Assembly: GCA_035487355.1 (NCBI GenBank) | Contig: DATHMF010000089.1 | Location: 1 to 64,000 of the forward strand | DNA from: Terriglobales bacterium | Lineage (GTDB): Bacteria > Acidobacteriota > Terriglobia > Terriglobales > Acidobacteriaceae | Direction: 5' to 3' | Length of the DNA stretch: 64,000 nucleotides | Shown: positions 1-64,000 of the stretch, piece by piece | How positions within the stretch are numbered: the first letter of the stretch is position 1 | Layout: each line of letters opens with the position of its first letter | Notes under the pieces: generated by a model | Seen by the model: the letters and a program-made list of their open reading frames with translations, nothing else | Databases searched by the model: none | Told to the model about the DNA's origin: nothing | Translations under genes and position numbers: made by a program

Positions 1-56
1 CTCAGCGCCAAATAAGCGCCCAAGCCATACCAAACGAACCACTTGAGCTGTTTCAT
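1..56 (-). CDS. Partial CDS, N-terminus of a small membrane protein
   Basis: An ATG on the minus strand at 54-56 opens a frame that runs off the window edge. Only 18 residues are visible (MKQLKWFVWYGLGAYLAL), hydrophobic after a short basic start, so probably a membrane or exported protein. A good ribosome-binding site (GGAGGT) lies just upstream, within 61-70. No family can be named. Confidence 0.5.
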   Translation of the reverse strand, partial: MKQLKWFVWYGLGAYLAL

Positions 57-402
57 GCTCCCACCTCCAGAAAATCACCGATCGTGCAGGCGCCCCCAAG
101 GGCCAGATAAGTTCAATCGAATCTCCGAGCTTTCGACGTTAGCTGCTCCCTGCGTTGCATTCGCTGATCAGCACTTGCAGTAAAACAAAACATGATCGTC
201 TGAGGATGTATATGCCTCAGGAGCCCAACCGTCAAAAGCAATTTAATTTCAATTAATAGCGGAGAGAAAGTAATACTACGGGTTTAGCTCTCAGCGCGGC
301 AAGAAGTTTTTTGCGTGGCCCCAACCGAAATTCCCATACTGGCCTTATTCCTGTTTTGAGACGGCTTTGGGAAATTCCGCATACATCCGCGGCGGAAATC
401 AG
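57..402. other. Intergenic region without a recognised gene
   Basis: It holds the ribosome-binding site of the partial gene to the left. The remainder is AT-rich around 230-300 and has no supported gene, RNA or repeat. Confidence 0.5.
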
Positions 403-837
403 CTACAGGTCCTTAAAGTTAATGACTTCAATTTCCGGCTGGAAGGCGCGTTTGACCGAAGGCCGGGTCAGATAGACCGCAATCGCTCCACCCCATAGCA
501 GGAATCCGAAATAGAGCAACGCCATGAAGGACACAACGCCGAAGTGCGTCACCAGCAATATTCCGCTGGCTGCGCAAATAGCGAGCACGATTAAGCAGGA
601 AACGCGCGCGCTGTTTTGCATATTCCACAGTCCCCAGCCTAGCAAACCGGGCAGTGCCATCACAAAAAGTTGAAACAGGGCCATAGGACCGTTAAACAAG
701 ACGGCGGGACCGTACTTGATGAGTTCGATCAGCAGTCCGAGCAAAGTGAATGCAATCGGCAATCCCGAAAGCGCCATCAAGAATATTGCGATGATCACCA
801 CTCCCACCGGACGCGCGGTTGTCTCTGCCGGGCTCAT
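403..837 (-). CDS. Hypothetical four-helix membrane protein
   Basis: A 144-residue protein with about four hydrophobic segments (roughly residues 10-35, 45-70, 78-97 and 100-122) and a short polar tail, so an integral inner-membrane protein. No catalytic motif or named family is recognised. The ATG at 837 has only a weak ribosome-binding site. It stands alone, with intergenic DNA on both sides. Its function is unknown. Confidence 0.7.
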   Translation of the reverse strand: MSPAETTARPVGVVIIAIFLMALSGLPIAFTLLGLLIELIKYGPAVLFNGPMALFQLFVMALPGLLGWGLWNMQNSARVSCLIVLAICAASGILLVTHFGVVSFMALLYFGFLLWGGAIAVYLTRPSVKRAFQPEIEVINFKDL

Positions 838-1009
838 GGCTGCGAAGCATACCCCCCGCTCACGCTTGTCATTGGCCCAACCCGCAACGCAATTGGCTGA
901 CCCGCATTGAGGGCAATGGTCTGCAAACCCGTCAGAATACTAAATCACCCGCCCCTCCGTTGGGGTTGGAATATGGAAAAAGCAGTTGCCAACCGCGGGC
1001 ACTCCTCCG

Positions 1010-1050
1010 TCTTTGTTCCTTTGTGTCCTTTGTGGTTAGCTTTTTTGAAT
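1010..1050. repeat. Dispersed repeat of the type CTTTGTGTCCTTTGTGGTTA
   Basis: The tract TTTGTGTCCTTTGTGGTTAG recurs in diverged form at 2364-2398 (CTCCGCGTCCTCTGCGGTTA) and in inverse orientation at 25990-26014. All copies are intergenic, which points to a low-complexity dispersed repeat family rather than coding DNA. Confidence 0.45.
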
Positions 1051-1062
1051 TCCGCGAGTGAC

Positions 1063-1230
1063 TCACTTCCCTTTCTTTTTTGCGTCCAATCTAAGCAACT
1101 GGTTGATGTAGAAATTTGCCGATACACCCATCTTGGCTGCTTCCCTGTGCAGAAATTTATGGTTTGCCGGAGTCAGTCGCATCGAAGCGGCGACGTGTGG
1201 ACCACGAGCTTTGTGTGCGTATTTTTTCAT
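1063..1230 (-). CDS. Small basic protein, possible ribbon-helix-helix type
   Basis: A 55-residue basic protein. The start at 1230 is chosen because AAGGAG lies 7 nt upstream; an in-frame ATG six codons earlier lacks such a site. The sequence has a basic N-terminus, then an MRLTPANHKFLHREAAKMG stretch and a predicted helix ending in LLRLDAKKKGK. This resembles small RHH/antitoxin-like or toxin-antitoxin-associated proteins, where a strand is followed by two helices. No partner toxin is adjacent. The family call is inference. Confidence 0.55.
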   Translation of the reverse strand: MKKYAHKARGPHVAASMRLTPANHKFLHREAAKMGVSANFYINQLLRLDAKKKGK

Positions 1231-1248
1231 GCTACTCCTTGTTCGCAT

Positions 1249-1731
1249 GGCGCCAATCCACGCCTATAACGTACATAGACGCGGACTAAACCTTTGAATA
1301 TTGGCTCACCTGCATTGGCTGGATTTTACATGATCGGCGGCGGTAAACCTCGGAATATTGAGTGCTGACTGTTAACTGAGTGGTATCACCCTGGTATCAA
1401 ACAGCCCGTCCCAAGAGAATTGCAGGCCATAATTGCCCCGGGACGCGTGTTTTCGTTGCGCATTCAAGAAGCGGTTTGACCACTACTTGCAACGTTATTT
1501 ATATGCGCCGTATATCGTTGATTTTGCATGTGTTAGCACACGCATCGACTACTTAAAGTAGTGGGGGTACTACTACTCGCGATACGTGCCGGGCATATGG
1601 CTGTGGCGCCGATATAGCACGCGAGTATTTGAGCGCCAAGGACAGCGACGCAGGCAAGAAGAAGTAGCCCTCAGGATTCAGGCCAGGCAATCCGCGTGCT
1701 AGAATGACCGCTACTTTTGAGAGGAGCCCTG
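1249..1731. other. Intergenic region, about 480 nt, with short palindromes
   Basis: No gene is supported. A perfect inverted repeat ACTACTTAAAGTAGT lies at 1548-1562, and TGTGTTAGCACA just before it also has complementary ends; either could be an operator. A short open stretch ending in AKDSDAGKKK before a TAG near 1667 might be the tail of a decayed gene, but it has no start codon. The ribosome-binding site of the next gene (GAGGAG) lies at about 1720-1725. Confidence 0.4.
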
Positions 1732-2118
1732 ATGCCCCCTACACTCGCCAACGGCAAGATATGTTACATCGAGATGCCCGCTGACGACGTCCGTCGTTCG
1801 GCTGATTTCTACACCAAGGTTTTCGGCTGGAACATCAGGAAGCGTGGCGACGGTAACATCGCATTCGACGACACCACCGGCCAAGTGAGCGGCACCTGGG
1901 TGGTCGGCCGGCCACCGTCTTCAACGCCGGGTCTGCTCATCTATATTATGGTTGATAGCGTGGCCGCGACCATCAAGGCTGTCATGGCCCAGGGATGCGA
2001 GATCGTGCAAGACGTCGGCGCGGATGCGCCCGAGATCACCGCCAGGTTCCGCGATCCCGGAGGCAACGTGCTCGGCCTCTACCAGCAGCCCAGCGGCTCT
2101 TCTTCTTCCAACAAGTAA
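1732..2118 (+). CDS. VOC-superfamily (glyoxalase-like) protein
   Basis: A 128-residue single vicinal-oxygen-chelate domain. The N-terminal half begins with a beta strand (KICYIEMPADDVRRSADFY) followed by the typical FYTKVFGW helix. The C-terminal half has the FRDPGGNVLGLYQ strand common to glyoxalase/bleomycin-resistance proteins. The Glu in the first strand is a usual metal ligand. The start is the ATG at 1732, preceded by GAGGAG at good spacing, rather than an upstream TTG. The substrate is unknown; such small stand-alone VOC proteins are often stress or antibiotic-tolerance enzymes. Confidence 0.85.
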   Translation: MPPTLANGKICYIEMPADDVRRSADFYTKVFGWNIRKRGDGNIAFDDTTGQVSGTWVVGRPPSSTPGLLIYIMVDSVAATIKAVMAQGCEIVQDVGADAPEITARFRDPGGNVLGLYQQPSGSSSSNK

Positions 2119-2182
2119 AACAATCCGAGTGGCTAGACAGAACTTGGAGAAATCTGTGCGGGTAATGTGCGGGTAATGCAAG

Positions 2183-2362
2183 ATGAGACGAATCACATTA
2201 ACAGTCATCCTGTTTGGAGTGTTAGGACTGTCTGGTTTTGTAATTATCTCGGGACCCTATCGTGTCCTAGTCAAAGCCGGCGGGTTAATGATTATTTCTC
2301 TCCTTCTGTGCTTGCTGTCATTCCTCTACAGTAAAGCCGGCAAAGGCTCTGCAGATAAATGA
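2183..2362 (+). CDS. Small two-helix membrane protein
   Basis: A 59-codon frame from ATG at 2183 to TGA at 2360-2362. It encodes a basic start (MRRI), a first hydrophobic helix, a short polar turn containing YRVLVKAGG, a second hydrophobic helix and a polar tail (YSKAGKGSADK). This layout is typical of real small membrane proteins, but no strong ribosome-binding site is visible and no family is recognised. It follows the VOC gene by 64 nt and could be co-transcribed with it. Confidence 0.5.
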   Translation: MRRITLTVILFGVLGLSGFVIISGPYRVLVKAGGLMIISLLLCLLSFLYSKAGKGSADK

Positions 2363-2363
2363 T

Positions 2364-2398
2364 TCTCTGCGCTACTCCGCGTCCTCTGCGGTTAAGTA
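2364..2398. repeat. Dispersed repeat (CTCTGCG..GTCCTCTGCGGTTAAG type)
   Basis: A copy of the short intergenic repeat also seen at 1010-1050 and, inverted, at 25990-26014. It sits between two convergent genes. Confidence 0.4.
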
Positions 2399-2399
2399 A

Positions 2400-3743
2400 T
2401 CACTGCTGATGCGTCAACTTCTGCAGATCATCGACCGATTTGTTCAGAAGATCGCGGAGCACGGCCACCTCGGCGGCGATGCCGGTATGCAGTGCGGGAT
2501 CCACATCGGGAGCGAACAGCGGAGAGTGGTTCGAGGGCAGCGAGGTTCCCGCCGCGTTTGCCTGCGCGTATTTTTCAGGATTGGCTCCTCCCAAAGTGAA
2601 GTAGAAACCGGGGATGCCCTGTTCGACAAAGTAAGAAAAATCTTCCGAGCCTGTGATCGGCTCCTCCATTGAAACATTCTCTTTGCCAAGCGCCGATTCA
2701 AGCGTGGCCCTGAGACTCTGGGCCAGCGCGGGATTGTTGTACACCGAATCGGTGAACTCATAGTGTTCAATCAACGGCTCTCGCGGCGCGCCCGCAGCTT
2801 CGGCTTCGGCCTTGGTGATGCGCGCAATGGCTGCGAGCACCTGCTTGCGAACGTCAGACTTATAGGTGCGTACCGTCAGCCCCATCTCGGCCCGGTCAGG
2901 GATGATGTTATTCTTCGTGCCTGCCTGGATGTAGCCGACCGTGATCACCACCATTTCTCCGGGCTTCACCTCGCGTGAAGGAATGGTCTGCAAGGCCAGT
3001 ATCGTACGGGCTGCAATCACAATGGGATCAACCGTGGTGTGAGGCGATGCGCCGTGTCCGCCCTTGCCGTAGATTGTGACGCGCAGCGAATCGGCATTGG
3101 CGTCGTAGGTCCCCGCTACTACCCCGACCTTCCCCGCTGGAAGCAAATTCATGACGTGCAACGCCACAGCCACGTCCGGTTTTGGGAAACGCTTGAGGAA
3201 GCCATCTTCGATCATGTTCCTGGCGCCAGAAATGGTCTCTTCAGCCGGCTGGCCAATCAGCATGAGCGTTCCATGCCAGGTGTCTTTGCTGTGCGCCATG
3301 ATCGCGGCGGTTGCCACCAGCGACGCCATATGCAGGTCGTGTCCGCAGGCATGCGCCACAGGCACGTCGCGTCCGGAATCATCTTTCGCATGCACTTTGC
3401 TGGCGTAAGCGAGGCCGGTCTTTTCTTCCACCGGAAGCGCATCCAGTTCTGTACGCAGCATGATGGTTGGCCCGGGACCATTTTTGAGGACCGCGACGAT
3501 TCCTGTTCCGCCAACATGTTCGGTGACGTCATAGCCGAGGCCACGGAGGCGTGTCGCCAGCTTCGCAGCGGTTTGTGTTTCATGCGAAGAGAGCTCCGGA
3601 TTTTGGTGTATGTCCAGATAGAGGGCATGCGCTTCGGGATATACAGTCTCGACTTCGTTCGACGCTGAAGGAGTTTGGCCCGAAGCCTGTCCTAAAGCTG
3701 AGGCGGTAAGTGTGGAGAGGAGGAAAAATTCTGCCAATCGCAT
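2400..3743 (-). CDS. Secreted M20D-family amidohydrolase (peptidase M20)
   Basis: A 447-residue metallohydrolase of the hippurate/IAA-amino-acid hydrolase type, which cleaves N-acyl amino acids or similar amides. A signal peptide occupies about residues 1-19. Metal-site motifs are visible: Asp101 in RTELDALPVEE, HACGHD at 131-136, QPAEE at 165-169, and a late NHSPLFAPDVD stretch carrying the final His. The dimerisation (lid) domain spans roughly 205-330, with the GKGGHGASPH motif at its start. Export suggests scavenging of extracellular amides. The start ATG lacks a strong ribosome-binding site. The substrate cannot be fixed from sequence. Confidence 0.92.
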   Translation of the reverse strand: MRLAEFFLLSTLTASALGQASGQTPSASNEVETVYPEAHALYLDIHQNPELSSHETQTAAKLATRLRGLGYDVTEHVGGTGIVAVLKNGPGPTIMLRTELDALPVEEKTGLAYASKVHAKDDSGRDVPVAHACGHDLHMASLVATAAIMAHSKDTWHGTLMLIGQPAEETISGARNMIEDGFLKRFPKPDVAVALHVMNLLPAGKVGVVAGTYDANADSLRVTIYGKGGHGASPHTTVDPIVIAARTILALQTIPSREVKPGEMVVITVGYIQAGTKNNIIPDRAEMGLTVRTYKSDVRKQVLAAIARITKAEAEAAGAPREPLIEHYEFTDSVYNNPALAQSLRATLESALGKENVSMEEPITGSEDFSYFVEQGIPGFYFTLGGANPEKYAQANAAGTSLPSNHSPLFAPDVDPALHTGIAAEVAVLRDLLNKSVDDLQKLTHQQ

Positions 3744-3820
3744 TGTGGCATGATAGTTGCCGCTTGTTCAGCTTGCAACTCAATTGGATGAAAAACGCGG
3801 ATTGAAGTACACCACGCGTT

Positions 3821-3852
3821 TATTGAGTGATTGCGTCATCGAGTCATTGACT
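3821..3852. repeat. TCATTGA-type dispersed repeat tract
   Basis: The stretch ATTGAGTGATTGCGTCATCG and the following GAGTCATTGA belong to a family of short TGAGTCATTGA-rich tracts. Longer examples occur at 29259-29332, 31145-31243 and 32845-32960. All lie wholly or mainly in spacers between genes. Confidence 0.55.
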
Positions 3853-3990
3853 ATTTTGTGACAATTCCGTGACAAGTTGGCCGAGCGACCTTGACTATAC
3901 TCAGCGGAGTTTTGAACGGACCTCTCCTCGCTTCACGAAAGCGCTGGTCGTCCACCCTTAGGAGAGGTCACGCTGATACTGGAGGTTACA

Positions 3991-4410
3991 ATGGCGAAAC
4001 TCAGAACTTATTCTCTCGGCAAAGCCTGCATCGCGTTATCTCTGCTTGCACTTGTAGGATGCGGCGCAAACACCATGATGATGAACCCCAATCGTGTGCT
4101 GCAGATGATGACCGTCTCTCCTCCCGTGGCCGACGGGCAGAATTTTGCCATGGGCCAGGTGCAGTTCACAGCCATGGGAACTTTCAGCAGGCCGCCCTCA
4201 CCGGCTGCGGTGACCTTCGTCGCACCGTTCTCCGGCAGTTGGAGCGTCTCTGACATGAACGTCGCAACGATTAATCAGAACGGCATGGCCCAGTGCATGA
4301 TAGGAGCTAAGGGCACGGTGACCGTCATGGCGCAGGCATCCACGAACTCAGCAGGACCGGGCGCCATGTCGCCGGCTGTCAGTGCAAGCGCGCAACTCAC
4401 CTGTCCGTAG
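3991..4410 (+). CDS. Putative lipoprotein with Ig-like (BIG2-type) character
   Basis: A 139-residue exported protein. A type II signal peptide ends at a lipobox LVGC near residue 24. The remainder reads like a bacterial Ig-like domain: alternating strands and a WSVSDMNVATINQNGMA segment similar to the 'x-x-V-A-T-V-d-x-x-G' pattern of BIG2 domains. GGAGG lies just before the ATG. It was not matched to a named family. Likely anchored in the outer membrane; role unknown. Confidence 0.75.
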   Translation: MAKLRTYSLGKACIALSLLALVGCGANTMMMNPNRVLQMMTVSPPVADGQNFAMGQVQFTAMGTFSRPPSPAAVTFVAPFSGSWSVSDMNVATINQNGMAQCMIGAKGTVTVMAQASTNSAGPGAMSPAVSASAQLTCP

Positions 4411-4473
4411 AGCAGTTTCGAGTTTCAGGGTTCGGATTTTTCGACGTGGGCGAAAATTCGAGAGCCTTCTTCA

Positions 4474-5316
4474 CTATTTTGACACGCGCCACTCACCGTT
4501 CAACTTCGTGGTTGTCATGATGGTGGTGTCGCTTGCGCCTGGCTGCTTGTGCTGGAGCGTGACTTCGGCTTTGTCGTCGCCGTGCATGACCACTTTGGTG
4601 ATCTTCAGCTTCGAGTCAAACATCGTGGGCAGCATTTGGAGCATCGCCGCGCCCTGAGGACCATCCAGATCAGCGGCCATGTTGGGCATGATGGTCTTCT
4701 TGATGGCTTCTTTGTTTTTGGTGGCAATGGCGCGGATGAACGCCTGGACGGCGAGTGCCGGAGGGCTATCCAGCGCGGCGCGCTTTTCAACGGGTTTGGG
4801 AATAATAGGCGCGCTGAAGGTGGCTGAGTACACCCACTTCTCCTCATCCCCGAAGCTGGATTGTGGCTCGACATAGAGCTTGCCGGCGATCAGCTTTCCG
4901 GCCTCGAAGTGCCGGGGAACGAATTTGTGCATGCCGCTGACCGAGACGTTGGCAGCGTCTTTGAAATTGTTATTGAAGAGCTCGCCTTGGTTAGGCTGAG
5001 CCTCATCGTCGAATTCGACCTCGATGGCGTGCAGCGTGCCCGCCTTGGCGGGATCGAACAGGCCGAACGGATCGCGCAGCTGGTCGTCGGCAACGGGAAC
5101 GTCGCTCAGCACGACAAAAAGCTCGTCTTTTTCTTTTTGAAACATATCGGGCTTGATGAGCGCGTACACATACTTCAGTTGCACGGTCTTGCCGTTTACG
5201 GTAAACGTGCCGGTGACAGTAGACTGCGAACTGGGCGCCTGTGCGGCGACGATTGTGGTGCAGATCAGGACTACAAAAACGAGGGCCCAAAACAGAACAA
5301 TGCGGCGCGAAACCAT
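4474..5316 (-). CDS. Secreted hypothetical protein
   Basis: A 280-residue protein with a clear N-terminal signal peptide (about residues 1-25, ending VAAQA). The mature part starts with a beta-rich domain opening STVTGTFTVNGKTVQL. A proline-containing linker follows near residue 180, then a C-terminal domain of roughly 85 residues (AVQAFIRAIATKNKEAIKK onward) resembling small NTF2-like or 'DUF4878'-type helix-plus-sheet folds; that resemblance is weak. Gene start context is AAGGAGCC upstream of the ATG. It is convergent with the lipoprotein gene. Function unknown. Confidence 0.75.
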   Translation of the reverse strand: MVSRRIVLFWALVFVVLICTTIVAAQAPSSQSTVTGTFTVNGKTVQLKYVYALIKPDMFQKEKDELFVVLSDVPVADDQLRDPFGLFDPAKAGTLHAIEVEFDDEAQPNQGELFNNNFKDAANVSVSGMHKFVPRHFEAGKLIAGKLYVEPQSSFGDEEKWVYSATFSAPIIPKPVEKRAALDSPPALAVQAFIRAIATKNKEAIKKTIMPNMAADLDGPQGAAMLQMLPTMFDSKLKITKVVMHGDDKAEVTLQHKQPGASDTTIMTTTKLNGEWRVSK

Positions 5317-5606
5317 AGTCGGCTCCTTGAATGATATTGCCGGGGAAACAACAAGCTAAACGAAAGCTGCGGGCTTGTCACGCAGTTTTTTCGCCGCGGA
5401 TGGACGCGGATCAGCGCGGATCGGACTAGGGATAGACACCCCTACCCCCAAGAACCGTCGCCGAAATCCATGAGAGAATGCCTTGCTGCGGCATTGTAAT
5501 GAACACATCCTCGGGATCCTTCGCCTGCGGCTCAGGATGACAGACTTAAAACACCAATGAACTGCGCACAATATCGCGACTTTAACTATCTTCAAATAGT
5601 ATCTTG
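5317..5606. other. Spacer upstream of the first DUF11-repeat gene, mostly repeats
   Basis: No gene is supported. Most of the stretch is the dispersed repeat block listed separately at 5386-5547. The end is AT-rich and leads into the conserved leader that starts at 5607. Confidence 0.45.
5386..5547. repeat. Dispersed repeat block (CCGCGGATG..CGCGGAT and CTCAGGATGACAG types)
   Basis: Two repeat types abut. The first (TTTTTTCGCCGCGGATGGAC) recurs at about 18625-18651 and in part at 25950-26000. The second, from AGAGAATGCCTTGC to GGCTCAGGATGACAGACTTA, recurs at about 18667-18757 in the same order and orientation. Finding the same pair of elements in the same arrangement at two loci shows they are a genuine composite repeat and not chance similarity. 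Confidence 0.7.
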
Positions 5607-5690
5607 CGATTGATATTTCCAGGGTGCTCGGATAGAGTGTTACATTCCCCCTTACATTTTAAAGATATTTCCCTCGTGTATGGGAACTGG
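5607..5690 (+). promoter_or_regulatory. Conserved leader / promoter region of the first DUF11-repeat gene
   Basis: This stretch matches the region 8731-8812 ahead of the paralogous gene in several blocks: CGATTGATATTT, CTCGG, ATTCCCCCT and a TATTTCC..CCTCGT block, in the same order with a few indels. Shared non-coding blocks ahead of two paralogs suggest a common promoter or 5' leader. No transcription start can be fixed by eye. Confidence 0.5.
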
Positions 5691-5701
5691 GTGATCAACC
5701 C

Positions 5702-5739
5702 GGCTGGGTTACAGCATCCTCGCAGGAAGAACCCCAGCC
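5702..5739 (+). promoter_or_regulatory. Strong hairpin in the 5' leader
   Basis: The arms GGCTGGGTT (5702-5710) and AACCCCAGCC (5730-5739) pair with a single bulge. Inside them TCCT pairs with AGGA around a CGC loop. There is no U-tract after it, so it is not an obvious terminator. It lies about 120 nt before the preferred start and could influence RNA stability or translation. It is not recognised as a known riboswitch. Confidence 0.4.
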
Positions 5740-5861
5740 CGTATGAGATCCAAGTGGAGAAGTCACACAATATGCACACGGCCGATCAAGACCAACATCC
5801 AAGCTCTTTTCATCAGCAATTGCAACGGCCTACGATCCTCAACGAGGAAGGCGCCATCTCA

Positions 5862-8600
5862 GTGAAGAAGCTGGTTGTCTTTTTCGTTCACACTCTCTGT
5901 GGGATGTTCTTGTTGAATCACGCCGCATGGGCACAAACTGTACAAACCCATCCCCAGGTAATTCCGACTTTGCAATTCGATGTATCGCCACCTTTGCGCG
6001 ATATCAAGCCGGTGATCGTGCCCAGGACGGAAGCCGAAGCGGAGCCTGTCCGCCGGATTCCGCGTCCTGCGCCGGTGGCAGGAGTGACCGACGGTGCTCT
6101 GCAGCGCTCCTATGCTCCACAGCGCTTAATGCCCACTACAATAGCCAGCTTCATTGGCATTGGCCAAGGATTCTCCGGGCCAGCAGGTGCATTTACCGTT
6201 TCAGGCGCACCGCCGGATACCAATATGGCTGTGGGACCCACCCGCATCGTGCAGATTGTTAATACTGACTTTGCCGTTTTCAATAAAACCGGGACAGTCC
6301 TCTTTGGACCTGTCGCAATTAACACGCTTTGGTCGGGCTTTGGAGGTGGTTGTCAGACCAACAACGACGGCGATCCTGTCGTGCAGTATGACTCGATTGC
6401 TGACCGCTGGGTCATTACTCAGTTTTCGGTTTCTGGCTCGCCAGATTCGGAATGTATAGCTGTCTCGACAAGCCCGGATCCGACCGGTTCTTATAACCGG
6501 TATTCATTCAACTACGGCACTGATTTCAATGATTACCCCAAGCTGGGCGTTTGGCCGGATGCCTATTACATCACTTATAACATCTTCGCCAACGGCAGCA
6601 CTTTTGCCGGGACCAAGATCTGCGCCCTCGACCGCGCCAAAATGCTGGCGGGACTGGCTGCCACACAGCAATGCTTCAACACCAGTAGCAGCTATGGCGG
6701 CGTGTTGCCAGCAGATCTTGATGGCTCCAGACTGCCACCGGCAGGTTCTCCCAACTACCTGCTGGCCTTGGGCGTGAGCAATAACGACCTGGCGTTCTGG
6801 AAATTTCATGTGGATTGGACCACTCCCGGTAATTCAACTCTTACTGGACCCACAGCTTTGACTGTTGCCACTTATACTGCGGCCTGTAGCGGAGGCACAT
6901 GCATTCCGCAATCGGGAACATCGCAACAGTTGGATTCCCTGGCCGACCGTATGATGTATCGCCTTGCCTATCGGAACTTTGGAGACCATGAAGCCCTGGT
7001 GGTGAACCATTCGGTGACGGCAGGAAGCAGCACAGGCGCTCGCTGGTATGAGTTGCGGGTTGCGAGTGGTAACCTCTCACTCTTTCAACAAGGTACGTAT
7101 GCCCCTAACACAAGCTTCCGCTGGATGGGCGGCATCGCCATGGACCAGAAGGGCAATATGGGACTGGGATTCAGCGTTTCATCAGGTACATTGCATCCCG
7201 GAATTGCCTGGACAGGACGCCTTGCCGGAGATGCAGCCGGCCAAATGACGCAAGGCGAATCAACCATCTTCAGCGGAAATGGGTCGCAGAGTGGCCCCCG
7301 GGGACTCACGCGCTGGGGCGATTACAGTGCCATGCGTATTGATCCCAATGATGACTGCACTTTTTGGTATACAACCGAATACATACCCTCCACCGGTGAA
7401 TTCAACTGGGCCACAGGGATTGCTTCTTTCAAATTCCCTTCCTGCGGCGCCATTAGTCAGCCGCCAACGATCAGCAAAACTTTCGGGGCAGCCAGTATTG
7501 CGCGGAATGGATCAACTTCGCTCAGCTTCACGATCCACAATCCGAACGCCAGTTCTTCACTGAGCGGTATCGGCTTCAGTGACACGCTGCCGGCAGGCTT
7601 GGTCATCTCAACGCCCAACGGTTTAGCCGGGAGTTGCGGCGGTGGAACGATTACTGCTGCGCAAGGAACCAACGTCATTAGTCTGTCGGCAGCAACGCTC
7701 GGGGCGAGCGCCTCGTGCACGTTCTCTGTGAACGTAACCGGCACAGCGGCTGGAGATCAAAACAACACCACAGGCAACATCACCTCCACGGAAGGCGGGG
7801 CAGGCGGGACAGCTTCGGCCACTCTCAAAGTGGTGGCGCCACCCTCCATTAACAAAACTTTTATAGCTGGCGCCATCGCCCCAGGCGGGACGACCCAGTT
7901 AACCTTCACCATCACCAACCCCGCGGCCAACACGGCAGCACTCACGGGAGTTGCTTTCACGGACTCTCTGCCGGTGGGAATTCTGGTAGCAACACCCAAT
8001 GGACTGATCGGATCATGTGGAGGTGGAACCATCACGGCTACACAAGGATCGGGCTCGGTAAGCCTGTCGGGCGCAACCCTGGCCATCAATAGCTCGTGCA
8101 CGTTCGCAGTCAACGTGACCAGCAACACCCCCGGCAACTACACCAACACCACGGGCGCGGTGACCTCAACCAATGGGGGCACCGGTAACACGGCTTCTGC
8201 CAACATCAATGTAGGTGTAGCGGATATTTCCGTAACGCTGGCCCATCATCCTGATCCGGCGACCTTTGGCGGCAAACTGGTTTTCGTTGCCACCGTAACC
8301 AATCACGGTCCACAAACCGCCAACGTGAGTTTTGCGGAGAACTTTATAGGGGCACACTACGTGAACTCGGCCGCCGTAACTACCGGAACAGGAACGTGTG
8401 GAATAACAGAACCGGTAAGCTGCACATTGTCAGCCATGGGCAACGGCGAGTCCAGACAGGTCACAATTGTAGTAACGCCGCAGTTGGGAAGGAACGTAGT
8501 TGGAACAGCCTCAGTAGCACCAGACGTAACTGATTCGAATCCGAATAACAACACAGCCAGCAGTACGGCACGAGTCAGGTTCAGGCCGCAAAGGTTCTAA
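5862..8600 (+). CDS. Large secreted protein with two DUF11/DUF7933-like repeats and a DUF11 C-terminus
   Basis: About 913 residues. The start is uncertain: GTG at 5862 directly precedes a good signal peptide (VKKLVVFFVHTLCGMFLLN..AWAQ) and has GGAAGG upstream, while an ATG at 5772 would add 30 residues before the signal. A long N-terminal region (about 60-530) is beta-rich and unassigned. Two repeat modules of about 125 residues follow, each starting PPxIxKTF and containing FTDSLPxGL, NGLxGSCGGGTITA and SCTFxVNVT motifs. A DUF11 domain beginning ADISVTLAHHPDP closes the protein, which ends in RPQRF. Probably a cell-surface or extracellular structural protein. It is a paralog of the next gene. 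Confidence 0.85.
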   Translation: MKKLVVFFVHTLCGMFLLNHAAWAQTVQTHPQVIPTLQFDVSPPLRDIKPVIVPRTEAEAEPVRRIPRPAPVAGVTDGALQRSYAPQRLMPTTIASFIGIGQGFSGPAGAFTVSGAPPDTNMAVGPTRIVQIVNTDFAVFNKTGTVLFGPVAINTLWSGFGGGCQTNNDGDPVVQYDSIADRWVITQFSVSGSPDSECIAVSTSPDPTGSYNRYSFNYGTDFNDYPKLGVWPDAYYITYNIFANGSTFAGTKICALDRAKMLAGLAATQQCFNTSSSYGGVLPADLDGSRLPPAGSPNYLLALGVSNNDLAFWKFHVDWTTPGNSTLTGPTALTVATYTAACSGGTCIPQSGTSQQLDSLADRMMYRLAYRNFGDHEALVVNHSVTAGSSTGARWYELRVASGNLSLFQQGTYAPNTSFRWMGGIAMDQKGNMGLGFSVSSGTLHPGIAWTGRLAGDAAGQMTQGESTIFSGNGSQSGPRGLTRWGDYSAMRIDPNDDCTFWYTTEYIPSTGEFNWATGIASFKFPSCGAISQPPTISKTFGAASIARNGSTSLSFTIHNPNASSSLSGIGFSDTLPAGLVISTPNGLAGSCGGGTITAAQGTNVISLSAATLGASASCTFSVNVTGTAAGDQNNTTGNITSTEGGAGGTASATLKVVAPPSINKTFIAGAIAPGGTTQLTFTITNPAANTAALTGVAFTDSLPVGILVATPNGLIGSCGGGTITATQGSGSVSLSGATLAINSSCTFAVNVTSNTPGNYTNTTGAVTSTNGGTGNTASANINVGVADISVTLAHHPDPATFGGKLVFVATVTNHGPQTANVSFAENFIGAHYVNSAAVTTGTGTCGITEPVSCTLSAMGNGESRQVTIVVTPQLGRNVVGTASVAPDVTDSNPNNNTASSTARVRFRPQRF

Positions 8601-8603
8601 GAG

Positions 8604-8639
8604 CAGCACTCGGTACTCGGTACCCAGTACTCAGTTATC
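8604..8639. repeat. ACTCGGTACTCAGTAC-type dispersed repeat
   Basis: Tandem variants of (C)AGTACTCGGTAC. Related tracts occur at 16997-17020, 23746-23785, 27391-27424 and, in more diverged form, 24913-24976. All are intergenic. Confidence 0.6.
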
Positions 8640-8641
8640 GC

Positions 8642-8676
8642 AAAAGCCTCGACGCAGAGTTGGGGCTTTGCTTTTA
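8642..8676 (+). terminator. Rho-independent terminator
   Basis: AAAAGCCTCGAC pairs with GTTGGGGCTTT around a GCAGA loop (an 11-bp stem with a few G-U pairs). GCTTTTA follows. It sits 40 nt after the stop codon of the first DUF11-repeat gene and is nearly identical to the terminator of its paralog at 17022-17057. Confidence 0.8.
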
Positions 8677-9053
8677 GCGATCACGTTCGCTCATTCCATG
8701 TACTTCGTCCGCTCCTTCAGTGGAATTTTCCGATTGATATTTTCGAGGTTCTCGGTTAAAGTTCGAGTTTATTCCCCCTATATCTATATCTATGTATTTC
8801 CTCCCTCGTTTGCTGAAATTCGGCTTTTAAAACAGGTCTGGTTAAACGACTTTTGTAGAAGAATATACCGGTTCGTACAAAGCGCCGAGTGGAGAGCTAT
8901 GGTGGATATCCACAAAAATGCAGTACAACGACTTATGTAGGTTCGAGGAAGATAGTGGTCTTCAGGTGGGCAAACAACACCATGAAACGTGAGTCCTAAA
9001 TAGGGCGATGGTGCGCCTTATGTTCTCAATCGAGGAAAGTGAGTGTGGGGTCA
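8677..9053. other. Spacer between the two DUF11-repeat genes
   Basis: No gene is supported here. A 90-codon open frame across 8668-8940 covers the leader that is shared with the upstream paralog and is judged non-coding. The stretch just before the gene contains GAGGAAAG and GTGGGG, either of which could serve in ribosome binding. Confidence 0.5.
8731..8812 (+). promoter_or_regulatory. Conserved leader / promoter region of the second DUF11-repeat gene
   Basis: It shares ordered sequence blocks with 5607-5690 (CGATTGATATTT, CTCGG, ATTCCCCCT, CCTCGT). The AT-rich TATATCTATATCTATGTA stretch at about 8780-8797 could hold a -10 element, but this is only suggestive. Confidence 0.45.
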
Positions 9054-12000
9054 ATGTTTACAATAATCCGCTCCCGAACAGCTAGTTTTCTAATTTTGAC
9101 AATCCTTATTTTCGGATTTGGGACCACGCTCCAGGCTGGTTCCGGGACCTCTGGGAACAAAACCACGCCAGCGGCACCGCAGACAGCAGAGCGGGAGGCG
9201 GGGGCCTCAGGGGGAGATGCAAGCCCGCAGGATGAAGACAACGACCCTGACATGCCTGCCTTTCTGCAAGGCAAACTAGATAAGCAAACATACCTACAGC
9301 TACGCAGTGAGTACATTGGACGATTACGCGGAATTGATCCGGCGAACCCTCCCGATCCCAATGTACGCGTCAATGCGATCCATACTTTAGAGCAGCAGGA
9401 ACAGACGATGCGAGATGAGCTCGCGCGACGCTCCGGCACAGGACCTGCGGGATCTATTCCACCTTTTTCACCCCCCAGTTGGACAGAGCTCGGTCCGTTC
9501 CCAATCCCCAATGGGCAAACGACACCGACCGAAGTTGCAGTCAGCGGACGGGTTACGGCGATTGCGGTGCATCCGACCAATCCCAACATCATTTATGTTG
9601 GCGCAGCGCAGGGCGGAGTCTATCGCTCTCTGAATGGAGGAACAACGTGGACGCAATTAATGGATAGTGCGTTGTCGCTGGCCGTAGGCGCAATTGCTAT
9701 TGCTCCCTCCCAACCTTCTACGATTTATGTGGGAACCGGTGAGGGTAACTTCTCCGCTGATAGTTTCTTCGGCGTAGGCGTGTACCGCATTGACAACGCT
9801 GATACCAGCCCGGTGTTGGTTGGACCTCTCAATAAAGACGGCGGAAGCAATGACATATTTACTGGGCGAGCGATCTCACAAATTCTGGTTCACCCTACTG
9901 ACCCCAACACGATCTTTGTATCGTCAACTTCTGGTATTTCTGGCCTCAGCGGAAGCCCATTCTCTGTTCTTCCGTCCCGTGGTCTTTATCGTTCTACAAA
10001 CGCGGCAGGCGCAGCGGGATCGGTTACGTTTACTCAACTTACTGTAGCTACTGTGAGCAGCAATCGCAGTATTACAGATATCGCAATGGAGCCAGGCAAT
10101 CCTAACAACCTGGTAACAGCCGTTTTCGGCAATGCTGTTGCTGGCGATGGTGGTTATTACCGCACCACTAACGCCTTGGCGGCAACTCCGACCTTCACGC
10201 AAACGTTGGTTTTAAATGCAATCACCATGAAGTTTGCGATTAACAAAGTGGGCTCAACAGTAACCGTGCTCGCCGGTAGCGGCGATGGCGGCGGGGCGAC
10301 AGGCACGTTAAGAATTTCGACTGATGGCGGTGCTACCTGGGGCGCTGCTGTCGCCGCCGCGAATGGATTCTGCGGAGGACAGTGTTTCTACGATGCGCCA
10401 CTGGCCATCAAACCGGATGATGCCAATACATTTTTTGTCGGTGGATCGGCAGGAAGCTCAAACCCCGGGGCAGCAAGTCTTAAGAAGACCATCAATGGCG
10501 GTACGTCGTTCACGATTCCCAATGGCACACTACATGCCGACACTCATGTGATCGTTTATGCTCCCTCAGACTTTACCGTCATGTATGAAGGAAATGACGG
10601 AGGTATTTGGCGCTCAGCCGATGGTGGCAATACCTGGACCAGCATTAATACCAGCGGCTTCAGCGCCACGCAATTTCAAAGCCTGGCATTGCACCCAACA
10701 GACCGCCAATTCATGATTGGAGGAACGCAAGATAACGGCACGGAATTTAAAAAGCCGGATGCAAGCTGGACGCGGGCAGACTTTGGCGACGGCGGCTACG
10801 CACTGATTGACCAGAGCGCCGTAGATACGACCAATGTCACGATGTATCACACATACTTCAATCAATCCAACAATTTGATCGGTTATGCCCACGTGACTGG
10901 TACGGCTAATGCCACCGAAGGCAACTGGAATTTTTCCGGATGCAATGGCAACGTTTCTTTCAATGGGATTACGTGCGCGGATGCAGTTCTGTTTTATGCA
11001 CCTATGGCGGTGGGACCGGGAACTCCGAATACCGTCTATTACGGCAGTGATCGTTTGTATCGTTCGGCGAATATCGGGACCAACAATACTGTTGTCAGCC
11101 AAGCGCCAATTGTCAGCACTGTACCGATCAGCACCATTGGCATCTCGCCGCAGAATGACAACGTCCGTATTGTGGGCCTGAGAAACGGAAAGGTCTTTGC
11201 CACCACCACCGGCTCCTCAACTTTGACGGACGTCACCGGCGCGATCCCGGCACACTATGTAGCCCGCGCGGTGATCGATCCTAATAACGTAAACACTGCG
11301 TATGTCACTCTTGACGACTATGGCTTGGCCGCAAACCAACATGTGTGGAAAACCACCAATCTTAATAATGCGACTCCGACGTGGACGGCTTCAGGAAGCG
11401 GGATTCCTGATGTGCCCACGAACTCAATCGTGATTGACCCAACCAACTCCAATTCACTTTTTGTAGGCACAGATATTGGCGTGTATCACTCCGCCGATGG
11501 CGGAGCTAGCTGGAGCCCTTACGGCACCGGCCTTCCACGTGTAGCAGTATTCGATATCGCCATCCAGAGCACAAATCACATATTGCGGGCGGCCACTCAC
11601 GGCCGCGGCCTATGGGAGATTGCCAGCGTCACCATACTGCCGCCAACCATCAGCAAATCATTCGGCGCGGCGAGTATTCCATTGAACGGCTCAACTTCGC
11701 TGAGCTTTACGATCAACAATCCCAATGCGAGCACGTCGCTGAGCGGGATCGGATTCGGCGACACACTACCTACTGGCCTGGTTGTGGCCACGCCTAACGG
11801 CCTAACCGGTTCCTGCGGCGGGGGAACGATTACGGCGACTGCTGCATCAAGCAGCGTTAGCCTGGCGAGCGCAACCCTTGCGGCGAGCACCGGGTGCACA
11901 TTCTCAGTCAATGTGACGGGGACGACCGCCGGTGTGAAAAGCAATACCACTGGAGCCGTAAGTTCAACCGAGGGGGGCACGGGCGCCACGGCATCGGCCA

Positions 12001-15000
12001 GCCTGAACGTGGACGGGCCTCCAACGCTCGGCAAGGCCTTTAATCCAACCACGATTGCTGTGAATGCGACTTCGTTGCTTACGTTCACTGTCACCAATCC
12101 TGCTGCTAACCCCGATGCACTCACTGGAGTCGCGTTCAGCGACACTCTGCCTGTGGGGCTTACCGTGGCCAACGGCACGTTCGGCAATTGCAGCGGCGGG
12201 ACTGTGACTACAACTGCACCTCGGACGATCGCGCTCTCGAGCGGGACGATCGCAGTAAACAGCCAATGCACCTTCGGAGTGACGGTGACCGGTGCAGTTG
12301 CCGGCAGCTACACTAATACGACGGGCAACGTGACCTCAACCAATGGCGGAACGGGCGGAACGGCCACGGCGAACCTGACGGTCGCCGCCGCACCGACCAT
12401 CAGCAAATCGTTCGGGGCGTTGACCATTCCGTTGAATGGAACGACTTCTCTGAGCTTTACCATCAACAATCCGAATGCGGGTAGTTCCCTTACGGGAGTC
12501 TCCTTCAGTGACACACTGCCTGCAGGCTTGGTGGTTTCAACGCCCAATGGGCTTACCGGTTCATGCGGCGGTGGAACGATTACGGCGACAGCAGGCTCAG
12601 GCTCTGTCAGCCTAGCGGGAGCAACGCTCGGGGCGAGCACCGGGTGCACGTTCTCAGTGAACGTGACGGGCACGACTGCCGGGGCAAAGAACAACACAAC
12701 CGGCAATGTGACTGCTACTGAGAGTGGCGCGGGCCTGACGGCCTCGGCCAGCGTTACGGTGATTGCACCGCCGACGATCAGCAAATCGTTTGGCGCGGCC
12801 ACGGTTCCGTTGAATGGCTCAACTTCGCTGAGCTTCACGATCAACAATCCCAACGCGAGCAACTCGTTGAGTGGAATTGGTTTCACTGACACCCTGCCTA
12901 CCGGCCTCGTGGTAGCCACGCCCAATGGCCTGACCGGTTCCTGTGGAGGCGGAACGATTACTGCGACTGCTGCATCGAGCAGCGTCAGCTTGTCTGGAGC
13001 GACGCTGGCGGCGAGCACTGGATGCACGTTCTCGGTGAATGTGACCGGTACGACCGCCGGGGCAAAGTCCAACACGACCAGCGCGGTGACTTCAACCGAA
13101 GGCGGAACAGGCGGGACCAGTAACACGGCGAATCTTACAGTTGTCGGGCCGCCGAGCATCACCAAAGCATTTGGTGCGCCGACGGTTGCGCTGAACCAGA
13201 GCGTCTCGCTGACGTTTACGATTAACAATCCCAACGGCGGCACTGCGCTGAACGGAATCGGATTCACCGATACCATGCCGGCAGGCCTGTCAGTAGCCGT
13301 CGGCAGCTTCAGCAACACATGCGGCGCTTCATTTAGCGGTACAAACAGCACCACCATCGTGATCTCGGGCGGAATTTTGGCTGCGGGGGCATCGTGCAAC
13401 GTGTCAGGAAACGTGACCGGCATAGCGCCGGGATTGCAGAGTAACAGCGTTACGATCAACTCGAACAATGGCGGCACGGGGAATACGTCGCTCGCGAACG
13501 TGACCGTGGTGGGGCCGCCGACAATCGGCGAGGCGTTCGGAGTTCCCAGCATGTTGGACACCGGGACAACTACGCTGACCTTTACCCTCAGCAACCCGAA
13601 TACCTCCACCACTTTGACCGGGATCGGCTTCACAGACCCGGTGCTGACCAACTTGGCTATCTCTACTCCGAATGGTCTTACCGGTACTTGCCTCACTGTA
13701 GCTGGAGGCGTGACCAATGCCGGTATTGTCACGGCAACCAGCGGACAATCCAGCCTTTCGCTGTCGGGGCTGGGACTGGCCGCCAGCAGCTCTTGCACGT
13801 TCACGGTGAACGTGACAGGGAACAATCCGGGGTTCTCGGGAACAATCACCAACACGACGAACGCTGTTACCTCAACGAACGGCGGGAACGGCGGGACAGG
13901 GACAGCCACCATCTTTCTGCTGGTGCCGCCCACAATCGGTAAAGCATTTTCACCGACTACGGTTGCGGTGAATGGCACAAGCACGCTTACTTTCACCCTG
14001 AGTAACGGCAACGTGGCGGGTGCAGGTTCAGGTCTGTCGGGAATGGGCTTCACCGACACATTCCCGGCCAACCTTGTAGTGGCTACACCGAATGGATTGA
14101 GCAACACATGCGGCGGAACCCCCACGGCGGTCGCCGGATCGGGAAGCGTATCGCTGAGTGGAGTCTCGCTTACGGGTGGCGCCTCCTGCACGCTGGCGGT
14201 GAACGTCACAGGCACTACCCCGGGACTAAAGAACAACGTCAGCGGAGCTGTGACTTCAAACGAGGCTGGCCCGGGCAACACAGCAGCAGCCAGCCTGGGT
14301 GTGGCTGCGCCGCCGACTATCAGCAAGGCTTTTGGCGCGTCCACAATTCCGCTGAATGGTTCAACTTCCTTAACTCTCACCATTACGAACCCAACCAGCG
14401 GCGTTGCGTTGAGCGGAGTGGCGTTCACCGACAACTTGCCCGCAGGTCTGATTGTGGCAACGCCAAACAATCTGAACAACAATGGTTGCAGTGGGACGGC
14501 CACAGCCGTAGCGGGTTCTTCTTCGGTAAGCCTGAGCGGTGGAACGCTGGCCGGCAACAGTTCATGCACCATCACGCTCAACGTAACCGGAACTACGAGC
14601 GGGACGAAGAGCAATACCACTGGCGCTGTGACCGCAACGGAAAGCGGAGCGGGCACGACCAGCAACACCGCGGTACTGACCGTAGTAGCACCGCCGACCA
14701 TCAGCAAGGCATTTGGCGCACCCAGGATTGCGGTGACAGGTACGGCCACACTGACCTTTACTATTAACAATCCGAATAGCGGCACGCCGTTGACCGGCGT
14801 CGGCTTCAGCGATACGCTGCCCGCGGGCCTGGTCATCAACACACCCAATGGCCTGAGCGGCTCTTGCGGCGGTGGCACAATTACCGCCACGCAGAACACC
14901 AACGTGATCAGCCTGTCGGGGGCATCGCTGGCGGCCAGCACCGGATGCACCTTCTCAGTCAACGTGCTCGGCATCGCTGGCGGGGACCAGAACAACACTA

Positions 15001-16994
15001 CCGGCAACGTGACCTCAACCGAAGGCGGAACAGGCGGAACCGCGTCAGCTACCATCAACGTAATAGCCCCGCCGACGCTCAGCCTCGCGTTCAATCCCAC
15101 TACCATTGCGCTGAGTGCGACGACTTCGTTGCAGTTCACCATTACCAATCCGGCGGCGAATACGACTGCTCTGAACGGGGTTGCCTTCACCGACACGCTG
15201 CCTGCGGGGCTCACGGTGGCCAGCAATGGCGGCGCGAGCCAGTGCGGCGGAACGTTGACTACGACCAATCCCACGACCATCCACCTCGCGGGCGCGACCG
15301 TCAACCAAAACAGCCAGTGCGTTTTTAGTGTGACGGTAACGGGAGCGGTTGCCGGCAACTACAGCAATTTGGTCTCCGGCGGCGGCGCGATCACTTCGAC
15401 TACCGGCGGCATCGGTGCAACTGGCCCCGCCAGCAACACGGCCAATCTGACTGTGGCTGCGCCACCGGTCATCACGAAGTCTTTTGGCGCAAGCACCGTG
15501 CCTAAGAGCGGCACCGTCTCACTGACATTCAATATCAACAATCCGAACACTACGGCAGCGCTGACCGGTATCGCCTTCACCGATAACCTGCCTTCGGGAT
15601 TGTTTGACGGCAATCCGCCCAACCTAAACAACACCTGCGGCGGAACGGCCACGGCCAACGCGGGAACGACCGTGATCACGCTCTCGGGCGCAACACTGCC
15701 TGCCAACAGCAGTTGCTCGGTTACCTTGAATATATTGGGCGTTTCGGCAGGAGTGAAGAACAACAGCGTTCAGGTAACATCGAACGAGGGCGGGACGGGC
15801 AACACGTCGAATGCTTCGGTTACGGTGGTGTATCCGCCGGTTCTCATGAAGTCGTTTGGCACAGCCAGCATTCCGCTGAACGGCACGACTTCACTGACCT
15901 TCTCGCTGAGCACGATCAATGCAACCACCACGCTGACGGGCATCTCCTTCAGCGATCCGTTGCCCGGGGGCTTGATCATCTCTACACCCAATGGGCTGAC
16001 GAGCAACTGCGGCGGCACCGTTACCGCTACGCAGGGAACCAGCGTCATCAGCCTGTCGGGCGGAACGTTGGCGCCTTCCACCTCCTGCAATATCGTGGTC
16101 AACGTGACCGGCACAGCCGTGGGAACACAGAACAACACCACAAGCGCGGCGACCTCGATTGAGGGTGGCACGGGTACAAATGGCATGGCCTCGCTGAATG
16201 TGGATGGACCGCCCACGGTGGCCAAAGCTTTCGGCGCGGGCAGCATAGCTCAAAACGGGACGACTACTCTGACCTTCACCTTGACTAATCCCGCGGCCAA
16301 TCCCGACACTCTGACCGGGATAGGGTTTACCGACAACCTGCAGAGCGGGATTGTCGTCGCCACACCCAATGGACTGACAGGCAGTTGCCTGACGGTGGCG
16401 GGAGCGGTCACCAATGCGGGATCGGTTACGGCGGTTGCAGGAAGCACCAGCATCAGCCTCTCTGCATTAGCTCTGACCAGCAACGGCACATGTACGTTTA
16501 CGGTGAATGTAACGGGAACACTGTTGGGCAACAACATACCTAATACCACCAGCACGGTCACATCCACCAACGGCGGCACGGGCGCTACCAGCAACACGGC
16601 AAACTTGACTGTTGGCGGGGCGGATCTTGCGGTGAGTTTGACACATCATCCTGATCCGGCGGCATTCGGCGGCAAATTGATTTTTGTGGCTACTGTGACC
16701 AATCACGGGCCCAGCAGCGCAAATGTAACGTTTCAACAGACCTTTACCGGAGCGCAATACCTGGTATCGGCCAGCTCTACGTTGGGAAGCTGCGTTGCCG
16801 CAGAACCGGTAAACTGCAACCTGGGGAGTATGTCCAACGGTCAAACAGCAACTGTCACAATCGTGGTAACGCCGTTGCTGGGAAGGACCGTTATGGGAAC
16901 AGCTACAGTGACGCCGGACGTAACAGATCCGAATCCGAACAATAATACGAACAGCAGTACGGCCCGAATCAGGATTAAGCCGCAACATTTTTAG
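9054..16994 (+). CDS. Giant secreted protein: BNR beta-propeller plus 13 DUF11/DUF7933-like repeats
   Basis: About 2646 residues. ATG at 9054 gives a clean signal peptide (MFTIIRSRTASFLILTIL..); a GTG at 9039 is an alternative. Residues about 140-850 form a sialidase/BNR-type beta-propeller with Asp-box motifs such as SLNGGTTW, STDGGATW, SADGGNTW and SADGGASW. From about residue 863, 13 tandem modules of 120-135 residues follow, each with PPTIxKxFG, a central DTLPxGLxVxTPNGL and a CTFSVNVTG strand. A DUF11 domain (ADLAVSLTHHPDP) and an RIKPQHF tail end the protein. No anchor, LPXTG or PEP-CTERM signal is seen. Likely an extracellular or surface filament or adhesin-like protein, with the propeller displayed on a long stalk. 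Function is inference. Confidence 0.88.
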   Translation: MFTIIRSRTASFLILTILIFGFGTTLQAGSGTSGNKTTPAAPQTAEREAGASGGDASPQDEDNDPDMPAFLQGKLDKQTYLQLRSEYIGRLRGIDPANPPDPNVRVNAIHTLEQQEQTMRDELARRSGTGPAGSIPPFSPPSWTELGPFPIPNGQTTPTEVAVSGRVTAIAVHPTNPNIIYVGAAQGGVYRSLNGGTTWTQLMDSALSLAVGAIAIAPSQPSTIYVGTGEGNFSADSFFGVGVYRIDNADTSPVLVGPLNKDGGSNDIFTGRAISQILVHPTDPNTIFVSSTSGISGLSGSPFSVLPSRGLYRSTNAAGAAGSVTFTQLTVATVSSNRSITDIAMEPGNPNNLVTAVFGNAVAGDGGYYRTTNALAATPTFTQTLVLNAITMKFAINKVGSTVTVLAGSGDGGGATGTLRISTDGGATWGAAVAAANGFCGGQCFYDAPLAIKPDDANTFFVGGSAGSSNPGAASLKKTINGGTSFTIPNGTLHADTHVIVYAPSDFTVMYEGNDGGIWRSADGGNTWTSINTSGFSATQFQSLALHPTDRQFMIGGTQDNGTEFKKPDASWTRADFGDGGYALIDQSAVDTTNVTMYHTYFNQSNNLIGYAHVTGTANATEGNWNFSGCNGNVSFNGITCADAVLFYAPMAVGPGTPNTVYYGSDRLYRSANIGTNNTVVSQAPIVSTVPISTIGISPQNDNVRIVGLRNGKVFATTTGSSTLTDVTGAIPAHYVARAVIDPNNVNTAYVTLDDYGLAANQHVWKTTNLNNATPTWTASGSGIPDVPTNSIVIDPTNSNSLFVGTDIGVYHSADGGASWSPYGTGLPRVAVFDIAIQSTNHILRAATHGRGLWEIASVTILPPTISKSFGAASIPLNGSTSLSFTINNPNASTSLSGIGFGDTLPTGLVVATPNGLTGSCGGGTITATAASSSVSLASATLAASTGCTFSVNVTGTTAGVKSNTTGAVSSTEGGTGATASASLNVDGPPTLGKAFNPTTIAVNATSLLTFTVTNPAANPDALTGVAFSDTLPVGLTVANGTFGNCSGGTVTTTAPRTIALSSGTIAVNSQCTFGVTVTGAVAGSYTNTTGNVTSTNGGTGGTATANLTVAAAPTISKSFGALTIPLNGTTSLSFTINNPNAGSSLTGVSFSDTLPAGLVVSTPNGLTGSCGGGTITATAGSGSVSLAGATLGASTGCTFSVNVTGTTAGAKNNTTGNVTATESGAGLTASASVTVIAPPTISKSFGAATVPLNGSTSLSFTINNPNASNSLSGIGFTDTLPTGLVVATPNGLTGSCGGGTITATAASSSVSLSGATLAASTGCTFSVNVTGTTAGAKSNTTSAVTSTEGGTGGTSNTANLTVVGPPSITKAFGAPTVALNQSVSLTFTINNPNGGTALNGIGFTDTMPAGLSVAVGSFSNTCGASFSGTNSTTIVISGGILAAGASCNVSGNVTGIAPGLQSNSVTINSNNGGTGNTSLANVTVVGPPTIGEAFGVPSMLDTGTTTLTFTLSNPNTSTTLTGIGFTDPVLTNLAISTPNGLTGTCLTVAGGVTNAGIVTATSGQSSLSLSGLGLAASSSCTFTVNVTGNNPGFSGTITNTTNAVTSTNGGNGGTGTATIFLLVPPTIGKAFSPTTVAVNGTSTLTFTLSNGNVAGAGSGLSGMGFTDTFPANLVVATPNGLSNTCGGTPTAVAGSGSVSLSGVSLTGGASCTLAVNVTGTTPGLKNNVSGAVTSNEAGPGNTAAASLGVAAPPTISKAFGASTIPLNGSTSLTLTITNPTSGVALSGVAFTDNLPAGLIVATPNNLNNNGCSGTATAVAGSSSVSLSGGTLAGNSSCTITLNVTGTTSGTKSNTTGAVTATESGAGTTSNTAVLTVVAPPTISKAFGAPRIAVTGTATLTFTINNPNSGTPLTGVGFSDTLPAGLVINTPNGLSGSCGGGTITATQNTNVISLSGASLAASTGCTFSVNVLGIAGGDQNNTTGNVTSTEGGTGGTASATINVIAPPTLSLAFNPTTIALSATTSLQFTITNPAANTTALNGVAFTDTLPAGLTVASNGGASQCGGTLTTTNPTTIHLAGATVNQNSQCVFSVTVTGAVAGNYSNLVSGGGAITSTTGGIGATGPASNTANLTVAAPPVITKSFGASTVPKSGTVSLTFNINNPNTTAALTGIAFTDNLPSGLFDGNPPNLNNTCGGTATANAGTTVITLSGATLPANSSCSVTLNILGVSAGVKNNSVQVTSNEGGTGNTSNASVTVVYPPVLMKSFGTASIPLNGTTSLTFSLSTINATTTLTGISFSDPLPGGLIISTPNGLTSNCGGTVTATQGTSVISLSGGTLAPSTSCNIVVNVTGTAVGTQNNTTSAATSIEGGTGTNGMASLNVDGPPTVAKAFGAGSIAQNGTTTLTFTLTNPAANPDTLTGIGFTDNLQSGIVVATPNGLTGSCLTVAGAVTNAGSVTAVAGSTSISLSALALTSNGTCTFTVNVTGTLLGNNIPNTTSTVTSTNGGTGATSNTANLTVGGADLAVSLTHHPDPAAFGGKLIFVATVTNHGPSSANVTFQQTFTGAQYLVSASSTLGSCVAAEPVNCNLGSMSNGQTATVTIVVTPLLGRTVMGTATVTPDVTDPNPNNNTNSSTARIRIKPQHF
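11641..16620 (+). repeat. Tandem array of 13 coding repeats (about 365-410 nt each)
   Basis: Module starts are near 11641, 12019, 12391, 12769, 13150, 13516, 13927, 14311, 14692, 15070, 15463, 15835 and 16210. The first and fourth modules are nearly identical in their central 70 residues, which suggests recent internal duplication or gene conversion. Others differ by insertions; for example modules 6 and 13 carry an extra TCLTVAGGVTNAG-type loop. This is protein-coding repeat DNA, not CRISPR. Confidence 0.85.
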
Positions 16995-17021
16995 AAACAG
17001 TGCTCAGTACCCGGTTACCGT

Positions 17022-17057
17022 AAAAGCCTCGACGCAAAGTCGGGGCTTTTGCTTTTA
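17022..17057 (+). terminator. Rho-independent terminator
   Basis: AAAAGCCTCGAC (17022-17033) pairs with GTCGGGGCTTTT in a 12-bp stem with a GCAAA loop and one G-U pair, followed by GCTTTTA. It lies 27 nt after the stop codon of the giant gene. Confidence 0.85.
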
Positions 17058-17604
17058 TAGCAATTCCAGACTTGTTGTATCTGCGCGGCACCGCGGATGA
17101 AGCAACTGCGTGAGAGGTCTCACCAGCTCACCCCTCGGCAGGAATCGGCTGTTGTTGCCTTGCGAGTTACCTGCCCGCCAAGTCAGGGTGATGGAAGCGG
17201 GGGTACTTGCTGGTAGTGGGCAAAGTGCGTGCGAGGAGAACAGGAGCCCCGTCATTATTGAGGAAAATCGCTCCGAGGTTAAGGACTAGCTGAGTAGTCT
17301 TGACTATTGTCATACTTGTAAACAGCGGTGGAAGTCGTGCAAACTTCTACTGTAGTCCAACTATCTTAGGACCATAGAATTTCGGCACAAAAGGGATTCC
17401 TCTCCCTCTTTGCGGGATCGGAATGACAAGAAAGCCGATACAGTAATTATGGAATCACTATAGAAATCGCGATTGGCAATGAGTTGTCAAGGAGCTGAGG
17501 GGCACACAAGGTCCCCGGCATTCTCGAATGCCCAGGACAAAGATGAACCATAAACGCGAGGAAGTCAGCCTTTTGGGGCCAGAGTGGTACCACTATTATG
17601 GCGC
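17058..17604. other. Intergenic region, about 545 nt, possible gene remnant
   Basis: No complete gene is supported. A 39-codon frame at 17097-17216 starts MKQLRERSHQLTPRQESAVV, which recalls the N-termini of helix-turn-helix proteins, and another reading frame stays open to a TAG near 17289; this could be a decayed, frameshifted gene. A short perfect hairpin GGCATTCTCGAATGCC lies at 17517-17532. A diverged copy of the GGATGACA-type repeat may lie near 17391-17440. Confidence 0.35.
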
Positions 17605-18588
17605 TCAATATCCTTTTGCCTTATCCACAACGTTGCGCAAAGGCTGCTTGGCCAAATAGAGGCGCAAATTGTCTGCGATGAGAGCGTAGTGCCGCTCCCA
17701 CAACTTTGCGGTGAGGGCGGCGGTGTGAGGCGTGATCAAAAGATTCTCCAACGACCAGAAGGGGGATTCGGGCGGCAAAGGTTCGGTGGAAAATACGTCG
17801 AGAGCGGCGCCGGCAATCTGCTTTTTCTGCAGGCACTCCAGAAGCGCCTGTTCATCAATCAGCGCGCCCCGGCTCACATTAACAAGATAGGCATCGGATT
17901 TCATTTTGGAGAGGCGCTCACGGTTGAACAGACTGAGCGTGCTGGGGAGGGTAGGAAGAGTAATGAGCACGAAATCGGCACGAGGGAGAAGGCGGTCAAG
18001 CTCGCTCATCGCATATACTTCGTCCGCACCTTCGGCGCCTTTGTGCACGTCCTCACGGACTACGATTATTTTCATGCCAAAGGCCCTGGCGCGCGGAACC
18101 ACTTCGCGGCCAATGCTGCCTGCGCCCAGCAGAAGCAACGTTGCATCGGCGAGTTCGCGGGGCATGGGAGATTCCTGAGACATATCGCCTTGTCCCCATT
18201 TGCGCTGCGCCTGGTACCGAAATGCGGAGGGCAGACGCTTGGCCAGCGCCAGCATGAACGCCATAGAGTGCTCGGCGACAACCATGCCGTGAATGGTGCG
18301 TCCGTTGGTGATGACTACGTCGCTGGCGATGACCTCAGGCAACATGAATTGATTCACGCCGGTCGAAGGCGAATGGATCCAACGGAGTTTTTTGGCGCGC
18401 TGGAACTGCTCGAGACGCAAAGATGTGCCAACGAAGATTTCAGCGTCGGCGAATTCCTCGTTTATGCGATCGTAGTCAAGAAGCTGGACAACTTCCACGC
18501 CAGGAAACCCGGCACGAAGGCGGTCGGCCATCCAGGTGGGAGCGTTCCATAGTGGGAAACGGTGAGGATGGACGAGAAGAAGTTTCAA
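17605..18588 (-). CDS. D-2-hydroxyacid dehydrogenase (NAD-binding)
   Basis: About 327 residues, D-isomer-specific 2-hydroxyacid dehydrogenase family. The NAD-binding Rossmann motif is LLGAGSIGREVVPRARAFGM. The catalytic Arg lies in LVNVSRGALIDEQAL, followed by the Glu region and His in LLITPHTAALT. The first strand (KLLLVHPHRFPLWN) is preceded by a dispersed repeat, so the real start is probably the TTG at 18588; an ATG at 18699 would translate the repeat as an N-terminal extension. The family converts 2-oxoacids to D-2-hydroxyacids; the substrate here is unknown. Confidence 0.85.
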   Translation of the reverse strand: MKLLLVHPHRFPLWNAPTWMADRLRAGFPGVEVVQLLDYDRINEEFADAEIFVGTSLRLEQFQRAKKLRWIHSPSTGVNQFMLPEVIASDVVITNGRTIHGMVVAEHSMAFMLALAKRLPSAFRYQAQRKWGQGDMSQESPMPRELADATLLLLGAGSIGREVVPRARAFGMKIIVVREDVHKGAEGADEVYAMSELDRLLPRADFVLITLPTLPSTLSLFNRERLSKMKSDAYLVNVSRGALIDEQALLECLQKKQIAGAALDVFSTEPLPPESPFWSLENLLITPHTAALTAKLWERHYALIADNLRLYLAKQPLRNVVDKAKGY

Positions 18589-18757
18589 GTTTCGAGTTTC
18601 AGGTTTCAAGTTATCAGTTCCCAGTTTTTTCGCCGCGGATGAACGCGGATTTTCCAAATCCTTCAGAGAATGCCTTGCGGCTGCGTGTACGACCGACACA
18701 TCCTCGGGGTCCTTCGACTCGGGCGTTCGCCCTCGCTCAGGATGACAGACTTAAATT
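18581..18757. repeat. Composite dispersed repeat block
   Basis: In order: a TTTCAAGTTTCGAGTTTCAG tract with CAGTTCCCAGTTTT, the TTTTTTCGCCGCGGATGAAC element, and the AGAGAATGCCTTGC..CTCAGGATGACAG element. The last two occur in the same order at 5386-5547. The TTCCCAGTTTTT motif also occurs near 57180-57193. The block lies between the dehydrogenase and gpmI and impinges on the 5' end of the dehydrogenase gene. Confidence 0.7.
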
Positions 18758-18763
18758 AGACGT

Positions 18764-20371
18764 TCAATTTTTTAAAACTCGTAAATCATTACCGGTCATA
18801 TCTTTAGGCTCGGATATATCAAGCATCGCTAGTATTGTTGGTGAGATGTCTCGCAGGGCTCCATCGGGACGCAAGGAGTATTGCTTTGCATCTTCGCTCA
18901 CCAGGATCAGGGGCACGGGATTGGTGGTGTGCGCGGTATGCGGACCACCGCTGACGGGATCAACCATCAGCTCGGCGTTGCCGTGATCGGCGGTGATGAG
19001 CATTGCACCTCCACGCTGGCGCAGCGCGGTATGAATGCGTCCCAGGCAGGCGTCTACGGTCTCGACGGCTTTGACTGTGGGCTCAAGTTTCCCGGAGTGG
19101 CCTACCATATCGGCGTTAGCAAAGTTCACGATGACGACATCGAAGGTTGCATCTTCAATCGCTTTGACGACAGCGTCGGCGATGCCCGAGGCGCTCATCT
19201 CAGGTTTGAGATCGTAGGTCGCAACTTTTTGTGAAGGGACGAGCACGCGGTCTTCTCCAGGAAAGGGTTGCTCGACGCCACCGTTGAAGAAGTACGTAAC
19301 GTGGGCATACTTTTCTGTTTCTGCCACGCGCAGGTTGCGCATGCCAAGATTGCCCATGACATTAGCCAGGATATTATTCAACGACTCGGAAGGCACGACC
19401 ACCGGCAGGGTGAATTTCTTGTCGTACTCGGTCATGCAAATGTATTTGAGATTTTTGGGAATGCGGCTGCGCGGGATGGCGGCATCGAGCGCTTCGGCGT
19501 CGGGCAGGTCGCCGCCGGCTTCTTTGCTGATTCCACTTTCCCGGGCGAGGCAGCGGGCGATCTGACGGGCACGATCGGCGCGGAAGTTGAAGCTGATACA
19601 GACATCTTCGTCGCGGATGGATGCTACCGGTTCGCCGCGATTATCAATGCAGACAAAGGGAACGATGAATTCATCGGTGACGTCTTTGTTGTAGGAGTCT
19701 TTAATTCCCTGCACCGGATCCACGTAACGTCCACCCTCGCCGCGACCTTCGACCATGGCGGAGAAGGCTTTATCTTCGCGCTCCCAGCGGCGGTCGCGAT
19801 CCATAGCGTAGTAACGGCCGCTGACGCTGGCCACTTTGCCGCCGAACTCGCGCATCTTCTGCTGGAGCTGCTGCAAGTAGAGGACGCCGTTGGTGGGCAA
19901 GGTGTCGCGGCCATCCATGAAAGCATGGACGAAGACGCGGTCCACACCGTTTTGCTTGGCCATCCGCAACAAGGCATAGAGATGGTTCTGATGTGAGTGC
20001 ACACCGCCATCGGAGACCAAACCAAATATATGCAGGCGGCGTCCACCGCTGCGCGCGTGCTTGATGGCATCGAGAAGAACCGGATTGCTGAAGAACTCTC
20101 CGTTCTCGATCATGACGTCAATCTTGGAGATATCCATGGAGACGACGCGACCGGCGCCGATGTTAAGATGGCCGACTTCGCTGTTACCCATTTGTCCGTT
20201 GGGCAGGCCGACGTAGCGTCCGCTGGTGTGAATGAGCGTGTTCGGAAAATCACGCAGAAGCTGATCGTAGTTCGGTTTGCGCGCCAGGGCGATGGCATTG
20301 GCCTTGGTTTCGGCGCGAAAGCCCCAGCCATCAAGAATGATAAGAACAAGAGGTTTGGGTCGGGTTGGCAT
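18764..20371 (-). CDS. gpmI: 2,3-bisphosphoglycerate-independent phosphoglycerate mutase
   Basis: 535 residues, full length for the Mn-dependent, cofactor-independent mutase of glycolysis (3-phosphoglycerate to 2-phosphoglycerate). Metal and catalytic motifs are present: LIILDGWG with Asp14, the phosphoserine nucleophile Ser64 in [45 protein letters not shown] and ITADHGNAE. The next step of glycolysis, enolase, is encoded 2 kb away on the same strand (22385-23698), which supports functional grouping. Confidence 0.97.
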
Positions 20372-20432
20372 TTGGATTCAGTGAAGCTCGATTGTAAAGG
20401 AATTTTTCGGCAGTTTCAGGCGGTACCAGGCT

Positions 20433-20897
20433 TCAGCTTGATATTTGATCCTTCTTTCGGACGTGCAGCAGCTTCTGGACCTCTGCGATAACGGCGCCGG
20501 ATTCATCTTTGACCTCAACCATGAACGTTCGTTCTATCTTCTCTTCGGTTTTCAGTGCCTGCCTGATCTCTTCGATCTGCTCGCCGGACAAGTGGAAAAT
20601 GGCGGAAACTTTGCCTTTACCGGGCTTGCGGAAGCGGATGCTGGCGGACTTGTCCCAAACGATGTAGTCCCGCCCCAAATTCTCGATCAGCATAAGCATG
20701 AAAAACGGATCGGTCATGGAATACAGCGAGCCTCCATAGTGGGTGCCAACGTAATTCGAGTTCAAGCGACGGAGCTTCATTTCCACCGCAATCTCTTTCC
20801 AGTCGGGCTGCAGGCGCTTTACCCTGATCCCCGCGCCCAGAAAGGGCGGCCAAAGATTCATTAGCATTCGCATGTGGCGTTTCAAGGCTTTCTTCAC
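20433..20897 (-). CDS. DUF4442 hotdog-fold (thioesterase-like) protein
   Basis: 154 residues matching DUF4442, a hotdog-fold family related to thioesterases. Visible features are the NYVGTHYGGSLYSMTDPFFM segment, where the hotdog central helix lies, and strands with ASIRFRKPGKGKV. Residues such as Asn, His and Asp near 48-63 would line an acyl-thioester site. The start overlaps the stop of the upstream gene by 4 nt, so the two are translationally coupled. The actual substrate is unknown. Confidence 0.85.
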   Translation of the reverse strand: MKKALKRHMRMLMNLWPPFLGAGIRVKRLQPDWKEIAVEMKLRRLNSNYVGTHYGGSLYSMTDPFFMLMLIENLGRDYIVWDKSASIRFRKPGKGKVSAIFHLSGEQIEEIRQALKTEEKIERTFMVEVKDESGAVIAEVQKLLHVRKKDQISS

Positions 20898-21496
20898 AAT
20901 ATGCTCCTGCTGAAGTTAGCAGCTCTAATCAATAGAACCAACCCTGCCACGAGGGCACACGCAAACAGCAACTGAGTAAGCATCAAGCTCATGGCAATGA
21001 CCGACCAAAGCCAGAAAGAGAGCCGATCACGCGCATTGGCCGAGGGCAATGCCTGATCTAATTTAAGTTGCCCACGCAACGTGCCAACCTCAACATCTAA
21101 CAATGACTCTTGAAACACGCTGGAATACAGGTTCAACGAATGGCGTCCGCGAATGAACGCCGCATATACGCGCCGGGGCGCGAAGAGCTCTCCCATGGCG
21201 AGTGCACCCAGATTCAATTGCCATGCCGCGTAATAGCTCTTGCAGCCGGAAGCAATCTCCCAGGCCGCGATTTCAGCCTCTCCGGTCAGGCTGGTATCGT
21301 ATTCTGTCAAGATGTGGTGGATGTCGTGCAATTTGACCGCTCTCACGCGGGCCTTGGTGTTGGGGAAATAGATAGGAAGCGGGCCTGCTTGAACCTTGAC
21401 CCATTTACTGTTGTATCCGCCATCGCCGAAATTGTTGGTTTGAAAATATTGTGCGCGAGCGTCGCGAACCGTAAGAGTTGGAGCATAGCGGGGCAT
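20894..21496 (-). CDS. COQ4-motif membrane protein
   Basis: 200 residues. The stretch HDIHH at 57-61 is followed by exactly 11 residues and Glu73. This is the HDxxHx(11)E zinc-ligand motif of COQ4, the protein required for ubiquinone biosynthesis. A WELGA-type helix region follows, and two hydrophobic segments close the protein (about 157-190), which classical COQ4 lacks. The upstream neighbour is an EamA transporter and the downstream one the DUF4442 hotdog protein (4-nt overlap). A role in quinone or lipid metabolism is inference from the motif; overall similarity is not assessable by eye. Confidence 0.65.
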   Translation of the reverse strand: MPRYAPTLTVRDARAQYFQTNNFGDGGYNSKWVKVQAGPLPIYFPNTKARVRAVKLHDIHHILTEYDTSLTGEAEIAAWEIASGCKSYYAAWQLNLGALAMGELFAPRRVYAAFIRGRHSLNLYSSVFQESLLDVEVGTLRGQLKLDQALPSANARDRLSFWLWSVIAMSLMLTQLLFACALVAGLVLLIRAANFSRSIL

Positions 21497-21538
21497 GCGG
21501 AATTTCTATTTCATATTTTACTTTGGTGAGACTGAGTT

Positions 21539-22381
21539 CTAAGCTGCGATGAACGGGATTGCCACCAGCACAACCCACATACCTGCAGTTTGAATGCGAT
21601 TCATCCGCTCCTTCAAAATAGAACGCGCCAGGATCACAGTGACCACGGGATACAACGATGAAAGCACGGCGGCGACATCGAGCCTGCCGACTTGCGTGGC
21701 CATCATGAAGAAGCCGTTGCCCAGGGTATCCAGAATTCCAGTAAGGGCGGCGAGGGGCAGGAGCCTGGCCGGCGGAAGACACGACTCGCGAGTGAAAAGA
21801 CAAAACACGCACATCAGAAGTGCAGAGGCAAGACGCGCCGTACACAGAGGCCAAAGCACGGCCGAAGCGCTGGCCAGCTTCATGCAGGTGAGAAATCCGC
21901 CAAAGCCTAAGCCAGCGATCACAGCAAGACCGATGCCCACGGGACGCTCATGCAGACTTTCTGGCTTAGAGACAAACACAATGCCAATGATGGCAATCAC
22001 AAACCCCAAGAGCTGGAGTTTGCCGGGTCTGCCTTGCAGCAGAATTCCAATTGCAACCGGAAGCGCGGCCGTAATGACCGCCGCCACGGGAGCGTTGATT
22101 CCCATTTTCCCCACTGCGAGCGCGCGGTAAAAGGCGGCGAGGCCGATGCTGCCAAGGAGGCCTCCGGCGATGGCCCACAGGAGCGAATGACGATCGGGTA
22201 TGGCCTCGTGCTTCAGCAAGGCCAGCGCAAGCACCAAAAGGAAGCCCGTACTATGCGCAGCCACGACGAGACCAAAGACACTGGTGCGCTTGGCGGCGAT
22301 GCCACCGCTAAAATCTCCTACTCCCCAGGAGGCGGCGGAGGCGAGACTGAGACCTACTGAAGCGAATTGCGTTGGAGCCAA
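21539..22381 (-). CDS. EamA/DMT-family transporter
   Basis: 280 residues with about ten hydrophobic segments in two EamA halves (roughly 10-135 and 150-278). The second half ends in the typical SLYPVVTVILARSILKERM signature of drug/metabolite transporters. An inner-membrane exporter or importer of unknown small molecules. It starts 3 nt from the enolase stop, so probably in one transcript with eno. Confidence 0.9.
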   Translation of the reverse strand: MAPTQFASVGLSLASAASWGVGDFSGGIAAKRTSVFGLVVAAHSTGFLLVLALALLKHEAIPDRHSLLWAIAGGLLGSIGLAAFYRALAVGKMGINAPVAAVITAALPVAIGILLQGRPGKLQLLGFVIAIIGIVFVSKPESLHERPVGIGLAVIAGLGFGGFLTCMKLASASAVLWPLCTARLASALLMCVFCLFTRESCLPPARLLPLAALTGILDTLGNGFFMMATQVGRLDVAAVLSSLYPVVTVILARSILKERMNRIQTAGMWVVLVAIPFIAA

Positions 22382-22384
22382 ACC

Positions 22385-23710
<1,326 letters not shown>

Positions 23711-23745
23711 TTAAATAGTTTTAAATGAAACCTTAATTATAAAGC

Positions 23746-23785
23746 AGTGAGTAGTGCTCAGTACCCGGTACTCAGTACTCAGAAA
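23746..23785. repeat. ACTCAGTACCCGGTAC-type dispersed repeat
   Basis: A tract of GTGCTCAGTACCCGGTACTC and further CAGTACTCAG, the same family as 8604-8639 and 27391-27424. It lies upstream of eno. Confidence 0.6.
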
Positions 23786-23840
23786 TTAGCTTTTGGCTCT
23801 GTTTTGTTCATGCGCTTCCTGGCAGGATCTGCACGTGAAA

Positions 23841-24869
23841 CTACGGAATGAGCACCACTTTGCCGAATTGGGAGCTGTTTTCCAGATACTCGTGGGCGGC
23901 GCGGGCTTCTTTCAGAGGAAAGCTGCGGTCGAGCACTGGCTTTAGTTTCCCGCTGAAGATGTGGCGCAATACTTCGTACATCTCACCCATGGTTCCCATG
24001 TAGGAACCCAAAAAGGAAAGCTGGCGGGCAAATAAGAAGCGGATATCGAATTTAGCTTCGGTGCCGGTGGTGGCGCCGCAGGTGACGAGTTTGCCTCCGG
24101 GTTTCATGGACTTCATGCTCTCCATCCAGGTGGCTGATCCGACGTGCTCGAAGACGATATCCACTCCGGCGCGGCCGGTGATTTTCTTGACCTCTTCGGA
24201 AATTGTCTGCTTGTAGTGATTGATGCCAAAATCGGCGCCAAGTTGGAAGCCTTTGGCCAGCTTCTGCTCGTCACCGGCTGTGGTAATCACCGTAGCGTTG
24301 AAGAGCTTGGCAATCTGGATGGCAGCACTGCCTACACCCGACCCCGCTCCCAAGACGAGAACAGTATCGCCGGGCTTGATGGCGCACCGGCCCACCAGCA
24401 TGTGCCACGCGGTAGTAAAGACCAGAGGAACACTGGCTGCCTGCTCGAAGGTAAGCTGTGCGCTCTCAGGAACAGGAACCACGTTGACACGGGACACCGC
24501 GATGTATTCGCAGTTGCCGCCGTCGCCAGAGTAACCGAGGACGCTGAAGTCACGGCAAAAATTCTGGCGTCCGCCGACGCATTCGACGCAGTGGCCGCAG
24601 AAAGTCATGGGAGCCAGCAGTACACGCTCACCAACTTTCAGGTCTGTGACATATTCGCCCAGTTCGGCGACCTCGCCGGCGATGTCGCTGCCATTGATAT
24701 GCGGCAGCTTGATGCCGGGCAGTCCTTTGCGAATGAAGAGATCAAGATGATTCAGGGCACAGGCCTTGACCCGAATGAGTACATGGTCTTTGCGAAGCTG
24801 CGGGTCGGGGACATCTTCGTATTGCAAGACCTCAGGACCGCCGAATTGGTGGAAGCGGATTGCTTTCAT
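23841..24869 (-). CDS. Zinc-containing quinone oxidoreductase-like alcohol dehydrogenase (MDR family)
   Basis: 342 residues from the ATG at 24869, which is preceded by AGGAGC; an upstream in-frame ATG at 24926 lacks such support. Medium-chain dehydrogenase/reductase fold: a GroES-like N-terminus (MKAIRFHQFGGPEVLQYED), structural-zinc cysteines in CGHCVECVGGRQNFC (about 91-105), and a cofactor loop GAGSGVGSAAIQIAK. The catalytic-zinc Cys usual near residue 38 reads ALNHLDLFI, as in quinone oxidoreductases. Likely NADPH-dependent; substrate unknown. Confidence 0.9.
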   Translation of the reverse strand: MKAIRFHQFGGPEVLQYEDVPDPQLRKDHVLIRVKACALNHLDLFIRKGLPGIKLPHINGSDIAGEVAELGEYVTDLKVGERVLLAPMTFCGHCVECVGGRQNFCRDFSVLGYSGDGGNCEYIAVSRVNVVPVPESAQLTFEQAASVPLVFTTAWHMLVGRCAIKPGDTVLVLGAGSGVGSAAIQIAKLFNATVITTAGDEQKLAKGFQLGADFGINHYKQTISEEVKKITGRAGVDIVFEHVGSATWMESMKSMKPGGKLVTCGATTGTEAKFDIRFLFARQLSFLGSYMGTMGEMYEVLRHIFSGKLKPVLDRSFPLKEARAAHEYLENSSQFGKVVLIP

Positions 24870-24912
24870 TTTGCTCCTAATTTCGCTCCTAGAAGAAAAC
24901 GACATTATAGAG

Positions 24913-25001
24913 CAGGCGGCTAGCACTCAGCTCTAAGTAGCCTGTAGCTGTTAGCTGTTAGCTTTTAGCTCTTAGCTTGGAGACGCAGCAAGCTGCGTCT
25001 C
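24913..25001. repeat. AGCTGTTAGCTTTTAGCTC tract and a REP-like palindrome
   Basis: A tract of TAGCTGTTAGCTGTTAGC variants is followed by a perfect 10-bp inverted repeat at 24980-25001 (arms GAGACGCAGC and GCTGCGTCTC separated by AA). The palindrome resembles the other xxAAxx-centred hairpins found between genes here (28311-28330, 52073-52086). Confidence 0.6.
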
Positions 25002-25102
25002 TACGATAGAGTCTCTACGATAAAGCGTTTTGGTTTCTCGGCTGTGAGTCTCACGAGAAGCGGCCTTTCGGCACTTCCCTTTCCAGCGATACAATTGAAG
25101 AC

Positions 25103-25924
25103 GTGATCGATATCTACGAAGAGATCGTCAAGCTGAGGCGCGAGGGGCGCAAAGCTGCGCTGGCCACTATTATCAACGTGCGCGGCTCGATTCCCTCTTT
25201 CCAGTCGGCCAAGATGCTGGTGCGCGATGATGGCTCGATAATGGGAACGGTAGGCGGTGGCTGCGTCGAGGCCGAGGTCTGGCAGGCGGCGCGCGAGGTC
25301 ATCGAAAAAGAACGTCCGACCACTCTTACATTTAATCTGAATCACGACCCGAAATACGACACCGGGCTGGTGTGCGGCGGGACGCTGGAAATTTATGTCG
25401 AGCCGGTGCTGCCGACTGCGTTGCTCTACCTGTTTGGGGCGGGCCACGTCGCGGTGAATGTTTACAAGATCGCGCTGCAGGCGGGATTTGACGTTATTGT
25501 GATTGACGACCGTGAATCCTATGCCAATCGCGAGCGCTTTCCTGAGGCCCGCGAGATCCATGCCGAGGATTTTGAGAAAGTTTGCGCCCAGTTTATCCCC
25601 AACGAAGGCGACTTTATGGTCATCGCCACGCGCGGACACCGCGATGACATGCGCGTGCTGCGCTGGGCGGTGGAGACCCCTATCCGCTACCTGGGCATGA
25701 TCGGCTCGCAGCGCAAGTGGATTGCGATTTGCGACGAGCTGGAACGCGAAGGCATTGCCCGCGAAAAACTCGACCGCGTGCACTCACCCGTGGGCCTGGA
25801 TATCGGCGCGATTACGCCGGAAGAAATTGCCGTGGCCATTGTGGCGGAGATGATTGCTATCCGGCGACATGCGGAGGCGGGTGTGAAAAGGAAACGTGTG
25901 GAGCGTAAGGTGATTGGAACCTAG
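25103..25924 (+). CDS. XdhC/CoxI family protein (molybdenum hydroxylase maturation)
   Basis: 273 residues from a GTG start. The N-terminal XdhC_CoxI domain (about 1-75) includes the MGTVGGGCVEAEV motif. The C-terminal XdhC Rossmann domain (about 98-255) includes LYLFGAGHVA, TRGHRDDMRVL and RYLGMIGSQRK, then SPVGLDIGAITPEEIAVAI. The family helps insert sulfurated molybdenum cofactor into xanthine dehydrogenase-type enzymes. No hydroxylase gene is in the window, but the mocA-like gene 134 nt downstream fits the same pathway. Confidence 0.93.
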   Translation: MIDIYEEIVKLRREGRKAALATIINVRGSIPSFQSAKMLVRDDGSIMGTVGGGCVEAEVWQAAREVIEKERPTTLTFNLNHDPKYDTGLVCGGTLEIYVEPVLPTALLYLFGAGHVAVNVYKIALQAGFDVIVIDDRESYANRERFPEAREIHAEDFEKVCAQFIPNEGDFMVIATRGHRDDMRVLRWAVETPIRYLGMIGSQRKWIAICDELEREGIAREKLDRVHSPVGLDIGAITPEEIAVAIVAEMIAIRRHAEAGVKRKRVERKVIGT

Positions 25925-25949
25925 CTCCCAGCTCCAAGGAAAAGCAACT

Positions 25950-26025
25950 GCTTACCGCGGATTTCACGGATAACGCGGATTAGTAATTCATCGCAGAGGA
26001 CGCAGAGGATTTTTTAATCCGTGCT
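25950..26025. repeat. CCGCGGAT and GCAGAGGACGCAGAGG dispersed repeats
   Basis: ACCGCGGATTTCACGGATAA with CGCGGATTAG, followed by TCGCAGAGGACGCAGAGGA. These match the repeats at 5386-5425 and 18625-18651 and, inverted, those at 1010-1050 and 2364-2398. They fill the gap between xdhC and the mocA-like gene. Confidence 0.5.
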
Positions 26026-26058
26026 CAGCAGGCATTCTCTCTGGTAATCTTCTAAGTC

Positions 26059-26664
26059 ATGGCACGATCACCGAATTTTGCCGGCCTGATTCTGGCTGCG
26101 GGGGATTCTTCACGCATGGGCCGCGACAAGGCCCTGCTTCCCTGGCGGGGTAAAACATTCCTGGCAGCGGCCATAGAATCGCTGGCTCCGCATACGGAGT
26201 TGGTAATCGTGGTAGCCGGCAAAAATTCCGAGTCGCTGAAACCGATTATCTATCCTTTCGCTGGGGTCTATCTCGTGGAAAATCCCACGCCTGAACTGGG
26301 ACAGTTTAGCTCACTGCAAATCGGATTGCGCGAGGTGTTGAATCACGGCCGCGATGCTGCCATTGTGACTTTAGTGGACCGGCCTCCGGCGCAACCTGCA
26401 ACCGTGGAGAAACTGCTGGACCGATTTTTGCAGGTCGTTCCGTTGGGCTGGTGGGCGGTGATACCAGAGTTCAACGGACATCATGGGCATCCCATCGTTG
26501 TAGGCCGCGAGATGATCGAGGCATTCCTGAAAGCGCCAGCCTCCTCTACCGCACGCGAGATCGAGCACTCGTTGCAAAAGATCATTGACTACTTCCCAGT
26601 CAGTGACCCGGCGGTGACTACAAACATCAATACGCCCGAGGAATATGAACAACTTCAGCGATAA
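26059..26664 (+). CDS. MocA/MobA-like nucleotidyltransferase (molybdenum cofactor cytidylyltransferase type)
   Basis: 201 residues, GT-A nucleotidyltransferase fold. Motifs are LILAAGDSSRMGRDKALLPW (nucleotide binding, 11-30), LVDRPP near 112 (metal site) and NGHHGHPIVVG near 146. These are typical of MocA, which transfers CMP to molybdopterin-Mo. The preceding xdhC gene supports this. The 3' end overlaps the HAD phosphatase start by 20 nt. Confidence 0.85.
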   Translation: MARSPNFAGLILAAGDSSRMGRDKALLPWRGKTFLAAAIESLAPHTELVIVVAGKNSESLKPIIYPFAGVYLVENPTPELGQFSSLQIGLREVLNHGRDAAIVTLVDRPPAQPATVEKLLDRFLQVVPLGWWAVIPEFNGHHGHPIVVGREMIEAFLKAPASSTAREIEHSLQKIIDYFPVSDPAVTTNINTPEEYEQLQR

Positions 26665-27388
26665 GAGGGGCCCTATTCCCATTTCTGAAAAAGTTATTTC
26701 CCTTTCTGAAAAAGCTACTAGATTTATTGATGCCATCGTGGCGCTGCGCCCGGCGATTGCCGTATTCGATTGCGATGACACGCTGTGGAAGGGGGATTCG
26801 GGAAAAGGTTTTATGGATTGGGAGATTGAAAATAAGATCGTCTCCGATAAAGTGGCCGCCTGGGCCCGGGTGCGTTACGCCGAGTACGTGCAAGGTAAAG
26901 TCAGCGAGGAAGACATGTGCGGCGAGATGGTAGCGTGGCATAAGGGGACCGAGATTGCTGTGCTGGAAGACGCTGGAGAGCGCTATTTCGTGGAAAGGGT
27001 GGAAAAGCAGGTTTTCCCCGAGATGCAGGAGTTGGTGGCGCGCCTGATCAACGCGGGCTGCGATGTCTGGGCGGTTTCCTCAACGAATGAATGGGTGATC
27101 CGCGCCGGCGTGAGTCGCTATGGCATACGCGCCGACCACGTGTTGGCGGTGAGTCTTGAGAGTAAAAACGGAATTGCAACAGAAAAGCTGATCCGGGTGC
27201 CGACGGGTGAAGGCAAGGCTGTGGCCGTGCGGCAATTCATCGGCGGGCAGGTAGACATGGTCTTCGGAAACTCAGTTCACGATGCCGCTATGCTGGGGCT
27301 GGCGCGGCACGCGTATGCTGTTAATCCCAATCCTGATCTGAAGCGGATTGCGCAAGAGCGGGGATGGACGATCTACGAGCCGGATTGA
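26645..27388 (+). CDS. HAD-superfamily phosphatase (SerB-like, HAD-IB)
   Basis: 247 residues. The HAD nucleophile motif is VFDCDDTLW with Asp42 and Asp44; motif II lies in WAVSSTNEWVIRAG, Lys in GEGKAVAVR and motif IV in VDMVFGNSVHDAAML. The alpha-helical cap between motifs I and II places it in the phosphoserine-phosphatase-like group. The start overlaps the mocA-like gene by 20 nt. It could begin at a later Met, but the nucleophile region is intact either way. Substrate unknown. Confidence 0.88.
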   Translation: MNNFSDKRGPIPISEKVISLSEKATRFIDAIVALRPAIAVFDCDDTLWKGDSGKGFMDWEIENKIVSDKVAAWARVRYAEYVQGKVSEEDMCGEMVAWHKGTEIAVLEDAGERYFVERVEKQVFPEMQELVARLINAGCDVWAVSSTNEWVIRAGVSRYGIRADHVLAVSLESKNGIATEKLIRVPTGEGKAVAVRQFIGGQVDMVFGNSVHDAAMLGLARHAYAVNPNPDLKRIAQERGWTIYEPD

Positions 27389-27390
27389 AG

Positions 27391-27424
27391 AAGCAGTCAG
27401 TACTCAGCATTCAGCACTCAGCCC
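27391..27424. repeat. CAGTACTCAGCATTCAGCAC dispersed repeat
   Basis: A copy of the ACTCAG/AGTACT family also present at 8604-8639, 16997-17020 and 23746-23785, placed directly after the HAD gene stop. Confidence 0.55.
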
Positions 27425-27466
27425 CGATACCGCTTTCGTGACTACGGGGGGCGCCCCGAGTTCAAG

Positions 27467-27847
27467 GTGGGCCAACAGCTCGCCGAAACGAATCCCGAAC
27501 CAGTAGTGAAAACTCCACGACGAGCTAAGGTTCCGGAACGTCCTGATCCGCAGGACAGGCCGCGCACATCGAATAGGCCTATGACACCGAAGGACCGGAG
27601 TCTTCAAGGCACACAAGAACAATTAGAAGGTATGGAACAGTATCAGGAGGACAAGGTAAAACAAGGAGCTGGAGCTGGTGAACGAGATGAACAACCGGGA
27701 GGCTATGGCGTCAGCAAGAGTAAGAGTGACCAGGCTGCCCAGCAGCGTCGCGGCAAAATCAGAAGTTTGAAGGACGCAGTGGAAGACGAGAAGCAAAGGA
27801 ACGCAGAAGAGGACGTCACTGTTATCTTGTGTCGTTTGATCTTTTGA
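27467..27847 (+). CDS. Doubtful hydrophilic hypothetical protein
   Basis: A 126-codon frame from a GTG without a clear ribosome-binding site. The product is rich in Glu, Gln, Lys, Arg, Asp and Pro (for example PERPDPQDRPRTSNRPM) and ends in a sudden hydrophobic tail. The 3' end overlaps the convergent scaffold gene by 26 nt. It may be real, since composition is not random-looking, or a chance frame between genes. No family recognised. Confidence 0.3.
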   Translation: MGQQLAETNPEPVVKTPRRAKVPERPDPQDRPRTSNRPMTPKDRSLQGTQEQLEGMEQYQEDKVKQGAGAGERDEQPGGYGVSKSKSDQAAQQRRGKIRSLKDAVEDEKQRNAEEDVTVILCRLIF

Positions 27848-28196
27848 CGTTAGCTATGGCGGCACGAAGGGTATCAATGGCCAGGGCGGCGGCGTGATTT
27901 GATTCGGGATTCAATCCACCTAAACCGGCAGTAAGGTCTTCGCTGCTGAGTTTTTTTGCGTAATCGAGAGTCCGATTGGTGACCAACTCAGTTAAAAGTG
28001 ACCCGCAGGCGATGGAGGCAACGCATCCTTTGGCGCGAAAGCGGGCTTCAGTGATGTATCCATCCTTGAGTGTCAGCGTGAGGCGCAGCACATCGCCGCA
28101 CACGGGGTTTTCCAGTTGCGCCGAAGCCGTGGGAGCAGGCAGGTCGCCCGCGTTGCGGGGGTGTTCGAAGTGATCGAGAAGTTGAGGTGAGTACAT
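27822..28196 (-). CDS. IscU/NifU-N-like iron-sulfur scaffold protein lacking the third cysteine
   Basis: 124 residues from the ATG at 28196 (MYSPQLLDHFEHPRNAGD is the conserved family start; an upstream ATG adds unrelated residues). Two cluster ligands are visible: ENPVCGD with its Asp, and the Cys in AKGCVASIACGS. The third ligand, normally in an HCxxL motif, reads NHAAALA here. An extra Cys occurs in the second motif. The family assembles Fe-S clusters. Lack of the third ligand suggests a modified scaffold or regulatory role. Confidence 0.85.
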   Translation of the reverse strand: MYSPQLLDHFEHPRNAGDLPAPTASAQLENPVCGDVLRLTLTLKDGYITEARFRAKGCVASIACGSLLTELVTNRTLDYAKKLSSEDLTAGLGGLNPESNHAAALAIDTLRAAIANVKRSNDTR

Positions 28197-28310
28197 TATG
28201 AACGACTTACGGCACGAATAAAGAGGCTGCGGAAAAGCATCTATTTTGGCGCTCCGCTTCGCTGCGCGCATGCCTGCGGCAGCGCGGAAGTATTAGTTTC
28301 CAGCAACTTA

Positions 28311-28330
28311 CGGCACAGCTAAAGCTGTGC
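28311..28330. repeat. Perfect palindrome GGCACAGCTAAAGCTGTGCC
   Basis: 9-bp arms around a central AA. It is followed by CCCTCCGAAAG, and a similar setting is seen after the palindrome cluster at 52128-52160. One of the CTAAAG-centred REP-like hairpins of this window. Confidence 0.7.
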
Positions 28331-28420
28331 CCCTCCGAAAGATCGCGCGCAAATTGAGTTTTTCAGCAAGGTCTGAAGTCATGCCCCCATCCGGAAGCTA
28401 ATTTACATTATTCTAGCTGC

Positions 28421-29263
28421 ATGCATTCTAATTACATTCCGCGACGGGTGGTATCGTTGCAGCCCAGCGCCACGGTCACGCTTGAGCGCCTGGGGCTGCT
28501 GGAGCGCGTAGTAGCCTGCACCAAGTGGTGTGGCGATGTTTGTCCACAAATCGCCGATCAGGCCCACACCATTGTTGCCGACTCGTGGACGGCCAAATCG
28601 GCAGATATTCTCGCCGCGCGTCCTGATCTGGTGATTGCTTCGGTTCCTTACCAGGCAGAGGCAGTGGGCGAAATCCTGAAGGCCGGAATCATGTTTCTGG
28701 GGCTGGCGCCACATTCGCTGCATGACATCTACACCGACATCGCTGCCATAGCCCGCATCATGGGAGAGCAGGAGGGCGGGCAGAAGGTTATTGGCGAGAT
28801 GCAGGCGGAAATTCAACGGATCAAAACTACAGCCGAGGACGGCTGTGCCACACTTTTTTCTGAGGGCTCCGCTGCCCAGCGGCCTTTGGTTTTTTGTGAG
28901 GAGTGGGGCAAACCCGTCATTCATTCGCAAACCTGGGTAGCGGAACTGGTGGAAGCCGCTGGAGGCAAGTTCCTGGGCACCGCGGGAAGCAAAACCGATG
29001 CGGAGACCGTTAGCGCGGCGGATCCTGATGTGATGGTCATGGCCTGGTGTGGTGCAGGAGACCGGGTGCCACTGGAAAAGATCATCGAGCAGCGGGGCTG
29101 GGAAGGTTTAGCAGCCGCGCGGGAGCGCCGCATCTACTGCGTGCCCGACGAATTTCTTAACACACCCGCGCCTACGCTGATGGATGGATTGCATGCGCTG
29201 GCAGGAATTATTCATCCGGAGATATTTCCTGCGCACCCGAGAGTGAGGCGGATTGAGCATTGA
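28421..29263 (+). CDS. BtuF-like periplasmic-binding-fold protein without signal peptide
   Basis: 280 residues of the periplasmic binding protein family used for cobalamin or siderophore capture (PF01497 type). Motifs are RRVVSLQPSATVTLERLGLLERVV at the start, the ILAARPDLVIASVP strand and the WEGLAAARERRIYCVPDE stretch. There is no signal peptide or lipobox, so it is probably cytoplasmic, as in the 'cobalamin-binding protein' group. A palindromic element is translated within it (28828-28853, residues TAEDGCATL). No ABC transporter is adjacent. Ligand unknown. Confidence 0.8.
   Translation: MHSNYIPRRVVSLQPSATVTLERLGLLERVVACTKWCGDVCPQIADQAHTIVADSWTAKSADILAARPDLVIASVPYQAEAVGEILKAGIMFLGLAPHSLHDIYTDIAAIARIMGEQEGGQKVIGEMQAEIQRIKTTAEDGCATLFSEGSAAQRPLVFCEEWGKPVIHSQTWVAELVEAAGGKFLGTAGSKTDAETVSAADPDVMVMAWCGAGDRVPLEKIIEQRGWEGLAAARERRIYCVPDEFLNTPAPTLMDGLHALAGIIHPEIFPAHPRVRRIEH
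28828..28853. repeat. 26-nt palindromic element inside a coding region
   Basis: The core ACAGCCGAGGACGGCTGT (7-bp arms, AGGA loop) followed by GCCACAC is identical over 26 nt to 50848-50873, which lies in an unrelated coding region. Here it is translated in the frame TAEDGCAT. Confidence 0.75.
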
Positions 29264-29332
29264 GTCATTGAATCATCGGGTCATTTGGTCATTGAAGAAT
29301 TGAGGAATCGGGTAATTGTGCAATTCAATCAT
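29259..29332. repeat. TGAGTCATTGAATCATCGGG-type repeat tract
   Basis: Runs of (TGAG)TCATTGAATCATCGGGTCATT and TTGTGCAATTCAATCATT. The same building blocks occur at 3821-3852, 31145-31243 and 32845-32960. Confidence 0.6.
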
Positions 29333-29403
29333 TCCCTCCCCTCCTGTTACACTCACAAAATGCGTTTCGGAAAAATCCCAGCTTGTTGGATGGAGGCCGC
29401 ACG

Positions 29404-29835
29404 ATGAAGCAAGTGGTGGCGGCGCTGATCCTGGGCAATGACGGCAAGCTGCTTATCTGCCAGCGCACGAAGCACCAGTCTCTACCGCTGAAGTGGGAGT
29501 TCCCCGGAGGCAAGATCGAACCTGGAGAGCAGCCACGGGAGGCCCTCCGCCGCGAGTTGGAAGAGGAGCTGGGAATACAGGCACAAATAGGCGAAGAGGT
29601 AGCCCGCGTTCGGCATACTTACCAGAACGGAAATGTAGTTGATCTGCGCTTTTACCTGGTGCGTGAATACGATGGTAAATTGGTAAACCGGATTTTCCGC
29701 GACATACGCTGGGTTGAGCTTAAAGAGTTGCCGGGGTATGACTTTCTGGATGCGGACATTGGCCTGGTACACGATCTTGCAAGCGGCAAGTTATCGCTGC
29801 CGGCTATTTCTTCTTCATCGTCCGCAGAATTGTAA
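29404..29835 (+). CDS. MutT-type Nudix hydrolase (8-oxo-dGTP diphosphatase-like)
   Basis: 143 residues from ATG at 29404, chosen because TGGAGG precedes it; an upstream start adds seven residues without support. The Nudix box is complete: GGKIEPGEQPREALRRELEEELGI at about 39-62, with the Glu pairs that bind Mg. KWEFPGGK just before it is typical of MutT, which removes oxidised nucleotides from the pool. The 3' end overlaps the convergent downstream gene by 32 nt. Confidence 0.92.
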   Translation: MKQVVAALILGNDGKLLICQRTKHQSLPLKWEFPGGKIEPGEQPREALRRELEEELGIQAQIGEEVARVRHTYQNGNVVDLRFYLVREYDGKLVNRIFRDIRWVELKELPGYDFLDADIGLVHDLASGKLSLPAISSSSSAEL

Positions 29836-31060
29836 TCACCATATCGGCGGTGATGATGCCGGCGAGCTCTCCTTTTTCATCTACCACGGGCAGGCTGAGC
29901 AAGTTGTATTTGTCGAAAAGCTCCACAACCTCGTCTTCGCTGGTTTCGAGCCGGCAGGAGATCAATTCAGGAGAAGAAATTTCCTTCAACGGAGTGGCTG
30001 GCGGCGCAATCGCGACGCTGACCAGGGGCACGGTGCCGACCAATTTGTTGGACTCATCCACCAGGTGGAGTGTGCTTAGAGTTTCTCTGCTGCCCTCGAA
30101 GGTGTAGAGGGCCTGGATAGCATCGGCAGCCGTGGCCTGGGGCCCAAAAGAAAGGAGGTAGGTGGTCATGCGACCGGCAGCAGTGTTTTCCGCATGCTCC
30201 AGCAGCTCTTCCACACTCTCGCGCTCTTCCGGTTCCATTTCCTCCAGAATTTCTTCGGAGGTTTCTTGCGACAGATCGGCAAGCAGGTCGGCGGCAGCGC
30301 TGGGGTCCATTTCTTCTACGATGTTGGCGGCACGGTCGTAATCCAGCGACTCCAAGATGGAAACTTGCATTTTAGGATCAACTTCTTCCAGAGCCCCAGC
30401 AGCCACTTCTTCATCAAGGGTTTCAAAGACAGCTTCGCGCTCGGCCGGGGCCAAATCTTCCAGAATGTCGGCAATATCCGCAGGATGGAGCTTGGAAAGA
30501 CGAGTATGCTCGATGCGAAGTTTGACCCGGCGTGCCGGGTCGGTCTCGATCAGATCAACGAACTCCCAGGGAATGATGCGAGGAGGAATTTTTTCAAGTA
30601 AAGGCCGCAACGCAGGCCAAGGCACAACACCCTTGAGCAATCGCCGGACAGCGCCGCGCGCGCCTACATCAACGCCGGTGACTTTCAGCGCAATGTGATG
30701 ATTGACGGCAACCGGCTCCAGATCAACATCGTTGACGCGTACAACCTTACGTCCGTGGACGTCTATGATCTGCTGGTCGAGCAGGTCGCGCTCCAAAAAT
30801 AAATATCCTTCCGGACCCTTTCCGGAAAATTCCTGCCAGCCGCTGGAAGCAAGCGAAGATCGCAAGGAACGGCTTTCGACCGATTGCAAGGCATCGCGCA
30901 GAAGAAGACGGTCACCGTGTTTGGTGCGCACTACGATGCCGGCGATGCGGACCGGATCTTCCTGAGGAGAAATCGCCAAGCCACGCACACGACCAGCAAC
31001 CGCGCCCGAAGAGTCTACTACGGGCGCGCCCAGCAGTTCGGTGAGCGCAACATTGGCCAT
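29804..31060 (-). CDS. PRC-barrel, MgtE_N and CBS-domain protein without membrane domain
   Basis: 418 residues. A PRC-barrel-like domain (about 1-75), then an MgtE N-terminal superhelix (about 180-290, with LHPADIADILEDL and EEMDPSAAADLLADLSQE repeats), then a CBS pair (about 290-415, with YNLLSLPVVDEKGELAGII). The membrane channel domain of MgtE magnesium transporters is absent, so it is likely a soluble Mg- or nucleotide-sensing regulator. The 3' end overlaps mutT tail-to-tail. Confidence 0.9.
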   Translation of the reverse strand: MANVALTELLGAPVVDSSGAVAGRVRGLAISPQEDPVRIAGIVVRTKHGDRLLLRDALQSVESRSLRSSLASSGWQEFSGKGPEGYLFLERDLLDQQIIDVHGRKVVRVNDVDLEPVAVNHHIALKVTGVDVGARGAVRRLLKGVVPWPALRPLLEKIPPRIIPWEFVDLIETDPARRVKLRIEHTRLSKLHPADIADILEDLAPAEREAVFETLDEEVAAGALEEVDPKMQVSILESLDYDRAANIVEEMDPSAAADLLADLSQETSEEILEEMEPEERESVEELLEHAENTAAGRMTTYLLSFGPQATAADAIQALYTFEGSRETLSTLHLVDESNKLVGTVPLVSVAIAPPATPLKEISSPELISCRLETSEDEVVELFDKYNLLSLPVVDEKGELAGIITADMVITILRTMKKK

Positions 31061-31144
31061 GATTTAAGGATGCCTTGATTTCAGAATACCGTGGAGCGCA
31101 GCAAGAGGCCAGCTATTTTCGATGAATTAGATGGGTACCTTGAG

Positions 31145-31243
31145 GATTGAGCGATTGGGTCATTGAATCATTTAGTCATTGGGTTGGGTCAATTACCAAG
31201 CTTACTTAATGACTCAATGGTCCGATGACTCAATGACTCAATT
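31145..31243. repeat. Long imperfect inverted repeat made of TCATTGA units
   Basis: Arms at 31145-31180 and 31208-31243 are complementary at 28 of 36 positions by manual alignment, with a 27-nt loop containing CCAAGCTTAC. The right arm reaches into the last codon and stop of the next gene. It probably acts as a transcript end for the convergent or flanking genes, but has no U-tract. Confidence 0.65.
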
Positions 31244-31879
31244 CTTCTCTTCCACCACCAGCTCGCCGTTTTCGATGTGGACGCTTTTGACAAAGTCAGG
31301 CAGTTTGAGCTGCTCCCGGTTTTCGGGTTCGGCGAGCTTTTTCTGGAGGACATCATTGACAAGCGAAACCGGAACGATGAAATCGCCCACTTTAAAGCCA
31401 GTGGGATCGAAGGTCACATAGCCATCCTTGCTGCCCAGGCGACCAGAAACCGTAATGTAAACATCCTTGCCGTAGAGGTTTGTAGTAAATTGGCCAGTAA
31501 CCTGGTCGCCATGAAAATTTACATCCACGGGATGAACGGGTGTGTTTTCAGCGACTTGGGAGTTAGGCGTTAAGTTCGGAGATTTTTGCTGGCTGGCGGC
31601 AGGCGAGGTTGTTCCGGAATCTGGCTCGGCAAGCTGTTGGGAAAAGGCCGCTGATATTTCATCGGACGTGAAATGGGCTTGTGTGTTTTGGCCACTCGAC
31701 AGTTCATTCAGCTTCCGGTTGAACGATTCTGCCTGTTCCTTGGTCTCTTGCGGGGTCATGGGAAGCGAAGGGCGCGAGGGCCGGCGCAACATCATAAAAC
31801 CGACCAGCACCAAGGTTCCCATCACGACCCAGAGGAAAATCTTGTAAAAACTAACAAAAAGGTTGGGTTGCCTAGGCAT
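31238..31879 (-). CDS. Membrane-anchored hypothetical protein
   Basis: About 213 residues from the ATG at 31879. An N-terminal transmembrane anchor (about 9-30, FYKIFLWVVMGTLVLVGFMM) is followed by a basic-polar stretch and a beta-rich exported domain (FTSDEISAAFSQQL.., VNFHGDQVTGQFTTNLYGKDVY, GSKDGYVTFDPTGFKVGDFIVP). The latter resembles bacterial 'DUF2993/LmeA' or lipoprotein-like lipid-binding domains weakly. Function unknown. Start choice uncertain by up to 21 codons. Confidence 0.7.
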   Translation of the reverse strand: MPRQPNLFVSFYKIFLWVVMGTLVLVGFMMLRRPSRPSLPMTPQETKEQAESFNRKLNELSSGQNTQAHFTSDEISAAFSQQLAEPDSGTTSPAASQQKSPNLTPNSQVAENTPVHPVDVNFHGDQVTGQFTTNLYGKDVYITVSGRLGSKDGYVTFDPTGFKVGDFIVPVSLVNDVLQKKLAEPENREQLKLPDFVKSVHIENGELVVEEKN

Positions 31880-32047
31880 AAAGTGCATTCTAGTGCAGTT
31901 TTTCACGGGGAATACCGTAAAATAAACACTCAGCGTTGACATTTAAGAGTTCGACAGGCAAACTGTCGCCTTCCACCTACTTTGCAAGATGCAATTGGGT
32001 TTAGACAGTTCAAACAAATTGCCGGTTCAACAAGGTTGACAGCAAAC

Positions 32048-32500
32048 GTGAAAATAGCCGGAAACCGGGTCTCGTACACGCTGGACTCCACACTCGAGAG
32101 CGTGAATCGTGCCGAACAGACCGCTGAGAACATGGCGGCCAGGGCGGGTTTCTCCGAGGACGACTGCCATCGTATTTCGATGGCGGTGCGGGAGGCGGCA
32201 GTCAATGCCGTACTGCACGGCAACGCTTACGATCCGCGCAAGAAGGTGCGGGTTGCGTTTGAGAATACCGGAGAGGCGCTGGTGATCACCATCGCCGATG
32301 AAGGCCCGGGGTTGTGCGAGAAGGATGTGCCCAACCCACTGGCGCCGGAAAATTTGCTGAAGCAATCGGGGCGTGGTATTTTCCTCATTCGATCTTTTAT
32401 GGATGACGTAAAGTTCCGCACCCTTGAGCCCGGCACCGAAATTACTTTAATCAAGCATGTTCCCGGAAACTCGGCGGGACACACGGAGGAAGCAAAGTGA
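32048..32500 (+). CDS. Anti-sigma regulatory factor / RsbW-like serine kinase
   Basis: About 150 residues from a GTG at 32048; the frame is open from a TTG at 31982. A GHKL-type ATPase with N-box [15 protein letters not shown]1 DEGPGL and G2 [13 protein letters not shown] motifs. It belongs to the RsbW/SpoIIAB class that phosphorylates a STAS-domain antagonist and binds a sigma factor. The next gene, overlapping or abutting, is exactly such a STAS protein, so the two form a partner-switching pair. No sigma factor or phosphatase gene is adjacent. Confidence 0.9.
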
Positions 32501-32502
32501 CC

Positions 32503-32844
32503 ATGAAGGCCAGTACGCGGCAAGTAGACGGCGTGACCGTCGTAGACCTGAGCGGACGAATTACGCTCGGCGAAGGCAGCGTTGTGCTGCGGGATACGGT
32601 GCGCGATTTGATCTCCCACGGGGACAAGAGAATCCTGCTGAACCTGGGAGACGTTACCTACATTGACAGCTCAGGCATCGGCGAACTGGTGAGCGCCTTC
32701 ACCACTGTCCGCAACCAGGGCGGCGAGCTGAAGTTGCTCAAGCTCACCAAGAAAGTCCATGATCTGCTGCAAATCACCAAACTGTACACCGTCTTCGACG
32801 TCAGGGACGACGAAGCCCAGGCCATCGCGTCATTTAAGAAATAA
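32503..32844 (+). CDS. STAS-domain anti-sigma factor antagonist (RsbV/SpoIIAA-like)
   Basis: 113 residues from ATG at 32503; a GTG at 32497 overlapping the upstream stop is an alternative start. GGAGGAAG serves as ribosome-binding site. The single STAS domain includes [13 protein letters not shown] and the phosphorylatable Ser region [14 protein letters not shown]. It would bind the RsbW-like kinase when unphosphorylated and release the sigma factor. Encoded right after its presumed kinase. Confidence 0.93.
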
Positions 32845-32960
32845 TTGAGTCATTGAACCATTGAGTCATCGGGTGATTGGGTCATTGTGTAATTTGGTAA
32901 TTGTGCAATTCAAAAATTACTTCAATTACGCAATTACCCGATTACACAATTATTCAATCC
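32845..32960. repeat. TCATTGA tract with a strong inverted repeat
   Basis: After tandem TGAGTCATTGAACCATTGAG units, arms ATTGTGTAATTTGGTAATTG (32884-32903) and CAATTACCCGATTACACAAT (32931-32950) match at 18 of 20 positions. It lies between the STAS gene and the AhpD-like gene, within 18 nt of the latter's start. Confidence 0.7.
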
Positions 32961-32967
32961 GATTTTC

Positions 32968-33492
32968 ATGCGCATTACCCGCCTAGACCGCACTCAAGTT
33001 GACGCCGAATCACAGGCCGTCTATGACGACTTCATGAAAGAACGCGGCAACGTGCCGAACATGTTCCGCAGCGCCGCCCACCGGCCGGAGATCATGCGCA
33101 CCATGGTGGCGCACTTCCGCGCGGTCATGAATACCGGCACGGTCACCAAGAAATTGAAAGAACTGGTGATCGTACGTACTACCCAACTCAACCGCTGCGA
33201 GTATTGACTGGCCTCTCATACCGTCTTGGCAAGACGGCTGGGCTGGACGGACGATCAGATTACGAATCTCACAGATTTTGAGAAGCGCTCCGACTTCACG
33301 GAAGCAGAGAAAGCGGCTTTGCGCCTGACGGAACGCATGACCCTGGACGCACACAAAGTAGACGAAGAGTTGTGGAAGCAGTTGCGTCAACATTTTGACG
33401 AGGGTGAAGTCGTGGAATTGTGCGCGGCCATTGGGCTGTTCAATTATTTCAACCGGTTCAATGACGCGCTGCAGATGGAACCAACGAAGTAG
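32968..33492 (+). CDS. AhpD-like (carboxymuconolactone decarboxylase family) protein, probable selenoprotein with in-frame TGA at codon 80
   Basis: If TGA at 33205-33207 is read through, the frame encodes 174 residues, full length for the peroxidase-related AhpD/CMD family. The N-terminal part is MRITRLDRTQVDAESQAVYD.. and ELVIVRTTQLNRCEY; the C-terminal part is LASHTVLARRLGW through AIGLFNYFNRFNDAL. The family motif is CxxC..H. The sequence here reads C-E-Y-stop-L-A-S-H, so the TGA replaces the second, peroxidatic cysteine, and nothing else is broken: no frameshift and no other stop. A hairpin 20 nt downstream fits a bacterial SECIS. The likely product is a CxxU thiol/selenol peroxidase or oxidoreductase. 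The alternative is a pseudogene or a base error (TGC or TGT to TGA). Confidence 0.75.
33205..33240 (+). promoter_or_regulatory. Candidate Sec UGA codon and SECIS hairpin
   Basis: UGA at 33205-33207 is followed by CCGTCTT (33221-33227), loop GGC (33228-33230) and AAGACGG (33231-33237), a perfect 7-bp stem. The apical loop begins 20 nt after the UGA and its first base is G. Bacterial SECIS elements lie in the coding region just downstream of the UGA, with an apical loop that usually carries an early G at about this distance. A possible lower stem, GGCC (33210-33213) with GGCT (33241-33244), may extend it. Confidence 0.65.
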
Positions 33493-33568
33493 GAAGCCCG
33501 AAGGAATAAACCGTAGTAGCAAATAAGTTCACCGACACATCCATATTGCCGAAAGGATGCATCAGCCG

Positions 33569-34120
33569 CTATTTGCTCTCTACACTCACGAGGAAACTAT
33601 ACGTATTGGTGGCTCCGGCCTTCGAAGGCCAATCGCCCTCCGCGCCTAAGAGAAACACTGTTGCCTGGTCAAAGCGGTAATCGATCTTTGCGCTGGACAT
33701 CCGCGGCACACCCCAGGCGTGGGCCAGGGATTTTGGAAACCCGTCTACGGGTAGCGGGGTACCCTGCGGATATAAATCGAAAGATGCGTCCGAGTTTCCA
33801 CTCCCTACTGTGATTGAGATATGTAGCGTGCCTCCATTCACAAACCGGCTTGCATCCAGCCTGATAAGCCGGTACTTGTGTTTCCCATCCCCCGGGGCGA
33901 TGAGAGTTCCCTGGCCGGAAAAACTTTCACCGGGAACCAGGCGGACGGTCGTGTCGGGATTCACACTGACGTCATCGCTGGTAAAGACTTTGGTGGGGGA
34001 AGATCCGTTCTTGCCTTGTTGCTTGCGGACCTTGCGTGCGGCGTCGCCCAGCGACTGTCCGCAGCAGACACTGCCGATCAGCAAGAGGATGGACAAAATT
34101 CCTGAAGTGAGTCGCTGCAT
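33569..34120 (-). CDS. Secreted hypothetical protein
   Basis: 183 residues. The N-terminus is a signal peptide, possibly lipoprotein type (LLLIGSVCCGQ). After DAARKVRKQQGKNGSS, a motif often seen at the N-terminus of acidobacterial secreted proteins, a beta-rich domain runs to the end. GGGAGG precedes the ATG. No named family. Function unknown. Confidence 0.75.
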   Translation of the reverse strand: MQRLTSGILSILLLIGSVCCGQSLGDAARKVRKQQGKNGSSPTKVFTSDDVSVNPDTTVRLVPGESFSGQGTLIAPGDGKHKYRLIRLDASRFVNGGTLHISITVGSGNSDASFDLYPQGTPLPVDGFPKSLAHAWGVPRMSSAKIDYRFDQATVFLLGAEGDWPSKAGATNTYSFLVSVESK

Positions 34121-34280
34121 GAAAACCTCCCACGATTACTCCGCTCATTCGTTAGGCCCACGATGTGCGATCCGCAGCCCCAAATTTTCCATAAACCTGA
34201 GGCGGGGGCTGAAAAGGCCAGCTTTCGATGAGAGGCTAACAAAAATCTTCTGGAATCGCCATCTTTTAACCCCATACTTC

Positions 34281-35459
34281 TCACACCAGCCCTTTCTTCA
34301 ACTCTTCCAGCGGATACTTTGTTCCCCGCCAGGTGATGCCACCGGTCCACTGGGTCACACAAGCTGAGCGCAGCATGGCATAAATCACCAGCACGGTCCC
34401 CACCGGATGAGTGAATACATAGAGCGGTGAGATAGGAGCGTGGAAAGACATTGCCACATAGAAACAAAAGATTGCGGCCAGGGCCAGCAAGAAGCCTGCT
34501 TTGCTCCATCCGGGGGCCAGTACCGCTCCGGCATAGGGCAGCAAAAAGAAAAAAATCATTGCCAGGATGATGAGCAGCGCTCGCCACCATTGAAATTCAA
34601 CAAACGCAAAAAAGTTCTTGGTGACGTTGCGGACGAAGCCAAAGGCCCCCACAATCCAGCGGATACTGATCAGACCGGGGCCGAGGGCGCAGCGCTGGGT
34701 AAACCCATTTTCTTTGACCAGCTTGCCCAGCTTCATGTCTTCAACTACCTCCATACGCAGCGCGCGAAAGCTCCCTATCCGCTCATAGACGGAGCGGCGG
34801 ACCATGTTGAATACTCCTCCGCCCATGTACTGGCGCGAGGTGGGATCGGCTGCCTTCCAGGGACGATATCCCAGGACCATAAAGCTTCCGAATAAACTCA
34901 TCATCATGCGCTCGCCCGGACTGCGCATTTCCATTTCAGGAACCAAAGTGAGGTGGTCGGTGCGTACGGCTTCGGCATAGGCGAGGGCGCGGCGCACCGA
35001 ATCGGTGCGAAAAATCACATCGGCATCTGTAAACAGCAGCCAATCACCGCTGGCCTGCTGTGCTGCCTTCCACATGGCGTGCGGCTTGCCAAGCCAGTTG
35101 GCGGGAAGTTCGGCAATATGAATCACGCGGAGTTTGCCATTGGAAGCCGCAGCAAGGCGATCCATGATCTCGCCGGTGCGGTCGGCGGAGCGGTCATTGA
35201 CAGCGATGATCTCGTAATTCTTGTAATCCAGATGGAGCAGCGATGTCAGCGCCGATTCGATGTTCTCCGCTTCATTCAACGCTGGAACTATGATGCTCAC
35301 TCGCGGCTGGAATATTTGCACGTCCCACTCAGGCTGGCTGATATTGGCGATCTTGCGCATACCCCATGCGGTCTCGATCAGCCGCCAGGACCACAGAAAG
35401 CCGAGGATGCCCCCGGTGATCCAATAAAACCAATCGGCGTGGAACGCATGAAAGATCAT
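34281..35459 (-). CDS. Membrane glycosyltransferase, family 2
   Basis: 392 residues from the ATG at 35459, which overlaps the upstream MFS stop by 4 nt (ATGA); the longer upstream frame is an artefact of the MFS gene. An N-terminal anchor (10-30) precedes a GT-A catalytic domain with VSIIVPALNEAENIE, DRSADRTG, FTDADV (DxD-like) and EVVEDMKLGKLVKENG. Three to four membrane segments end the protein (about 275-365). It transfers sugars to a lipid or polymer; the acceptor is unknown. The resemblance is to carotenoid or hopanoid-type GT2 enzymes, but no specific call is justified. Confidence 0.88.
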   Translation of the reverse strand: MIFHAFHADWFYWITGGILGFLWSWRLIETAWGMRKIANISQPEWDVQIFQPRVSIIVPALNEAENIESALTSLLHLDYKNYEIIAVNDRSADRTGEIMDRLAAASNGKLRVIHIAELPANWLGKPHAMWKAAQQASGDWLLFTDADVIFRTDSVRRALAYAEAVRTDHLTLVPEMEMRSPGERMMMSLFGSFMVLGYRPWKAADPTSRQYMGGGVFNMVRRSVYERIGSFRALRMEVVEDMKLGKLVKENGFTQRCALGPGLISIRWIVGAFGFVRNVTKNFFAFVEFQWWRALLIILAMIFFFLLPYAGAVLAPGWSKAGFLLALAAIFCFYVAMSFHAPISPLYVFTHPVGTVLVIYAMLRSACVTQWTGGITWRGTKYPLEELKKGLV

Positions 35460-36700
35460 TTGGAACCGACGTCGGCGGGGATTGCTTCCTGGTTGATGGG
35501 GACTGCAGGCGCAAAGCGCATGCCGTAGAACAAAACCGCGCCGGAGAATGCACATGCGACCATGGCGGGGATAAAGGCAATCGGTAATGAGCTGTGGTCG
35601 GAGATGAATCCCATTAGGGGCGGCGAGGGGATGTCTCCAAGAATGTGAATCACAAATAAGTTTACTGCCACAGCGGTTGAGCGGATGGGTGCGGACACGG
35701 AATTAACCAACGCGGCATTGGCCGGGCCGGAGTTGGACATCAAGAAGAATATCGAGAGCAACACGGCCGGATACATGAGAATCCCGGCGTGGAAGATGGC
35801 CACGATCATGAAAGGAATGGCAATCAGCACACTCCAGGCCGAGAGCCGGTAGTAAGCCGCCTTATCGCGACGCAGCATCCAGTCACCCAGCCAGCCGCCT
35901 AACAGGGTGGCTATTACGCCATCGAAGAGGACGATCCCGCCGAAGATCAGATTGGCTTTGGTAAGGGGGATACCGCGCACGCGCGAGAGAAAAGTTGGCA
36001 TCCACTGAGAGATTCCTCCGATGGCGAAGGTGAACATGGCCATCCCCAGAGAGATGGTCCAATAGGCGGGATTGCGGATTAATCCCAGCACGGTGGCGCG
36101 CTCCGGGGTGGCATGCAGGCGATCAGCGCTGCCCCGCTGCGGCTCGGGCATCAGCATCACCAGCAAGGCCAGGAGGAATCCGGGCAGGGCGGCAACTAGA
36201 AACGGCGCCCGCCAGCCGTGCGAAGGCCCGAGAGCGCCTCCAAGCAGATATCCACCGGCAGCCCCCGCCGGGATCGCCATGTAAAGAACTGCCAGCATGC
36301 GTCCGCGGTGGTGCTCGGGAAAGAGATCGGAGACCAGCGACGGAGCAATGACAACAAAGCTGGCCTCACCGATGCCGACCAGAGTGTGCCGCACCAGCAA
36401 GGCCTGATAGGTGTGCGTTACAGCGGTCAGTAAAGTGGCGCCGCTCCATACAATGGCCCCGCCCGCTACCAGCCATTTACGCGCGTAACGATCGGCTAGG
36501 ATTCCCACGAATGGCGATGCAGCCACATAACAAAAGAAAAAAACTCCAGTCAGCCAGCCCATATCGGCATCACTGCGGTTAAATTCTTTTTGAACCAGGG
36601 GCTGCACGGCGGCGAGCACGTAACGATCCACGTAGTTAAAAAAATTCAGGGCGGTCAATACTGCCAAGGCCAGGAAGGGATAGAGTTTGCTCTCTCGCAT
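35456..36700 (-). CDS. MFS transporter
   Basis: 414 residues from the ATG at 36700 with about 12 membrane helices. The first loop carries the MFS motif (GILADRYARKWLV, about 68-80). It ends in the overlapping ATGA that starts the glycosyltransferase gene, so the two are translationally coupled. Its closest style is the sialate/organic-anion 'spinster-like' subgroup (ALNFFNYVDRYVLAAVQPLVQKEF); substrate unknown. Confidence 0.9.
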   Translation of the reverse strand: MRESKLYPFLALAVLTALNFFNYVDRYVLAAVQPLVQKEFNRSDADMGWLTGVFFFCYVAASPFVGILADRYARKWLVAGGAIVWSGATLLTAVTHTYQALLVRHTLVGIGEASFVVIAPSLVSDLFPEHHRGRMLAVLYMAIPAGAAGGYLLGGALGPSHGWRAPFLVAALPGFLLALLVMLMPEPQRGSADRLHATPERATVLGLIRNPAYWTISLGMAMFTFAIGGISQWMPTFLSRVRGIPLTKANLIFGGIVLFDGVIATLLGGWLGDWMLRRDKAAYYRLSAWSVLIAIPFMIVAIFHAGILMYPAVLLSIFFLMSNSGPANAALVNSVSAPIRSTAVAVNLFVIHILGDIPSPPLMGFISDHSSLPIAFIPAMVACAFSGAVLFYGMRFAPAVPINQEAIPADVGSK

Positions 36701-36704
36701 GAGG

Positions 36705-37103
36705 TTATTTTTTGGGCCGGGGATACCGGGCTTCAATCGTAGTCCCAATGCCGCCGCGCGGACGAAACTCCCCGCTCACGACTGCCCAAACTGGCTTGGA
36801 GGCCCGAACTACGTCATCGAGCACGCGGTTCACAATGTTTTCCTGAAAGATACCCAGGTTGCGGTAGGTGAAAAGATATTCTTTCAGCGACTTCAGCTCC
36901 AGGCAGAGTTTGTTGGGCATGTAGCGGATATTGAGCACACCGAAATCAGGCAGTCCGGTCTTGGGGCAAACCGAGGTAAATTCGGGGACATCCACCACAA
37001 TCTCGTAGCCAGAAAACTGGTTCGGCCAGGTTTCTATGTCGGGAAACTTCGCGTCTAACCCGGCAGCGGCATGCTCAGGGGTGTAACGGGGCGCTTTAGG
37101 CAT
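36705..37103 (-). CDS. queF: NADPH-dependent 7-cyano-7-deazaguanine reductase
   Basis: 132 residues from ATG at 37103, the short (YkvM-type) unimodular QueF. It reduces preQ0 to preQ1 in queuosine biosynthesis. The nucleophilic Cys sits in EFTSVCPKTGLPDFG (about 42-56), and ELKSLKEYLFTYRN with NIVNRVLDDVV follow as in the family. The start codon of the neighbouring MFS gene is 4 nt past its stop. No preQ1 riboswitch was recognised upstream. Other queuosine genes are not in the window. Confidence 0.96.
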   Translation of the reverse strand: MPKAPRYTPEHAAAGLDAKFPDIETWPNQFSGYEIVVDVPEFTSVCPKTGLPDFGVLNIRYMPNKLCLELKSLKEYLFTYRNLGIFQENIVNRVLDDVVRASKPVWAVVSGEFRPRGGIGTTIEARYPRPKK

Positions 37104-37401
37104 GTTTTCTATTGTAATGGCGAAGTGTAGGGGAAGAGTGCAGGCCTGACTTCTTTTTGACATGTCGACATGCTTATCGATTCGTTAAGGAGTTTTTCCG
37201 ACAAAAAAAGGGACTTAATGCACGATGCATGCATCTAACAATAAAAAGCTTACATGCCATTTACGTCTACTTGATTGAAGAGAAAAACCAATTTGGGGCG
37301 GGTGAGCCCAGCCGTGCTGGAATCAAAAACAGGAAAATGTAAAGGCGCGTCAGATATACTGAATTGTTTCCCTCTCAACATGCTCCCAGCCAGCCCAGAG
37401 C
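37104..37401. other. Divergent intergenic region between queF and the efflux adaptor
   Basis: It holds a perfect 12-bp palindrome CATGTCGACATG at 37161-37172, near the queF 5' side, and AT-rich DNA that probably carries divergent promoters. A 37-codon frame starting MHLTIKSLHAIYVYLIEEK (near 37230) is possible but unsupported. Confidence 0.4.
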
Positions 37402-38664
37402 ATGAATTTCGGGAAAACGCCAAGGAACCAGGTATTGAGTAAGCGGATTTGGACCATTATTGCCGCCGTGGTTGTGGGTGTGATCATCCTCGCCGCATTC
37501 ATGACATCGTCACGCGGGGAGCTTCCTGTGCGCACCGAAACGGCACGGCGCGAAACCATCATCAACACCATCCAGACCAACGGAAAGATTGAGCCCATCC
37601 AGAACTTTGAGGCCCATGCGCCGGTTGCAACTACAGTCAAGAAGCTGCTGGTCAATGAAGGGGACACGGTAAAAAAGGGAGAGCTTCTGCTGCAGCTTGA
37701 CGACGCCGATGCCCGCGCCCAGGCCGCCAGAGCGCTCGCCCAAATGCGCAGCGCTGATGCCAATTTGATTGCTACACACACTGGCGGCACACACGAAGAG
37801 GTGCTCTCGAACGAGGCAAGTTTGGTGAAAGCGCACGGTGACTTCAGCTCGGCGCAAAGAAATTTAGACGCCATGAGGCGCTTGCAGCAAAGCGGCGCAG
37901 CGTCACCGGCGGAGGTTTCTGAGGCAGAGAACCGGCTGCAAACCGCCCAGGCACAGGTAAATCTGCTGGAACAGAAGCTCAAGGAACGATACTCCCAACC
38001 CGAAGTACAACGCGTTTTCGCACAAAAGATAGAGGCAGCGACTGCTTATAATGCCGCAAAGGATATCCTCGACAGTTCGAATGTGCGTGCGCCGCAGGAC
38101 GGAATCGTTTATTCATTGCCGGTGCGGCAAGGGCAGTATGTCAATGCCGGCGATCTGCTGTTGCAGGTAGCCAATCTCTCTAAAGTCCAGGTGCGCGGCT
38201 TTGTGGATGAACCCGACATCGGGCGCCTGCAAACTGGACAGAAGGTCTCCATTGAGTGGGATGCCATTCCCGGGCGTATCTGGGAGGGCAAGCTGACCCG
38301 TGTCCCTACTACTGTAATTGTGCGGGGCACACGCACTGTGGGCGAAATCAAGTGTGAAGTGGACAACGGCGACGGCAAGCTGCTGCCGAATATCAACGTC
38401 AACGTGACCATCCTGACGGCACACGAGAACAATGCGCTTACCGTCTCGCGAGAGGCCATGCATCAGGAAGACCATGTCCATTTTGTTTATCAAATTGTGG
38501 ATGGCAAACTGAAACGCAAGGACGTGGAAACTTCCATTTTCAACCTTACCCGCATCCAAGTGGTGAAAGGACTCGATGACGGCGCCGAGGTGGCCCTGGG
38601 CTCAACCAATGGCACGCCCCTGCAAGCCGGAGTCTCAGTTCACATAGTGCAAGGTACGAATTAA
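37402..38664 (+). CDS. Periplasmic adaptor protein (HlyD/RND-MacA type)
   Basis: 420 residues. A membrane anchor (about 15-35) is followed by a split biotinyl-lipoyl domain (AHAPVATTVKKLLVNEGDTVKKGELLLQLDD and later APQDGIVYSLPVRQGQYVNAGD), a coiled-coil hairpin between them (about 110-205), and a beta-barrel (VRGFVDEPDIGRLQTGQKV). Such proteins bridge an inner-membrane pump to a TolC channel. TPR and TolC genes follow, but no pump gene does. Confidence 0.9.
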   Translation: MNFGKTPRNQVLSKRIWTIIAAVVVGVIILAAFMTSSRGELPVRTETARRETIINTIQTNGKIEPIQNFEAHAPVATTVKKLLVNEGDTVKKGELLLQLDDADARAQAARALAQMRSADANLIATHTGGTHEEVLSNEASLVKAHGDFSSAQRNLDAMRRLQQSGAASPAEVSEAENRLQTAQAQVNLLEQKLKERYSQPEVQRVFAQKIEAATAYNAAKDILDSSNVRAPQDGIVYSLPVRQGQYVNAGDLLLQVANLSKVQVRGFVDEPDIGRLQTGQKVSIEWDAIPGRIWEGKLTRVPTTVIVRGTRTVGEIKCEVDNGDGKLLPNINVNVTILTAHENNALTVSREAMHQEDHVHFVYQIVDGKLKRKDVETSIFNLTRIQVVKGLDDGAEVALGSTNGTPLQAGVSVHIVQGTN

Positions 38665-38686
38665 TTTTTATAACTTCTTAAAACCA

Positions 38687-39661
38687 ATGAAAAGAAACTT
38701 ATTAATTGTCGCTCTTATAATGGCTGGCGCCTTTGTAACCAGTACCAGCACTTTTGCCGCTGACGCCATAACCCGCGAAACGCTGGCAGACGGACAGATC
38801 AACGACGTTATTGCCACATTGAAATCGCATACCCAATCTTCTCCTCAAGACGCTGAAGCTTTTCATCTGCTCTCGCATGCCTATTTCGAGCTGGAACACT
38901 GGGATGACGCCATTAATGCCGAACAGCAGGCGGTTGCGCTGGCGCCTGACAGCAGTGAGTATCACCTCTGGCTGGGCTGCTCTTACGGCAACAAGGCCGA
39001 GCACTCGAGTTGGTTTACAGCGTTGCGCTATGCGCGTCGGACACGGGAAGCATTTGAAAAGGCAGTAGAGTTGGACGAAAAAAATGTCGAGGCGCGCCGT
39101 GACCTCTCTGAGTTCTACATACTAGCACCGGGGTTCTTAGGTGGCGGCAAAGATAAAGCTTTCGCCCAAGCCGAGAAGCTGAAGGATACCGATGCAGCAG
39201 CATCGCACTGGATCAAGGCACGGGCTGCGGAAGAAGACAACAAGAACGACGTGGCCGAGACGGAGTACCGCGCCGCCATCGCGGCTTCTGCCAATCCGGC
39301 TGCGGAATGGCTCAGTTTGGCGTCGTTTTACCGGCATAAAAAACGCTATCCGGAGATGGAAGACGCCCTCAACAAGGCCGTAGCGGCTGATGACAAGAAG
39401 CCCAGCAACGTGGTCTTTGACGCTGCTTCACAATTGCTGCGTGCAGGACGCAATTTTCCTCTGGCGGCCAGCCTTGCAAACAAATATATCTCCGAAAAAG
39501 TGCATGCTTTTGATGCGCCTGTGTTCCAGGCGCATTTCCTGCTGGGGCAAATCCTGGAAAAGCAAGGCGATAAAAACGGGGCCATCGAGGAATACAAGGC
39601 CGTTCTGGCCGTCGCCGGCGACTATAAGCGCGCTCAGGACGCTCTGAAACACTTGAAGTAA
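38687..39661 (+). CDS. Secreted TPR-repeat protein
   Basis: 324 residues with a signal peptide (about 1-24, ending TFAA). Tetratricopeptide repeats run from about residue 45 to the end (for example AFHLLSHAYFELEHWDDAINAEQQAVALAPD and the closing FLLGQILEKQGDKNGAIEEYKAVL). It sits between the adaptor and TolC genes, 22 nt after the adaptor, so it probably serves the same envelope process. Exact role unknown. Confidence 0.85.
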   Translation: MKRNLLIVALIMAGAFVTSTSTFAADAITRETLADGQINDVIATLKSHTQSSPQDAEAFHLLSHAYFELEHWDDAINAEQQAVALAPDSSEYHLWLGCSYGNKAEHSSWFTALRYARRTREAFEKAVELDEKNVEARRDLSEFYILAPGFLGGGKDKAFAQAEKLKDTDAAASHWIKARAAEEDNKNDVAETEYRAAIAASANPAAEWLSLASFYRHKKRYPEMEDALNKAVAADDKKPSNVVFDAASQLLRAGRNFPLAASLANKYISEKVHAFDAPVFQAHFLLGQILEKQGDKNGAIEEYKAVLAVAGDYKRAQDALKHLK

Positions 39662-39750
39662 TATTCCGTGATTAGATTCTGTAGGTTTTGTGTGGGCAAG
39701 ATCCGATGCCCACGCGACGCCGGCGCTACTGAAGGAAACCGGGCGCACAG

Positions 39751-39763
39751 GCCCCGGGCCTTG
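39751..39763. terminator. Weak candidate hairpin AGGCCCCGGGCCT
   Basis: A short perfect hairpin with 6-bp arms followed by TGTTATACTTCC. It lies after the TPR gene and before the TolC gene; no proper U-tract is present, so termination is uncertain. Confidence 0.25.
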
Positions 39764-39799
39764 TTATACTTCCAGATTCCTTAGATTCCAATAATTTAG

Positions 39800-41176
39800 G
39801 TGATGGTGATGCGAGTCACATTGCGTTTTTCAGTTTGCTGTCTGGTTGTTCTAGCCGTTCTAACATGCACTGCCACGAGTTTGAAAGCGGCGGAACCCCT
39901 GGCGTTCCGCCACGCCGTTGATCTGGCGTTGCACCACAGCACCACCATGGCCATCGCCTCGGCTGACCAGGCGCGGGCGCATGCAGCAGTCCAGGCAGGA
40001 CGCAACCTGTTTCTGCCACGCGTGGAGGCCGGCTCCGGCGTTGCCTACACCTACGGGTATCCACTCAGCCTTGAAGGCTCTGCACCCACCGTCTTCAACG
40101 TTACGACACAACAGTTTCTCTTCAATCCCTCACAGCACGAGTTTCTGCGTTCGTACCAAAGCGAGTGGAAGGCCACGACTTTTACCTCTGACGACAAAAA
40201 GAACCAGGTCATTCTGGAAACGGCCACAGACTACATTGAACTCGATACTGTCACCTCGATGCTGAGCATTCTGCAGCAGCAGAACGAAGCAGTCCAGCGC
40301 GCCGAGCAGGTGGTCGGCCAGCGAGTCAAGGAAGGCGTGGATAGCGAAGTAGAGCTGACCAGGGCCAAGCTGGCCAGCGCCCGCGTGCGCATGAAAGCGG
40401 CGCAGGCACAAACCACGGCTGACCTGTTGCGGGAGCGGCTGTCGCAGCTTACAGGATTACCGGTCGCAGAGATCCAAACCGCATCCGAATCCATTCCCAA
40501 GCTACCCGGGGTGGATCAGAACGAGGACTTGATGGCGAGGGCCTTAGAGTATAGTCCCGCACTCAAGGGAGCAAACGAACATGCAGAGGCCAGGCATTTC
40601 ACCGCCAAAGGCGAACACAAAGCGCTCTATCCCAGCATTGATCTGGCCGGCCAGTATGGTTATTTCGCCAAGTACAATCACTTTCAGGATTACTTCAGTG
40701 GGACCAGGAAGTTCCGCAGCAATAATGCCGTGTACGGCATGGTGATCCGCATACCAATCTTCAATTCTGCGCAGAAGGCACAGGCAATGGCCGCTGACCA
40801 AGAGGCGCTCATCGCCAGGAAGCAGGCAGAAGATGTAAAAGACCAGGTCTCCTCCGACACGCTGAGATTGCAACGCTCGCTTCGCCAGCTTGCCGAAGCG
40901 AAGGAGGTAGCGCGGTTGGAACACGAACTTGCCCAGTCCGACGTGGAAGCAGCCCAGGCGCGGCTACAGGCGGGAACAGCTACGATCAAAGACGAACAGC
41001 AGGCACGAGTTCATGAACATGAGACCTATATCAATCTGCTGGACGCCTCTTTCACTCTGGATAAGACACAGATGGAATTAATGCGCTCTACAGGCGAGCT
41101 GCAACACTGGGCAATCGCTCCGGACACAACTACGCCGAATAGCCCTCCCAGCACGACTACACCCAACCATCCCTAA
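39800..41176 (+). CDS. TolC-family outer-membrane channel protein
   Basis: 458 residues. A signal peptide ends near residue 30. The OEP (outer membrane efflux) repeat structure has two halves rich in Ala, Gln and Leu helices (for example EAVQRAEQVVGQRVKEGVDSEVELTRAKLASARVRM and the later EARLEHELAQSDVEAAQARLQAGTATIKDEQQAR). The C-terminal tail is Pro/Thr rich. It would form the trimeric exit duct for the adaptor encoded upstream. Start among several close codons (GTG 39800, ATG 39803, ATG 39809) is undecided. Confidence 0.92.
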   Translation: MMVMRVTLRFSVCCLVVLAVLTCTATSLKAAEPLAFRHAVDLALHHSTTMAIASADQARAHAAVQAGRNLFLPRVEAGSGVAYTYGYPLSLEGSAPTVFNVTTQQFLFNPSQHEFLRSYQSEWKATTFTSDDKKNQVILETATDYIELDTVTSMLSILQQQNEAVQRAEQVVGQRVKEGVDSEVELTRAKLASARVRMKAAQAQTTADLLRERLSQLTGLPVAEIQTASESIPKLPGVDQNEDLMARALEYSPALKGANEHAEARHFTAKGEHKALYPSIDLAGQYGYFAKYNHFQDYFSGTRKFRSNNAVYGMVIRIPIFNSAQKAQAMAADQEALIARKQAEDVKDQVSSDTLRLQRSLRQLAEAKEVARLEHELAQSDVEAAQARLQAGTATIKDEQQARVHEHETYINLLDASFTLDKTQMELMRSTGELQHWAIAPDTTTPNSPPSTTTPNHP

Positions 41177-41219
41177 GCCGGGTCTTTATGAATAAACAGC
41201 AGGGTGAATCAACAGCAGG

Positions 41220-41762
41220 ATGACTGAACAACAGCGTAAGCGAAGTGGGTCTGACTCCGCAGATTACGGAACAGAGTTGGGAAACTTTGTGCAACGGATT
41301 GTGACCACCATCAAGCCGCGCCTGGCCGTCGAGGACCGCGGTGATGACGGATTTACTCTCGCCCTGGCTCGAGGTTTGAGCGAGAACGGGTTCGGCAAAC
41401 TCATTACCTGCGACTCAGACGCAACCCGGTGCGCGCAAGTGCAACAAGAGGTTGCGGCGGCTGGCTTCACGGCCCTGGTTGAGGTGCGCAATCAACCGGT
41501 TTTGGAAAGCAAAATTGAGGGCAATATTGACCTGCTCTTTAGTTCTACTAACTACAGCTCTGCCAACTACGAACAGGTAGTACAGCGATTTCTTCCGCAG
41601 ATCAATCCTTTCGGACTTCTGCTGCTGCACACTAGCGAAGGCGATTACGAGAAGGCGCGTGAATTCGCCCTGCGACTGGATAGAGAAGGAATTCTCTCGG
41701 TAGTGCTTTTGCCGGCAAACTTAAAACTGGTGATGGCGCAGAAGAGGAGTGGAAGAAAGTGA
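41220..41762 (+). CDS. Class I methyltransferase-like protein (O-methyltransferase type)
   Basis: 180 residues with a compact Rossmann-like layout. The usual glycine-rich loop is diverged to VEDRGDDGFTLALARGLSENG; then KLITCDSDATRCAQVQQEVAAAGF, a motif I to II region typical of O-methyltransferases, and IDLLFSSTNYSSANYEQVVQRFLPQINPFGLLLLHTS. Lacking the classic GxGxG, catalytic activity is uncertain. It follows the tolC-like gene by 43 nt and may be in its transcript. Confidence 0.65.
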   Translation: MTEQQRKRSGSDSADYGTELGNFVQRIVTTIKPRLAVEDRGDDGFTLALARGLSENGFGKLITCDSDATRCAQVQQEVAAAGFTALVEVRNQPVLESKIEGNIDLLFSSTNYSSANYEQVVQRFLPQINPFGLLLLHTSEGDYEKAREFALRLDREGILSVVLLPANLKLVMAQKRSGRK

Positions 41763-41843
41763 AAGAACAGTTCTCGGTTCTCAGTTCTAATTCAGGACAG
41801 GTTCAAAGCGTTCAGGATATCTACAGGGCCAAATGGCATTCAT

Positions 41844-41909
41844 ACTATTAATAAATTTTATTTTCATTTCCTTTCAACCATGCCGTTACAGATGTTACTA
41901 TTAATAGTT
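41844..41909 (+). promoter_or_regulatory. Candidate operator: ACTATTAATA repeats, one palindromic
   Basis: ACTATTAATA occurs at 41844-41853 and 41897-41906, with the second extended to the perfect 12-bp palindrome ACTATTAATAGT. The pair is 53 nt apart and ends about 10 nt before the hpnJ start codon. The stretch is much more AT-rich than its surroundings. hpnJ shows no Shine-Dalgarno sequence. Confidence 0.45.
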
Positions 41910-41917
41910 TACTTATT

Positions 41918-43405
41918 ATGCCTCTCAAGACACTGCTCTTAAATCCGCCGTCTTTCGAGGGTTTTGATGGGGGCGCAAGTTCGCGCTGGCCTGCAACCCG
42001 CGAGATTGAATCATATTGGTATCCGGTCTGGCTGGCGTATCCGGCTGGAATGCTGGAAGGCTCGCGTCTGCTGGATGCGTCGCCGCACCACGTCTCTGCC
42101 CAACAGACCATCGAACTGGTCAAAGAATATGAGTTCCTGGTGCTCTTTACGAGCACTCCGGGGTTTAAGGGCGACTGCGCCCTGGCCGCTGCGATGAAAG
42201 ACGCCAACCCCAAGCTCAAGATTGCCTTTGTGGGCCCGCATGTGACCACGCTCACCGAACAGTCGCTGAACGACTGCCCGGCCATTGATTTTGTCACCCG
42301 GCGGGAGTTCGACTACGCCGTGGTCGATTTCGCCAATGGCAAGCCGCTGGCGGATATCCTGGGAATTTCTTATCGGGTGAATGGCAAGATTGTGCACAAT
42401 CCTGACTGCCCAGAGGTCACCGATCTGGACGCTCTGCCTGATGTGGTGGATGTCTACAAGCGCGATCTCGACGTGCACCGCTACAATGTGCCGTTTCTGC
42501 TGCATCCCTATCTTTCGTTCTACACCACGCGCGGCTGCCCGGCGCAGTGCACGTTCTGCTTGTGGCCGCAGTTGCTCAGCGGGCATCCGTGGCGCAAGCG
42601 CTCTACCGACCGCGTGGCGCGCGAGATGGCCAAAGTAAAAGAATACTGGCCCGATTTGAAAGAAGTCTTCTTCGATGATGACACCTTCAACATCCAGAAG
42701 GCGCGTACGGTTGAGCTGTGTTCCAAGCTCAAACCCCTGAACATGACGTGGTCATGCACCTCGCGAGTGACTACGGACTACGAAACCCTTAGAGCGCAAA
42801 AAGAAGCGGGATGCCGCCTGCTGATTGTGGGATACGAATCCGGCAATGCGCAAATCCTGAAAAACATCAAGAAAGGCGCGACCATCGAACGTGCTCGTGA
42901 CTTTACGCGCGACACCAAAAAACTCGGACTGACTGTGCACGGCGATTTTATTATCGGTCTGCCGGGAGAGACGCGTGAAACGATAGAGCAAACCATCAAG
43001 TTTGCCAAAGAGCTCGACGTGGAAACCATTCAGGTATCGCTGGCGCATGCATATCCCGGCACCGAACTATTCGATTTTGCCAAGAAGAACGGTTTCATCG
43101 TTAATGACCAGCAGATGGTGGATGAGGGCGGACATCAACTGGCCCAAATTGAGTATCCTGGCCTGCCGCGTGAAGAGGCCCTGGAAGCTGTGCACCGCTT
43201 CTACGATGAATACTACTTCCGGCCCAAGGCAATTTTCCGCATCGTGCGCAAAGCCGTGTTCGATTCAACCGAACGCAAGCGGCTCATTAAGGAAGGCAAA
43301 TCGTTCATGAAGCTGCGCGCAGCGCGCAAGAAGTATGTTGCAGGACGTCGCAATACAGAAGCCGCAGGCAGAAACACCGAAACCGCTGGAACCGCCGAAG
43401 CATAG
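41918..43405 (+). CDS. hpnJ: Hopanoid biosynthesis radical SAM protein HpnJ
   Basis: 495 residues. An N-terminal B12-binding-like domain (about 1-190) precedes a radical SAM domain with the cluster motif Cys207-x3-Cys211-x2-Cys214 (RGCPAQCTFC) and a typical FFDDDTFNIQKARTVELC segment. HpnJ of hopanoid clusters makes the cyclitol ether head group from a glucosaminyl precursor. A 20-residue Glu/Thr/Ala-rich tail is unusual. The nearby genes (two half-size EamA proteins, then hopanoid genes on the other strand) support the assignment. Confidence 0.9.
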   Translation: MPLKTLLLNPPSFEGFDGGASSRWPATREIESYWYPVWLAYPAGMLEGSRLLDASPHHVSAQQTIELVKEYEFLVLFTSTPGFKGDCALAAAMKDANPKLKIAFVGPHVTTLTEQSLNDCPAIDFVTRREFDYAVVDFANGKPLADILGISYRVNGKIVHNPDCPEVTDLDALPDVVDVYKRDLDVHRYNVPFLLHPYLSFYTTRGCPAQCTFCLWPQLLSGHPWRKRSTDRVAREMAKVKEYWPDLKEVFFDDDTFNIQKARTVELCSKLKPLNMTWSCTSRVTTDYETLRAQKEAGCRLLIVGYESGNAQILKNIKKGATIERARDFTRDTKKLGLTVHGDFIIGLPGETRETIEQTIKFAKELDVETIQVSLAHAYPGTELFDFAKKNGFIVNDQQMVDEGGHQLAQIEYPGLPREEALEAVHRFYDEYYFRPKAIFRIVRKAVFDSTERKRLIKEGKSFMKLRAARKKYVAGRRNTEAAGRNTETAGTAEA

Positions 43406-43418
43406 GAACCCAGGCTCC

Positions 43419-43826
43419 TTGACCCTTCACCGGTACCTGATACTGGCAGCAATGGTTGTCCTCAGTTCTGTGGGAGACGTCTGTCTCTCGCGTGGCATGA
43501 GGAACATCGGCGCACTCTCGGTTGGAGACTTTCGCCGTCTGATACCCGCCGTGTTCAGCCCGTGGGTAGGAGTGGGAGTATTGCTCCTGCTCGGCTTTTT
43601 TGCCGCCTACTCCATTGCCCTCTCCTGGGCGGACCTGACCTACGTGCTTCCAGCATCTTCTATCGCCTACGTGCTGGTGGCCGTACTGGGATGGCTCATC
43701 CTGCATGAACACATCACTCCTACGCGCTGGGCAGGAATTCTGCTGATAAGCTGCGGCGTCGGAATTGTGGCCGGCGGGCCCATTGCGACCCGGCGCCATC
43801 ATCCTGCGGAGGAACCTCATTCATGA
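43419..43826 (+). CDS. Half-size EamA/SMR-like transporter subunit
   Basis: About 135 residues with four helices. TTG at 43419 with AGGAA upstream is preferred because it lies just beyond the hpnJ stop; a frame beginning at 43335 would overlap hpnJ by 70 nt. Motifs are SSVGDVCLSRGMRNIG and DLTYVLPASSIAYVLVAVLG, as in EamA half-transporters. It overlaps the next gene by 4 nt (ATGA). The two halves probably form a heterodimer, as with ArnE/ArnF-type flippases. Confidence 0.75.
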   Translation: MTLHRYLILAAMVVLSSVGDVCLSRGMRNIGALSVGDFRRLIPAVFSPWVGVGVLLLLGFFAAYSIALSWADLTYVLPASSIAYVLVAVLGWLILHEHITPTRWAGILLISCGVGIVAGGPIATRRHHPAEEPHS

Positions 43827-44209
43827 GTTCGCAAACCGCATATACCTGGGGCTCGATCGCACTCATGGTGACCTGCTCAACGGTGGGTGATGTGCTCATT
43901 TCGAAATCTATGAAGCACGTTGGCGATATCGGTGAGCTGCGAAAACGCGCCGGCCTGGGCACGGTAATACGGCGGGTGGCAGGGACCAGTACTTTTTGGA
44001 TTGGGCTGTTCTTTATGATGATTACGTTTTATACGCTGCTCTTCGCCCTCTCCCATGCCGATGTAAGCCTCGTAGTACCCGCCACAACTTCACTCACCTT
44101 TGTGACCAATGCCGTCGCCGCCAGATTCTTTCTGCATGAAAACGTAGACGGCCGCCGCTGGGCCGCCACCGTGTTTGTATTTGTTGGGGTGGCGCTACTG
44201 GCGAGCTAG
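43823..44209 (+). CDS. Half-size EamA/SMR-like transporter subunit
   Basis: 128 residues with four helices (about 8-25, 50-72, 75-98, 105-127). It shares the TVGDVLISKSMKHVG element with the preceding gene, so the two are homologous halves, and it has the DVSLVVPATTSLTFVTNA segment typical of EamA. Translationally coupled to the upstream half. Position in a hopanoid cluster suggests a lipid- or sugar-lipid-flipping role (inference). Confidence 0.8.
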   Translation: MSSQTAYTWGSIALMVTCSTVGDVLISKSMKHVGDIGELRKRAGLGTVIRRVAGTSTFWIGLFFMMITFYTLLFALSHADVSLVVPATTSLTFVTNAVAARFFLHENVDGRRWAATVFVFVGVALLAS

Positions 44210-44241
44210 TTCTCAACTCTCCAAATAAACGAAATCTGAAT

Positions 44242-45210
44242 TCATGTGATGATGCGGCTCAGCAGGCCGCGGGAGAGCACTCCTAGTTTTTCTGCTGTAC
44301 TCACACGCACCCGCTCACTGAAGACATCGTAATTGCGGCGGGCAATCTTCTCCAGCAGGCGGCTGTAAATCTCAATCAGCACCCACAGGGCGGGACGGCT
44401 TTCGTAGTCAACCAGATCGATGAGCTCGCGCCCGGACTTGTAGAATTCGCGGGCGCGCTGCGCTTCAAACTCCAGCAGCGCGCGAAATTTGTTGGGCTGA
44501 AAGCCATTGCCAAGACTCGCGGAAGATAAATCCTGGGGCGAGCGGCCAAATTGCGCCATATCCTGCTGCGGGAGGTACACACGCCCCATAGCCGCATCTT
44601 CCTTTACATCACGGATGATATTGGTCATCTGAAAGGCGATGCCGCAACGCTCGGCAAGAATCTCAGCATGCGGATCACGATAGCCAAAGATGCGAATGCA
44701 GACCAGGCCTACAACCGAAGCAACGTGATAGCAGTATTGGTATAGATCTTCAAAGGTCGCGTAGAGGGCCACAGGAGCATGGCTTACCCCCTCACCGGCT
44801 GCACTGGCGGCGTCACCGCTGCGAACAGCCAAGGTGTGCTCCAGGTCCATGGCAGTACCCTGCACCAGCTTTTCAAAAAGCTCGACCGGGATTTTGTAGC
44901 GGCGCTGGGCATCGGCCAGAGCAAACAGAACCGCGTCATCCGTCGTATCGCCAGCGAAGGCGTGCCTCGCGCTCTCCAGCCAATCCTCCAGCTTCTGGTA
45001 GCGCTGCTCTGCAGGCAAATTTTCATCGTCGCTGAGGTCATCGGCATGGCGCATGAAGGCATACACAGCGCACAGCGCATTGCGCTTGTGCTTGGGAAGC
45101 GCCAGAAAGGAATAATAAAAATTCTTGGCTGCCGAGCGGGCAATGGTACGGCAGGCGGCGTAGGCGGCACTGAGCTGCATCTCACGCGCGCTGCTAGGGG
45201 AATTTGCCAT
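44242..45210 (-). CDS. Squalene/phytoene synthase family protein (HpnD-like)
   Basis: 322 residues of the head-to-head prenyl synthase family. The two Asp-rich motifs are intact: RHADDLSDDE (about 53-62) and NIIRDVKEDAAMGRVYLP (about 194-211). HpnD or a related enzyme converts farnesyl diphosphate towards squalene, the substrate of the cyclase encoded upstream in this operon. It is the last gene in the minus-strand hopanoid group, convergent with the EamA genes. Confidence 0.9.
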   Translation of the reverse strand: MANSPSSAREMQLSAAYAACRTIARSAAKNFYYSFLALPKHKRNALCAVYAFMRHADDLSDDENLPAEQRYQKLEDWLESARHAFAGDTTDDAVLFALADAQRRYKIPVELFEKLVQGTAMDLEHTLAVRSGDAASAAGEGVSHAPVALYATFEDLYQYCYHVASVVGLVCIRIFGYRDPHAEILAERCGIAFQMTNIIRDVKEDAAMGRVYLPQQDMAQFGRSPQDLSSASLGNGFQPNKFRALLEFEAQRAREFYKSGRELIDLVDYESRPALWVLIEIYSRLLEKIARRNYDVFSERVRVSTAEKLGVLSRGLLSRIIT

Positions 45211-45234
45211 AAGGGTCAGGTCAATAAAGATTTA

Positions 45235-46395
45235 CTACGCCAAATTGCCGTTGGACGCAACAGCTTTTACCGTTGGTGAAAACAATTGCCGCCACAGAAA
45301 CGGAAACGGATACGCCAGCACCGAACATGCAATCATGCCGCGAACTTCGCTGCGTGAGACCTTCACGCGCTGCTGCAACTGATCCACATTCGCAGTACGC
45401 AGTTTTCCAATCGTCTTGGCGCCTATTAAGATTGGCCAGGCGCACGCAAGGCGGACGCGAAGTTGCGAAAAGGGCAACGCATTCGTGTAATTCCAGCCAG
45501 CAAGCAAATGTGATTCCGCCTGGTCAAGATAACGGTGATACAGCGGCAGCAATTTTGCCTGACTGGCGGTCGACAGCAATGTTTGCGGCAATAAATCCAC
45601 GAGCTCCAGTTTGTCTATCGGCAAATAGCAGCGGCCCTTTTCCAAATCCGCCGGAAGATCCCGCAAAATGTTCACGAGCTGCAAACCTTTACCGAACCGA
45701 ATGCCGTCAGCGATGAGTTGTTTCTCATCCAGTGGCGCGTTCGGGAATAAATGCGCGCGGCAAATCTTGGTCCAGAATTCGCCAACGCAGCCGGCCACGC
45801 GGTATATGTAATCGTCCAGCTCAATTTCCGTTTCCAGCGCGTAGGTATGTTCCATGGATGCCTTGGCGAATCGGCGCAAATCCAATTCCTGTCCGCTGGT
45901 GATAGTTTGGAGCACGTCACGAATCAATTTTTGATCGTCTGCAGAAAAATGTTGCAACGCTGACAAACTATCTTCGACTCGTTCTAACAATAATTTTTCA
46001 GAGGCTGAACCCTGTTGCTTCGCGAATTCGCCGAAATTCAACGGCGCAGAACTTTGACCGCCGTTTTGAATACCGCTGTTTTGAGCTAAGACCCGTTCAC
46101 GAAGTTTTTGCAGCGCATCCAGCCGTTGATCGAGCGGCAGGATTTCAGTATCGGCAATGGTATCGGTCGTGCGCGCGAGCAAATATGCAAGCCCAATCTG
46201 CGGGCGAACGCGAGCGGGCAACACGCGCAACGTCAGATAAAACGAGCGCGAGGTCGCCTTGAGCAAATCATCAATTGACTGTTTTGATGCAATCATTGTG
46301 GAACGCGAATCTTCCGCCGGCCGCGCCGCCCATCCTTCTGCCGCTGTCCTCGTCTCAGGGCTGGAAAGCGGCGGGTTGAATTGCGCGTTATTCAT
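45235..46395 (-). CDS. Second squalene-synthase-type enzyme
   Basis: 386 residues, longer than HpnC/HpnD and closer in layout to single-enzyme squalene synthases. Motifs are ARTTDTIADTE (about 74-84) and LQLVNILRDLPADLEKGRCYLP (about 239-260). The N-terminus has about 35 extra residues before MIASKQSIDDLL, a later possible start at 46296. Its DNA appears more AT-rich by eye than neighbouring genes, which may mean transfer. FAD-dependent HpnE is not in the window, so this enzyme may make squalene alone. Confidence 0.85.
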   Translation of the reverse strand: MNNAQFNPPLSSPETRTAAEGWAARPAEDSRSTMIASKQSIDDLLKATSRSFYLTLRVLPARVRPQIGLAYLLARTTDTIADTEILPLDQRLDALQKLRERVLAQNSGIQNGGQSSAPLNFGEFAKQQGSASEKLLLERVEDSLSALQHFSADDQKLIRDVLQTITSGQELDLRRFAKASMEHTYALETEIELDDYIYRVAGCVGEFWTKICRAHLFPNAPLDEKQLIADGIRFGKGLQLVNILRDLPADLEKGRCYLPIDKLELVDLLPQTLLSTASQAKLLPLYHRYLDQAESHLLAGWNYTNALPFSQLRVRLACAWPILIGAKTIGKLRTANVDQLQQRVKVSRSEVRGMIACSVLAYPFPFLWRQLFSPTVKAVASNGNLA

Positions 46396-46415
46396 CGTGG
46401 CAGATCTTTCAACGT

Positions 46416-47513
46416 TTAATTTCGTGGCAGAATTGCCGTTTTAATATCGCCCTGGTTGCCATTGGTCCGCTCCATCATATGACGAAACACCTGCGGCAGT
46501 TCCGTCAGTGGTGCGCGTGCAGTGATGTAATCCGCCGGTCTGACTCTATTTTCGCAGATAAGAGCAAAGGCTTCACGTATCGCCTGCGGTGTGTGATGGA
46601 AGGTCGCCAGCATACGCAACGCAGAGTAGTGGATGCGGTTGGTATCAAGCTCAACCCTGGTGCCGGCAGCGCATCCGCCGAAAAACTGTACGGTACCGCC
46701 CTTGCGCACCATATCAACCGACCACTGCCAGGCTTCGGGCCGACCCACGGCTTCAATCACAACATCGGCCCCGAGGTTTTGCGTGAGCTTGCGAATGGCA
46801 GCAATCGTGTCTGATTGCGAACTGGTTGGGTCCGGAAGAATCTGCACAACTTCGTCGGCACCGAACTGGCTGGCGATCTGCACCTGCTCGTCGCGTTTGA
46901 CTACGCTAATAACGCGGCAGTTTTTCGCTTTGGCAACTTGAATGAACATCAGGCCAATAGGCCCACCGCCGATAACAACGACGTTATCCCCAGCGTGAAC
47001 ATTGCTTTCATTCAGGCCAAGCAGAACACAGGCCAGCGGCTCCACCATCGCCGCCTCTTCAAAACTCACTTTGTCAGGAATAATGAGGGTGTTCTTTTCC
47101 ACGATGCGCTTTGGAATGCGAATGTATTCGGCATAGGCGCCGTTGTTGAACTGAAGATCGTCGCACAGATTTTCCTGGCGATGTTTGCAGTAGAAACATG
47201 CGCCGCAGGGGGCGGAGTTGGCGGCAACAACGCGCGTGCCTTTGCGGAAGTTGCTCACGCCAGGACCGATTTCTTCAACTTCTCCCGCCAGCTCGTGTCC
47301 GAAGAGCGCAGGAGGAACCAGCATCTTAGCGTGATAGCCGCGACGATAAACTTTGAGATCTGTACCGCAGGTAAGGGCGGCATGCACCTTCACTAGAATC
47401 TCGCCCTCACCCAAAGTGGGAATAGGCACGCGCTCTATCTTGATGTCCTCTTTGCCGTAGAGGACTGCGGCGGTCATGGTGCCGCTGGAAGCAATTTTGG
47501 AATCTGCACTCAC
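46416..47513 (-). CDS. Zinc-dependent medium-chain alcohol dehydrogenase
   Basis: 365 residues. MDR fold with catalytic-zinc Cys in LTCGTDLKVY, GHELAGEVEEIG, structural-zinc cysteines CGACFYCKHRQENLC (about 99-113), and the NAD loop GGGPIGLMFIQVAKAKN. Closest in style to sorbitol/threonine dehydrogenases. Its start overlaps the stop of the related upstream gene by 4 nt. Tandem placement in a hopanoid operon suggests a role in side-chain oxidation or reduction, but this is inference. Confidence 0.9.
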   Translation of the reverse strand: MSADSKIASSGTMTAAVLYGKEDIKIERVPIPTLGEGEILVKVHAALTCGTDLKVYRRGYHAKMLVPPALFGHELAGEVEEIGPGVSNFRKGTRVVAANSAPCGACFYCKHRQENLCDDLQFNNGAYAEYIRIPKRIVEKNTLIIPDKVSFEEAAMVEPLACVLLGLNESNVHAGDNVVVIGGGPIGLMFIQVAKAKNCRVISVVKRDEQVQIASQFGADEVVQILPDPTSSQSDTIAAIRKLTQNLGADVVIEAVGRPEAWQWSVDMVRKGGTVQFFGGCAAGTRVELDTNRIHYSALRMLATFHHTPQAIREAFALICENRVRPADYITARAPLTELPQVFRHMMERTNGNQGDIKTAILPRN

Positions 47514-48634
47514 GGCTTCTTCCCTTCCCAGTTCAGGCCCGGAGTGATGACGATCTTGAGCGAATCGGGCTGCGGATGCATGGCCAGCTTAATTCCTTCG
47601 ACGGCCTGCTCCAGCGGAAAGCGATGCGTGACCAGGCGGCTCATATCCATGTCACCGCTGAAGACGAAACGTTCGGATTCTTTCTGCAGATCTACCGAAG
47701 CGCTGTAGGAGCCAAGAAGAAGTTTTTCGTCCATGCAGACGGCGGAGGGATCCATAGTCGCCTGGCTGCGTGTGGTCTGGGCAAACAGAAGCACGCGGCC
47801 GCCGGGGCGGGTGGCATCCAGAGCAACCTGAACCAAAGCGTTTCCGGCTACGGCGACGATTACGGCATCGGCGCCGCGGCCATCGGTAATCTGGCGAATG
47901 CGCTGGGTTGCGTCTTCCTTGGAGGCATCAATCGTATCTGTGATACCGAAGCTGCGGGCTGCGGCAAGGCGCTGCGCATACATATCAGAGGCAAAGACGC
48001 GCGCGCCTGTAGCCTGAGACAGCTTGGCCAGCATCATGCCGATGGGGCCCTGGCCGATTACCAGAACCGTCTCTTCGGGCTGCAAGCGCAGGGTCTCAAT
48101 ACCCTTCTGGCAGGTGTTAATCGGCTCGATAAAGGCCGCCTGCTCATAGCTGACGTTCTGAGGGATGCGAACTACGCCACCGCGCTGGACGATCCAATCC
48201 ATGACGCGCACGTATTCGGCAAAACCTCCACCGCTAGGTTCGTAACCGGCGGTCACGCCCACTTTCTTGTATACAGGACACTGGGCAAACACCTTGCGAT
48301 TGCAATAGAAGCAGTCACGGCAAGGGATGTGATGAAAGACCATCACACGCTCACCCAGGGAATAACTTGTCACGCCCTCGCCTACGGCCACAATCATGCC
48401 TGAGGTCTCGTGGCCGAAGATGCGTGGAGCAGAGTGCGAGCCGGTACTGATTTTCTTGAGGTCTGTGCCGCAGATGCCGCAGGTGTGTACCCGAATCAGC
48501 AATTCGCCTGGGCCAATCGTGGGCACAGGGACGGTTTCCATGCGGACATCATTCTGCCCGTGATAGACAGCAGCCCGCATGGTCGCGGGAATCTTGCCTA
48601 AAGTCGTGCTGCCGGTTTGAGTTGCAGTTGCCAT
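47510..48634 (-). CDS. Zinc-dependent medium-chain alcohol dehydrogenase
   Basis: 374 residues. Catalytic-zinc motif HTCGICGTDLKKI, GHETSGMIVAVG, structural-zinc cysteines CRDCFYCNRKVFAQC (about 95-109), and the NAD loop GQGPIGMMLAKLSQATGA. It is a paralog of the downstream gene. It lies 2 nt from the hpnG stop, so surely in the same transcript. Confidence 0.9.
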   Translation of the reverse strand: MATATQTGSTTLGKIPATMRAAVYHGQNDVRMETVPVPTIGPGELLIRVHTCGICGTDLKKISTGSHSAPRIFGHETSGMIVAVGEGVTSYSLGERVMVFHHIPCRDCFYCNRKVFAQCPVYKKVGVTAGYEPSGGGFAEYVRVMDWIVQRGGVVRIPQNVSYEQAAFIEPINTCQKGIETLRLQPEETVLVIGQGPIGMMLAKLSQATGARVFASDMYAQRLAAARSFGITDTIDASKEDATQRIRQITDGRGADAVIVAVAGNALVQVALDATRPGGRVLLFAQTTRSQATMDPSAVCMDEKLLLGSYSASVDLQKESERFVFSGDMDMSRLVTHRFPLEQAVEGIKLAMHPQPDSLKIVITPGLNWEGKKP

Positions 48635-48636
48635 AG

Positions 48637-49389
48637 TTAAGAGTCAAATTTCGCCAATTTAGATTCTATCGCGTTCGCGGATAAATCCTGGTTCTCAATC
48701 AGATGCTGGATGAGTGGCACCAGCGCCTTAGCCGCCCGGCTGCTGTTGCGTGCCAAACGAAATACCACTGGCCACATCGCAGGCCGGAGCGTGGCGTGCA
48801 ATACGAATTTCCCGGTGTCAAAATTGCCGTCGACATCCACGAATTTGTCCATCGGCGGCATGGGAAACTCCAGCTCATCAGAGATTGCCTTCACCGCAAA
48901 GAAAGGCAGTCCAGCCTGAGCAGCAACTTCGGCTACGGCGGCTGCTTCCATATCAACCGCGTGGGCTGCGAAACGTTGCGCCAGGGCACGCTTTTCTTCC
49001 GATCCCAGAATCTTGTTAGCAGTTACCAATATCCGAATTCCGGGGCCCGTGGAGTAACCTTTGCCGCTGGCAGCATCAATTACGTTGGCTGCCAGAAAAG
49101 CCTCGCCCACCTTGACGCCGCTGGTGAGGCTACCAGCCAGCCCTGCCGAGACCAACGCCTCCGGGTGATATGTGTTCACAGCAGCTTCAGCAGCTAAATG
49201 GGCCGCACTAGCGCCGATTCCACCGCACACCAGCACCGCTTTTTCTGATTCGTAGAAGCGCAGAGTCTTGCCGCCGTGCTCGACGTCGCGATGTTTCCAG
49301 CCGTGGATGATAGGAGCGATTTCACGCTGCAAGGCGGCGATGATGGCGAGGCGAGAATGCGAGGATTCCGTGTTATTTCGCCCGGACAT
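48637..49389 (-). CDS. hpnG: Hopanoid-associated nucleosidase/phosphorylase HpnG
   Basis: 250 residues from the ATG at 49389 with AAGGGA upstream; the longer frame to 49530 lies over hpnA. Purine nucleosidase/phosphorylase fold with SAGLAGSL (about 92-99), the VDMEAAAVAEVAAQ motif carrying the substrate-binding Glu, and AISDELEF. HpnG removes adenine from adenosylhopane. It overlaps the end of hpnA by 17 nt. Confidence 0.88.
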   Translation of the reverse strand: MSGRNNTESSHSRLAIIAALQREIAPIIHGWKHRDVEHGGKTLRFYESEKAVLVCGGIGASAAHLAAEAAVNTYHPEALVSAGLAGSLTSGVKVGEAFLAANVIDAASGKGYSTGPGIRILVTANKILGSEEKRALAQRFAAHAVDMEAAAVAEVAAQAGLPFFAVKAISDELEFPMPPMDKFVDVDGNFDTGKFVLHATLRPAMWPVVFRLARNSSRAAKALVPLIQHLIENQDLSANAIESKLAKFDS

Positions 49390-50368
49390 AACCGTGTCCC
49401 TTAAACCAATCCACCGCGCGACGCAGAGCGTCGTCAACTGGAACAACTTTGTATCCCAACTCTCGCTCAGCCTTGGCGGAAGAGGCAAACATCTTTTTGC
49501 GGCCCATGCGGACCGCATCCACCGTAGCACGCGGCTCCTTGCCCAGCAGCAGACCAGTAAATACCTGATCGCATGCCGCGAAACCCATGGCGACCATGTG
49601 CGGGACTTTCATCGTGGGAGCTGGCAATCCGGTGATGGCGGCTAGCTTGTCGAGAATCTGCTTCAATGTAAGGTTCTCGCCGCCGATGATATAGCGCTCG
49701 CCGGGATGGGCCTTTTCTATCGCGGTAATGTGGGCACGGGCACACTCGGTTACATCCACGAGATTAAGTCCGGTATCTACATACGCCGGAAATTGGCGGT
49801 TCAGGAAATCTACGATGATCCGGCCCGTAGGAGTGGGCTTGATGTCCTGCTCGCCGATAGGAGTCGTAGGATTCACCAAAACCACGTTGACGCCGTTGCG
49901 TCCGGCTTCGAGGACAACCTGCTCCGCCATGAATTTCGAACGCTTGTAGTGCCCAATCATGTTGGACAGCGCAACCGGCGAGTCTTCGTTGCAGGGCTCA
50001 CCATTTCCGGTAAAACCCATGGTCGCCACCGAACTCGTATAAACTACCCGGCGCACGCCAGCCTCCTGTGCGGCCTGGAGAATAGCGCGCGTGCCCTCGA
50101 CGTTGGCGCGGTACATCTGCTCAGGATCGCGGACCCAGAGGCGGTAATCAGCGGCCACGTGGAAGACGAAATCGCATCCCTGCATTCCTTTTTTCAACGA
50201 CTGGGGATCGGTGAGATCACCGGTCACACGCTCGGCCTTGAGGGCATCAATGTTGGCTGTGGGGCTGCTGGATCGCGTCAGCAGACGCAAATCCGCGCCC
50301 TGCGCCGCCAGCAGGCGGGCGACGTGGCTGCCGACGAATCCGGTGGCTCCAGTGACGAAGGCTTTCAT
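49373..50368 (-). CDS. hpnA: Hopanoid-associated sugar epimerase HpnA
   Basis: 331 residues from the ATG at 50368 (MKAFVTGATGFVGSHVARLL). An extended short-chain dehydrogenase with TGxxGxxG at 7-14 and the catalytic YKRSK motif (about 142-146, GHYKRSKFMAEQ). The HpnA family, of uncertain chemistry, sits with hpnG and hpnH in hopanoid clusters. The 3' end overlaps hpnG. A palindrome GGCACGGCATACGCCGTGCC lies 12 nt upstream of its start. Confidence 0.92.
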   Translation of the reverse strand: MKAFVTGATGFVGSHVARLLAAQGADLRLLTRSSSPTANIDALKAERVTGDLTDPQSLKKGMQGCDFVFHVAADYRLWVRDPEQMYRANVEGTRAILQAAQEAGVRRVVYTSSVATMGFTGNGEPCNEDSPVALSNMIGHYKRSKFMAEQVVLEAGRNGVNVVLVNPTTPIGEQDIKPTPTGRIIVDFLNRQFPAYVDTGLNLVDVTECARAHITAIEKAHPGERYIIGGENLTLKQILDKLAAITGLPAPTMKVPHMVAMGFAACDQVFTGLLLGKEPRATVDAVRMGRKKMFASSAKAERELGYKVVPVDDALRRAVDWFKGHGYVRAK

Positions 50369-50379
50369 GGAAGTAGAAA

Positions 50380-50399
50380 GGCACGGCATACGCCGTGCC
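50380..50399. repeat. Palindrome GGCACGGCATACGCCGTGCC
   Basis: 9-bp arms with a central TA-type spacer, in the 65-nt gap between hpnA and the hypothetical gene upstream of it. A member of the REP-like intergenic palindromes. Confidence 0.65.
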
Positions 50400-50433
50400 C
50401 GAGGTTAAAATTCTTAGATGCAGAAAACAAAGT

Positions 50434-50913
50434 CTAGTCGAGTTTTTCCGCTTCGATTCCGATGTTTTTCTCGCCAGCAGAGCGCTTTTCCCAGTATTTG
50501 CGGACCCAGGCTTCCCAGCTCCTGCCCGCTGCGGTATCGCGTCCGCTGAAGGCAAGCGCGGCGATATCGGCGTAGGCGACGCTGAGTTTCTCATCCGAGC
50601 CGGCGGGAAAGAGGCGCACGCAAGAATCTGCCAGAGTTTTACCGGAGCGCCGGTCAAAGATGTAGCCTTCAACCTTGTTTCCGTTTTTCAAAGTGATGGA
50701 GACATCGCCGCGGTAATCAAAGGCCTTTTCCAGGGCTTCGCGGATTTCCGTTTCACCGGCTAGTTGCGGAATCCAGCCCTCGAGCTTTTCGTGAAGTGTT
50801 CCCGGAGAAACCTCAAGGGCATCAGGATTGCTTGCGACCGGCTCAGTTACAGCCGAGGACGGCTGTGCCACACGCTTTTCAGTTTTCGTTTCCACGGAAG
50901 GAGTGCCACTCAT
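50434..50913 (-). CDS. Conserved-looking hypothetical protein in the hopanoid operon
   Basis: 159 residues. The first 40 are disordered and contain the translated palindromic element (residues around [11 protein letters not shown]). The ordered part runs from about 42, with [17 protein letters not shown] (a small barrel-like strand pattern), [22 protein letters not shown] and [21 protein letters not shown]. Start overlaps the hpnH stop by 4 nt, so the genes are coupled. No family name is known to me; its position suggests a hopanoid-related role. Confidence 0.75.
50848..50873. repeat. 26-nt palindromic element inside a coding region
   Basis: Identical to 28828-28853 over 26 nt (core ACAGCCGAGGACGGCTGT plus GCCACAC). 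Here it falls in the disordered N-terminal part of the hypothetical hopanoid-operon protein and is read from the other strand. Confidence 0.75.
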
Positions 50914-52037
50914 GCCCGGGTCTCCTCAAGCTCGGTCTCGGTCTTTTCAATCTGCACCAGCGGATTATAGGCATGCACCGGGCGCGCAGTTTCATTCAAA
51001 AGCTGACGGGCGTCGTCATCCTTGTAGCTTTGGAAGAGCGTGGCCTTAACGGTTTCAAGAAAACCCTTCACTGAGCTGAAGGTGTGGTTGACGGCTGAAG
51101 CCTCATAGCCGCTGTGCACCATGCAATTGGCACACTTGGGATTTCCCGATTCAGTCCCATATTCGTGCCATTCGGTGGCTTCCATCAGCTCCTGGAAGGT
51201 ATCGGCGTAACCATCCTGAAGCAAGTAGCAAGGCTTTTGCCAGCCGAAGATGTTATACGTCGGCATGCCCCAGGGAGTGCAGGTATACTGCCGCTTGCCC
51301 ATCAGGAATTCAAGAAAGAGCGGCGACATATTGAATTGCCAGTTCTTCTTGCGGTTGGAAAGAATGGCGCGGAAGAGCCGCCGGGTGCGGGCGCGTCCGA
51401 GGAAATGTTTCTGATCGGGCGCCTTGTCATAAGAATATCCGGGCGAGAGCATCATGCCCTCGACGCCAAGCGCCATGATTTCGTCAAAGCAAGCGCGCAC
51501 GCTGTTGGGGTCAGCACCGTCGAACAGAGTCGTGTTCGTAGTCACGCGGAAACCGCGATTCAGGGCCTCTTTGACAGCTTCGACGGCAACGTCGTAACCA
51601 CCTTCACGGCAGACGGAAAAATCGTGGTGCTCGCGCTGCCCGTCGAGGTGAACGGAAAATGTAAGATACTTGCTGGGCTTGAAGAGATCGAGTTTTTCTT
51701 TCAGCAGCAGAGCGTTGGTGCACAGGTAAATGTACTTTTTGCGCTCGACCAGACCTTCGACAATCTCGCCGATCTGGGGATGCATCAGCGGCTCGCCACC
51801 AGGGATGCTGACCATGGGAGTGCCGCACTCCTCCACCGCGCGGAAGCATTGCTCTGGCGTGAGGTCCTTCTTCAGGATGTGCGCCGGATACTGAATCTTG
51901 CCGCAGCCTGCACAGGCAAGATTGCAGCGAAAGAGTGGTTCCAGCATAAGAACCAGCGGATAGCGCTTACGGCCGGCCATCTTCTGCTTCAGGACGTAGC
52001 TTGCTACGGTCCACATCTGCGAAACTGGTACGGGCAC
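50910..52037 (-). CDS. hpnH: Adenosyl-hopene transferase HpnH
   Basis: 375 residues, radical SAM enzyme that adds a 5'-deoxyadenosyl group to hopene (diploptene) to give adenosylhopane. The cluster motif is [10 protein letters not shown] with Cys38, Cys42 and Cys45. The SAM-binding [19 protein letters not shown] follows, and C-terminal cysteines ([15 protein letters not shown]) lie near residues 305-320. Its stop overlaps the hypothetical gene start. Confidence 0.96.
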
Positions 52038-52070
52038 TCGAGCTCCTCTCGAAATCTAAAAGTGTTACCT

Positions 52071-52147
52071 CAGGGGCTAAAGCCCCCTGTCTTTATAAAG
52101 CCTTATCGGCACTTTTCGCTTCGCTCACCCATGCCTAAAGGCATGGG
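52071..52147. repeat. Two CTAAAG-centred palindromes
   Basis: CAGGGGCTAAAGCCCCCTG (52071-52089) and CCCATGCCTAAAGGCATGGG (52128-52147). They lie between shc and hpnH with GCACTTTTCG between, followed by CCTTCGAAAACTTAAAG. The same GGGGCTAAAGCCCC core (or its complement) occurs at 61465-61514 and 62683-62696. Confidence 0.8.
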
Positions 52148-52170
52148 CTGGGCCGTGCCCCTTCGAAAAC

Positions 52171-54183
52171 TTAAAGATTATCAACCTGCACAAGGTTGCG
52201 ACTTACCTTGCGCGGGTTTTCAATATTGGCAAAGACCCGCGCATACGTTGCCAGCGCGAGCATGGGGAAATAATTCCGGTACAGGTGATACGCCAGGTAA
52301 AAGACCCGTGGGAAACCTGTTCCAGTGTACTGCGGCTCGTCCCAGGAGCCGTCTTTTTTCTGCGTCCGCAATAAATATGCGATGCCGCGGGCCACGCCTT
52401 CGCTGCGCGTATCGCCCGCCGCCAGCAATCCCATTACAGCCCAGGCTGTCTGCGATGGCGTGCTTGGGCCTACGCCCTTCAGCGCGGGATCATCATACGA
52501 TCCGCAGGTCTCGCCCCAGCCGCCATCCGGGTTCTGGAACATGCGCAGCCACTCTGCCGCCTGTTGGATGTAAGGCTCGTGGTTCCATACCCCCATGGCC
52601 TCGAGGCCCCTCAGGACGCACATGGTTCCATAGATATAGTTTACCCCCCAGCGGCCAAACCAGGAACCATCAGGCTCCTGCTCGCGGATAATAAAATCAA
52701 TGGCCTTGCGCACGCGCTTGTCTTCGCGGGTGTAGCCGTAAACCGCGAGCATCTCGAGGACGCGACCGGTGATATCCACGGTGGGTGGGTCGAGCATGGC
52801 GTTGTGGTCGGCAAAGGGAACGTACTGGAAGACCATGCGGTCGTTATCTTTGTCGAACGAGGCCCAGCCGCCATTCTTGCACTGCATGGAAAAGATCCAC
52901 TCGATGGCGCGCTGGGAGGATTCGTGCTGATAGCGCTCGTTAGGATTGTCTACATGGCTCAGGCCAAGCAGCACCATGGCGCTGTCATCCACGTCAGGGT
53001 AGAACTCGTTATTGAATTCAAAGTACCAGCCGGCGGGAGCAGCGTTGGGATTTTTTACGCTCCAGTCGCCTTTGTGTGTGACCTGCTTTTTCAGCATCCA
53101 GTCGGCTGCCGCCACTATGCGGGGCTCGGACGGGGAAACTCCACACTCGCCGAGGGCAAAGAGCGCATAGGCCGTATCCCAAACCGGCGACATGCAGGGC
53201 TGCATGCGGAAGGTGTTCTTTTCTTCGATGCCGAGCTTTTCAAATTCATCCATGGCGCGGATGAATTGGGGGTCATCCACGGAGTACCCCAGGCAGCGCA
53301 GCGCAAGAATCGAATTAAGAATACTAGGATAAATTGAGCCCAGGCCGTCGGACATCTCAAAGCGCTCGAGCATCCATTTTTCGGCCTTGCGGAGCGCCAA
53401 GGCACGCAACGGGCGCACATGCACGCGCTCGAAAAAGTGCACGAGGTGATCGAGCACCAGGAAGAAGTTCCGCCAACTCAAGATCTTTTTCGACCACTTC
53501 AACTTCAGGTTGATTTGGTCACGATCACCGGGGAAAAGCTCATCAATTCCCTGCTCCGCGGAGATTTTCTTAAAGGGTTTCTTGGCGTAGACGATCGAAA
53601 GCGGAACCAGGATGGCCCGCGACCAGGAAGAAATCTCATAAATGTTGAACCAGAACCAATTCGGGAACAACACAATCTCCGGAGGAATGGCCGGTACAGC
53701 GTCGTAATCGTACTGTCCCAGGAAGCAAAGATAAATCTTGGTAAAGGTATTGACCTCAGGCACGCCGCCCATTTCGAGGATGCGTCCGCGAGCGCGAACC
53801 AGCGCCGGATGATCGGGTTTGTAGCCCATCAGCTTCAGGCCAAAATAAGCTTTCACCGAAGCACTGATGTTCGACGGCCCGCCCTGATAGATCGGCCAGC
53901 CGCCATCTTCGTTCTGATGACGAAGAATCTCAACAGTTGCCTTGGCCATCTTGCGGGGATCGCCCGTGCCCAGCAGGGTATGCATCAGGATGTAATCGGA
54001 TTCCAGGGTGGTATCGGCTTCTAATTCGCCGCACCAGAAGCCTTCCTCCGTCTGGATGGAGAGGAGGTATTTACGGATGGCATCAATGGCCGCAGCCACG
54101 CGGCTGCGCATGTCATCAAGCTTGCCAAAGGTCATTGGCGGAAGATGGCGCTCAGATGCGCCCTGGGAAAAGGGCTGTTCCAT
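52171..54183 (-). CDS. shc: Squalene-hopene cyclase
   Basis: 670 residues, full length. The catalytic acid motif DVDD is at residues 397-400, with several QW-type repeats (for example QTEEGFWCGELEADTTLESDYI and NGGWASFDKDND). It folds squalene into hopene/hopanol. GGAG (GCGGAGTAAGCG) precedes the ATG at 54183. It starts 3 nt after the ispH stop and is followed by hpnH. Confidence 0.97.
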   Translation of the reverse strand: MEQPFSQGASERHLPPMTFGKLDDMRSRVAAAIDAIRKYLLSIQTEEGFWCGELEADTTLESDYILMHTLLGTGDPRKMAKATVEILRHQNEDGGWPIYQGGPSNISASVKAYFGLKLMGYKPDHPALVRARGRILEMGGVPEVNTFTKIYLCFLGQYDYDAVPAIPPEIVLFPNWFWFNIYEISSWSRAILVPLSIVYAKKPFKKISAEQGIDELFPGDRDQINLKLKWSKKILSWRNFFLVLDHLVHFFERVHVRPLRALALRKAEKWMLERFEMSDGLGSIYPSILNSILALRCLGYSVDDPQFIRAMDEFEKLGIEEKNTFRMQPCMSPVWDTAYALFALGECGVSPSEPRIVAAADWMLKKQVTHKGDWSVKNPNAAPAGWYFEFNNEFYPDVDDSAMVLLGLSHVDNPNERYQHESSQRAIEWIFSMQCKNGGWASFDKDNDRMVFQYVPFADHNAMLDPPTVDITGRVLEMLAVYGYTREDKRVRKAIDFIIREQEPDGSWFGRWGVNYIYGTMCVLRGLEAMGVWNHEPYIQQAAEWLRMFQNPDGGWGETCGSYDDPALKGVGPSTPSQTAWAVMGLLAAGDTRSEGVARGIAYLLRTQKKDGSWDEPQYTGTGFPRVFYLAYHLYRNYFPMLALATYARVFANIENPRKVSRNLVQVDNL

Positions 54184-54186
54184 CGC

Positions 54187-55191
54187 TTACTCCGCAATTG
54201 CCGGCGCGGGAGCTTCGCCAATAGCGGCAACGATCTCGGGAGGCAAGCCGAAACGAACATTTTCGGGCATGACCTCGACCTCACGAAGGTTGGTGAACCC
54301 TTTGTTCTGCAAGAACAAAATTACTTCTTCTACCAAACACTCCGGAGCTGAAGCTCCTGCGGTTAGGGCAATAGTTCTGACGCCGTCCAACCACTCCGGC
54401 GCGATTGCCCGGAAATTTTCAATCAAATGAGAAGAGCGCCCTAAGTTGCGCGCAACTTCCACCAGGCGGTTCGAGTTGGAGCTGTTATCGGAACCCACAA
54501 CCAGCAACAGGTCGGCTTCTTCTGCAATATGCTTGACCGCAACCTGGCGGTTTTCAGTGGCATAGCAGATATCCTGTGCGTGCGGTCCACGAATGTAGGG
54601 GAACTTGTTCTTCAGAGCGGCGATGATGTCTTTGGCTTCATCGAGACTCAAGGTGGTCTGGGTGATATAGGCCACGCGGTTGGGATCGGGAACAACCAGT
54701 GCTTCTACCTCTTCGGTAGTGCTCACAACCTGAGTCACAAGAGGAGCTTCGCCCAGGGTCCCAATAACTTCGTCATGATCGCGATGGCCAATCAAAATGA
54801 TGGAATAACCTTCCTTGGCGTACTTGACGGCTTCCACGTGGACTTTGGTGACCAGCGGGCAGGTGGCATCCACCACGCGTAGGTTGCGCTTTTTGCTGGC
54901 CTCGCGCACTTCCGGCGAAACACCGTGGGCGCTATAGATAACACGCTCGCCATCGGGGACTTCTTCCACACTGTCTACAAAGATGGCACCTTTGCCCTTG
55001 AGTTCATCCACGACATAACGGTTGTGAACAATCTCTTTGCGCACATAAATAGGTGCGCCAAAAGCCTCCAAGGCTATTCGGACAATATCAATGGCTCTTA
55101 CCACCCCGGCGCAGAAACCACGGGGTTTGAGCAAAATAAGCGTTTTGGCTTCGACTTGGGCTCGGGGCTGGGCTTCGGTTGGTTTGTTCAT
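54187..55191 (-). CDS. ispH: 4-hydroxy-3-methylbut-2-enyl diphosphate reductase
   Basis: 334 residues, last enzyme of the MEP isoprenoid pathway. Fe-S ligands are Cys27 in KPRGFCAGVVRAIDI, one in VVDATCPLVTKVH (about 111) and one in AQDICYATENRQ (about 208). It heads the minus-strand hopanoid operon and supplies IPP and DMAPP for squalene. The C-terminus has about 20 extra residues, PPEIVAAIGEAPAPAIAE. Confidence 0.97.
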   Translation of the reverse strand: MNKPTEAQPRAQVEAKTLILLKPRGFCAGVVRAIDIVRIALEAFGAPIYVRKEIVHNRYVVDELKGKGAIFVDSVEEVPDGERVIYSAHGVSPEVREASKKRNLRVVDATCPLVTKVHVEAVKYAKEGYSIILIGHRDHDEVIGTLGEAPLVTQVVSTTEEVEALVVPDPNRVAYITQTTLSLDEAKDIIAALKNKFPYIRGPHAQDICYATENRQVAVKHIAEEADLLLVVGSDNSSNSNRLVEVARNLGRSSHLIENFRAIAPEWLDGVRTIALTAGASAPECLVEEVILFLQNKGFTNLREVEVMPENVRFGLPPEIVAAIGEAPAPAIAE

Positions 55192-55366
55192 TCGCTTATG
55201 TTTTAAGTATACAGGAGGCCTAAGTTTTTCAGAATCAAAACCTTACAAGATTTCAGACTCAAACCTTACAAGAAAGGTACCGTTGCCGTCAATGTAAACC
55301 ATAGAAAAAAGGGGGAATTAGCATTGAATGGGCGTTTCAGAGCAGCGAATGGTAACAGGCAGAGGT

Positions 55367-57088
55367 TCAAACCTTGGCTTTGAGCATCTGCTCGGCATGG
55401 CGGAGCGAGGTCTCAGTCAGCTTGGCCCCGCTTAACATTCGGGCAATCTCCTCGGTGCGCTCGGCCTCCGACAGCCGCCGGATGGTGGTATGCACCCGCA
55501 CAGTACCGGATTCCTTCTTTTCTTTCTTTTCAATTACATAATGCTGGTCGGCAAAGGAAGCGATCTGCGGCAGGTGGGTTATACAAAGCACCTGATGACT
55601 GTGACCGAGAGCCTTCAACTTTATACCCACAGCCTCAGCGGCCCGGCCTCCGATGCCGGTATCAATTTCGTCGAAGACGAGGGTACGCATTCCGGCTTCG
55701 GATTTCCCATGCCTGGAATTAGGGCGGGCGGCGTGTGGAGGCCCGTCAGCCTCAACCGTCGCCTTCAGCGCCAGCATCACGCGCGACATCTCACCACCGG
55801 AGGCGATCTGCTCCACCGGATGCAGCAGTTCGCCTGCATTGGTGGCGATGAGATACGCGGCCTCATCAAAGCCCTCGGCTGACCATGAGGCCTGATCTTC
55901 GTTGGCAGACAGCTCTACATGGAAGCGGACCTTCATGGCCAGGTCGTTGATTTCGGCTTCCACTAATTTTTCCAGCTTGTGGGCAAGCTCCTGGCGTTTT
56001 TTGGAAACGCTGCGCGCCTGCTTCAGATAATCTTCAGCGGCGACTGCAACGTTTTTGCGTAACTGATGCAGAATTTCGTCGCGGTTCTCGACTTCATTCA
56101 GTTTGCGCGCGACCTCTTCACCGAAGGCGATGATTTCATCCACGCTCTGGCCGTACTTGCGCTTCAAGCGATCCATGAGCGCGAGCCGGTCTTCAATTTC
56201 AGCCAGCCGCTGCGGAGAGGCGTCAATCCCTTCGGCGTAATCGCGCAGCGTGATACCGGCATCTTCCACCGTGATGCGAGCTGATTCCAGCGCAGCCAGT
56301 GTCTCCTGAAATTTGGCATCGTAGCGCGTCAGCTCTTCCAACTGCTTGATGGCCGCACGCAATGAAGAGGCCGCGGAAGAATTCGACTCATACAGAAGCT
56401 CGTGCGCACCCATAGCAGCGGAATAGAGTTTTTCCGCATTGGCCAGAACGCGCTTTTCCGATTCCAGGCGCTGATCTTCGCCAGATTCAAGTCCAGCCTG
56501 CTGAATTTCTTTTTTCTGGAATTGCCACAGATCAAGCAGGCGCAAACGATCTTGCTCATCGCGCTCCAGGTCAGAGATGCGCTGCTGCAATTCGCGCCAG
56601 CGATGGTACGTCTCAGCGACTGTCTCGGTCTCGATGTTGCCAAAGCGATCGAGCAGCCGCAGGCGTTCACCCGCACCGAAAGCCAGCAGAGTTTCGCTTT
56701 GCGCATGGATATGAGCCAACTCAGGCGCAAGCTGTTTAAGCACCGCCACCGTGGCCGGCTGATTGTTGATAAATACCCTGCCCTTACCGCCGTGGGCAAT
56801 CTCGCGGCGAAAAATCAGTTGTTCCTCGGCATGATCAATGCCATTTTTTTCGAGGATATCGGTAATCGCGCGACTTTTCACGTCAAAGACGGCGGAAACA
56901 ACGGCCTTCTCTGCGCCGTGGCGGATCATGTCATTGGAGGCACGTTCGCCCAGCAGGAGCGCTAATGCATCAATCAGGATGGATTTGCCCGCGCCGGTTT
57001 CGCCCGTCAGCAGATTCAAGCCGGGGGCAAACTCCACCACGACGTTATCAATGACGGCGTAATTTTCGACGCGAAGCTCGAGCAGCAC
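55367..57088 (-). CDS. recN: DNA repair ATPase RecN
   Basis: 573 residues of SMC-like architecture: Walker A GETGAGKS at 29-36, a long coiled-coil region (about 150-370), and the C-terminal signature with LVFDEIDTGIGGRAAEAVG (Walker B). RecN aids double-strand break repair. It has its own spacer (175 nt) from ispH and is transcribed in the same direction. Confidence 0.96.
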   Translation of the reverse strand: MLLELRVENYAVIDNVVVEFAPGLNLLTGETGAGKSILIDALALLLGERASNDMIRHGAEKAVVSAVFDVKSRAITDILEKNGIDHAEEQLIFRREIAHGGKGRVFINNQPATVAVLKQLAPELAHIHAQSETLLAFGAGERLRLLDRFGNIETETVAETYHRWRELQQRISDLERDEQDRLRLLDLWQFQKKEIQQAGLESGEDQRLESEKRVLANAEKLYSAAMGAHELLYESNSSAASSLRAAIKQLEELTRYDAKFQETLAALESARITVEDAGITLRDYAEGIDASPQRLAEIEDRLALMDRLKRKYGQSVDEIIAFGEEVARKLNEVENRDEILHQLRKNVAVAAEDYLKQARSVSKKRQELAHKLEKLVEAEINDLAMKVRFHVELSANEDQASWSAEGFDEAAYLIATNAGELLHPVEQIASGGEMSRVMLALKATVEADGPPHAARPNSRHGKSEAGMRTLVFDEIDTGIGGRAAEAVGIKLKALGHSHQVLCITHLPQIASFADQHYVIEKKEKKESGTVRVHTTIRRLSEAERTEEIARMLSGAKLTETSLRHAEQMLKAKV

Positions 57089-57134
57089 GCTGCGTTTCCC
57101 TCGGAGATTTGGAAGATTATCTACTAAAAAGCGG

Positions 57135-57195
57135 CTGGGAGCTACTGGCTGCTAAAAGCAGTTCTCGGTTTCCAGTTGCCAGTTCCCAGTTTTTG
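57135..57195. repeat. CAGTTCTCGGTTTCCAGTTGCC-type dispersed repeat
   Basis: The tract GCTGGGAGCTACTGGCTGC, then CGGTTTCCAGTTGCCAGTTC and CCAGTTTTT. It is of the same kind as 18581-18625. Confidence 0.5.
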
Positions 57196-57265
57196 CCCAA
57201 TGGGGAATAGAGAGGCCGTACCGCAAGGGTAATTCGTCCTATAAAAAAAATTAACTGACCGATGA

Positions 57266-57295
57266 TTGACGAGGGCGTACACTGGATGCTAGGTT
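57266..57295 (+). promoter_or_regulatory. Candidate promoter for the Tol-Pal operon
   Basis: TTGACG (57266-57271) and TAGGTT (57290-57295) are separated by 18 nt, about 34 nt before the tolQ start codon. The -10 match is weak. Confidence 0.3.
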
Positions 57296-57328
57296 GCATA
57301 TAGCCACTTTCACTCGAATTCCATCGAG

Positions 57329-58045
57329 ATGACCATACACCTCATTTCAACATGCATTGTCGAAAACGAGATCGTTAATCTCATTCAAGACAGCGGTCTG
57401 GTTGCCAAAGTTGTTCTCCTGATTCTTCTTGGGTTCAGCGTACTTTCCTGGGGAATCATTCTTTCCAAGTGGGCCCGGTTTGGCCGAGCGCGGAGCCAGA
57501 GCGGACGCTTTGTGCGCGCCTTCCGCAAGGCCCAGCGGCTTCAGGATATTTCTGCGGTAGCTGAGCAATTCAAACCTAGTCCCCTGGTGGCAGTGTTCGA
57601 GGGTGGGTATGAAGAGTACCGCCGGCAGGTTGGGAACCCCAGCGGGACGATCCGCAGCCTGGAGGCAATCCGCCGCTCGATGCAGATTGCCGCATCCGAG
57701 GAGCTGACCCGCCTGGAACGGCGTTTGCCCTGGCTGGCGACTACGGGCGCAATTACTCCTTTTATAGGGCTGTTTGGCACCGTATGGGGCATTATTGACG
57801 CATTCCACGGACTGGGCACCGCCGGGGCCGCCACATTGCGCGCCGTTGCACCTGGAATTTCCGAGGCCCTCATCACTACAGCGGCGGGTTTAGTTGCAGC
57901 CATTCCCGCAGTCATCTTCTATAACTTGATTTCCCAGACGATCCGCGAGTTCGGCGCGCGCATGGACGATTTTGCGCTGGAGATGCTGAATGCCGTGGAG
58001 CGCAATGCAGCGGTATCCACAGAAACTACTGTGGAGAGACGTTAA
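57329..58045 (+). CDS. tolQ: TolQ/ExbB-family proton channel subunit
   Basis: 238 residues, MotA/TolQ/ExbB fold. Three membrane helices lie at about 25-47, 138-160 and 175-200, with the IGLFGTVWGIIDAFHGLG segment in between. Together with TolR it converts proton flow into mechanical work for TolA and envelope constriction. Its stop overlaps the tolR start by 1 nt. The first gene of the operon. Confidence 0.95.
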   Translation: MTIHLISTCIVENEIVNLIQDSGLVAKVVLLILLGFSVLSWGIILSKWARFGRARSQSGRFVRAFRKAQRLQDISAVAEQFKPSPLVAVFEGGYEEYRRQVGNPSGTIRSLEAIRRSMQIAASEELTRLERRLPWLATTGAITPFIGLFGTVWGIIDAFHGLGTAGAATLRAVAPGISEALITTAAGLVAAIPAVIFYNLISQTIREFGARMDDFALEMLNAVERNAAVSTETTVERR

Positions 58046-58470
58046 TGGCTTTCACCGATAAGAGCGGACGCACGCAGTCATCGCTGGCGGAGATCAACAT
58101 TACGCCGCTGGTGGATGTTGTGCTGGTGCTGCTTATTATCTTCATGCTGACGGCGCCGATTTTGCAATCGGGGATCGATGTGGATGTCCCCAAAACGCGG
58201 ACCGTCAAAGAAATCACGGAAGAGCGGCTGGTCATCACCATTGATAAGCAACAGCGGGTGTTCCTGGGAAACGATCCGATTAACATTAACGAGATTCCGC
58301 AGAAGTTGCGGGCGAAGGTCCGCGATCCGGAGCACCAATCCATTTTCTTGCGGGCCGACCAAAATGTGCCTTTTGGTGCGTTCGCCACGGTCATGGACTC
58401 GGTGAAACAAGCGGGAATTACCAACGTAAGCATTGTGACGCAACCCTTGCAGGAGAATACGGTGAAGTAA
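58045..58470 (+). CDS. tolR: TolR/ExbD-family protein
   Basis: 141 residues. One helix (about 18-42) with the essential Asp in NITPLVDVVLVLLIIFMLTAP and a periplasmic domain. Overlaps tolQ by 1 nt and is followed 1 nt later by the TonB/TolA-like gene. Confidence 0.95.
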   Translation: MAFTDKSGRTQSSLAEINITPLVDVVLVLLIIFMLTAPILQSGIDVDVPKTRTVKEITEERLVITIDKQQRVFLGNDPININEIPQKLRAKVRDPEHQSIFLRADQNVPFGAFATVMDSVKQAGITNVSIVTQPLQENTVK

Positions 58471-58471
58471 G

Positions 58472-59260
58472 ATGCAACCGAACGGCAACAATATCTACCT
58501 CGAACGCGAGCCGTGGGGAGGTTATCTCACCTGGTCGGCGGGGATGCATGTGCTTCTGTTCGGTTCCATCATCGTCTACAGCGGCATCATCAGCTCACGT
58601 CATGGAGAAAATTGGGGTAGCACCGAAATTGGAGAAGCCATGAGCGCAACCTTGGTGAGTCGCGCCCCGGTTCCCTTGCCGTCGCAACCTGAGCAGACAG
58701 AAAATGTGGTAGCGAATGAATCCAAAGGGCTGACTGAATCGAAGCCGCAAACCGTTGAGCAACAGCCCAATGCTCTGTTGATCCCCGATCAAAATACAAA
58801 AAAGAAGCCTGATCAGCACACCAGCCCGGAAAAACCGCGTATCCCTCCGCCGGAAGATAACCGTGTTCCTTTTGGACAAGGCGGTCCGGTGAGCGGCCCA
58901 TTTGGCGTGTTCACGGCAAACAATGCCAAGGGCGGATTCAGCTTTACAGGACCCGCGGGAGATTTTGGCAGTCAATTCGGTTGGTACGTGGATGTGGTGC
59001 GGCGCAAAGTCTCTGAAAATTGGATGAAATATGAGGTGGACCCGAGTATTACGGCGTCGCGCCGGGTTTACATCGTTTTTGACATTCAAAGCGGTGGAGA
59101 ACCCACAAACATTCAGGTGGAGCAATCCAGCGGCGTGCCTTCGCTCGATCAATCGGCGATTCGCGCCCTGCAACGGATTGACAGTTTTGGTCCGCTGCCT
59201 GGGGGATACAGAGGTAGCAAGGTTTCTGTAGAATTCTGGTTTGATTATAAAAGGCAGTAA
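58472..59260 (+). CDS. TolA/TonB-like energy transducer
   Basis: 262 residues. One N-terminal helix (about 15-40), a Pro/Gln/Lys-rich linker (about 70-140) and a C-terminal TonB domain (about 168-260) with VRRKVSENWMKYEVDP and VEQSSGVPSLDQSAIRALQRIDSFGPLP. In this operon it takes the role of TolA, linking TolQR to the periplasm. Confidence 0.9.
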   Translation: MQPNGNNIYLEREPWGGYLTWSAGMHVLLFGSIIVYSGIISSRHGENWGSTEIGEAMSATLVSRAPVPLPSQPEQTENVVANESKGLTESKPQTVEQQPNALLIPDQNTKKKPDQHTSPEKPRIPPPEDNRVPFGQGGPVSGPFGVFTANNAKGGFSFTGPAGDFGSQFGWYVDVVRRKVSENWMKYEVDPSITASRRVYIVFDIQSGGEPTNIQVEQSSGVPSLDQSAIRALQRIDSFGPLPGGYRGSKVSVEFWFDYKRQ

Positions 59261-59312
59261 TCAGGTAGTAATAGATTCTTTTAAATTATAAGCAAGGAAC
59301 GGAGTGCATAAC

Positions 59313-60650
59313 ATGATCAAGCGACTGGCGGTTTTGATTCTGCTGTCTCTCGTATCATCATCTTTGCTTTACGCGCAAACGGATTGGATCCGCACCGGTA
59401 CCGGCCTGGGAGTAGAAAAAGTACGGCTGGCGGTGCCTGACTTTAAGGCTGCGGGCGCTGATCCGCAGACGGCGCCGCTTCTCACCGTCTTCAACCAAAC
59501 CCTGTGGAACGACCTGGATAACGCCGGCATCTTCGACCTGGTTTCGAAGAGCTTTTATCCGCTGAGCGTTCCCGGCACGCCGGCCGAGTTGCAACTGGCG
59601 ACGTGGAGCAATCCTCCAGTGAATGCCAGCATGGTGGCCTTCGGCAACTTCGGAGTTTCAGGCTCGAACGTGGCCATGCAAGGCTGGCTCTATGATGCCC
59701 GCAACTCCAGCGCCCCCATGGTGCTGGGCAAGCAATACAGCGACCCGGCATCGCCCGACAATGCCCGTTTGCAGGCGCACCGCTTTGCTGATGAAATCAT
59801 CTTCCGCCTGGGCGGTGGAATTAACGGCATCGCCGAGACCAAGGTTTATTTCATCAGTTCACGCAGCGGCCATAAGGAAGTCTGGCAGATGGATTATGAC
59901 GGTGCCGCACAGTCCCAACTGACGCATCTGGGCTCCATCGCCTCGCTTTCACCCCGGGTCTCGCCCGACAACACCCGCATCATATTCTCTTCCTTTGCAA
60001 AACGCGGCCTGGAACTCATGATGTACTCGCTGGAGTTGGGGCGAATCGTCAGCTTCCCAACTTACAACGGAACGAATATCTCACCGGCCTGGGCGCCGGA
60101 TGGCAGCAAGATAGCATTTTCCTCTTCCATGCACGGGCACTCAGAAATTTATGTGGCCGACTCCGCCGGGGCAAACCCGAAGCGGCTTACGGTTTCCAGC
60201 GGCCATCCCGACTCTTCACCGGCATGGAACGCCAAAACCGGGGCGCAGATCGCTTTCGTCAGCGGCCGCACCGGTGAACCCCAGATTTACATCATGGATG
60301 CCGACGGCACCAACGTACAACGCATGACCGATACCGGCTACGCGGTTTCGCCCTCCTGGTCACCGAATGGACAACTGCTGACATTTGCCTGGAGGCGCAG
60401 CTACGGAGCAGGAGATCCTGGAGGCCAGGACATTTACCTTATGGATGTCACCACCCGGCAGTGGGTGCAGTTGACTCACGATTCCGGCGTCAACGACTTC
60501 CCCTCCTGGTCGCCCGACGGACGGCATATTGTGTATGAATCCAGACAGGGCGGACGCTCGGAGATCCGGAGCATGCTCGCCGATGGCACCAAACAACATG
60601 CGTTAACCAGCAGCGGCGAAAATTCTCAGCCGAACTGGAGTTGGAAATAG
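59313..60650 (+). CDS. tolB: TolB periplasmic beta-propeller protein
   Basis: 445 residues from ATG at 59313 (GGAG upstream; a GTG at 59304 is less likely). Signal peptide ending YAQ, TolB N-terminal domain (about 25-140), then WD40-like PD40 repeats such as WAPDGSKIAFSSSMHG, WSPNGQLLTFAW and WSPDGRHIVYES. TolB binds Pal and TolA. Confidence 0.96.
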   Translation: MIKRLAVLILLSLVSSSLLYAQTDWIRTGTGLGVEKVRLAVPDFKAAGADPQTAPLLTVFNQTLWNDLDNAGIFDLVSKSFYPLSVPGTPAELQLATWSNPPVNASMVAFGNFGVSGSNVAMQGWLYDARNSSAPMVLGKQYSDPASPDNARLQAHRFADEIIFRLGGGINGIAETKVYFISSRSGHKEVWQMDYDGAAQSQLTHLGSIASLSPRVSPDNTRIIFSSFAKRGLELMMYSLELGRIVSFPTYNGTNISPAWAPDGSKIAFSSSMHGHSEIYVADSAGANPKRLTVSSGHPDSSPAWNAKTGAQIAFVSGRTGEPQIYIMDADGTNVQRMTDTGYAVSPSWSPNGQLLTFAWRRSYGAGDPGGQDIYLMDVTTRQWVQLTHDSGVNDFPSWSPDGRHIVYESRQGGRSEIRSMLADGTKQHALTSSGENSQPNWSWK

Positions 60651-60724
60651 ATTTCTATCGTAATGCGATATAACTTTATCAGTAATCCTGGGTTTGAAGT
60701 TTATGATGTTCCTGGAGGCATGAG

Positions 60725-61447
60725 GTGAAAAACCGTACTAGGCAGTTCATCGTGTTGACCTTATTGGCGGCGCTCTTGCTAATAGCCGGCTGCGAAAAAA
60801 AGAGCACTGCTCCCCCACCACCCCCACCGCCACCGCCGCCGCAGCCTACAGCGTCGCTCTCGGCCAATCCGGATTCGATTCAAGCAGGCCAGTCTACACA
60901 ACTCACATGGCGCACGGAGAACGCCACGGATGTTTCCATTGAAAGCATCGGCAAGGTGGATCCGAACGGCTCCAAGACCGTGAGCCCGGCCGATTCCACC
61001 ACCTACAGGCTCATTGCCAAAGGCCCGGGAGGAACGCAGGATGCTACGGCGCGCGTCACCGTGGAAGCTATGTCAACCACTCCGGTCACGGAAAGCGAAG
61101 AGCAGATGTTCGCTCGCCTGGTGCAGGACGTATTTTTTGACTACGACAGTTTCGCCCTGCGCCCCGAAACGACGCAAAATCTCGCTTCGGCATCACAATT
61201 CCTGCAGCAACATCCCAACCTGAGGTTTACCATTGAGGGCCATTGCGATGAGCGCGGCTCAACTGAATACAACCTTGCGTTGGGCGACAGCCGGGCTGCC
61301 GCGGTTCGTGATCAGTTGACGCGCAACGGAGTGAGCGCAGACCGCATCAAGACTATTAGCTACGGCAAAGAGAAGCCCTTCTGCAGCGAATCGAACGAGC
61401 AATGCTGGCAGCAGAACCGCCGTGGCCACTTCGTGTTGCAAAAATAG
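60725..61447 (+). CDS. pal: Peptidoglycan-associated lipoprotein Pal with an Ig-like insert
   Basis: 240 residues from GTG with TGGAGG upstream. Lipobox LLIAGC at Cys23, a run of ten prolines (about 30-39), an inserted Ig-like domain (about 41-115, including SIQAGQSTQLTWRTENATDV) and an OmpA-like peptidoglycan-binding domain (about 130-240) with the TIEGHCDERGSTEYNLALG signature. It anchors the outer membrane to the cell wall and completes the Tol-Pal set. Confidence 0.95.
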   Translation: MKNRTRQFIVLTLLAALLLIAGCEKKSTAPPPPPPPPPPQPTASLSANPDSIQAGQSTQLTWRTENATDVSIESIGKVDPNGSKTVSPADSTTYRLIAKGPGGTQDATARVTVEAMSTTPVTESEEQMFARLVQDVFFDYDSFALRPETTQNLASASQFLQQHPNLRFTIEGHCDERGSTEYNLALGDSRAAAVRDQLTRNGVSADRIKTISYGKEKPFCSESNEQCWQQNRRGHFVLQK

Positions 61448-61464
61448 AAGTTTAAACGGTGGGG

Positions 61465-61514
61465 CCCCCGGCTTTAGCCGGGGGTAAGGTTCGTAGAGTT
61501 TGGGCTTTAGCCCC
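61465..61514. repeat. CTTTAG-centred palindromes
   Basis: CCCCCGGCTTTAGCCGGGGG (61465-61484) and GGGCTTTAGCCCC (61502-61514), in the spacer between pal and cpoB. They carry the inverse of the CTAAAG core seen at 52071-52147. Confidence 0.8.
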
Positions 61515-61616
61515 GGGCCTCTTGATATGACACTGTTTACTAACCCTGACGACTCACTTGGGGTATTCATGAAACACGCTCTACAATAACTCTTGTAGTT
61601 ATCCAAAGAGAGGACT

Positions 61617-62456
61617 ATGAACAAACGAGTACTCTACCTTGCTGCTTTGCTGCTCGCATTCTCTTCGATTCCGGCGTTCGGCGTCAGCAAAGAGATTGTC
61701 GAGTTGCAGACGCAGGTGCAGAACCTGCAGGCTCAGATGACCCAGATGAAGCAATCGTTCGACGAGCACATGGGCGAGATGAAAAATCTGATCGAGCAGA
61801 GCACCGACAATGTCAACAAAATGTCCACGGCGGTGGATACCCTGCAGAAAAATCTGACACAGCAAAATACCGACAACGGCGGCAAATTGGACCAGGTTTC
61901 AGGGCAAGTCCAGGCATTGCACGATTCGCTCGATGAGCTTAAGGCGCGTGTGGCCAAGCTGAGCAAGCAGATTGACGATATGAACGCCACTCACCAGAAC
62001 CTGCCAACTACTCCTACAACGCCCCAAGCCCAGGCCCCGCCGGCAGACGTGCTCTATAACAACGCTCTGCGCGATTACAACGCCGGCCGCTACGACCTGG
62101 CTTCACAAGAGTTCGCCGACTACATGAAGTTTTACAGTGACACTGAACTTGCGGGAAACGCACAGTTCTATGTTGCAGATATTGAATACCGCCAGGGAAA
62201 CTACCAGCAGGCAGTCACGGACTACGACAAAGTGCTGGAGCAATACGCCGGCGGCAACAAGACCGCTGCTGCCCAACTCAAGAAGGGCTTCGCGCTGCTT
62301 GAACTTGGACAAAAGCAGGAAGGCATCAAGGAGCTGAATGCTCTCGTTCAGCGCTATCCGCGCTCGATTGAAGCCTCACAAGCTCGCGATCGCCTGCGTA
62401 AATTGGGGGCCGCGCCCGCGGCCTCCCGCAAGCCCAGCCCTTCGCGCGTCCGCTAA
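61617..62456 (+). CDS. cpoB: Tol-Pal system protein CpoB (YbgF)
   Basis: 279 residues. Signal peptide (about 1-22), a coiled-coil region (about 25-130, with repeated Leu/Gln heptads) and C-terminal TPR repeats (about 148-262, ending in EGIKELNALVQRYPRSIEASQ). Last gene of the Tol-Pal operon. AGAGG precedes the ATG. Confidence 0.95.
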   Translation: MNKRVLYLAALLLAFSSIPAFGVSKEIVELQTQVQNLQAQMTQMKQSFDEHMGEMKNLIEQSTDNVNKMSTAVDTLQKNLTQQNTDNGGKLDQVSGQVQALHDSLDELKARVAKLSKQIDDMNATHQNLPTTPTTPQAQAPPADVLYNNALRDYNAGRYDLASQEFADYMKFYSDTELAGNAQFYVADIEYRQGNYQQAVTDYDKVLEQYAGGNKTAAAQLKKGFALLELGQKQEGIKELNALVQRYPRSIEASQARDRLRKLGAAPAASRKPSPSRVR

Positions 62457-62782
62457 GATTTAGCTGTTTCTTCCTGCCTAAGTTGTTGTATTCTTTCCAC
62501 CTTCGCCTTCCAAAAATTTAGGTTGCAAGATGGTCCTGAAATAGCGTTCTATTTGTGTCACAGAACTTAAAGTAGTTTCATAATGGGTTTGGATAGCAGA
62601 GAATCTGTTGGGCTTTAGAGACGATGTGAGAATTACCGTGGAAGAGCCGGCCTTCAGGCCGGCGTTGAGACGCAAACAGATGGGGGCTTTAGCCCCTGAG
62701 ATTTCGACTCTTATTCATACCCAATTGTGAAACTGATCTAACACTGTGCATACGAGTGGTTTTGCTGTTCCATAAAAAAACA
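62457..62782. other. Intergenic region with REP-like palindromes
   Basis: No gene. Palindromes GCCGGCCTTCAGGCCGGC (62646-62663) and GGGGCTTTAGCCCC (62683-62696) are present, with the second sharing its core with the repeats at 52073-52086 and 61502-61514. The AT-rich end just before 62783 probably carries the promoter of the next gene. Confidence 0.6.
62646..62696. repeat. Two REP-like palindromes (CTTCAG- and CTTTAG-centred)
   Basis: 18-bp GCCGGCCTTCAGGCCGGC and 14-bp GGGGCTTTAGCCCC, separated by a TTGAGACGCAAACAGATGG-like spacer. Intergenic location. Confidence 0.8.
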
Positions 62783-64000
62783 ATGGTAGAACTTATCGTA
62801 ATTTTCATCCTGTGGGTGATATCTGCTGCGGCTATAGCAGGTGGGCCTACCTCCAGCGCGAGCTTACAATTCCCAGTTCTTCTCATCTTTGCCGCTCTCT
62901 TTACGACAGCCTTGCGGCGATACCTGCTGGCAAGAAAAGAAGACGAACACTGGCGCGAGCTGCAGGCCCGCATGAAGGGGCTGGAGCTGAACCAGCAGCA
63001 GGTGCTGCGACGGCTGCATGAGCTGGAGCATCCCGCAGTGGTTGCAGCCAAAGAAGCCAAGTCGGCCCCGGCCGCCGCCACCGAAGCGGCCGTCACGCGC
63101 TTCATGCCAGAGGCAGAAAAGAGACCGGCTGCAGAGCCAAAGCCGGTTCCACCGGCTCCCTCGCCAATCGCACCCATCGCAATTCCTGGAGAGCCCCCGG
63201 CGCCAAAGGCAGCGCCGCCCTCGATCGCGGAGCCTTTCACGCCTAAGCCGGCAGCGCCGCCAACTCCTCCACCACCGGTGGCTCCGCCGCCATCAGTTCC
63301 GTCTACACCTTCAGTTTCCGCTATTCCAGCGGCACATCCGGCGGATGTACATCCGCCAACTCCGGCGCCTCCGCCGGCAGCAAAACCAGTCACACCGCCC
63401 GCGCCGCATGTTCCGCCGAGCGCCCCACTGCCGCCGCCACATGTGAGTGCGCCGTCATCTGCAGCTCGTGTCACGTCACCGGTTGGACAACCAGCAGGAA
63501 TGCGGGCACCAACTGCGCCTTCATTCGCAGGATACGCTTCGGCGCCTCCGCCGAAGCCGAAGAGAAATCTGGAAGAGACGATTGGCACAAACTGGCTGGC
63601 CAAAATTTCTGTCGTAATGCTGGTCTTGGGAATTGCGCTCTTTCTATCTTATGAGTGGCATAACCTGTCGGCCAAAGAAAGAATTGCGCTAGGGATGCTG
63701 GCGGGAATAGGCATTCTGGTATTCGGTATTTTCCTGGAAAAACAGGAACGCTATGTCATTTTAGGAAGGGTCAGCATTGGCGGTGGCTGGGCAATCATAT
63801 TCGTTACCACCTATGCCATGCGTTTTTTAAAAGGCGCCGAAGTCCTTCCATCAGATATCCTCGGGTTTGTCTTGCTCTTTCTCGTAGCCGTTGGCATGGT
63901 GGCTCACACCTTGCGCTATCAATCACAATTGGTTACGGGTGCCGCCTTTATTCTGGCCTACTCAACCGTATGGATTGGCCATAGCGATCAGGTCTACCCC
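62783..64000 (+). CDS. DUF2339 membrane protein, N-terminal part (truncated by window end)
   Basis: 406 codons are visible and the frame is still open. An N-terminal signal anchor or helix (about 1-20) and a second (about 28-46) are followed by a short coiled coil (EDEHWRELQARMKGLELNQQQ). A long Pro/Ala-rich linker (about 85-255) then leads to the DUF2339 core, starting NLEETIGTNWLAKISVVMLVLGIALFLSYEWHNLSAKERIALGML with further helices. A multi-helix inner-membrane protein of unknown function. Confidence 0.85.
   Translation, partial: MVELIVIFILWVISAAAIAGGPTSSASLQFPVLLIFAALFTTALRRYLLARKEDEHWRELQARMKGLELNQQQVLRRLHELEHPAVVAAKEAKSAPAAATEAAVTRFMPEAEKRPAAEPKPVPPAPSPIAPIAIPGEPPAPKAAPPSIAEPFTPKPAAPPTPPPPVAPPPSVPSTPSVSAIPAAHPADVHPPTPAPPPAAKPVTPPAPHVPPSAPLPPPHVSAPSSAARVTSPVGQPAGMRAPTAPSFAGYASAPPPKPKRNLEETIGTNWLAKISVVMLVLGIALFLSYEWHNLSAKERIALGMLAGIGILVFGIFLEKQERYVILGRVSIGGGWAIIFVTTYAMRFLKGAEVLPSDILGFVLLFLVAVGMVAHTLRYQSQLVTGAAFILAYSTVWIGHSDQVYP

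Follow-up and report, generated by a model that had tools for sequence, protein, structure and literature searches.

AhpD-like selenoproteins with a CxxU motif were described in 2005, when 27 sequences of COG2128 were reported from the Sargasso Sea (PMC1088965). In 2008, 299 sequences followed from GOS (PMC2398784), and the CxxU form of TIGR01926 was entered in a selenoprotein inventory in 2026 (PMC13188914); the earlier note on this DNA was therefore right about predictions from marine metagenomes. According to a 2006 study, Acidobacteria were already selenocysteine (Sec) users with three selenoprotein families (PMC1794560). Soil alkylhydroperoxidase selenoproteins were not found in the open-access literature. 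Two Cys-type proteins serve for comparison. The first is PA0269 from Pseudomonas aeruginosa (PDB 2O4D, 2IJC), whose proton-relay residues are Glu36, Cys48, Tyr50, Cys51, and His55 (PMC3141380). The second is AhpD from Mycobacterium tuberculosis (PDB 1GU9, 1LW1), in which both cysteines of the motif are catalytic (PMC3141380).

The window, i.e., the 64,000 nucleotides of a Terriglobales contig (DATHMF010000089.1) analysed here, contains a candidate member of the same family, with the same CxxU motif, Sec in second place, and a SECIS directly after the UGA (Table 1). In contrast to the described members, this gene is acidobacterial, most Sec copies in its order follow an rsbW–STAS gene pair, and its product falls below the cut-offs of NF053654 and NF041238. 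The selenoprotein family and enzyme type are known; the branch described here belongs to soil Acidobacteria and lies beside stress-signalling genes.

Table 1. Positions of the selenoprotein gene, its elements, and the adjacent genes in the window.
Feature	Position	Strand	Evidence and remarks
RsbW-like anti-sigma kinase (HATPase_c_2)	31982..32500	+	PF13581, 100 bits; first gene of the conserved neighbourhood
RsbV-like anti-anti-sigma factor (STAS)	32497..32844	+	PF01740, 58.9 bits; directly upstream of the selenoprotein gene
AhpD-like (CMD/TIGR01926) putative selenoprotein gene	32968..33492	+	174 codons, one in-frame TGA; homologues full-length with TGA or Cys at codon 80
E65 codon, completes the AhpD proton-relay residues	33160-33162	+	PA0269 alignment
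Redox motif codons C77-E-Y79-U80-L-A-S-H84	33196..33219	+	PA0269 alignment; columns near-invariant in alignment A2
In-frame TGA, codon 80	33205..33207	+	Predicted Sec where CxxC has its second cysteine; aligned to Cys51 of PA0269
Bacterial SECIS apical hairpin	33221..33237	+	7-bp stem CCGTCTT/AAGACGG, loop GGC; pairing, covariation

Direct reading bore out the claim of a frame that is intact save for one TGA: it runs from the ATG at 32968 to a TAG at 33490-33492, has no in-frame TGA besides that at codon 80, and yields 174 residues including U80. In profile searches, the read-through product matched PF02627 (CMD) with 60 bits (cut-off 23) and TIGR01926 ('peroxidase-related enzyme') with 88.5 bits (cut-off 81.8), in agreement with the proposed full-length AhpD/CMD-family protein. 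It scored 95 bits against the equivalog NF053654 (GroundWater_YciW (seleno)protein), under the curated cut-off of 310, and also remained under the cut-off of NF041238, likewise a named NCBIfam (seleno)protein equivalog. Around codon 80, the read-through translation is R-C77-E-Y-U80-L-A-S-H84, the predicted redox motif where the family has CxxC..H.

A homologue scan over 84,980 species genomes retained 80 acidobacterial relatives. TGA at codon 80 was found in the 13 closest of these and in one further (65-77% identity), the remaining 66 of 80 carry TGC or TGT, and no other in-frame stop occurs in any of the 80. Whole-genome searches of relatives added further TGA orthologs, including some from a second family of the same order (51-60% identity). 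The pattern that the earlier note had named as support for Sec, TGC, TGT, or TGA at codon 80 of an otherwise conserved gene, is thus present in acidobacterial relatives, and stops elsewhere, named as the mark of a decayed gene, are absent. In all 43 rows of alignment A2, position 80 holds either Cys or Sec, while a Cys clade of 47 rows has Thr in place of the first cysteine (position 77); the TGA therefore sits at the essential residue. Every member of the TGA group has TAT as the codon before it. A nonsense mutation or a sequencing error in a cysteine gene could in principle produce such a TGA, which is one base away from TGC and TGT and was read from a single contig of a draft assembly. However, the same TGA recurs in many independent genomes from two families and several assemblies, the half downstream of it is conserved (TGA homologues are about 65-81% identical there at the protein level), and the hairpin is kept only alongside TGA. 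Because of this recurrence and the conserved downstream frame, we regard decay as already refuted and its probability as negligible.

The arms of the hairpin stem occupy 33221-33227 and 33231-33237 and enclose the loop at 33228-33230. Nucleotides 14 and 21 after the TGA are the first of the stem and of the loop, respectively, so that the previously described perfect 7-bp stem, its start, and its GGC loop stood, while the loop position given as nt 20 was one base off. All 7 pairs and a G as first loop base were found in 30 of 30 distinct TGA homologues tested, versus six or more pairs in 0 of 68 Cys homologues, none of which exceeded five; the proposed bacterial SECIS shows covariation and occurs in TGA homologues only. 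Across 26 distinct rows of orthologs and paralogues, 99.5% of cells were paired, and 37 double-change cells revealed compensatory changes at six of the seven stem pairs, with related rows inflating these counts; the Cys homologues offer the stricter control. The covariation score was reached by none of 500 shuffles, and slid partners dropped to 33-57% paired. Synonymous identity at codons 85-88 and 90 was 0.92-1.0 in the TGA group versus 0.51 in the rest of the gene; at the same codons, the Cys group had 0.35-0.55 and no excess. Furthermore, in 1.91 Mb of the own genome, only 11 of 60,758 TGA trinucleotides are followed by an in-register hairpin, three of which belong to the window gene, an AhpD paralogue, and selD, and the hairpin therefore exceeds chance expectation. 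A covariance model scored 66.5 bits at the hairpin, with the window sequence itself among the model's own sequences. Two results count against the element: its single-sequence fold energy was unremarkable (z -1.38), and no Rfam family reached the gathering threshold in the window. A SECIS motif scan of viral contigs gave no match. The evidence for the hairpin consists of register, covariation, and synonymous constraint, not of single-sequence fold energy.

The own genome, a 96.6% complete draft of 5.4 Mb in 118 contigs, contains a tRNA-Sec (76 bits; anticodon TCA according to ARAGORN), selA (557 bits), and selD (373 bits). The latter carries its own TGA, followed by a hairpin with the same GGC loop and a register identical to that of the window gene. 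What counts against the reading is selB, which was not found in the draft by means of the family, the C-terminal SelB-wing_3, the DNA of a same-genus selB locus, or the protein of the latter. A search of the leading 20 kb of each of the 118 contigs (1.86 Mb) likewise yielded no selB, with matches to EF-Tu and other translational GTPases only; nor did it recover the lpxC-like gene adjacent to selB in the same-genus genome. Since 31 of the 41 genomes in the relatives set, the same-genus draft included, had selB above the cut-off, and 10 of 10 TGA-carrying relatives searched specifically also contained it, its loss through an assembly gap is the likeliest explanation. Of the Sec machinery that the earlier note had proposed to look for, all but selB was thus found in the draft, and selB was found in relatives. 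A SelB-family match on contig C105 was rejected, as it covers the GTPase part only, comprises 405 codons, and adjoins tRNA genes usual for EF-Tu. An ortholog at E <= 1e-40 was present in 34 of 100 near-complete genomes from the order, and selA was present in 16 of 16 genomes with a TGA ortholog versus 4 of 18 with a Cys ortholog (Fisher one-sided p = 2.2e-6, uncorrected for relatedness).

These data also bear on an altered genetic code, in which UGA would stand for a different amino acid (Trp or Cys), and on two separate proteins produced by re-start. A TTG at 33226, 19 nt downstream, could open an 88-residue ORF, but it is part of the frozen hairpin, whose pairing dictates the codon, and two separate halves would place Cys77 and His84 of the active site on different proteins. 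As the genome contains tRNA-Sec, selA, and selD, and the TGA of all homologues falls at the Cys position, we consider both variants extremely improbable. The selenoprotein reading of 32968-33492 is strongly supported at the sequence level, and we hold it to be very probable that this is an intact gene for an AhpD-like thiol/selenol oxidoreductase (TIGR01926/COG2128). The ribosome would read UGA80 as selenocysteine, directed by the hairpin together with SelB carrying Sec-tRNA-Sec, which would be made by SelA with selenophosphate from SelD.

A structure model with Cys substituted for Sec was all-helical (pLDDT 94.9), and its top PDB matches were AhpD-like proteins with TM up to 0.89. The predicted protein resembles PA0269, which is likewise all-helical and has the same Glu/Cys/Tyr/Cys/His order (PMC3141380); by sequence alignment, its five relay residues correspond to E65, C77, Y79, U80, and H84, all of which are kept. 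PA0269 differs in that it has Cys where Sec is predicted here, shares about 33% identity, and has a shorter N-terminus. M. tuberculosis AhpD is similar with regard to the Glu-Cys-x-x-Cys-His proton relay and the redox helix hairpin; however, Tyr replaces its His132 in the window protein, the fold match is weak, and the topology differs as it does for PA0269 (PMC3141380). Because the PA0269 relay residues align and the motif cysteines of M. tuberculosis AhpD are catalytic, the selenolate of Sec80 is likely the attacking group, with Cys77 as putative resolving partner and Glu65, Tyr79, and His84 as putative proton relay. Given these roles, the predicted enzyme would most likely reduce peroxides or hand electrons to a peroxiredoxin-type partner, against which it counts that PA0269 itself is a weak peroxidase (PMC3141380). 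The selenoprotein could instead serve mainly other thiol/selenol chemistry, e.g., Bmp8-like reductive dehalogenation or RsbW/RsbV-like redox input. The debrominase Bmp8 matches in fold and sequence, but at only about 20% identity, and the rsbW–STAS–ahpD order is conserved, but function is not shown by gene order. As all five AhpD relay residues are retained, with Tyr as in PA0269, we rate such a main function as unlikely, though deserving of attention. In the 47-row Cys clade (e.g., L034, L040, and L050), TPYC replaces CxYC; this loss of the first cysteine with the second one kept suggests that these orthologs may use one-cysteine chemistry.

Among loci with sufficient flanking sequence, STAS and HATPase genes precede the AhpD-like gene in 25 of 29 with Sec versus 3 of 44 with Cys, counts that are not independent because some Sec loci represent the same genome twice. 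The three Cys loci correspond to Cys rows that branch among Sec rows. At several loci, the selenoprotein start follows 8-18 bases after the end of the STAS match, which suggests a single transcript there; the gap in the window is 123 bases. This spacer (32845-32967) consists of degenerate repeats such as ATTGAGTCATTG and AATTGTGCAATT, and a different repeated text, GTACTGAGTACCGAGTACTGACTACTGAGTACT, precedes the tRNA-Sec gene (L009 1465-1495). The conserved neighbourhood suggests a link of the selenoprotein to stress signalling, and the recurrent association with RsbW/RsbV-like genes provides a testable hypothesis for its role. The unit of RsbW-like kinase, RsbV-like STAS protein, and Sec-AhpD might feed a selenium-dependent redox signal into an anti-sigma partner-switching system for the stress response of soil Acidobacteria, with the selenoprotein setting the switch by sensing or removing peroxide; we consider this specific scheme rather doubtful. 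No report of the rsbW–STAS–AhpD arrangement was found in the open-access literature, and none joins selenocysteine or AhpD with an anti-sigma factor antagonist; the placement is apparently unreported so far.

On the unrooted 94-row tree, the Sec/Cys label needs two changes only. The Cys rows L035, L046, and L053 are nested in a mostly Sec clade and have kept the same upstream genes as the Sec loci, without the hairpin. A change from Sec to Cys at the window-type locus is the simplest reading, its direction being an inference because the tree is unrooted. A locus occupied by Sec orthologs in some genomes and by Cys orthologs in others, with at least one Sec–Cys switch in a conserved neighbourhood, offers a good natural experiment on the benefit of selenium to the enzyme. 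As standard gene callers end the gene at the TGA, the whole acidobacterial selenoprotein clade is likely split or missed in annotation.

A second AhpD-like gene of the own genome (L153 1629-2168; C73, about 49628-50168) carries a TGA in frame within QCHYU; its 8-bp hairpin (CTCGCTTC/GAAGCGAG) shares the register of that in the window gene. Its relatives in other genomes adjoin selB, and some carry TGA, others TGC. At the selB loci L103-L122 of this family, selB often adjoins an AhpD-like gene, a GNAT acetyltransferase gene, and a TrmFO-like gene; in the own genome, the GNAT gene and the AhpD paralogue lie close together, and selB is absent from that spot. Several further acidobacterial AhpD-like paralogue groups (L166-L180, L148, and L164) carry TGA at the same motif, pointing to a putative large AhpD-type selenoproteome in Acidobacteria. 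The hairpins of these groups differ, e.g., ACGCAGA-GTT-TCTGCGT and TTCTGCC-GGG-GGCAGAA.

Follow-up and report, generated by a model that had tools for sequence, protein, structure and literature searches.

The window analysed here, a stretch of 64,000 nt, carries a gene for a predicted AhpD-like protein that opens with ATG at 32968 and, if an in-frame TGA is read through, ends with TAG at 33490-33492 (Table 1). Without read-through the AhpD-like product stops after residue 79, and 94 codons of open frame continue past the TGA. Genes of the HATPase and STAS types, with products that we take to be anti-sigma-like and anti-anti-sigma-like, respectively, lie just upstream. When 125 other loci (L146 included) were searched for these neighbours, matches were found with the selenocysteine (Sec) forms of the AhpD-like gene and with one of the two groups of Cys forms described below. 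A STAS match occurred in 33 of 41 Sec loci versus 4 of 69 Cys loci in a set of 110 that includes the present one, many of these loci being short, so that absence is weak evidence. A role of the predicted enzyme under stress regulation is possible. The neighbouring genes end in TGA stops, and TGA is therefore not generally reassigned.

An AT-rich intergenic repeat occupies positions 32844-32959 of the window and is also seen at 3822-3849, 29259-29294 and 31154-31242. Its unit, ATTGRGTCATTG, has 12 matches in the window with up to one mismatch (0.58 expected), and 32875-32959 is an inverted repeat with 39-nt arms and a DNA folding z of -5.55.

Table 1. Features of the AhpD-like locus and of the second AhpD-like gene of the same genome.
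Feature	Position	Strand	Remarks
HATPase-type gene	31982..32500	+	ordinary TGA stop; matches in 43/125 other loci
STAS-type gene	32497..32844	+	matches in 44/125 other loci
AhpD-like/CMD gene, predicted selenoprotein	32968..33492	+	174 codons, in-frame TGA as U80
UGA codon, predicted Sec	33205..33207	+	aligned with Cys of CxxC in homologues
Spacing from UGA to apical loop	33208..33227	+	20 nt; published range 16-37 nt (PMC13188914)
Candidate SECIS hairpin	33221..33237	+	7-bp stem, CCGTCTT (33221-33227) with AAGACGG (33231-33237); loop GGC (33228-33230)
Second AhpD-like gene (L177)	G000:C73:49646-50140 (L143:4641-5168)		in-frame TGA, CHYU motif

The read-through translation scored above the cut-offs of TIGR01926 (peroxidase-related enzyme; 88.5 bits, cut-off 81.8), TIGR00778 (AhpD core; 46.3 bits, cut-off 27.8) and the Pfam family PF02627 (CMD; 60 bits, cut-off 23). 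It is 44-74% identical to the products of the other 29 loci among the best 30 fetched from 73 matching genomes, nearly all of them full length. The UGA takes the place of the second Cys in CxxC (CEYU), and the active-site motif reads E65 - C77-E-Y-U80 - H84, a spacing that presumably corresponds to that of the catalytic residues in AhpD (Glu, CxxC, His). In a 28-row alignment E65, residue 80 and H84 are invariant and C77 is nearly so, and solved relatives, such as PA0269 (2o4d, E 6.7e-19), have the same spacing in the Cys form. The product is probably a 174-residue enzyme of the CMD/AhpD fold with a C-x-x-U active site, acting as a peroxidase or a thiol-disulfide redox enzyme, and U80 would probably be its reactive, catalytic residue.

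A preliminary description of this DNA had placed a hairpin, CCGTCTT-GGC-AAGACGG, in the coding stretch for TVLARR (codons ACC GTC TTG GCA AGA CGG), at the distance from the UGA expected of a bacterial SECIS element. Sequence and position proved correct, and the 20-nt spacing falls within the published range. Figure 2 of a 2026 review (PMC13188914) gives as limits for bacterial SECIS elements a stem of 4-16 bp, a loop of 3-9 nt with G in one of its first two positions, 16-37 nt between UGA and loop, and a minimum free energy (MFE) limit of -7.5. On single-sequence folding the 7-bp stem is part of the MFE structure (-13.2 kcal/mol). This energy is unremarkable by itself (z -1.32); 23 of 200 shuffles fold equally well, and the energy alone is therefore no evidence for the hairpin. 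Geometry is the rarer feature. Counting both strands, the window has 2095 TGA triplets (1007 + 1088). One is followed, at the offset seen here, by seven Watson-Crick pairs that enclose a 3-nt loop with G first; nine, the present site among them, have seven or more Watson-Crick pairs with spacing and loop inside the published ranges. Of 75 in-frame TGA candidates in the window (stems of at least 6 pairs, G-U allowed), the 25 listed, none of them the present site, had no active-site-like motif by eye. An Rfam scan of 32400-34200 (E up to 10) matched no SECIS family; its seven matches were to miRNA models, lay in the AT-rich repeat (32852-32961) and were taken as chance.

Homologues were collected from three sources: 100 related genomes, 73 of which had a match at E 1e-10, the best 30 being fetched; a public collection of named genomes, from which 80 of 246 loci were kept, all Acidobacteriota by title; and relatives of genome G032, 48 of 199 of which matched at E 1e-40, with 15 further loci read. 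Because the sources overlap in some genomes, the counts are of distinct sequences. Among the total of 125 loci, 49 have TGA (41 distinct over 48 nt) and 76 have a Cys codon, TGC or TGT (66 distinct). In the first two sources the codon for residue 80 is TGA, TGC or TGT in 110 of 110 loci, and the presence of TGC or TGT in 69 of these agrees with a CxxU family that has Cys homologues at U. Of the distinct sequences, 40 of the 41 with TGA have the full 7-bp stem with its GGC loop and none of the 66 with Cys does; the best of the latter pairs at five of the seven positions. The stem is thus kept with TGA and not with Cys, as had been predicted. Eight versions of it occur, e.g. CCGCCTT/AAGGCGG, CCGTCTT/AAGACGG, GCGTCCT/AGGACGC, GCGCTCT/AGAGCGC and CTGCTTT/AAAGCAG. 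The loose published SECIS model was dropped as a sole test, since 25 of the 66 Cys sequences fit it with at least 5 pairs, and the model alone therefore proves little. Many Cys forms also lack the first Cys, having TPYC for CEYC (L032, L070, L073 and many of L074-L127). In these homologues the CxxC pair was thus reduced to a single Cys after the replacement of Sec.

The covariation analysis used the 35 distinct TGA sequences, out of 41, that came from the first two sources. RNAalifold recovered exactly the 7-bp stem and nothing else, with changes on both sides in five of the seven pairs. In these rows 98.0% of the 245 stem cells pair and the covariation score is 0.261, values that none of 500 shuffles reached; the rows are related, so that the shuffles overstate significance, a fault from which two other controls are free. 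Sliding the partner strand by 1-3 columns lowered pairing to 31-61%. For the Cys set, RNAalifold run on 65 of its 66 distinct sequences gave no consensus structure, and 29.0% of cells pair there as against a shuffled mean of 28.8%. Equal conservation of the stem in Cys homologues, named beforehand as the observation that would speak against a SECIS element, was thus not seen. The suggestion that a lower stem, GGCC/GGCT, extends the hairpin did not hold up beyond this one sequence, in which it does fold: 73% of its cells pair versus 98% in the upper stem, mostly at columns that hardly vary or that change on one side only, and the RNAalifold structure contains no more than the upper stem. It was rejected as a conserved part of the element.

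The hairpin had also been said to constrain several codons, and the codon choice beneath it bears this out. Ala is encoded by GCA in 35 of 35 TGA sequences (background in the rest of these genes, 9.4% of Ala codons), the next residue by AGA or AGG in all 31 sequences that have Arg there (background 4.5%), and Leu by TTG in 33 of 35 (background 17.5%). In the Cys set the same codons are mostly GCG or GCC, CGC and CTG, or encode other residues. When TVLARR of the present gene was recoded with background codons for the same amino acids, all seven pairs arose in 58 of 200000 trials; with the single occurrence of the geometry among the TGA triplets of the window, this agrees with the earlier judgement that a chance stem of such quality is unlikely. 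Selection evidently keeps the stem more than the peptide.

The assembly to which the window belongs (GCA_035487355.1, 96.55% complete) encodes one clear tRNA-Sec on contig C103 (76.1 bits; anticodon TCA by ARAGORN), with G before CCA, and SelA on contig C101 (556.6 bits), so that both of these components for Sec decoding are present. SelB was not found in it, either in a first search or with SelB of the same genus as query; the latter gave only 34% identity to an EF-Tu-like ORF, and the top candidates of the former, L009, L010 and L011, were read from their sequences as EF-Tu, CysN and LepA, not SelB. Nor does selB lie beside the AhpD-like paralog on C73, as it does in several relatives. In G001, of the same genus, selB stands between lpxC (TIGR00325, 269.6 bits) and a TPR-like gene, and protein searches, run without a positive control, found neither neighbour in the present assembly. 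A DNA search with the whole 6.9-kb contig of G001 also returned nothing, which shows little by itself. The lpxC gene is a core gene of Gram-negative bacteria. With selB, lpxC and the TPR-like gene all missing, an assembly gap is likely, and the stretch that bears selB is likely to be absent from the assembly.

SelA, SelB and tRNA-Sec were all found, at the thresholds used, in 20 of the 24 TGA genomes of the first-source set. Of the other four, the present genome gave no SelB match, G002 and G067 gave none for tRNA-Sec at the setting used, and G071 is 73% complete. Of six Cys genomes, three (G018, G039, G044) have none of the three components and three (G020, G040, G046) have all. In the latter, selA, selB and the tRNA-Sec gene lie close together (loci L148, L149 and L147 of G020, G040 and G046, respectively) and, by reading, SelD-like ORFs (G046, G040) or a formate-dehydrogenase-like ORF (G020) are found nearby, while the three genes lie apart in most other genomes listed. 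A later gain of the Sec cluster in G020, G046 and G040 is possible. In several relatives (G004, G005, G012, G015, G049 and G053), about 1 kb or less separates selB from an AhpD-like gene, which has TGA in most cases.

Because the stem is kept with TGA and lost with Cys, the hairpin is, with high confidence, a bacterial SECIS element within the coding region of an AhpD-like selenoprotein gene, the UGA of which would be decoded as Sec via SelB. When a ribosome arrives at this UGA, SelB with GTP and Sec-tRNA(Sec) would bind the hairpin by its first loop base, G, selenocysteine would be delivered, and release factor 2 would be kept from ending translation. That the stem is instead a by-product of protein or codon constraint on a T-V/A-L-A-R-R helix, and the TGA a true stop, a frameshift or the mark of a pseudogene, would fit the conservation of the LARR residues in TGA homologues and the non-significant single-sequence folding. 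However, this account leaves the nearly exceptionless rare codons GCA and AGR, the compensatory changes in the stem and the rarity of the stem under synonymous recoding unexplained, as well as the TGA that 49 of 125 loci have in place of the active-site Cys and the 94 codons over which the present frame runs on, and is extremely improbable.

Two further accounts concern the machinery. Cysteine might instead be inserted at the UGA by an opal-anticodon tRNA-Cys of the selC* kind, with the hairpin serving to recruit a factor like SelB; tRNAs of this kind are described from certain bacteria (PMC7609411). The tRNA of the present genome fits tRNA-Sec at 76.1 bits and has G before CCA, not the U73 described for selC* tRNA-Cys, SelA is present, and the groups named for selC* in that paper are Firmicutes, Thermodesulfobacteria, Nitrospirae and Proteobacteria, all of which makes a reading as cysteine hardly credible. 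Alternatively, the gene may be a selenoprotein gene by descent in a lineage that has lost SelB, the UGA now being a stop and the stem a relic. The failure to find SelB in a 96.55%-complete assembly is what such a loss would produce, but the genes that flank selB in G001 are missing too, so that a missing contig is more likely, and the genome retains its tRNA-Sec and SelA as well as intact stems in two AhpD-like genes; we regard a loss of SelB as improbable. Decoding of the UGA as Sec is retained as the preferred reading.

The second AhpD-like protein of this genome (L177) is 36% identical to the first, and its gene has the hairpin TCGCTTC-GTC-GAAGCGA (7 bp, spacing 20). Counted with the first, the genome thus has two or more AhpD-like genes of this type, alike in hairpin geometry but not in stem sequence. 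L177 is one of 31 more distant TGA loci from the search of the 100 related genomes, which were chosen for having TGA, so that their number says nothing on frequency. The TGA aligns with residue 80 in all 31, and each sequence group has a stem of its own that fits the published SECIS model: CTGCTTC-GGC-GAAGCAG, CCGCTTC-GGC-GAAGCGG and CTCGTCTG-GGC-CAGACGAG at spacing 20, CTTCCTG-6 nt-CAGGGAG at spacing 24, and TTCTGCC-3 nt-GGCAGAA at spacing 18.

In a tree of 101 distinct proteins, the bootstrap of which is not fully settled, the Cys form arose twice within a Sec background, with well supported branches forcing two changes. A quick search in which residue 80 and the next 11 codons were masked gave both Sec-to-Cys changes again, and neither Cys group has the stem. 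Families f2, f4 and f5, the remoter ones of the tree, all have Sec, which suggests that Sec is ancestral in this AhpD-like set, the root as drawn being a midpoint only. The one TGA sequence of the 41 without the usual stem is L027 of G032, a one-contig genome in which SelA, SelB and tRNA-Sec are all present. It has CTGCC-AGTT-GGCAG instead (5 bp, spacing 16, -7.9 kcal/mol), which just falls within the published model, and L155 of G100, in the same genus, keeps CCGTTCT-GGC-AGAACGG. Judged from this one sequence, the SECIS element of L027 may have moved, or the gene may be in the course of giving up Sec.

More broadly, it is conceivable, at somewhat below an even chance, that the AhpD-like fold forms a small multigene selenoprotein set in Acidobacteriota, with at least five groups that each have their own nearly invariant SECIS element of fixed geometry. 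The RNA element, not enzyme function, would then dictate several residues behind the active site, which would be released together with the rare codons at each change from Sec to Cys, and in one genus the element would have moved four bases upstream (L027 versus L155) with the UGA staying in place.

Annotation under the standard code ends the protein at codon 79, and half of the enzyme, including the active site, is lost. The TGA genes and their Cys relatives amount to a clean natural experiment on the constraint that a SECIS element places upon the protein in which it lies, and the shifted variant and the seven other stem versions are ready sequences for testing what SelB needs. In the open-access literature searched, no paper was found on this acidobacterial group or its SECIS covariation.

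The SECIS element of E. coli fdhF is a coding-region hairpin just downstream of the UGA with a G at the start of the loop. The present element shares with it the coding-region position and the loop G, and differs in sequence and loop. Against the bacterial SECIS model as set out in the review cited above (PMC13188914), the element fits with 7 bp, a 3-nt loop that starts with GG, a spacing of 20 nt and an MFE of -13.2; its loop is of the minimum length, and its lower stem is not conserved. Among the NCBIfam models the best E-value was that of NF053654, YciW-related (seleno)protein, with 95 bits over a nearly full-length alignment, but the present protein lies far below the cut-off of this model, 310 bits. 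For Acidobacteria, a 2006 survey gives 4 selenoproteins in 3 families (PMC1794560), and a 2025 method paper 3 selenoproteins in one Acidobacteriota genome (PMC12013277). AhpD-like selenoproteins with CxxU are described in work on the Sargasso Sea (PMC1088965), as AhpD-like 1 and 2 in that on the Global Ocean Sampling data (PMC2398784), and as 'AhpD-like protein, TIGR01926, CxxU' in the list of the 2026 review (PMC13188914). The present gene is a well-supported candidate for a new member or branch of this known AhpD-like selenoprotein family, using a known Sec system. In common with the family as described in these sources (PMC1088965, PMC13188914), it passes the TIGR01926 cut-off, has the CxxU motif and has a UGA followed by a hairpin with a G in the loop; compared by description, the present group differs in being acidobacterial and in its nearly invariant CUUGGCAAG apex.
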